DNA from: a virus
Reading direction: 5' to 3' (one strand)
DNA: 23,063 nucleotides
Virus record (IMG/VR): IMGVR_UViG_3300032160_000056
Coordinates: 1-23,063 of that record
Both the position numbers and the translations under genes were made by a program. Under the pieces are notes generated by a model. The model was not told the origin of the DNA and did no database searches. It saw only the letters and a list, made by a program, of their open reading frames with translations. This document shows positions 1-23,063 of this stretch, in pieces. The number at the start of each line of letters is the position of its first letter. Positions within the stretch are counted from its first letter, which is position 1.

Positions 1-2
1 AC

Positions 3-476
3 TGGAATGCCTGGCCAAAGAACAGTTGGTTTGAAGTACGCTTCAAAGTTCCCTCAGCGCCTCCAGTGCCTGAAGGCTACCACGGTGCTTCTGTAAAGAA
101 GGCCGACGACCCCTTACTGGAGACCACCGAAAACTTTGACGTGGCCCCGGATCCATTGCTGGAGAGCAGTCCGACTTTGCAGAATTACGGGTATGCGCCT
201 AGTGAAAGCAAACCACAAGGTGACGACACTCTCCGAGCAAGCAACGCGGAAGTCCTGAAGCGGTATGATTACACTCCATTCAAGGACACCGAGAAAGCTC
301 AATATTGGAAGAGTCCTATTGGGACTACAGCGATCTTGTATCCTGACGGGCACTGGCGACATTCCGCTGGAGATACTGTAGAGGGCACCCGGCCCGAAGA
401 GTTGAACGATCGTCTTTTGAAATACCACCACAAAGTTGTCCCAAAGATGGGCAGCTCTGTAACTTCAGGAAACTAA
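3..476 (+). CDS. Partial unknown phage protein, 3' end only
   Basis: The frame is open from the first bases of the window to a TAA at 474-476, giving 157 residues of a protein that starts upstream. An internal GTG at 66 could be read as a start, but it has no SD and the frame continues in front of it, so I treat the gene as 5'-truncated by the window edge. The visible part has an acidic, Pro-rich stretch in which DPLLE occurs twice, then a compact C-terminal module with ILYPDGHWRH, EGT and LLKYHH. I do not recognise the family. The next gene starts 13 bases after the stop with its own SD, so the two are probably co-transcribed. Function unknown. Confidence 0.75.
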   Translation, partial: WNAWPKNSWFEVRFKVPSAPPVPEGYHGASVKKADDPLLETTENFDVAPDPLLESSPTLQNYGYAPSESKPQGDDTLRASNAEVLKRYDYTPFKDTEKAQYWKSPIGTTAILYPDGHWRHSAGDTVEGTRPEELNDRLLKYHHKVVPKMGSSVTSGN

Positions 477-489
477 GGTAGAGGAACAT

Positions 490-1425
490 ATGGCCACTCC
501 TATTCTTACCCTTGCGAGTGCGAACGCGAAGCGTCTCGCTCTTCGCACAAAGATTGCCGCTCGCAAGACAGCCGAACCCATCCAGAAGGATATCGCCGAA
601 GCCACGGCGGAGACCGTCAGCCCCGACACTGTTGATAAGGACATCGCTGTGCCTACCGTCTCCCTATGTGGAATTGGCGAGGGCAAGTACGCCCGCCTGA
701 AGCAAGTTGCTGCTGAGGAACCCGAAGCCGCTTCCGAAGGTCTGGAGCAGGTTGGCAACGCATTTGGTGAGTTGGCCGACGCAGTTCAAAACCTCCGTGA
801 GAATTTGGACCTGGCCCCGATTGGCGAAGGAGCACCGTTGAAAGAACGGATCGCTTCGTGGAGACGATTTGCCCATTCGTTCGTGCAGCTTGCCGAAGAG
901 AATCCCCAAGCGTTGGAACAGGCAATCACCGAGGTCTACCAGAGCATGGACGAAGTAGCCGGTGCCTTGGAGAACTACGCTGAGAATATGGGGTTGACGT
1001 TGGAACCTAACGGAATGAACGAGCCGCCCGAAGTAGGTGGAGAGTTGCAAGAGCTGGGTGAGGAGAAACTCGAAGAAGAGAATCTCGAAAAGATACTTGA
1101 GGAAGAGCCGGTTAGTGAGAAGGAAGCGGCGGGAGCTAGTGCCGATGCATTCTCTAGTGACCGTGGCCACGATGGAAAGCCGGAAGTGAAAGAAGCCGCC
1201 GATTCCGGCAGTGAAGGCTTTGTCACAGACCGTGACGAGAAGGGTCAACCGAAAACTCCGACGCGCCTGGATGTTCCACGCCTAGCCGCCCGCGCAGCCT
1301 ACATTATCAAGGTCGCACAAGAGGTCGCCGCGAGGCACAAGCGGGCTGGCGAAGATTACGGCAAGATGTGTAAGGGTTGTGGCAAGACGCTTGCCAAGGG
1401 TGCGAAGTGTCCTAACTGTAAATAA
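490..1425 (+). CDS. Hypothetical helical protein with C-terminal zinc ribbon
   Basis: 311 residues, ATG at 490 preceded by AGAGGA five bases upstream. The N-terminal 40 residues are basic and Ala-rich (AARKTAEP). Residues about 75-170 are predicted mostly helical. Residues about 175-250 are a highly acidic, Glu-rich linker. The last 20 residues form a CxxC...CxxC zinc ribbon (CKGCGKTLAKGAKCPNC), ending one residue before the stop. Such terminal ribbons usually hold nucleic acid or protein partners; which one applies here is not visible. It is followed by a 199-base gap with a hairpin, so it is probably the last gene of its transcription unit. Family not recognised. Confidence 0.85.
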   Translation: MATPILTLASANAKRLALRTKIAARKTAEPIQKDIAEATAETVSPDTVDKDIAVPTVSLCGIGEGKYARLKQVAAEEPEAASEGLEQVGNAFGELADAVQNLRENLDLAPIGEGAPLKERIASWRRFAHSFVQLAEENPQALEQAITEVYQSMDEVAGALENYAENMGLTLEPNGMNEPPEVGGELQELGEEKLEEENLEKILEEEPVSEKEAAGASADAFSSDRGHDGKPEVKEAADSGSEGFVTDRDEKGQPKTPTRLDVPRLAARAAYIIKVAQEVAARHKRAGEDYGKMCKGCGKTLAKGAKCPNCK

Positions 1426-1491
1426 CCCAATAAGACACAAATAACACGCATATTATTGATTCTGATCACTGACCTAACTCTGACAAAATAA

Positions 1492-1521
1492 AGGAGTTAT
1501 AGGCGAAGCCTCGCAACTCCT
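1492..1521 (+). terminator. Hairpin, possible rho-independent terminator
   Basis: AGGAGTT (1492-1498) pairs with AACTCCT (1515-1521), and an inner AGGC/GCCT stem closes a GAA loop, with a small internal bulge between the two stems. The downstream bases are CTCTTTCC, a poor U-tract, so termination is plausible but not certain; it could be a structured leader for the next gene. It lies in the 199-base non-coding gap 1426-1624, in which I see no gene, no tRNA and no convincing promoter. Confidence 0.5.
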
Positions 1522-1624
1522 CTCTTTCCAAGTATTTATCCCAGTTGTTAAAATGCCGACACCATCCCTTAATACTGATCTACTGGGAAATATCTAAAAT
1601 CGGCTAAACATTGGGGAAACGGAG

Positions 1625-2266
1625 ATGCTAGTGACAGACAATACCGCTTACCGAACCTCAGGTATGGCACAAGGCATCTACTGTTGGCTCAACACTTTGA
1701 ATGGAAAGGTCTACGTCGGATCAGGACAGGATCTGGAGCGGCGTAGGGCCGAACATACCCGGTCCTTGACGGCAGGAACACATTTCAATCTTCATCTCCA
1801 GGCCGCCTGGAATTTGTACGGAGCGGGCGTCTTTAAGTTCATTGTGATCGAGGATGTCCCGGATCTTTTGTGGCTACGGGCGCGGGAGTCGGCTTGGATC
1901 CTTCGACTCCAAGCAAGTGTCCCAGCCTACGGTTACAACCACACCGGGGATGGGTGGTCTCCTAGTCCCACCACACAGGAAGCGCGGGCCGCGCTAAGGA
2001 AGGCGTGGGTGGGGCGGAAGGCACGGGGCGACTACTACAAGTTCACTCCGGAACAGACTGCGACGGCGGGTGCTCTAGGCCGCGCTTCTCTAAAGAAGAA
2101 GTGGCAAGATCCCGCATGGCGGGCAGATATACAACGCAAACAGAAGAAGGGCTGGACACCAGAAGCGCGTGCAGCCAAGGCTAAACAGTCCCGTGAATAC
2201 GCTCTCGCTCACTCAGAAGAAATGGCGAATAGAGGGCGTAAGGGCGCAGCTGCGACTTGGTCCTAA
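1625..2266 (+). CDS. GIY-YIG homing endonuclease (paralogue of 11110-11745)
   Basis: 213 residues. The nuclease core has GIYCWLNTLNGKVYVG (GIY and YVG tyrosines), the Arg-rich helix LERRRAEH, a Glu in ARESAWI and the Asn in GYNHTGDG, so all positions expected for a GIY-YIG active site are present. The C-terminal half is basic with repeated KKKW/KKGW-type segments, as expected for DNA binding. ATG 1625 has GGGG eight bases upstream; GTG 1631 is an alternative with GGAG six bases upstream. WLNTLNGKVYVGS is shared with the minus-strand gene at 11110-11745, but codons differ throughout. It is a free-standing intergenic endonuclease. It appears richer in G+C than the other endonucleases here, hinting at longer residence. 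Confidence 0.93.
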   Translation: MLVTDNTAYRTSGMAQGIYCWLNTLNGKVYVGSGQDLERRRAEHTRSLTAGTHFNLHLQAAWNLYGAGVFKFIVIEDVPDLLWLRARESAWILRLQASVPAYGYNHTGDGWSPSPTTQEARAALRKAWVGRKARGDYYKFTPEQTATAGALGRASLKKKWQDPAWRADIQRKQKKGWTPEARAAKAKQSREYALAHSEEMANRGRKGAAATWS

Positions 2267-2341
2267 AGTCATAGAAAGACAAGGGTTATCTATATCGCGG
2301 AAAATTCGGCCTATTTTGACTCAATCGTAGCGACCCGCGCC

Positions 2342-3040
2342 ATGCGGTTATCCGAGGAAGACTCCCTTGAGGGTAACACTCTCATATCGTTAGAGACACA
2401 GGACGACATGGAGCCGTTGCGCAAGTACACTCTGGCTTACATTCTGGGAAACTTCGGCGAATTTTTGAAGATGTTGCGCTCGCTCAAGAAAGAGGATCAG
2501 GAACTCCTTCTGTCTTACTATCTCTTGAGCAAGACGCAGAACACCCTGGCGGCGATCCACAAGTCCACGCAGACAGTCTGTAGCTTCCGTATCCGTATGG
2601 CGGTGAAGACACTTGCGTGCTTCATAATGATGGGTGGAGCACCGACCGTAGAAATGATGCAGACGATCCTCACCCGCGCCGGGTTGGAAGATACTCTCAA
2701 GAAAATCGGGCTATCGAAGATCGTTGACTTGTACGTTCGAACCCACAACTTCCAGAAGATATCCGAGTTGCACCACTTGCATCGCCCGGACATCCGCCGC
2801 GCGATGAGTCGCGCCTCTAAGCAGCTGATGGAGTCCAAGGATCCGCAGGAACACGCTTTGGGTGCTTACATTCACAGTTTGATTGATAAGGCGAATCCAG
2901 CGGGGCAAGGTTTCAGCAAGAGGAAGATGCAGAAGCAGTGCCACATATACAGAACTGACCCTAAGTGCCTTGGTTCTTTTGTTATTGATTTGAACGATCC
3001 TGATTTTGATACTTTCTTTGTAAGTCGTGCGAATCGATAG
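2342..3040 (+). CDS. Putative HTH protein with two sigma-region-4-like repeats
   Basis: 232 residues. Residues about 58-95 read like a sigma-factor region 4 or similar helix-turn-helix (LLLSYYLL...TLAAIHKSTQTVCSFRIR...KTL). A second segment, about residues 126-160 (IVDLYVRTHNFQKISELHHL...RPDIRRAMSRASKQL), has the same pattern, suggesting an internal duplication. This is pattern reading, not a family match. No SD precedes ATG 2342; ATG 2408 (Met23) has AGGA four bases upstream and may be the real start. The last 100 bases are AT-rich, next to the following endonuclease gene. A DNA-binding or transcription role is inferred; the exact function is unknown. Confidence 0.75.
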   Translation: MRLSEEDSLEGNTLISLETQDDMEPLRKYTLAYILGNFGEFLKMLRSLKKEDQELLLSYYLLSKTQNTLAAIHKSTQTVCSFRIRMAVKTLACFIMMGGAPTVEMMQTILTRAGLEDTLKKIGLSKIVDLYVRTHNFQKISELHHLHRPDIRRAMSRASKQLMESKDPQEHALGAYIHSLIDKANPAGQGFSKRKMQKQCHIYRTDPKCLGSFVIDLNDPDFDTFFVSRANR

Positions 3041-3086
3041 TGACTTACGTTTTCCAACTTCCCAGTATTATACAGGGAGGTATAAA

Positions 3087-4001
3087 ATGTTCGTCTATAT
3101 TATCGTCAACGACGTCAACGACAAAATCTACATTGGAAAGACCCAAGGTCCGTGTCTCTCACGATATCTGAAACAAAAAATACATGACGTGAAGAAGGGT
3201 TGGAACGGAGTTTCCTATCTCTATAATGCCATGAAACATTACGGCTCGGAGCATTTCCATATTCACCCACTCATCTCCACCCTCGCAACCAACGAGGAAC
3301 TCTGCTTTTGGGAGCGAGTATTGATTGCACAGTACGACTCCCAGAACCCGGATATCGGCTACAATATCTGTCGGGGTGGAGAAGGTCGTTCCGGGCCTCT
3401 ATCACTTGAAGCCAAAGCAAAATTCAAAGAAGGAATGATGAAGACTTGGACCGATCCAGAAAAACGAACCAAAAGATTAAAGGCCATGAAAATCGCTCAG
3501 TCTAATCCAGAAAGACGCGCTGAGATAAGCAGACAATCCAAAAAGAATTGGGATACAGCGGATTCTGAAAAACGTGTTGAGATGATAAACAGGATAAAGA
3601 TGTGTGCTGAAGATCCGGCCAATAAAGCAAAGGTTTTGATAGCCGGACGGAAACGTTGGGCGAAACAAGGCATGGTAGGAAAAGTTTTTGGCAAACTCAT
3701 TGTCAAGTCTGAAGCGGGGCGCAACGAGAACAGCCAGCGACTATGGGGCTGTCTTTGTGCTTGTGGTGAGTCAACTATTGTCACAACGAATCAACTCAAC
3801 ATGGGTAACACTAAAAGTTGTGATAAATGCAAAGAAGGGTGTAAAGGCTTAAAATGGGTTCATAAAATGGAAAAAGAGGCTAGAATCCAGAAATCCGAGG
3901 TTGACAGATTTATCAAAGAAGGGTGGGAATTAGGACAAGCCTTCGCAAGAAGAAACAAAGCCTTTGTATATTACGCAGCTCAAGTATTAGACTGTTTATG
4001 A
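3087..4001 (+). CDS. GIY-YIG homing endonuclease with C-terminal Cys-rich module
   Basis: 304 residues from ATG 3087, chosen because GGGAGG lies six bases upstream and the paralogue at 9554-10279 also starts with MFVYII; a longer frame from 3027 would overlap the previous gene. The catalytic core comprises MFVYIIV, KIYIGKT, a Glu in CFWERVLI and an Asn in GYNICRGG. The middle part has repeats typical of nuclease-associated DNA-binding segments (MKTWTDPEKR, KKNWDTADSEKR). Residues about 195-250 form the VFGKLIV...LWGCLCACGE...TKSCDKCK module that often precedes phage HNH or AP2 domains; the HNH gene at 15869 starts with one too. Bases 3301-3386 are identical to the paralogue. The stop overlaps the next start (ATGA). 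Confidence 0.94.
   Translation: MFVYIIVNDVNDKIYIGKTQGPCLSRYLKQKIHDVKKGWNGVSYLYNAMKHYGSEHFHIHPLISTLATNEELCFWERVLIAQYDSQNPDIGYNICRGGEGRSGPLSLEAKAKFKEGMMKTWTDPEKRTKRLKAMKIAQSNPERRAEISRQSKKNWDTADSEKRVEMINRIKMCAEDPANKAKVLIAGRKRWAKQGMVGKVFGKLIVKSEAGRNENSQRLWGCLCACGESTIVTTNQLNMGNTKSCDKCKEGCKGLKWVHKMEKEARIQKSEVDRFIKEGWELGQAFARRNKAFVYYAAQVLDCL
3301..3386 (+). repeat. 86-bp perfect inverted repeat, copy 1
   Basis: This segment is the exact reverse complement of 9974-10059 over all 86 bases. It encodes the residues CFWERVLI through GYNICRGGEG of the GIY-YIG core. Outside it the two genes diverge quickly at the nucleotide level. Confidence 0.95.
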
Positions 4002-4756
4002 TAAAAGGCCGTTACTTGGTGTATGAGCTTTGGCATCCAGATGAACTAAAGCCGTTCTATGTTGGGTGGACCGATACCTTCAAAAATCGGAATCGACTAG
4101 CCGAACATCTGAAAGACGGCAAGAATCCTGTTTCTGCAGGAAACCCGTTCAAGGCTCACAAGATTGCGAAACTTTTGAAGGAAGGTCGAGTCCCAACGTT
4201 TGTTGAAATTACCAGAATGGACTCGGAAGAAGATTCACTTGAGCTAGAAATAGCTTTTATCGCTTCTTGGGGACGACGTGACCAAGGACGGGGACCACTA
4301 ACTAATTTGACGGACGGCGGCGATGGATTCCGAGGTCACCATACAGAAGATACAAAGGAGAGAATCCGGAAGCACTCTCTTGAGATGTGGCAAGATCCGA
4401 ATTATCGGAGCTTAGTTATTCAGGCCCAAACAGCCCGCTGGCAAACTACTCCAGAACTAAGACAAAAGTTTCAGAAAAGATTCGCTGGAGAGGGTAATCC
4501 GTTCTATAGAAAAACACATACTCCGGAAGCTAATCGGTTGAACGCTGAGGCCCACACCGGAGTAGAAGTTTCCCCCGCTACCCGTATTAAATTGCGCGAC
4601 TCCCACAAAGGGCGAAGTCATTCAGAAAAACACAATCGAAACGTGGGTGATGCTCTCCGCAACGTTCCTAAATCTCCTATCCACATCCAACACTTGCGTG
4701 AGGCCGCGTTACACCGTCATGCGGAAAGAAGGCAAAATGCTTCTGCAATACGGTGA
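3998..4756 (+). CDS. GIY-YIG-family homing endonuclease with NUMOD3-like repeats
   Basis: 252 residues from ATG 3998, which overlaps the previous stop as ATGA; a longer frame from 3923 would lie inside the previous gene. No SD, so translation probably depends on coupling. The core is a divergent GIY-YIG: YLVYELW, FYVGWTD, NRLAEHL, ELEIAFIASWGRRD and NLTDGGDG. WGRRD...NLTDGG is shared with WGRKD...NFTDGG of the gene at 14787-15407, so the two form one subfamily. The C-terminal part has NUMOD3-like DNA-binding repeats (HTEDTKERI, HTPEANRL, SPATRIKLRDSHKG, HSEKHN). Its last 20 bases overlap the start of the NusG-like gene and contain that gene's start codon. Confidence 0.9.
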   Translation: MIKGRYLVYELWHPDELKPFYVGWTDTFKNRNRLAEHLKDGKNPVSAGNPFKAHKIAKLLKEGRVPTFVEITRMDSEEDSLELEIAFIASWGRRDQGRGPLTNLTDGGDGFRGHHTEDTKERIRKHSLEMWQDPNYRSLVIQAQTARWQTTPELRQKFQKRFAGEGNPFYRKTHTPEANRLNAEAHTGVEVSPATRIKLRDSHKGRSHSEKHNRNVGDALRNVPKSPIHIQHLREAALHRHAERRQNASAIR

Positions 4757-7004
4757 TGTTTCTTCGTTACAGGGTGCCCCCTGGTTTATGCTAGAATTGA
4801 GATCCGAGAAAACTATAGAACCCACTCTACGACGTCTGGGAAAATCGGTACCAGGGATTTTTCAATCAGATCCAGTGGAATTTTTTGTCCCAGTGTTTAA
4901 GCGAGATCTAGATATTTTTGAATTAAAGACCTCTAATTTGATTTTTGTCCGAAGCAAGAATTTCCAGGCTATGCTAAGACTTAAAACCGTAACTGGGATA
5001 GTGTGTATCATAACCGAAGGTGAATCCAACCGCCCCAACAAAGCTATCCCGGTGCAAGATGATTACGTGCAAGCCGTTATCAAAGAGGCCGAAACTGAAT
5101 TCCAGGACCGGGGTAAGGGGATCGGTGTGGGTTCATTCGTCCGTATTCTGAACGGTCCCACTCGTGATTACTGTGGTCACGTGGAAATCAGCAATGATGG
5201 TGTCGCTTGCGTCCGCGTAGATCTGAAAACGAAATCGCTGCTAGTCGAAACCCCCATACGTAACCTACTGAATCTCTCACAAGTGCCCCCCAACCAGCGG
5301 GTTTTCTACTATTGTGATCTGGTAGCCGAGCTTGCGAAGGACGGTCTGTTGCATCTCATAACTGAAGATCTGAAGTTGGACGAAACCACCCCGGCGATAG
5401 AGAATGTTACCGAAGGTGATGGCGTAGAAGAGCCGCGTCGTCATAGTCGTCAGCGGACCGTGACGGCGTTAGTAAAGAGAATGATTCTCATCGAGAAGAA
5501 GTACGATCCGATGGAGATTGCCAATGCCGTTGTATTAGCGTTGAAGAAGAGAGATATCAAGGCACCGAAAAATCTATTTATTGTTTACTGCACACCAGGT
5601 GATACAATGATACAGGGTCCCGTACCCTTCGCTGCTGCGGAACAACAAACGAGAGTTTTGGACCACGAGGGCAACTTCAGCGACATAACTGCACATATCG
5701 AGAGACCTTACGTTGGTCCTTTGAAGAGAATCACTTTTCTGGGTAATCTTCCGCTAGAAATTACACCGGAACACGAGATTCTGGTACTCCGTACCAACAG
5801 AAAGTACCTGGTAAAAGGGAAGAGATATCCCCTGCGTCCGCATTGGGACAAGCAGGGAGGAGGCTGGAAACGAGTTTGGGTTCCGGCTTCGGAGGTTTTA
5901 GAAACAGATTTTGTTCTTTGTCCAGAAAACCTTCCGGGAACTACGGCAAGACCCGAATTTATCATCTCACAGCATCCAAATGCAAAGACGGTTGTTTCTG
6001 AGATACGTCCAGATGAAGATCTAGCCTGGCTGTTTGGTCTATACATAGCGGACGGAGGGATATCCCGTGTTTCCACGGGTGAGAAACTCCCCAACGGATT
6101 CAGTATCTGTCTTAATAAGCGCACTAGCCGTGTGCGCATAACGCGGGCGCTGGCTAAGTTAGGGATGGACGTGACATTTGAGGAGTACCCTACTTATGGA
6201 AACGCCCACGTCAATTCCGTTTCTCTAGGCCGGACGTTTTTGAGATGGTTTGGAGCCGACTGCTATTCGAAGCATATTCCAGAATTTATGTACAATTGGG
6301 GGCAGAAATACCTTCAAAGTCTGGTTGAGGGAATAGCCGAAGGAGATGGAACAGATTGCAGCGATTCAACGCCGGGAGCAACTCAAGTTTACACAACTTC
6401 CCGAGTTCTCGCCTATCAACTTTGGCATATCCTAGTGACACTTAGGGCTCATCCATGCTTGAGTCTAGTTCCTCGGGAAGAAGGAGAAACAGTCACCATA
6501 AAGGGAATCACTTCCAAAGTAGCCCCGGCGTGGTACGTTTGGTGGACTGATAAAAATCGTAGGGCACGCCATCACACCTTCTATTATGAAGGCTATTATT
6601 GCATGCCAGTGAGGTCTCTGGAAGATTTTCCGTTTGAAGGGACCGTTTACAACAAATCCGTTTCTCCTAGCGAAACTTACGTGGCAGGGGGAATTTGCTG
6701 TCACAATTGCATCATAAAAGACAACTTGCTCAAAAACCATTTCAAGTTGTTGGATTCCAAGCTGACCAACTACCGTGAAGTGGTCCATAAATTCGGTAAG
6801 CAGTTCAAATTCTCGCATACCGAGATCGCCAAGCTAGACCCGAATTTGGGAATCCCACTCGTGACGCTGGAAATCTGTAAGGATGGTCGGAGTCGTGAGG
6901 CCCGTCAGCGGAACAAGCTCAAGTCCGTGCGCCCCGCGTCCGTCCCAAAAGTTGTAACCCACGCCCCGCCCGCGCTCAAAGTTCTCCTTAAAAGAAAGGC
7001 TTAA
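4737..7004 (+). CDS. NusG-like (NGN + KOW) transcription factor, intein-interrupted
   Basis: 755-residue precursor from ATG 4737 (AAGAAGG just upstream). Residues about 15-115 match a NusG N-terminal domain in order: WFMLEL, an Arg-rich helix, EFFVPVFKR, LIFVRSKNF and the IVCIITEG strand. Residues about 133-170 are a KOW domain (GSFVRILNGPTRDYCGHVEI). A C-terminal extension follows that classical NusG lacks. The intein occupies residues 285-657 in this extension; removing it gives a 382-residue protein (284 + 98). NusG proteins bind RNA polymerase and affect pausing and termination; a phage antitermination or late-transcription role is inferred. The basic tail (LKVLLKRKA) may bind nucleic acid. 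The N-terminal bases look AT-rich, next to the upstream endonuclease. Confidence 0.85.
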   Translation: MLLQYGDVSSLQGAPWFMLELRSEKTIEPTLRRLGKSVPGIFQSDPVEFFVPVFKRDLDIFELKTSNLIFVRSKNFQAMLRLKTVTGIVCIITEGESNRPNKAIPVQDDYVQAVIKEAETEFQDRGKGIGVGSFVRILNGPTRDYCGHVEISNDGVACVRVDLKTKSLLVETPIRNLLNLSQVPPNQRVFYYCDLVAELAKDGLLHLITEDLKLDETTPAIENVTEGDGVEEPRRHSRQRTVTALVKRMILIEKKYDPMEIANAVVLALKKRDIKAPKNLFIVYCTPGDTMIQGPVPFAAAEQQTRVLDHEGNFSDITAHIERPYVGPLKRITFLGNLPLEITPEHEILVLRTNRKYLVKGKRYPLRPHWDKQGGGWKRVWVPASEVLETDFVLCPENLPGTTARPEFIISQHPNAKTVVSEIRPDEDLAWLFGLYIADGGISRVSTGEKLPNGFSICLNKRTSRVRITRALAKLGMDVTFEEYPTYGNAHVNSVSLGRTFLRWFGADCYSKHIPEFMYNWGQKYLQSLVEGIAEGDGTDCSDSTPGATQVYTTSRVLAYQLWHILVTLRAHPCLSLVPREEGETVTIKGITSKVAPAWYVWWTDKNRRARHHTFYYEGYYCMPVRSLEDFPFEGTVYNKSVSPSETYVAGGICCHNCIIKDNLLKNHFKLLDSKLTNYREVVHKFGKQFKFSHTEIAKLDPNLGIPLVTLEICKDGRSREARQRNKLKSVRPASVPKVVTHAPPALKVLLKRKA
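5589..6707 (+). mobile_element. Intein with LAGLIDADG homing endonuclease
   Basis: 373 residues in frame. Splicing motifs run in the standard order: Cys1 in CTPGDTMI (block A), ITPEHEIL with the TxxH motif (block B), LFGLYIADGG (block C, precursor Asp439), LVEGIAEGDG (block E, Asp537), TVYNKSVSPSETYVAGG (block F) and GICCHN followed by Cys+1 (block G). The terminal His-Asn and the Cys at both junctions are intact, so splicing should be possible. Both LAGLIDADG motifs keep their catalytic Asp, so the endonuclease may also be active. The insertion point is ...FIVY|CIIKD..., in the extension of the NusG-like protein. No frameshift is seen. Confidence 0.95.
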
Positions 7005-7006
7005 AG

Positions 7007-7039
7007 GAATAAAAGAGGCCGGTCGATGAAGACCCGGCC
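7007..7039 (-). terminator. Rho-independent terminator for the minus-strand gene 7101-7919
   Basis: On the minus strand, GGCCGGGTC and GACCGGCC pair around a TTCATC loop with one bulged base, followed by TCTTTTATT. This is a good intrinsic terminator just after the stop of the gene at 7101-7919. On the plus strand the downstream bases are C-rich, so it would end the plus-strand gene 4737-7004 less well. The gap 7005-7100 lies between convergent genes. Confidence 0.75.
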
Positions 7040-7100
7040 CCCCGAACGGCTGTTATCCTGAATCCCTCTTTTCGGGACCATTAAGCCGCCCTCGTTGAAA

Positions 7101-7919
7101 TTAGATGACAGACACCGACGCGATGGTCATCTCATACCCGAGAGGATCACTCCAGTTCGGCTTGTCAGCCGTGCCAGAAGCGGTGCCCCATTCCAAACCG
7201 AAGTACGCGCTGCAATCGCCAACGATCATGTCAGAGACCATCTCTGCCAAGGCCGTTCCACCAACTTTGTTCAAGCCGGGGCCGAATGCGTTGCCGTCCT
7301 TCATCAAGCCGAGCGAAACAACCAATGCGCCCGAAGAGGCACCCGTCAATCCACCTAAGTTGCTGCCGGCTGGGTTAGCAACACTAACTCCAGATGAGCC
7401 AACAACCGTTCCCGAAACAGAGGAACCCTTGTTGAAGTGACCAACCACGATGTTGACGCCGCCGTCGAATACCGGAGCAGCTGGTGTGTAGTAACCACCC
7501 GTTGCGCCGCTGACCTTGTCTCCGTTGACGAAATCCTCGGGGTACATACTGTCCACGTTCACGGTTGTAGTTCCCGTGACCGGGACGCAGGTGTAAAGGT
7601 AGATGCTAGGGAAGAATCCATCCAGACCCCAATCACTAACATCGCCGCCTAGCAGTGCGATGGCCTCGTCGGTGAGCTTCACGTATGCTCGCTTGGTCCA
7701 CACGTTGCTCTTGTTGTCCTTGATAACCGGATCAGGAACCTGGTTGACCAGGGCCGTAGCACCGGACTGTTGAAGGTTGAAGGGAGACGGATGCTTCACT
7801 CCGATGACCGCAGCAACGAGAACATCGTTTGTCACAGTTGCCTGGACGTCTACGACGTCGCCTTGCTGATTTGAAAATGCGTTGCTAACTCTTGAAACTT
7901 CTGTTAAACTCCATGCCAT
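7101..7919 (-). CDS. Putative beta-rich virion protein
   Basis: 272 residues; ATG at 7919 has GAGGTG a few bases upstream on the minus strand. The protein is rich in Gly, Ser, Val and Thr with few charged residues, has long runs suited to beta strands (residues about 115-215) and lacks a signal peptide or membrane helix. This composition is common in phage capsid-decoration and tail proteins. A structural role is inferred from composition and from the similar style of the minus-strand gene at 10331; I do not recognise the family. It has its own putative promoter (7975-8003) and terminator (7007-7039), so it may be made alone and at high level. Confidence 0.75.
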   Translation of the reverse strand: MAWSLTEVSRVSNAFSNQQGDVVDVQATVTNDVLVAAVIGVKHPSPFNLQQSGATALVNQVPDPVIKDNKSNVWTKRAYVKLTDEAIALLGGDVSDWGLDGFFPSIYLYTCVPVTGTTTVNVDSMYPEDFVNGDKVSGATGGYYTPAAPVFDGGVNIVVGHFNKGSSVSGTVVGSSGVSVANPAGSNLGGLTGASSGALVVSLGLMKDGNAFGPGLNKVGGTALAEMVSDMIVGDCSAYFGLEWGTASGTADKPNWSDPLGYEMTIASVSVI

Positions 7920-7974
7920 AGAACACCTCTACTCAGGGACTGATAGCTAGGAATCGTAATTCGCGATTACTTTA

Positions 7975-8003
7975 ATAATGGAGTAATGAACTAACTATCT
8001 CAA
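7975..8003 (-). promoter_or_regulatory. Putative sigma70-like promoter for 7101-7919
   Basis: On the minus strand, TTGAGA (8003-7998) and CATTAT (7980-7975) are 17 bases apart, matching 5/6 and 4/6 consensus bases. It sits about 55 bases before the ATG at 7919. A short inverted repeat, GTAAT/ATTAC around TCGCG, lies just downstream and could be an operator. Sequence match only. Confidence 0.4.
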
Positions 8004-8012
8004 TTCATAGTA

Positions 8013-8660
8013 GTGACCCGACCAGAGATTCTATCAATTCGCGTTCCTAACGCAGATTTTACTCCGTACTTTGCCTTTCTTGCGTCATTAGTCCCACTTG
8101 GCAAAGGAGGACACGAACATCACATCCTGCCTCAGAAGGAATTCCCAGAGTTCATGAAGGATCCAAATAATTTAATCCGATTAACACCGGGAGACCACTT
8201 TAAAGCTCATTATTGGCTGGCAAGATGTGCACCGAAACATGCGTCATTTCAAATAACATTCTTCTTGATGTCGAATAGAAAATTCTCACAACAGGTTACT
8301 GTCAACAAATTGCCAGAATACACTAAAATCTATGAAAGAGGACAAGCAAGGCAGGCAGAAGGAGGACGAATTCAAGGGCGAAGGAATAAGGAAAATGGTT
8401 CGATCCAGAAGTTAGGAGCAAGTGGTGCAGGTGGAAACGCCCACGTGAAAAGTGGGTTTATTCTGGAGTTAGGGAAAAAGTGGGGGGCTAAAAACTTTGC
8501 TAAGGTGAGAACTCCCAAACACCAGAGTGTCGCGGGGAGAACATCCAGCCATGTTCGCTGGCATGTCAAAAGAGGCATAATCAGTCCCGCTTGTAGGATT
8601 TGTTTACAGATGCCCCTTCTTGGCCCAGACGGGCGGTTACTCTGGGGAGAGACAATCTGA
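8013..8660 (+). CDS. HNH homing endonuclease
   Basis: 215 residues. Residues 34-70 form an HNH motif: HEHHILPQ (His36/His37), NNLIRLT (Asn53) and DHFKAHYWLA (His62, His66), as in phage HNH homing nucleases. The C-terminal end, SSHVRWHVKRGIISPACRIC, resembles a short His/Cys-containing tail seen on other phage endonucleases and may bind DNA. The start is GTG 8013, with no good SD; a stop at 7992 and the lack of other nearby starts leave little choice. It runs antisense to the flanking minus-strand genes. The stop precedes the ATG of the T5orf172-type gene by one base, so the two form a pair. Confidence 0.88.
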   Translation: MTRPEILSIRVPNADFTPYFAFLASLVPLGKGGHEHHILPQKEFPEFMKDPNNLIRLTPGDHFKAHYWLARCAPKHASFQITFFLMSNRKFSQQVTVNKLPEYTKIYERGQARQAEGGRIQGRRNKENGSIQKLGASGAGGNAHVKSGFILELGKKWGAKNFAKVRTPKHQSVAGRTSSHVRWHVKRGIISPACRICLQMPLLGPDGRLLWGETI

Positions 8661-8661
8661 A

Positions 8662-9195
8662 ATGTCTCTCCTCAGGGGTTACTTGTATGTTATTGCAGAT
8701 AAAGATCGTAAGTATGCAAAAGTGGGGATGTCCAGAGATGTGCTATCACGGTTTGTTGACCTTCAATCTTCCTGTCCACTTCATCTTGAAATTGTTCATG
8801 CTTTTCCGTGCACCTATGTTAGTGTGAGAGAAGTCATGGTACATCAGAAACTGAAAGAATTATGGGTTAGAGGAGAGTGGTTTCATTGGGACGAAGAGCG
8901 AATCCGCACAGCGATGGCTGATGTTCTAGCTTTCCCGGACGATACTATCAAGAAGACTCTTGCCGAACGAGGTTTGTTAGATGTAAAATCGAAACCAAAA
9001 AAGCCCTACGATTACCCGGTTAAACGATTGGACACTGGCGAAGCATTTCCCAGCGCAAAAGTGGCCGCTCTGACTGTGTTTGGATCAGCTCACATAGCCT
9101 CCAAAATCAAGAAATCAATAAAACAGAATTGTTTTTGTGGGCCGTGTAAATGGGCAGTTGCCGAAGATGATGAGGTCGTCTGGCCCGTTTCTTAA
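8662..9195 (+). CDS. T5orf172/MUG113-type (GIY-YIG superfamily) endonuclease with NUMOD-like tail
   Basis: 177 residues from ATG 8662 (GGGGAGAG upstream); a longer frame from 8620 would overlap the HNH gene. The N-terminal 90 residues follow the T5orf172/MUG113 pattern, a GIY-YIG relative: GYLYVIAD, KYAKVGMSRDVLSRF, LQSSCPLHL, VREVMVHQKL and GEWFHW. The C-terminal residues (about 115-170) read as a NUMOD1-like DNA-binding module: VKRLDTGEAFPSAKVAAL, then IASKIKKSI and CKWAV. The stop lies four bases from the stop of the convergent minus-strand membrane-protein gene, with an 8-bp tandem repeat across the junction. Confidence 0.85.
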   Translation: MSLLRGYLYVIADKDRKYAKVGMSRDVLSRFVDLQSSCPLHLEIVHAFPCTYVSVREVMVHQKLKELWVRGEWFHWDEERIRTAMADVLAFPDDTIKKTLAERGLLDVKSKPKKPYDYPVKRLDTGEAFPSAKVAALTVFGSAHIASKIKKSIKQNCFCGPCKWAVAEDDEVVWPVS

Positions 9196-9207
9196 TGTCT
9201 TAATGTC
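9192..9207. repeat. Tandem 8-bp repeat at convergent stop codons
   Basis: TTAATGTC occurs twice back to back (9192-9199 and 9200-9207). The first copy contains the TAA of the plus-strand endonuclease and the second the stop of the minus-strand membrane-protein gene. It could be a footprint of the endonuclease insertion or simple slippage. Confidence 0.8.
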
Positions 9208-9550
9208 TGCCGTTCCCGTTCCTGCCGTTCCCGTTAAACATGCCTGAGATTTTGGCAAGCCCGTAAGGACTGACTGAGAACACTGCGAGAGCGTAGATAA
9301 TCATGGGCATACCACTCACCCAGGTTTTTATGGTTACAGTATCGGGTCTGTAGAAAGCGTGGCGGATCATAAAGGCGATGAGCGCCATGGACCAAATGCT
9401 CAATGCTACGCTGAGCATGCGGCTGCTAGACGGTTGACCATTCTCACTGAAGGCTGCTACGAGGAACGCGATGAGCTTGGCCCCAAATGTCTTGGCGCAA
9501 GTGGAAGCTTTCTTTCTCCTCTTTCGTTTCGTCTTGACGGTTGGGTCCAT
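9200..9550 (-). CDS. Small two-helix membrane protein, holin candidate
   Basis: 116 residues; ATG at 9550 lies three bases after the stop of the upstream GIY-YIG gene, with a weak SD (GAGAAAG). A very basic N-terminus (KTKRKRRKK) suggests a cytoplasmic N-terminus. Two hydrophobic helices follow at about residues 45-63 and 80-98, with GQPSSSR between the basic part and helix 1. The C-terminus is a GNGRNGNGR repeat encoded by a 15-bp tandem repeat. Size and topology fit a holin-type or other small phage membrane protein, but nothing specific identifies lysis; the spanin-like gene is 11 kb away. Confidence 0.7.
   Translation of the reverse strand: MDPTVKTKRKRRKKASTCAKTFGAKLIAFLVAAFSENGQPSSSRMLSVALSIWSMALIAFMIRHAFYRPDTVTIKTWVSGMPMIIYALAVFSVSPYGLAKISGMFNGNGRNGNGRH
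9208..9235. repeat. 15-bp tandem repeat encoding Gly-Asn-Gly-Arg
   Basis: TGCCGTTCCCGTT occurs at 9208-9220 and 9223-9235, separated by CC. It encodes the repetitive C-terminal tail of the membrane protein on the minus strand. Confidence 0.85.
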
Positions 9551-9553
9551 ATA

Positions 9554-10279
9554 CTATCTTTCTCTATTATGCTTTCCACAAGTACACGGTTTTCCTCGGT
9601 TGATGTTCCATTGTTTACAACTGGTAATGCGCCCGCCTAAAGCCCTATCTTCATACGTGGTTTGAGCGCGCATCTTAGCCAATTGACCACTTTCCAAATT
9701 CTTTTGCCCGCCCTTACGGACAGCAGCTAAATGCTTTTCCGGATGGTCTTTTATCCATTTTCTCAAACCCTCGTTGGCTTTGGCTCGAATGCTGTCTAAT
9801 TGTCCACTATCAACAGCAGCTTGCCCGCCTGCACGACCCCCGGGAGAACGATATCGACCTTCGACTATCTTCATGTTAGAGACAGCGCGTTTTCTGATTT
9901 CGGGATTTTGCCACATGAGACGAGAATTTTCGGCTATTTTTAGGCGCGTTGATTCAGGGTGCGTCCCAGTGAAACCTTCTCCACCCCGACAGATATTGTA
10001 GCCGATATCCGGGTTCTGGGAGTCGTACTGTGCAATCAATACTCGCTCCCAAAAGCAGATTTCTTCATTGGTGGTTAGGGTAGATATGAGGGGATAAATA
10101 GACCAACCTTCTGGACCTTGGTACTTTTTCATTGCTCGGAAAAGATGAGAGCGACCTTGATATTTATCCGTTCTAGCGTCGTGGAGCTTCTCGCAGAGAT
10201 ACTTCTGGAGGTTCTTAGTGACTGTCTTACCTACGTAGATCTTATCAGTTATGTGATTGATAATAATGTAAACGAACAT
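9554..10279 (-). CDS. GIY-YIG homing endonuclease (paralogue of 3087-4001)
   Basis: 241 residues; ATG at 10279 has AGAGG seven bases upstream. The core has MFVYIII, KIYVGKT, a Glu in CFWERVLI and an Asn in GYNICRGG, so the catalytic set is complete. The middle and C-terminal parts carry HPESTRLKIAENSRLMW and GGQ/GGR-containing repeats, ending in a small CxC...H motif (CTCGKHN). It lacks the long Cys-rich module of its paralogue at 3087. Bases 9974-10059 are the exact reverse complement of 3301-3386, although the rest of the two genes has diverged. It lies between the virion-like gene 10331-11122 and the membrane-protein gene 9200-9550, all on the minus strand. Confidence 0.93.
   Translation of the reverse strand: MFVYIIINHITDKIYVGKTVTKNLQKYLCEKLHDARTDKYQGRSHLFRAMKKYQGPEGWSIYPLISTLTTNEEICFWERVLIAQYDSQNPDIGYNICRGGEGFTGTHPESTRLKIAENSRLMWQNPEIRKRAVSNMKIVEGRYRSPGGRAGGQAAVDSGQLDSIRAKANEGLRKWIKDHPEKHLAAVRKGGQKNLESGQLAKMRAQTTYEDRALGGRITSCKQWNINRGKPCTCGKHNRER
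9974..10059 (-). repeat. 86-bp perfect inverted repeat, copy 2
   Basis: Exact reverse complement of 3301-3386. It includes all synonymous positions of the shared coding segment, so protein selection alone does not explain it. Confidence 0.95.
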
Positions 10280-10311
10280 TTCTGGCCTCTGTAATAGATA
10301 CCGGAAAGTTC

Positions 10312-10327
10312 GAAAATAAGTATTTTC
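10312..10327. repeat. Short AT-rich palindrome between minus-strand genes
   Basis: GAAAATA-AG-TATTTTC, a perfect 7-bp inverted repeat between the stop of 10331-11122 and the start of the GIY-YIG gene at 10279. It might be an operator, weak terminator or endonuclease-related site; there is no U-tract. Confidence 0.5.
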
Positions 10328-10330
10328 AAT

Positions 10331-11122
10331 CTAGCTGTTCTGTCCGAACAACCAGGCGGTAGTTTGCGCCGTGCCGTTGGTGCCTTTGACCACCCGTAAG
10401 TAATTCCAAACCAAGCACGAAGGATTGAACATCGCGCCGGTAGCGCCGGTTGATCCGCTGTTGAACACGACTTGCGACTCTCCAAATTCCCCCGACGGTC
10501 CAGTCCAACCACTTGAAGTAAACACACCTGAAACATTGATGCCCGATGCTGGGCTGCCTGAAGTGTTTGAGCCGGGAACCGCAATTGCGTTCGTCTGGAA
10601 TGCGTAGAGAAGGAAAGGTTCGCCCATGGGGACCGGACCTCGGAACTGCCCTGCCCACATGCCACTTGGGCTGGCTGCGTAGTTTTGCAGGCAATACGGG
10701 CCACCATTCAGGCTGAGATACACATTGTACCCGTAGGCCAAGCCGGCAGGATCCTGGGCCGGGGAAGCGAGTTGTAGACTTTGGTTGGCAGCTACCACGA
10801 AAGACCCTGAAGCGGTGCTTCCGGTGGTCTCGCCCGCGTCTGTCAGGTAAGTCACAATCGCTGTGTAAGATCCGGGATTTGACAACGGCGCGGTGATGTT
10901 GCCAGGAGAGTAAATGAATAGGCTTAGAACCGGCGCGGAACCAGGCGCGGCGATTGCGGTCCCGTTTGTTTCGACATTCGGATCGTTGGAGGCTTCAATC
11001 CAGACCGGCGATCCGTCCAATTTGCCTAGTTGTACGGAGAGAGCCGACAAGTTAGAGATGTTACGCCAAGCTCCGGCAGCGGCGTTCGTAGAGCTGAATA
11101 GAAGGTTGTTTACAGGCAACAT
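10331..11122 (-). CDS. Putative virion protein with Fn3-like region
   Basis: 263 residues; ATG at 11122 with GGAGA seven bases upstream, an SD that lies inside the 3' end of the preceding endonuclease gene. The protein is poor in charge and rich in Gly, Ser, Thr, Ala and Asn. Residues about 85-145 (YTAIVTYLTDAGET...YGYNVYLSLNGGPY) resemble a fibronectin type III-like beta sandwich, a fold common in phage tail and surface proteins. The C-terminal part has a GSTGATGAMF stretch and ends in strand-like WNYLRVV and TAWLFGQ. A structural role is inferred; I do not know the exact protein. It resembles the 7101-7919 product in style but shares no clear sequence. Confidence 0.75.
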   Translation of the reverse strand: MLPVNNLLFSSTNAAAGAWRNISNLSALSVQLGKLDGSPVWIEASNDPNVETNGTAIAAPGSAPVLSLFIYSPGNITAPLSNPGSYTAIVTYLTDAGETTGSTASGSFVVAANQSLQLASPAQDPAGLAYGYNVYLSLNGGPYCLQNYAASPSGMWAGQFRGPVPMGEPFLLYAFQTNAIAVPGSNTSGSPASGINVSGVFTSSGWTGPSGEFGESQVVFNSGSTGATGAMFNPSCLVWNYLRVVKGTNGTAQTTAWLFGQNS

Positions 11123-11745
11123 AAAGAAGTCTCCATTTTTGTGTATCTAGGTTGAGGTTCGTAAAACGGTTTCCCATAACGAGAAGCTAACGCCTTATGG
11201 GATAACCAAGCCTTATATTCGGGAGACCGAAGATTCATCTTATCCTTGATGGCTTGATTATGCTTTTCGGAATTTTTGGTCCCTAGTTTAGCATTTGCGA
11301 GAGCCTTTCGATGTTCATGAGAAAACACACGATTTTTCATTGCTTTTGATTGGGCTTGTCTGGATTCTTCTGAAACCTTGTGGCCTAACTGTGAGTTGGA
11401 CATGATGCGTTTAGTTTCTGTTGTGTGCCTACGATTCGCCATTGGTCTTCCTGCTACGAGAGCGATGTTGTACCCGGTTTTCACGGCGTCGAATATATCG
11501 ATCGCTAGTTGTTCTTGCCAAAGGAGATTTTCTTCTAAACAAAGTGTTAGGATTTCAAATTCGAATACTTTAGAGCCATATTTTCTCCAGGCAGCTTGTA
11601 GATGAGGGTTGTCGTGAATGCCAGTTCGCAGTTTACTAAGATGGGTTTTTCTACGATTTTCTATGTCCGAAGAGCTACCAACGTAAACTTTGCCGTTTAA
11701 GGTGTTCAACCAACGGTAAACCCCGCAATTGAAAGGATTGCCCAT
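11110..11745 (-). CDS. GIY-YIG homing endonuclease with NUMOD3 repeats
   Basis: 211 residues, ATG at 11745. The core has CGVYRWLNTLNGKVYVGSS, NRRKTH, a Glu in LLWQEQLAI and an Asn in GYNIALVAG, so the active site is complete. C-terminal NUMOD3-like repeats follow (HTTETKRIMSNSQLG, VSEESRQAQSKAM, FSHEHRKALANAKLG, NSEKHNQAI). The shared WLNTLNGKVYVGS links it to the plus-strand gene at 1625. Its last 13 bases overlap the start of the virion-like gene 10331-11122. The gap 11746-11851 upstream separates it from the divergent gene at 11852; I see no convincing promoter there. Confidence 0.94.
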   Translation of the reverse strand: MGNPFNCGVYRWLNTLNGKVYVGSSSDIENRRKTHLSKLRTGIHDNPHLQAAWRKYGSKVFEFEILTLCLEENLLWQEQLAIDIFDAVKTGYNIALVAGRPMANRRHTTETKRIMSNSQLGHKVSEESRQAQSKAMKNRVFSHEHRKALANAKLGTKNSEKHNQAIKDKMNLRSPEYKAWLSHKALASRYGKPFYEPQPRYTKMETSLCCL

Positions 11746-11851
11746 GTATTTAATCCAAAAGCTAGGAAACTCGTCTAGAAGGTGACTGTTATCGTTTTCT
11801 ACTGGCGTTTTTTAACTTCCCTCCCCTTCAGTTGACAGGAGACGTATAGTC

Positions 11852-12535
11852 ATGGGTATACTCCGTTTCGTACAAATGGCAGGAATCGGTGGATTTCCGA
11901 AGGAATCTAGAGGAAAGCGCGTTGTTCTTCACGATGTAGATGGTATCAGCAAGAAATCTGGTACCGATGAATACGGAAACCAATGGACACAATTTGAAGT
12001 GGACTACATGGCTGAACAACTACCCGGAGAGTGTTCCATTTGCGGAAAAGAACTTGAATCAGGTTGGATGTGTCTGGACGGTGATCGGGTCGATTTCGGT
12101 GGCCTTGACAATCGTGGTGAAGAAGTTTGTGACGAGCACGTGGTTTACGCCGAAGATCTAAGTGAATTGTTGAAGCACGGAATCAAGTTTAGCTTCGATG
12201 AGCCTCTTGAACCCGTTCTTAAAGAAATCAAGTCCAAAAAAGAACAACGGAGAAATCGGGATCTTTTGCGTGCACGTAGAGGCAACAAGAATCATCTTGC
12301 TTCAGAACCGAATGCAGAAACCAAGCGGAAGATCGCCAGCATGGGACTAACTAGGTGTGCTGGAAATGTATACGAGGCACCCAGCACTAAAGACTTTTGG
12401 CAAGTTTCAAGTGATGGTGGTATCAGACGGTTGTGTAGTGGAGACGAAGTGGATAATGGAGAAAGCATTGCAGCGGCTCCCAAGGACCAACCCATGGAAT
12501 TTCTGAGTTCTATCTTGGATGATCTTTCTTTTTAA
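11852..12535 (+). CDS. Hypothetical phage protein with treble-clef-like zinc motif
   Basis: 227 residues, ATG 11852 with AGGAG ten bases upstream. Residues about 61-96 form a Cys/His motif: CSICGKELESGWMCLDG (Cys61, Cys64 and a third Cys), then EVCDEHV. This looks like a zinc knuckle with C-C-C-C/H ligands, a style common in small phage proteins. Residues about 125-150 are very basic (KSKKEQRRNRD...RARRG) and could bind nucleic acid. The C-terminus is acidic and Ser-rich. Family not recognised. The next gene is an endonuclease that starts one base after this stop. Confidence 0.8.
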   Translation: MGILRFVQMAGIGGFPKESRGKRVVLHDVDGISKKSGTDEYGNQWTQFEVDYMAEQLPGECSICGKELESGWMCLDGDRVDFGGLDNRGEEVCDEHVVYAEDLSELLKHGIKFSFDEPLEPVLKEIKSKKEQRRNRDLLRARRGNKNHLASEPNAETKRKIASMGLTRCAGNVYEAPSTKDFWQVSSDGGIRRLCSGDEVDNGESIAAAPKDQPMEFLSSILDDLSF

Positions 12536-12536
12536 C

Positions 12537-13358
12537 ATGATTGTTTACAAAATCAAAAATCGAGAGAATGGAAAGGTTTACATCGGGAAATACTGTGGAG
12601 AAAACGCCAGTGATCGATGGAAGCAACACCAAAGGTGTGCAAAAGCGGATGATTCTGGCTATCTTTATAACGCACTTCGAAAATATGGTTCTGAATCTTT
12701 TACTCTAGAGGTTCTCTACACAGCAAAGACTCTAAAAGAGCTTTCTAAGATGGAAACTTTCTTCATAATCTTACACCAGAGCCAAAAACCAGAGAATGGC
12801 TATAATTTGACTTTAGGCGGGGACGGGGCGTCACCGGGTGAATTCAATTCTATGTGGGGAAAGACTCACACACCAGAAGCACGAGCGATTATGAGTGAAG
12901 CGACGAAGAAAATGTGGTCGGAATCTCGGGAAGAACTAATCAAAGCCCAACGCGCAGGATGGACTACAGAATGCCGAAAAGTTGCTAGTGATTATAGAAA
13001 ATCTCATCCAACTGCGCTCCCCGCTAATCTTTGTGAACCATTCCGAGAAACTATTTCGAATCTTGTACAAAGTAATAGATTAGTAAACGCCAAAGAAGTA
13101 ATGAAAATGGTTACTCCTTTAGGGTTTAAAGGTAGTCTGGGTGATATTTTTGAATATCTGTTCAAACTTCGAGGGCCAAAATCTCAATACGTGAAACAAA
13201 TAAGAGAAGTCCCTGCGTTCTGCCAGAACTGTGGCAGGGATATGCCTTCAGCTCGGGATACGTGGGATGCGAAAAATCGTAGGTTCTGTTCCAGAATTTG
13301 CGCGAATAGATGTCATTTCAAAAAAGTGAAAGGAGCGGCATCTGCAACCGCCGCATAA
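12537..13358 (+). CDS. GIY-YIG homing endonuclease with C-terminal zinc finger
   Basis: 273 residues from ATG 12537, one base after the previous stop; ATG 12519 is an alternative that would overlap the previous gene. No SD before 12537, so coupling is likely. The core has MIVYKIKN, KVYIGKYCG, RWKQHQ, a Glu in METFFII and an Asn in GYNLTLGGDG. A NUMOD3-like HTPEARAIMSEATKKMW follows. The C-terminal 50 residues carry a CQNCGRDM...RFCSRICANRCHF zinc finger, not seen on the other GIY-YIG genes here. The gene appears AT-rich. The following gene starts four bases after the stop. Confidence 0.93.
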   Translation: MIVYKIKNRENGKVYIGKYCGENASDRWKQHQRCAKADDSGYLYNALRKYGSESFTLEVLYTAKTLKELSKMETFFIILHQSQKPENGYNLTLGGDGASPGEFNSMWGKTHTPEARAIMSEATKKMWSESREELIKAQRAGWTTECRKVASDYRKSHPTALPANLCEPFRETISNLVQSNRLVNAKEVMKMVTPLGFKGSLGDIFEYLFKLRGPKSQYVKQIREVPAFCQNCGRDMPSARDTWDAKNRRFCSRICANRCHFKKVKGAASATAA

Positions 13359-13362
13359 TATT

Positions 13363-14790
13363 ATGGCTGATCATTACAAATCAGAAATTGATCGTCTCCT
13401 AGCCGACAACATGCCAGATTTTGAAGAAGTTCAAATGGCGGGGGCAGAAGCTTCGGGTAAGGACCAACTTGAACGCACCCATAAATATCAGGAAGAAGAT
13501 TTTCTTGATGGTCTCACTGACATTTCGGAAGTGGATTCGTACCACTCTATGCTACCGGCAGGCGGCAGAGGCGGCAAACGTACCGGCTCGCAGCAATCGG
13601 AAGATCGCGTAAGAGACCAGGAGTCCTCCATGCCCCGGCTCAGCGCGTCCAAAGTGATCAACCGCACGGCTCGAGCTTTGAGCGACGAGTCAGCGTTCTT
13701 CGACGTAGTGATGGACTTGGAGAAAGCTAAAGGTTACTTTAACGATAAGCGCGAAATTTCAAATGAGGAAGTGCAAGCCTACATCAAGAAGATGCTCAAC
13801 CATGGCGTGCCTCCGGTTAAGATTCAAGCGGCATTGAACAAAATGGCCGAGCTGCAGTTGTTCCAGCACAACATGGCGACGGACTACTTGAACCGCAACG
13901 CGGGCTTGCTGGGCATAGCATATCTCCAGCCGAACGATTTCATGGACAAATGTCCCACCACGTACGAACGTCTGAAGGTGAAAGGTGCGGGCAAGATCCA
14001 GGCCAAGTCTGTAAAGCAGATCCAGGCTTGTGAAGGCTGTATGTTTTTCAAAAAGGACGCGGGCCAAAAGACGTGCAACCTTTATCACCTGCCGGTCATC
14101 AGTTCCCAAAACGAGTTACTTACTGTTGTCAATAAGATGACAGCGGGTGTCCCGGCTAACCAGAAGAAAGCCGCGTTGGTGAAGATTGCCAACCACGAGC
14201 CTGAGAGAACCCCGATGATCAACCACGTGGTTTCTTCCCGGCCTTCGCAGAAAGTCGTCAACACTAGTCCGAGCCAAGCACGTGATAAGCAGAAGAGAGC
14301 ATCTTTTGAACTCACCGCTGGTCACATCGAGAAGCTACACAATGCGGGCAACACACTAGAGAAGATCTATGACTTTGCTTCGAAGAAAGTCGGGACCGCT
14401 AAGGCGGGCCGCGCTGTCCGTGAGTTCGTGGCCTCTCTAAAAGAGCACCACACCAAGATTGCGCTCTCGCAAATCGATTGCACTTTCTTAAAACAGAAGC
14501 TGGGAGTACAAAATGCTATCGTTGGAGCAGCCAAATGTGGTTCTTGTACTTTCCGCCAAGGGATGCATTGCGGCTTGACAGGCGGCACGCTAGTGAGCTT
14601 CCCGGGCATGGATAAGCAGTCATCCAACCACAAGATCGCCGCTGGTGCGCCGAAGGACGGTCGCGCTATGTTGCAGGAATTTGACAGCACAGCACCTTCG
14701 CCTATAAAAGACCTTGAAATAAATGATTCAGGACCTGAACGGTTAGATGTTAAGATGGGGAGCATTATGACAGCAGGTGATTTAGAGTGA
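13363..14790 (+). CDS. Unknown phage protein with two repeated Cys clusters
   Basis: 475 residues, ATG 13363, with no SD; reinitiation after the endonuclease stop is likely. Two Cys clusters share one plan. The first is Cys197-x25-Cys223-x2-Cys226-x11-Cys238 (CEGC...TCNLYHLP). The second is Cys373-x18-Cys392-x2-Cys395-x7-Cys403 (CGSCTFRQGMHCGLTGG). Each could hold one zinc ion or one Fe-S cluster. Residues 1-90 are acidic and hydrophilic; 95-185 look helical (VINRTARAL...YIKKML...LNKMAEL). Family not recognised. Base composition changes within the gene: 13861-13920 is 58% G+C by hand count, while 14701-14760, next to the following endonuclease, is 38%. Function unknown. Confidence 0.85.
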   Translation: MADHYKSEIDRLLADNMPDFEEVQMAGAEASGKDQLERTHKYQEEDFLDGLTDISEVDSYHSMLPAGGRGGKRTGSQQSEDRVRDQESSMPRLSASKVINRTARALSDESAFFDVVMDLEKAKGYFNDKREISNEEVQAYIKKMLNHGVPPVKIQAALNKMAELQLFQHNMATDYLNRNAGLLGIAYLQPNDFMDKCPTTYERLKVKGAGKIQAKSVKQIQACEGCMFFKKDAGQKTCNLYHLPVISSQNELLTVVNKMTAGVPANQKKAALVKIANHEPERTPMINHVVSSRPSQKVVNTSPSQARDKQKRASFELTAGHIEKLHNAGNTLEKIYDFASKKVGTAKAGRAVREFVASLKEHHTKIALSQIDCTFLKQKLGVQNAIVGAAKCGSCTFRQGMHCGLTGGTLVSFPGMDKQSSNHKIAAGAPKDGRAMLQEFDSTAPSPIKDLEINDSGPERLDVKMGSIMTAGDLE

Positions 14791-15407
14791 TCTTCTATAC
14801 CTACCTCTGGCTTCGTACCGATGGCTCTCCTTATTACATAGGCAAGGGACATGGCCAACGTGCCTATCGAAAAGGATGCCCATCTGTAGAAATCGTTCCG
14901 GATTTCATATCTGAGCCAGATTCTACTCGGATTCTTGTACAAGAATGGCCCGACGAAGCCACAGCCTTTGCTTACGAACGATACCAGATTGACTTTTGGG
15001 GACGAAAGGATCTAGGCACAGGAATTTTGAGAAATTTCACGGACGGTGGAGAAGGAGTTTCTGGTATACGATTTACTCAAGAAACTCGTCGAAGGATGAG
15101 TGTTTCCCATTTAGGCCAAAAAATGTCTGAAGAATTCTGTAAGATAGACAGCGAAAGTCATAAAGGTCTTAAACATTCCTTGGAAACTAGAAGAAAGATT
15201 AGTGAAAATCAAAAAGGAAAAATGATTACAAACACTAGCAGAAGAAAAATGAGTGACAGCCATAAAGGGCTTTCTCCTTCCATGGAAACCAGGGAGAAAA
15301 TGAGCAGAGCGCAAAAAGGACGTGTTTTTTCTTTTAAACATCGGTTGGCTTTGAGCCTATCCCGCCAAAAAGTTGCGAGAATGGAGATACAGAATGCCAA
15401 CGGTTGA
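14787..15407 (+). CDS. GIY-YIG-family homing endonuclease with multiple NUMOD3 repeats
   Basis: 206 residues. Start GTG 14787 overlaps the previous stop as GTGA, with AGGTG about seven bases upstream. The core has IFYTYLWL, PYYIGKGHGQRAY, a Glu in FAYERYQIDFWGRKD and NFTDGGEG, the same subfamily as the gene at 3998. The C-terminal half is almost entirely NUMOD3-type repeats, each about 16-25 residues: FTQETRRRMSVSHLG, SLETRRKISENQKG, TSRRKMSDSHKG, SMETREKMSRAQKG and FSFKHRLALS. Such repeats wrap along DNA to give long recognition sites. Its 3' end contains the SD (GGAG) and ATG (15394) of the next gene. Confidence 0.92.
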   Translation: MIFYTYLWLRTDGSPYYIGKGHGQRAYRKGCPSVEIVPDFISEPDSTRILVQEWPDEATAFAYERYQIDFWGRKDLGTGILRNFTDGGEGVSGIRFTQETRRRMSVSHLGQKMSEEFCKIDSESHKGLKHSLETRRKISENQKGKMITNTSRRKMSDSHKGLSPSMETREKMSRAQKGRVFSFKHRLALSLSRQKVARMEIQNANG

Positions 15408-15867
15408 TCAGCCCCTTAATATTTCAGAAGAATTTGGGGATCCCCTTACTTTGAAGATAGAGGATCCTTATGATCTTATCCTATTTCGTATTAAAGACCC
15501 AAATTGTCCAGTAGCCGAAGTGGGTAGGATGATATCGGTAGAAATTGCCAAAGCTACTAGAGATTTAGCTAAACTTGCACAAGATCCAACGATGGTATGG
15601 AGAAGCAAGCTCATCATGGACCAAATAAAATCCCTACGAGAATTAAATCGACAGCTGTCCGAGACCGAAGTTCTAAGTCGGAAAGACATGTTGAACATGG
15701 ACGGACCGAAGTGCCAGTTCTTCACCCGTGAACTCGCCAAGCTGTACAAGAAAGCGTTAAAAGATGCTGGTTGTGAAGGTTCTTTGATAGAAAACGCAAT
15801 CCGTCATTTCGCGGATTTGCTGGCTGTAGACCAAGACCGAATTCGTCGTGAGTTGGAGGGAGTATAA
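15394..15867 (+). CDS. Conserved-looking phage protein, unknown function
   Basis: 157 residues. I chose ATG 15394 because GGAG lies seven bases upstream; a TTG at 15373 in the same frame lies deeper in the endonuclease gene. The product is soluble, mixed-charge and mostly helical, for example RDLAKLAQDP...LIMDQIKSLRELNRQL. It has no Cys clusters or membrane segments, and I do not recognise the family. By hand count, 15421-15480 is 37% and 15541-15600 40% G+C, whereas 15661-15720 is 50%. The half nearest the endonuclease therefore differs in composition from the far half, as expected if flanking DNA was co-converted during homing. Confidence 0.8.
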   Translation: MPTVDQPLNISEEFGDPLTLKIEDPYDLILFRIKDPNCPVAEVGRMISVEIAKATRDLAKLAQDPTMVWRSKLIMDQIKSLRELNRQLSETEVLSRKDMLNMDGPKCQFFTRELAKLYKKALKDAGCEGSLIENAIRHFADLLAVDQDRIRRELEGV

Positions 15868-15868
15868 C

Positions 15869-16600
15869 GTGAAGTTGATTGATATGAAAGGACGTCAGTG
15901 TGGCAAATGGGAGGTGCTCTCCTATGCTGGAGACGGTAATTGGAATTGTCGTTGTGAGTGTGGAACAGAACGTCCGGTTGCAGGGGTTAATCTACGCGAT
16001 GGATGGAGCCAAGATTGTGGATGCGGACGGAAGGAAACACTTCGTCAGCGTAATCAAACTAAAGTTCAAAAAGAAAAGGTTGTTCATGGCTTAACCGGGA
16101 AACCAAAATCTCCCAAACATTGCGAGAATATTTCAAAGGCAGCTAAAATTCGCAATAATCAACCTGAATACCACGCGATGCTGGTGGAAAATGGAAAGAA
16201 GGGCGCGGCTGGGTTGGTGGAAAGAAACAAGCAACGAGCGTATTCTCCCGAAGAGACTAAAGAACGCAGTTTAGAAGATTTGTTTCGTAGCTATCGTGGG
16301 GACGCGGCTCTTCGTGGTCTGACTTGGCAACTTTCTCGAGCTGATTTTGATGTTCTAGTGTTTGGATATTGCCACTATTGCGGCCAGGAGCCTCGACAAG
16401 AACGCAAATTTTTGATCAATGGGGGCATTATTTACAATGGCATTGATCGCGTAGCCAACGAGCTAGGTTACTTTTTCGCTAATTGTGTGTCTTGTTGTGG
16501 TCGTTGTAATTGGTGGAAAGGTCAACTTTCAAAGCAAGAATTTCTTGAGCATGCTAGCAAGATAGCTTCCCACGCTCAAACTATGAAAGCAGGAGCATAA
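15869..16600 (+). CDS. HNH homing endonuclease with N-terminal Cys-rich module
   Basis: 243 residues from GTG 15869, chosen for GGAGGGAG six bases upstream and its position one base after the previous stop. Residues about 8-50 are a Cys-rich module (GKWEVLSYAG...NCRCECG...DCGCGRK) of the kind found in phage endonucleases; a related one sits at the C-terminus of the GIY-YIG gene at 3087. A basic linker follows. Residues about 125-235 are the HNH nuclease: RSYRGDAALRGLTWQLS, CHYCG (Cys168/Cys171), YNGIDRV (Asn190), NCVSCCGRCNWWKG and QEFLEHASKI. The paired Cys residues should bind structural zinc. The last bases contain the SD of the 1317-residue gene. Confidence 0.93.
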   Translation: MKLIDMKGRQCGKWEVLSYAGDGNWNCRCECGTERPVAGVNLRDGWSQDCGCGRKETLRQRNQTKVQKEKVVHGLTGKPKSPKHCENISKAAKIRNNQPEYHAMLVENGKKGAAGLVERNKQRAYSPEETKERSLEDLFRSYRGDAALRGLTWQLSRADFDVLVFGYCHYCGQEPRQERKFLINGGIIYNGIDRVANELGYFFANCVSCCGRCNWWKGQLSKQEFLEHASKIASHAQTMKAGA

Positions 16601-16603
16601 AGT

Positions 16604-19600
16604 ATGGCACCCTCAGGCACCGTTGCACTCAAGTCGTTTCAATCGTTTATGGTTAGTGATTCACTGCTTCAAAGAGTCGTCGAAGCTGTCAAGGCTGGCG
16701 AGAAAGAAGCTCGCTCCACGGGCGATATCCAAACCTTCGAAGTTTTCTACAAAGGCTTCAGGCAGAATATTTCTACCGGCAGGATCATGGTCATCCCGGC
16801 CAAGGTCGCAGATTCTCGCGAAACTTTCCCCATCGCGCTCCTGTACGGCTGCTTGGTTCGCCAGTTCGGCGGCGAGGAAATGGCCGATATCCTTAACTAC
16901 AAGATTGGAGACACTGAGTTTGACGAGTACAGCAAAGCTGATCTAGCAGCCATCAAAGACAAGGTCTTCAAGAACAAGGAAGGCAAGTACGAAAGTCTCG
17001 TGATGTTCGCTCCGTCGTGGCACAACAAGCGCGAGTACATCGCCTTCAAGTTCACAAAGGACGATGAGCAACTGACCAACATGGTCCGTCACTTGGTGTT
17101 CAACGTGTACTTCGATCCCGCGTTGTCTTCAGCGTTTAACGCTCTGATGACCGATGTGGCGACCGATAAGATGGACGTCTGCAATGTCACCCCGAAGTTG
17201 AACTTCCCTGGTATCGCCGAGAATCCGCTCAAGGACTATCCGGATATGCAGAAATTGGGCGCGGGCCGGAAGAAAATCTTCTTGACCAAGAAGACCGCCG
17301 CCGCTATCGAACAGAGCATTCTGGAGCCTGCCGAGATGGATGTGATCGCGGCTCTCAACACAGCTGTAGAAAAAAGCCTGGGTAAGAAGGCTGGCGATAT
17401 GAAACAATGCCGTAAATGTAAGGAAACAAACGTACCCGACGCCCGCGTGGCCAGTCTTTGCGACAAATGTTTGAAAGAAATCCGAGAATCCGAAAAGAAA
17501 GATAAGAAAGCCTGTGGTGAGATGCCGGTCGTGGAAGTTCCCAACGTCGGGCCGGGTACGGTTTCCGCTGAAAAGGGATTGCCAGAGAAGGCTACGGAAG
17601 ATCTCGGACCGCGTGATCGCCAAGAGCCTATCGGCATCGAGCTGAACCCGGACACTACCCCGAAGGTTGTAGCTGGCGAGGGTAAAGAAGCTGCTAAGAA
17701 GACAGCTGATTATCCTTGCCCCAGTTGCTATGTGCCCGGTGCAGAAGGTCGGGATCGTTGGATAAAAATTCGTCCTGAAGGATCTGGATATCTCCCTTGT
17801 CCAAATTGCAATTATGATCCTAACAAGAAGCCTTCCAAGACCGCTGCACCCGATGCCGCTGTAGCACCGGCTCCTCAGAAGGAAGAGGTTGTGTTATACA
17901 ACCAACAGGGTGGCTCAGATAAAGAGTACCGTGTTATCATGACTCCGGCTGGTAACGATACATGGACTGTCGAGGCCTTCAATGGTCCCCGTGGCAAAGC
18001 CACCCACAAAGCCCAGAGTTTCGGTCCTCTGCGCCAGGACCAAGCCAAGAAGAAGTTTGAAGAACTCATTGCTGCGAAAACCTCTGGTGGATACACCCGT
18101 TCTCTGGAAGAACAACCGAAAGCACCCGGTTCCGATGCTCTACAACCTCTCCCCGCACGCGGCCAAGGCAGTGTCATTCAGCTCGAGAACCCCATTCAGG
18201 TTGCCCTGTACAATGGCATGTTGATTGGACAGATGTCTGACGGTATGTGGGAGAACTCCTCTCCTATGAACCACTGGCGTCCAATGGCTGAAGCAGACGT
18301 TCGTATCGGCAAGCCTGGCATGAACTTCTCTCCCCGGCGCACTTACAGTTTTGTGACTTTGATCCCATACGTTGGTGAGGAAATGCTGGACCTAGCGCGG
18401 GCGACCAAGGCATATCCCAGCGCTGATCTCGCCGATCTGAATCACGCGATTCCTTACGTTGTGGAAGCACGGACAGAAGATTTCAAGGAGGATTGGCAGA
18501 AGAAGTACGTCGAAGAGATCCTCAAGGCCACTGGCGAGACTGACATTGAACAGTTTCGCGCAAAGGTTAAAGGACAGCCATACGGCATGGGTGAACTGCG
18601 CAAGGATTTACGCGCCATCCAGAACGTGGTCAACGGCCAATATCACAAAGACAATGACATGCGTCTCAGCAGCATTAAGAAAGAAGGTAAGGATCGTAAC
18701 GAGACCATGGAGTACAAGGGGCACTCGTTCAAACTCACCACTTGGCAAGAGCGGGACCGTCTGAACATTAGTTTGACCGATGAATGCTGCGGTGGCGCGA
18801 CTGTTCTGGATCTGTGGGATGACGATGCTCGTGGTTTGGTCGAAGATGGTTTCATTGACCCACGTAACATGATCCAATCAGCTGTAGATTACGCTGATTC
18901 CTTGGGTCTTATCACCTCTCAACCAGACGAGGATCAACACCAGTTTGAAGCCTCCTCCGAAAAGAGCCGGCAGACCGCCGCGAAGCACGAAGCTATGTTG
19001 CAGAAGAACTATGGCGAACGTCGCAAGGTTGCTGAGGAAGTTCCTTCGGCGAACAGCGTTTTAGACGAGGTTCTCACCGACATGGGACAGGCACCAGAGG
19101 TTAAACTCCCCGGCCAAGACAACACCAACACGGAGCCGGAACGTCCGGTGACAACCCAGGCTGAACCTACGACTGCACCTACTCCTGAGCCGACTGATAA
19201 GCCGGAAGAGACGAAAGCCGAAACCAAGCCGGAAGATCAATTCTTTGAGAAGCAGCAATCGGAATCCGTAACGAAAGAAGCGGCGGAACATTGGAATTGG
19301 GAGGAAGGCCGCACAGCCGCTGTGCCTAAGCAGACGGTTGTTTACAGAAAGAAAAAGAAAGGCAGCACGGCTCAGAAGGTTGCTGACGTCATGGATCTTC
19401 TAGAAGGCATGGGACACTTTGGTATCGGTTCACGCTACGGCGCGGCTGTAGCCGAAGACATGGCCGGTGCCAAGAGTGAAGTGGACTTTGACAAGGCCGA
19501 AGTTTCCGGCGATGCGCGTTCCGAAGAAACAACTGCTCCGATTAAACTGGAGCAGCACGTTGGTGCGGAGAAAATGGCTGCACAACCTTTACCCCAAAAA

Positions 19601-20557
19601 GGCACTCCTGAATGGCACGAGTTGAAGATCGCTCTGGATTCTTTCAAAATGAATCCGGCCATGTTGGGCGTTATGGGAGGAACAACCATAGAACGAGCTG
19701 CCCAGACCTTGGCTCGTTACGGTTTGAAATGGGATGAAACCAAGAATAAAGCTGTGAAGGCAGCTCCGGCATCTCATCTTCACGAGCAGGCCAGTGACAA
19801 GACTAGTGCCACTTACACTGAAGAAGGCATTCTGCCCTCGGATACTTCCGAAGGCGGCAAGGCGCATTACTTTGGGGAGTCCCAAGAGTTGCCAACCCGT
19901 AAGCAGGTCGAGTGTATGGACTGCCGGCACGTTGGCCCGCCGAACCGCTTCGGGCGCTGCGAAAAGTGCCAAAGCGGAGCGATAACCGAAAAGATTCACT
20001 TGGATAAGAGTCCTTCGTCTGAGGCCAAGATGGTGGGAGCTTCTACGAAGAAATCTGACGATCAACGCAAGGACGACGTTCCGGTGACCCCGGAAGGCAA
20101 GCCGAGCGAGGATAAGAAGCAGCCAGTTTCCGACTTGGCCGATGGTCCACCCGAAGCACACGACGTACCGCCGCCTGTGGACAATAAGGTGGCTGATCTC
20201 GATCCTATGCCAACGGAATGGAATGATCCAGGCGCTGATTGGGAAGTTGTTGTAGACAACATCGGAACGGTGTATCGTGGCTTCGATGAACTAGAAGCCC
20301 AAGATGCCTACGACAATTACGTCGATCAGAGCCTTAGCGGTGTTGGAAGTGTCGGAGGATCAGTCACTATGATGCATAACGGTGAACCCGTGCAGGAGCA
20401 CAGCGAATCCACTGTTGAGGAAGAAGTAGATCCTTTGGCGAATATGCCTGGTTACCGTGAACATTCTAATTCCATGGACGCACAAATGCAAGCATTGAAC
20501 ATGGAAGACCAGGAAAATCTAGGCGAACCCGAGGGTGATATCCTAGGCGAGTTTTAA
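16604..20557 (+). CDS. Large modular protein with three C4 zinc motifs and a WGR-like module
   Basis: 1317 residues, ATG 16604, AGGAG about eight bases upstream. Residues 1-230 form an unrecognised globular domain. C4 motifs lie at Cys269/272/286/289, Cys372/375/399/402 and Cys1104/1107/1119/1122. Residues about 427-498 resemble a WGR domain: VVLYNQQGG, KEYRVIM, FNGPRG and the diagnostic-looking KKKFEELIAAKTSGGY. Further modules: about 528-680 (VALYNGMLIGQMSDGMWENS), 701-775 (FKLTTWQERDRLNISLTDE), 995-1048 (WHELKIALDSFKMNP) and 1204-1268 (DWEVVVDNIGTVYRGFDE), joined by Pro/Glu/Thr-rich linkers. It reads as several small phage domains fused on one chain. Function unknown; nucleic-acid or protein scaffolding is inferred. 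Confidence 0.85.
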   Translation: MAPSGTVALKSFQSFMVSDSLLQRVVEAVKAGEKEARSTGDIQTFEVFYKGFRQNISTGRIMVIPAKVADSRETFPIALLYGCLVRQFGGEEMADILNYKIGDTEFDEYSKADLAAIKDKVFKNKEGKYESLVMFAPSWHNKREYIAFKFTKDDEQLTNMVRHLVFNVYFDPALSSAFNALMTDVATDKMDVCNVTPKLNFPGIAENPLKDYPDMQKLGAGRKKIFLTKKTAAAIEQSILEPAEMDVIAALNTAVEKSLGKKAGDMKQCRKCKETNVPDARVASLCDKCLKEIRESEKKDKKACGEMPVVEVPNVGPGTVSAEKGLPEKATEDLGPRDRQEPIGIELNPDTTPKVVAGEGKEAAKKTADYPCPSCYVPGAEGRDRWIKIRPEGSGYLPCPNCNYDPNKKPSKTAAPDAAVAPAPQKEEVVLYNQQGGSDKEYRVIMTPAGNDTWTVEAFNGPRGKATHKAQSFGPLRQDQAKKKFEELIAAKTSGGYTRSLEEQPKAPGSDALQPLPARGQGSVIQLENPIQVALYNGMLIGQMSDGMWENSSPMNHWRPMAEADVRIGKPGMNFSPRRTYSFVTLIPYVGEEMLDLARATKAYPSADLADLNHAIPYVVEARTEDFKEDWQKKYVEEILKATGETDIEQFRAKVKGQPYGMGELRKDLRAIQNVVNGQYHKDNDMRLSSIKKEGKDRNETMEYKGHSFKLTTWQERDRLNISLTDECCGGATVLDLWDDDARGLVEDGFIDPRNMIQSAVDYADSLGLITSQPDEDQHQFEASSEKSRQTAAKHEAMLQKNYGERRKVAEEVPSANSVLDEVLTDMGQAPEVKLPGQDNTNTEPERPVTTQAEPTTAPTPEPTDKPEETKAETKPEDQFFEKQQSESVTKEAAEHWNWEEGRTAAVPKQTVVYRKKKKGSTAQKVADVMDLLEGMGHFGIGSRYGAAVAEDMAGAKSEVDFDKAEVSGDARSEETTAPIKLEQHVGAEKMAAQPLPQKGTPEWHELKIALDSFKMNPAMLGVMGGTTIERAAQTLARYGLKWDETKNKAVKAAPASHLHEQASDKTSATYTEEGILPSDTSEGGKAHYFGESQELPTRKQVECMDCRHVGPPNRFGRCEKCQSGAITEKIHLDKSPSSEAKMVGASTKKSDDQRKDDVPVTPEGKPSEDKKQPVSDLADGPPEAHDVPPPVDNKVADLDPMPTEWNDPGADWEVVVDNIGTVYRGFDELEAQDAYDNYVDQSLSGVGSVGGSVTMMHNGEPVQEHSESTVEEEVDPLANMPGYREHSNSMDAQMQALNMEDQENLGEPEGDILGEF

Positions 20558-20568
20558 GGAGAGGTTTT

Positions 20569-21366
20569 ATGGCGACGACAATTGTTCCAGCGACCGGGGC
20601 ACCCGGTTCGCCGGCAACTCCGACAACGGCAGCGAAGGCAATGACTCAGATAAACCCTGGTCCAATTCGGACATTCCTTAAGGATCATGAAACACTGCTT
20701 ATCGTCTGCATCCTAGTTGTCTTTGTTTGGTTCTCCTACGGCAAAATAGCCGACGTCATCGCAGAGCATGACAACAAAGTTCTCCAAGCGCAGAAACTTG
20801 TCACCGATGCTGATGCCAAGGCCGCTGTGCAACTTCAGGCGGTTGTGAAGCAAGACGCAGAAAATCTCGCAACTATCACCGCACAAAAGGATGCTGCTAA
20901 TGCCCAACTTGCCCAAGCGAATGCAGCGTTATCAACTGCGCTGGCAGCTCGTCAAAAGACAGATGCGACTCTCCCGCTCCCGGAGCTTGCTGCGCGTTGG
21001 CAGGTTCTTGTTCCTTCTGCAACCCCGGTGGCTACGACTTCCGGCGTCGCTGTTTCTGCTTCTGGAGCAGTGGCTACGGTAGTCGCGTTGGAACAAATCC
21101 AGCCACTGAAGGATCAACTTGCGAATGAGACGACGGCTAAAGCAAACGATGATGTGATGTTGACCGCTGCTAACAAGAGCATCACGGATTTGAATTCGCA
21201 AGTAGCCGGTGTGACCAAGCTGGATACGGATCACCAGGCTCAATGCAAGGACGAGAAGAAAGTCCTTGTGGCGCAAGCACGCAAGTCGAAACGACGTTGG
21301 TTTATCGCTGGCTATGTTGCCGGCTTCATTTCACGGCAATTGATCAAGACTGAAACAGGATTCTAA
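20569..21366 (+). CDS. Membrane-anchored coiled-coil protein, inner-membrane spanin candidate
   Basis: 265 residues, ATG 20569 with AAGGAGAGG upstream. After a Pro/Ala/Thr-rich N-terminus, one strong membrane helix spans about residues 42-58 (LLIVCILVVFVWF). A long Ala/Gln-rich coiled coil follows (about 65-130), then a Ser/Ala/Val-rich linker and a second heptad region (about 175-225). The C-terminus is basic (ARKSKRRW) and followed by an amphipathic or hydrophobic stretch (FIAGYVAGFISRQL). This order resembles Rz-like inner-membrane spanins, which help disrupt the outer membrane in Gram-negative hosts. No separate outer-membrane lipoprotein partner is visible, so this is a candidate only; a tail-associated coiled-coil protein is the alternative. 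Confidence 0.8.
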   Translation: MATTIVPATGAPGSPATPTTAAKAMTQINPGPIRTFLKDHETLLIVCILVVFVWFSYGKIADVIAEHDNKVLQAQKLVTDADAKAAVQLQAVVKQDAENLATITAQKDAANAQLAQANAALSTALAARQKTDATLPLPELAARWQVLVPSATPVATTSGVAVSASGAVATVVALEQIQPLKDQLANETTAKANDDVMLTAANKSITDLNSQVAGVTKLDTDHQAQCKDEKKVLVAQARKSKRRWFIAGYVAGFISRQLIKTETGF

Positions 21367-21376
21367 GGAGTTGTAT

Positions 21377-23063
21377 ATGGCAAATGTCGGTGGGAGTTTC
21401 TCTGATGACTTTCTGCTCACTGCACGAATAGCAGCAGTGAAAGATAGGTGGGCGAAGTTTGCAATCTGGATTCGTAAAGCCGCTATCACGGTGACCCCCG
21501 GCGTAGGCCAAATGATTATCAACATGAACGGGCGTGACTACGTTCTTCGTGGAGCGGATGCCGACAAATTCCGCAAGGAGTACGTGGCCATCCCTCGGCC
21601 CGAAATTAAAGTCAACGCACTGGTTGAGAAGTACATGAACGCTCTACAGCCGCTGAAGAAGCAGACGGTACCCATGGCACCAGGCGTGCAGGAGAAAGAG
21701 AAGCAGGAGCAGCGCGGCAAGGAGTTAGTTGACGCTGAGAATTACTGGGCCGGCAAAGGAGCACCTACACCACAAGAAGAGAAACGGTATGTGTCTAGCC
21801 TGGTAGAACACAAAGAAGAGAACAGAGGTCAGGCTCCTGAGTTTGAACCTTTGACGGCTGCAGTGACTGGTGATCCTCAAATGATCGCGGTTCTAGAGAA
21901 CGCCGGATGGCAGTTGCAAGGTGCCGGTTATATCAACTTCAATCGCCCTGGTGAGAAAATATTGGTTGGCCAGAAAGAATGGCGTCACGTCCGTGAAGAC
22001 GGCGGTATGCTAGGCAAAGGGTTCGACAAACGTTCATTGATCAAATGGTTGGACTTGTTGGGAAAAGGTGCTATGCAAGTTAGTGCCGGTGAGAAAATTG
22101 CTGCTGACCTTGACTTGGATGGTTTTCTAGAAACAGCAGGTCGTAAGACAGGAGACGAATACAACACCCGAGCGACTGCTTGGACCGGAGAAATGAGTGA
22201 CATCACCGGGGCTGAGGATACTGATCTTTCTAAGATGGGAGCAGTGGCAGAGATGGTAGAAGTTGGCGATGAAGTCCGAGTGAATCGTGGACATGGCAGC
22301 TTCTTACGAGGAACCGTCCAAAAAGTTCTCGAAGACGGCGTTGTAGTACGCAACCAGAAATTTCCCTTCTCGGCTGTTCAAACAGAGGAAGAGGTTGAGG
22401 AAGGGATCAAGCAGCATATACGCCAAGTGCGTGAGGAAAATCTTCAACCATCTCCTGAAGAAGTTAAAAAGATGCTTTCTGAGAAAGTTGATGTAGCTAA
22501 CCCTACGGGATCTTGGCAAGAACTCGCCGATTACTTGCAAGGCGTGAATTACACTCTAAGACTGGAAACATCACCAGATCTTCTTGGGCAGGCGAAATCT
22601 CATTCTTACGAAACACGGCAAGCAGAATATGCTGACTGGACGGGGGGTGAAGAACTTCCCGATGAATGTGTGACCGATCGTCCCAAACAACCCGGACGTG
22701 GTTCGGTTGGTGGTTGGAGGTTAACGTTTCCATTCACTCCAGAAGTCAAAGACCTTATTCCTATTCCTATGTATTCTAGTGTAGGAGGTCATCCATCTAG
22801 AACTCCTCAAGCTCTTTGTCCAGATGGAAAAACTGTCAGGATAGAATACACAGAAGCAATTAAAGAACTAATTAAAGCGGGTCTTCGTATGCGGTGTACG
22901 GGAACAACAAAAGAAGTGACAGTGAGGTCATCTATGAGCACAAAACAGTCATGTGACACCCAATCCAAGGTTGACGAAGAGGTAATGCTCCCGGACGCTG
23001 GGATGGTTCCCGAAGGAAGTGAAGGCTCCAAGCAACTACCGCCCGCCGCGACCGCGCTGCCTG
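21377..23063 (+). CDS. Partial large protein with SH3/KOW-like module, open at window end
   Basis: ATG 21377 (AAGGAG six bases upstream) opens a frame that stays open to the window edge, giving 562 residues without a stop. Residues about 294-338 have the pattern of a small SH3/KOW-like barrel: VEVGDEVRVNRGHGSF, RGTV, VLEDGVVVRN. Residues about 165-225 (LENAGWQLQGAGYINF, EWRHV, RSLIKWLD) resemble other small phage domains. Acidic linkers join the modules, much as in the 1317-residue protein two genes upstream. An AT-rich stretch, 22741-22860 (38-40% G+C by hand count), lies within it, and composition returns to 58% at 22981-23040. Family not recognised. Confidence 0.85.
   Translation, partial: MANVGGSFSDDFLLTARIAAVKDRWAKFAIWIRKAAITVTPGVGQMIINMNGRDYVLRGADADKFRKEYVAIPRPEIKVNALVEKYMNALQPLKKQTVPMAPGVQEKEKQEQRGKELVDAENYWAGKGAPTPQEEKRYVSSLVEHKEENRGQAPEFEPLTAAVTGDPQMIAVLENAGWQLQGAGYINFNRPGEKILVGQKEWRHVREDGGMLGKGFDKRSLIKWLDLLGKGAMQVSAGEKIAADLDLDGFLETAGRKTGDEYNTRATAWTGEMSDITGAEDTDLSKMGAVAEMVEVGDEVRVNRGHGSFLRGTVQKVLEDGVVVRNQKFPFSAVQTEEEVEEGIKQHIRQVREENLQPSPEEVKKMLSEKVDVANPTGSWQELADYLQGVNYTLRLETSPDLLGQAKSHSYETRQAEYADWTGGEELPDECVTDRPKQPGRGSVGGWRLTFPFTPEVKDLIPIPMYSSVGGHPSRTPQALCPDGKTVRIEYTEAIKELIKAGLRMRCTGTTKEVTVRSSMSTKQSCDTQSKVDEEVMLPDAGMVPEGSEGSKQLPPAATALP

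Follow-up and report, generated by a model that had tools for sequence, protein, structure and literature searches.

A gene for a phage NusG/Spt5-like elongation factor has very probably been invaded by a mobile LAGLIDADG intein which, judging from the sequence, would splice itself out of the precursor and home into empty alleles. Inteins are common, and this one is apparently a known type of element at a site unreported so far. The evidence favours a genetic parasite over a regulatory switch: most likely, the element is selfish and is tolerated since splicing leaves it almost silent. Its putative host gene, found in the 23,063-nucleotide stretch of viral DNA analysed here (hereafter the window), would encode an NGN domain, a KOW domain and a phage-specific helical domain.

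The precursor gene (4737..7004, + strand) encodes a NusG-like protein and the intein in 755 aa, 382 of which are predicted to remain after splicing. Its frame is uninterrupted, with no internal stop or frameshift over 755 codons, and its ATG is the start also used by intein-free homologues. The N-extein (4737..5588, +; 284 aa) contains an NGN-like region (residues ~14-126), a KOW-like region (~130-180), a linker and the first half of a helical C-terminal domain, as assigned from Foldseek and VIA comparisons with the PDB, PHROG 6386, KOW5_SPT5 and hhalign with E. coli NusG. The intein (5589..6707, +; 373 aa, precursor residues 285-657) consists of a splicing domain and a LAGLIDADG homing endonuclease. 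The C-extein (6708..7001, +; 98 aa) completes the helical domain with its second half and adds a basic tail; it joins the N-extein gaplessly in L002, L005-L010, L012 and other homologues.

All residues of a class 1 intein (C1, TPEH, H372-N373, C+1) are present and kept in three homologous inteins inserted at the same site, the window intein included. Cys1, the block A nucleophile (TGC, residue 285; 5589..5591, +), and block B TPEH (intein residues 59-62; 5763..5774, +) are invariant in the three. The same is true of the acidic residues of the two LAGLIDADG motifs, D155 in GLYIADGG (6051..6053, +) and D253 in GIAEGDG (6345..6347, +). The sequence then shows the block G pair His372-Asn373 and the extein Cys+1 (6702..6710, +): Asn373 (AAT, precursor residue 657) ends at 6707 and the Cys+1 codon occupies 6708-6710. 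The first-pass annotation, which had placed an intact intein with a LAGLIDADG nuclease at 5589-6707, was thus exact in its coordinates, and all the residues it named lie in one frame. Canonical inteins carry an Asp in block F (VYD); the corresponding position is Asn, not Asp, in all three same-site inteins. In addition, a Cys-Cys pair precedes His-Asn in the window intein. The block F substitution could make reaction steps slow or conditional.

Taken alone, the window intein matches Pfam Intein_splicing (E 0.0012) and LAGLIDADG_3 (E 0.0045) below the gathering cut-offs. With the two homologous same-site inteins, the best E-values reach 2.5e-8 and 4.9e-10, respectively. A profile of the three inteins matches the PI-PkoII (E 6.6e-6) and Pho RadA (E 2.4e-4) inteins, and the NCBIfam model PRK14898 (RNA polymerase A'') matches the window intein (E 2.8e-4). 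An AlphaFold prediction of the intein from its single sequence, without alignment, has a pLDDT of 33. The weak single-sequence Pfam scores and the non-canonical block F might indicate a decayed intein that has lost its nuclease or its splicing activity, leaving the gene effectively split or inactive. This is highly improbable, given the absence of stops and frameshifts from the frame and the retention of all named catalytic residues in three inteins that are 48-61% identical; the block F Asn, being common to the three, is not decay private to the window intein.

Intein-free homologues delimit the element precisely. A scan of viral contigs with the N-extein retrieved L001, an identical, filled contig of 9.5 kb, and L002, a locus with 81% identity that is the closest empty allele. 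L002 encodes an intein-free protein of 392 residues that reads NLFIVY/CIIKDNLLKNHF (the slash marks the insertion site) and is 82% identical over the whole extein. When relatives from wider viral-contig scans were included and identical proteins counted once, 22 distinct alleles were obtained, 19 empty and three filled: those of the window, of L011 (contig 3300044801_000208) and of L016 (contig 3300041809_000637). The extein junction proposed at the outset, between residues 284 and 658, passed cleanly, as homologues without the intein run exactly through it (...NLFIVY/CIIKDN...) and the 19 distinct empty alleles join exactly there. The assembled sequence of one of them, L014, is frameshifted. 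Since these alleles read through the junction and the catalytic residues are kept at 48-51% identity, the intein is not a chance reading. The +1 residue is Cys in all filled alleles and in most empty ones, and Gly or Thr in others. A scan of genome contigs for the extein family found no member. Two metagenome prefixes each include both an empty and a filled allele (3300010379, L001 filled and L034 empty; 3300041809, L016 filled and L047 empty), which indicates that homing targets coexist with carriers.

That the interrupted protein is NusG-like appears strongly probable. The evidence converges on a protein that looks like NusG/Spt5; its strength by sequence is low, and its main basis is a predicted fold and a PHROG match. 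The AlphaFold model of the homologue L004, built from nine sequences, is of moderate confidence (mean pLDDT 66, pTM 0.35). When it was compared with the PDB using Foldseek, all of the top 25 matches were NusG/Spt5 proteins, with E-values from 4.4e-6 to 1e-3 and with NGN and KOW jointly covered, showing a KOW barrel downstream of an NGN fold; VIA gave Z-scores of 7-8, close to its stated background. PHROG 6386 (“transcription antiterminator”) matches six of nine family members (best E 3e-5), and in L004, where the range is printed, the match extends from the end of NGN to KOW. One family member matches a KOW model (KOW5_SPT5, E 8e-5). The best PDB sequence matches are NusG proteins (E 0.06-0.2), the sole NCBIfam match of the N-extein is antiterm_UpxY (E 0.006), and hhalign aligns the end of NGN through KOW with E. 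coli NusG at 27% identity (E 0.0011, probability 21%). Finally, an extein homologue of Tunturiibacter phage Tunturi_5, gp25 (PP885688.1, 25259-26293), is 50% identical and annotated as a transcription antiterminator; it is intein-free, with Gly at +1 where the window has Cys.

Alternatively, this could be a phage protein whose function is unrelated to that of NusG and which has no more than a KOW barrel in common with it. In a six-frame search of 13 phage records, Pfam NusG (PF02357) had no match at E<=1, and it weakly matches two members scanned singly (best E 0.038, below cut-off). The pTM of the model is low, the VIA scores are near background and the C-terminal half has no match at all; the helical domain alone, searched against PDB sequences and Pfam, gave chance-level matches only. 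Against this reading stand the uniformly NusG/Spt5 Foldseek matches across NGN and KOW, the PHROG 6386 and antiterm_UpxY matches and, despite its modest probability, the hhalign alignment, so that we regard it as unlikely. The initial assignment of the host as NusG-like therefore stands for the N-extein, by its NGN-KOW fold, its PHROG match and its 50%-identical annotated homologue, and does not extend to the C-extein, with PF02357 remaining below cut-off. As for the factor's target, no RNA polymerase beta subunit (PF00562) or RpoB homologue was found in eight relative phage records, which suggests that it would act on the host polymerase.

The intein was said to lie inside a NusG-like protein; this is correct for the gene and not for the NusG core, as the element sits in the extra C-terminal helical domain. 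It interrupts neither NGN nor KOW, both of which are wholly within the N-extein. The insertion point lies in a helix predicted at residues 280-299 of L004, where prediction of the helical domain after KOW is best. Few stretches of the family are as conserved as this one, IKAPKNLFIVYCIIKD, and inteins usually sit in conserved stretches. Placed in the C-terminal domain after NGN-KOW, the intein is hence outside the part expected to bind RNA polymerase. An extra Cys/His-rich tail (CGEC..H...H...C...H.W...PCWC), possibly zinc-binding, is present in L005, L007-L009, L011, L012, L035 and L038, and missing from the window protein and L002.

Given the conserved chemistry, the precursor would self-splice by the standard Cys1-Asn-Cys+1 pathway, releasing the 373-aa intein and a mature factor of 382 aa. 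Once free, the intein would act as a LAGLIDADG endonuclease: in related phages infecting the same cell, it would cut the empty allele, presumably at the conserved ...NLFIVY/CIIKD... site, and repair of the break would copy the intein into the cut allele. Standard intein splicing and homing, with splicing and cleavage both inferred from sequence, would account for everything seen.

Comparison of the three inteins supports mobility. All are placed directly after the same Tyr. The window intein is 48% and 51% identical to the other two, and those of L011 and L016 share 61%. For L011-L016, inteins and exteins are about equally similar (61% versus 59%), whereas for window-L011 the inteins are less similar than the exteins (48% versus 61%). 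Values of dN between inteins range from 0.33 to 0.53 with saturated dS, so that no dN/dS value can be given; they point to constraint at the protein level. In a maximum-likelihood tree of the exteins, the carriers fall into three separate supported groups, each beside empty alleles; the starred branches force three changes, and none of the bootstrap trees (0%) unites the carriers. Hence, at least three gains or losses of the intein have occurred. Part of this scattered distribution could reflect ancient presence followed by losses instead of gains. The L011 intein has a GC3 of 59.7, in conflict with the 82.5 of its N-extein and the 92.1 of its C-extein; this composition suggests that it arrived there fairly recently. 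A clear clash is absent in the window (intein 44.8, exteins 48.2 and 66.3).

The first-pass annotation had also proposed that splicing could gate the activity of a transcription factor. Such a conditional switch would sense temperature or redox state (through Cys1/Cys+1), or impose a delay, and would thereby hold the factor inactive until the right moment of infection. The host protein is indeed probably a transcription factor, insertion in helix 280-299 should disrupt the precursor there, and the block F Asn together with the Cys-Cys before His-Asn might make splicing conditional. However, the intein is missing from 19 of the 22 distinct alleles, near relatives included, NGN and KOW could work unspliced from within the N-extein, and a search for a regulatory motif or a conserved association found none. 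A switch is therefore very unlikely. It is hardly probable, too, that conditional splicing determines when the C-terminal domain assembles, turning a selfish element into a post-translational switch of jumbo phage gene expression. The gating proposal is not supported: absence from most alleles, combined with repeated gain or loss, argues for a parasite and not for a needed regulator.

The surroundings of the gene are rich in other nucleases. The window carries about eight free-standing nuclease genes of GIY-YIG, NUMOD3 or T5orf172 type and two HNH-like ones, and ~10 homing-endonuclease-like genes in 23 kb is an unusually dense load. They include nuclease-like genes at 1625-2266, 3084-4001, 8620-9195, 12519-13358 and 14787-15407, two on the - strand (9554-10279 and 11110-11745), and the HNH-like genes at 8013-8660 and 15848-16600, which were read by eye and have no Pfam match. 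A further GIY-YIG/NUMOD3 endonuclease gene (3998..4756, +; NUMOD3 E 5.9e-7, GIY-YIG E 0.003), separate from the intein, shares its last 20 nt with the beginning of the NusG-like gene; it is missing at the homologous place in L002. Several nuclease genes of the window are absent from this syntenic contig or replaced by others.

A nuclease gene lies just before the NusG-like gene in the window (3998-4756), L016 (2017-2724), L011 (4183-5004), L034 (3282-4004) and L042 (3224-3973). The nucleases landing there belong to different families (GIY-YIG, HNH), and some overlap the start codon. Among near-identical empty alleles, L042 has an upstream nuclease gene and L046 does not. We considered a free-standing homing endonuclease gene as a constant companion of the intein and rejected it: one abuts the gene start in all three carriers, but also in the empty L034 and L042. 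In the empty L008 and L038, a free-standing homing endonuclease gene is found on the other strand. As such genes occur there with or without the intein, the region before the NusG-like gene is a general nuclease hotspot, and the intein is just one among numerous elements that have invaded the region.

In most readable loci of the relatives, a clamp loader gene, the NusG-like gene and a gene for a coiled-coil protein are conserved in synteny. In the window and L002, this order is broken, the nearest upstream non-nuclease gene being a Q-like antiterminator gene. This gene (2342-3040) is weakly similar to phage antitermination protein Q (Pfam E 5.8e-5, PHROG 79 E 0.0017) and unusually conserved, with 96% identity in L002 versus mostly 70-80% for its neighbours. 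The coiled-coil, membrane-like protein is encoded directly after the NusG-like gene in most relatives and at 20569-21366 in the window, 13.5 kb away, which points to insertion or rearrangement. In L022 (contig 3300044801_000208, about 76 kb), from the same phage as L011, a DinG/Rad3-like helicase gene is apparently interrupted by two more inteins, one of which is near a DEAH-like motif. Among cultured phages, the nearest relative is Tunturi_5, a jumbo phage of 309 kb with an Acidobacteriota host; other relatives are on contigs of up to 463 kb. The empty alleles into which the intein would home belong to jumbo phages, probably of Acidobacteriota, and the window's phage may likewise infect Acidobacteriota.

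The element resembles the LAGLIDADG class 1 inteins PI-PkoII (2cw7) and Pho RadA, with which it shares Cys1, block B TxxH, His-Asn and Cys+1, as well as a two-motif LAGLIDADG nuclease between the splicing halves. It differs from them by its location in a phage NusG-like protein and by the replacement of the block F Asp by Asn. According to excerpts of PMC5050341, mycobacteriophage inteins are sporadic and located in nucleic-acid-binding proteins, and both splicing and active homing nucleases have been shown. The hosts named in these excerpts are terminases, RecB-like, RDF, nucleotidyltransferase, methyltransferase, TOPRIM, portal, thymidylate synthase and helicase proteins; a NusG-family protein is absent among them. 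Inteins with a homing nuclease in a transcription protein are known from archaeal TFIIB (Iwai 2017, as cited in an excerpt of PMC7765530) and RNA polymerase A'' (PRK14898); those hosts are cellular proteins, in contrast to the phage NusG-like factor described here. In the portion of the open-access literature covered, judged by titles and abstracts, no earlier report of a natural intein in a NusG-family protein or antiterminator was found.

Overall, a NusG/Spt5-type protein, in a phage-encoded version, can be added to the known intein hosts. The new insertion site, occupied by divergent inteins in three alleles and empty in 19 distinct others, is well suited for measuring homing and splicing. 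It also draws attention to a NusG-like protein about which little is known and whose C-terminal domain is novel, from large soil phages that apparently do not encode an RNA polymerase. If splicing were conditional, the parasite would control the timing of phage transcription.
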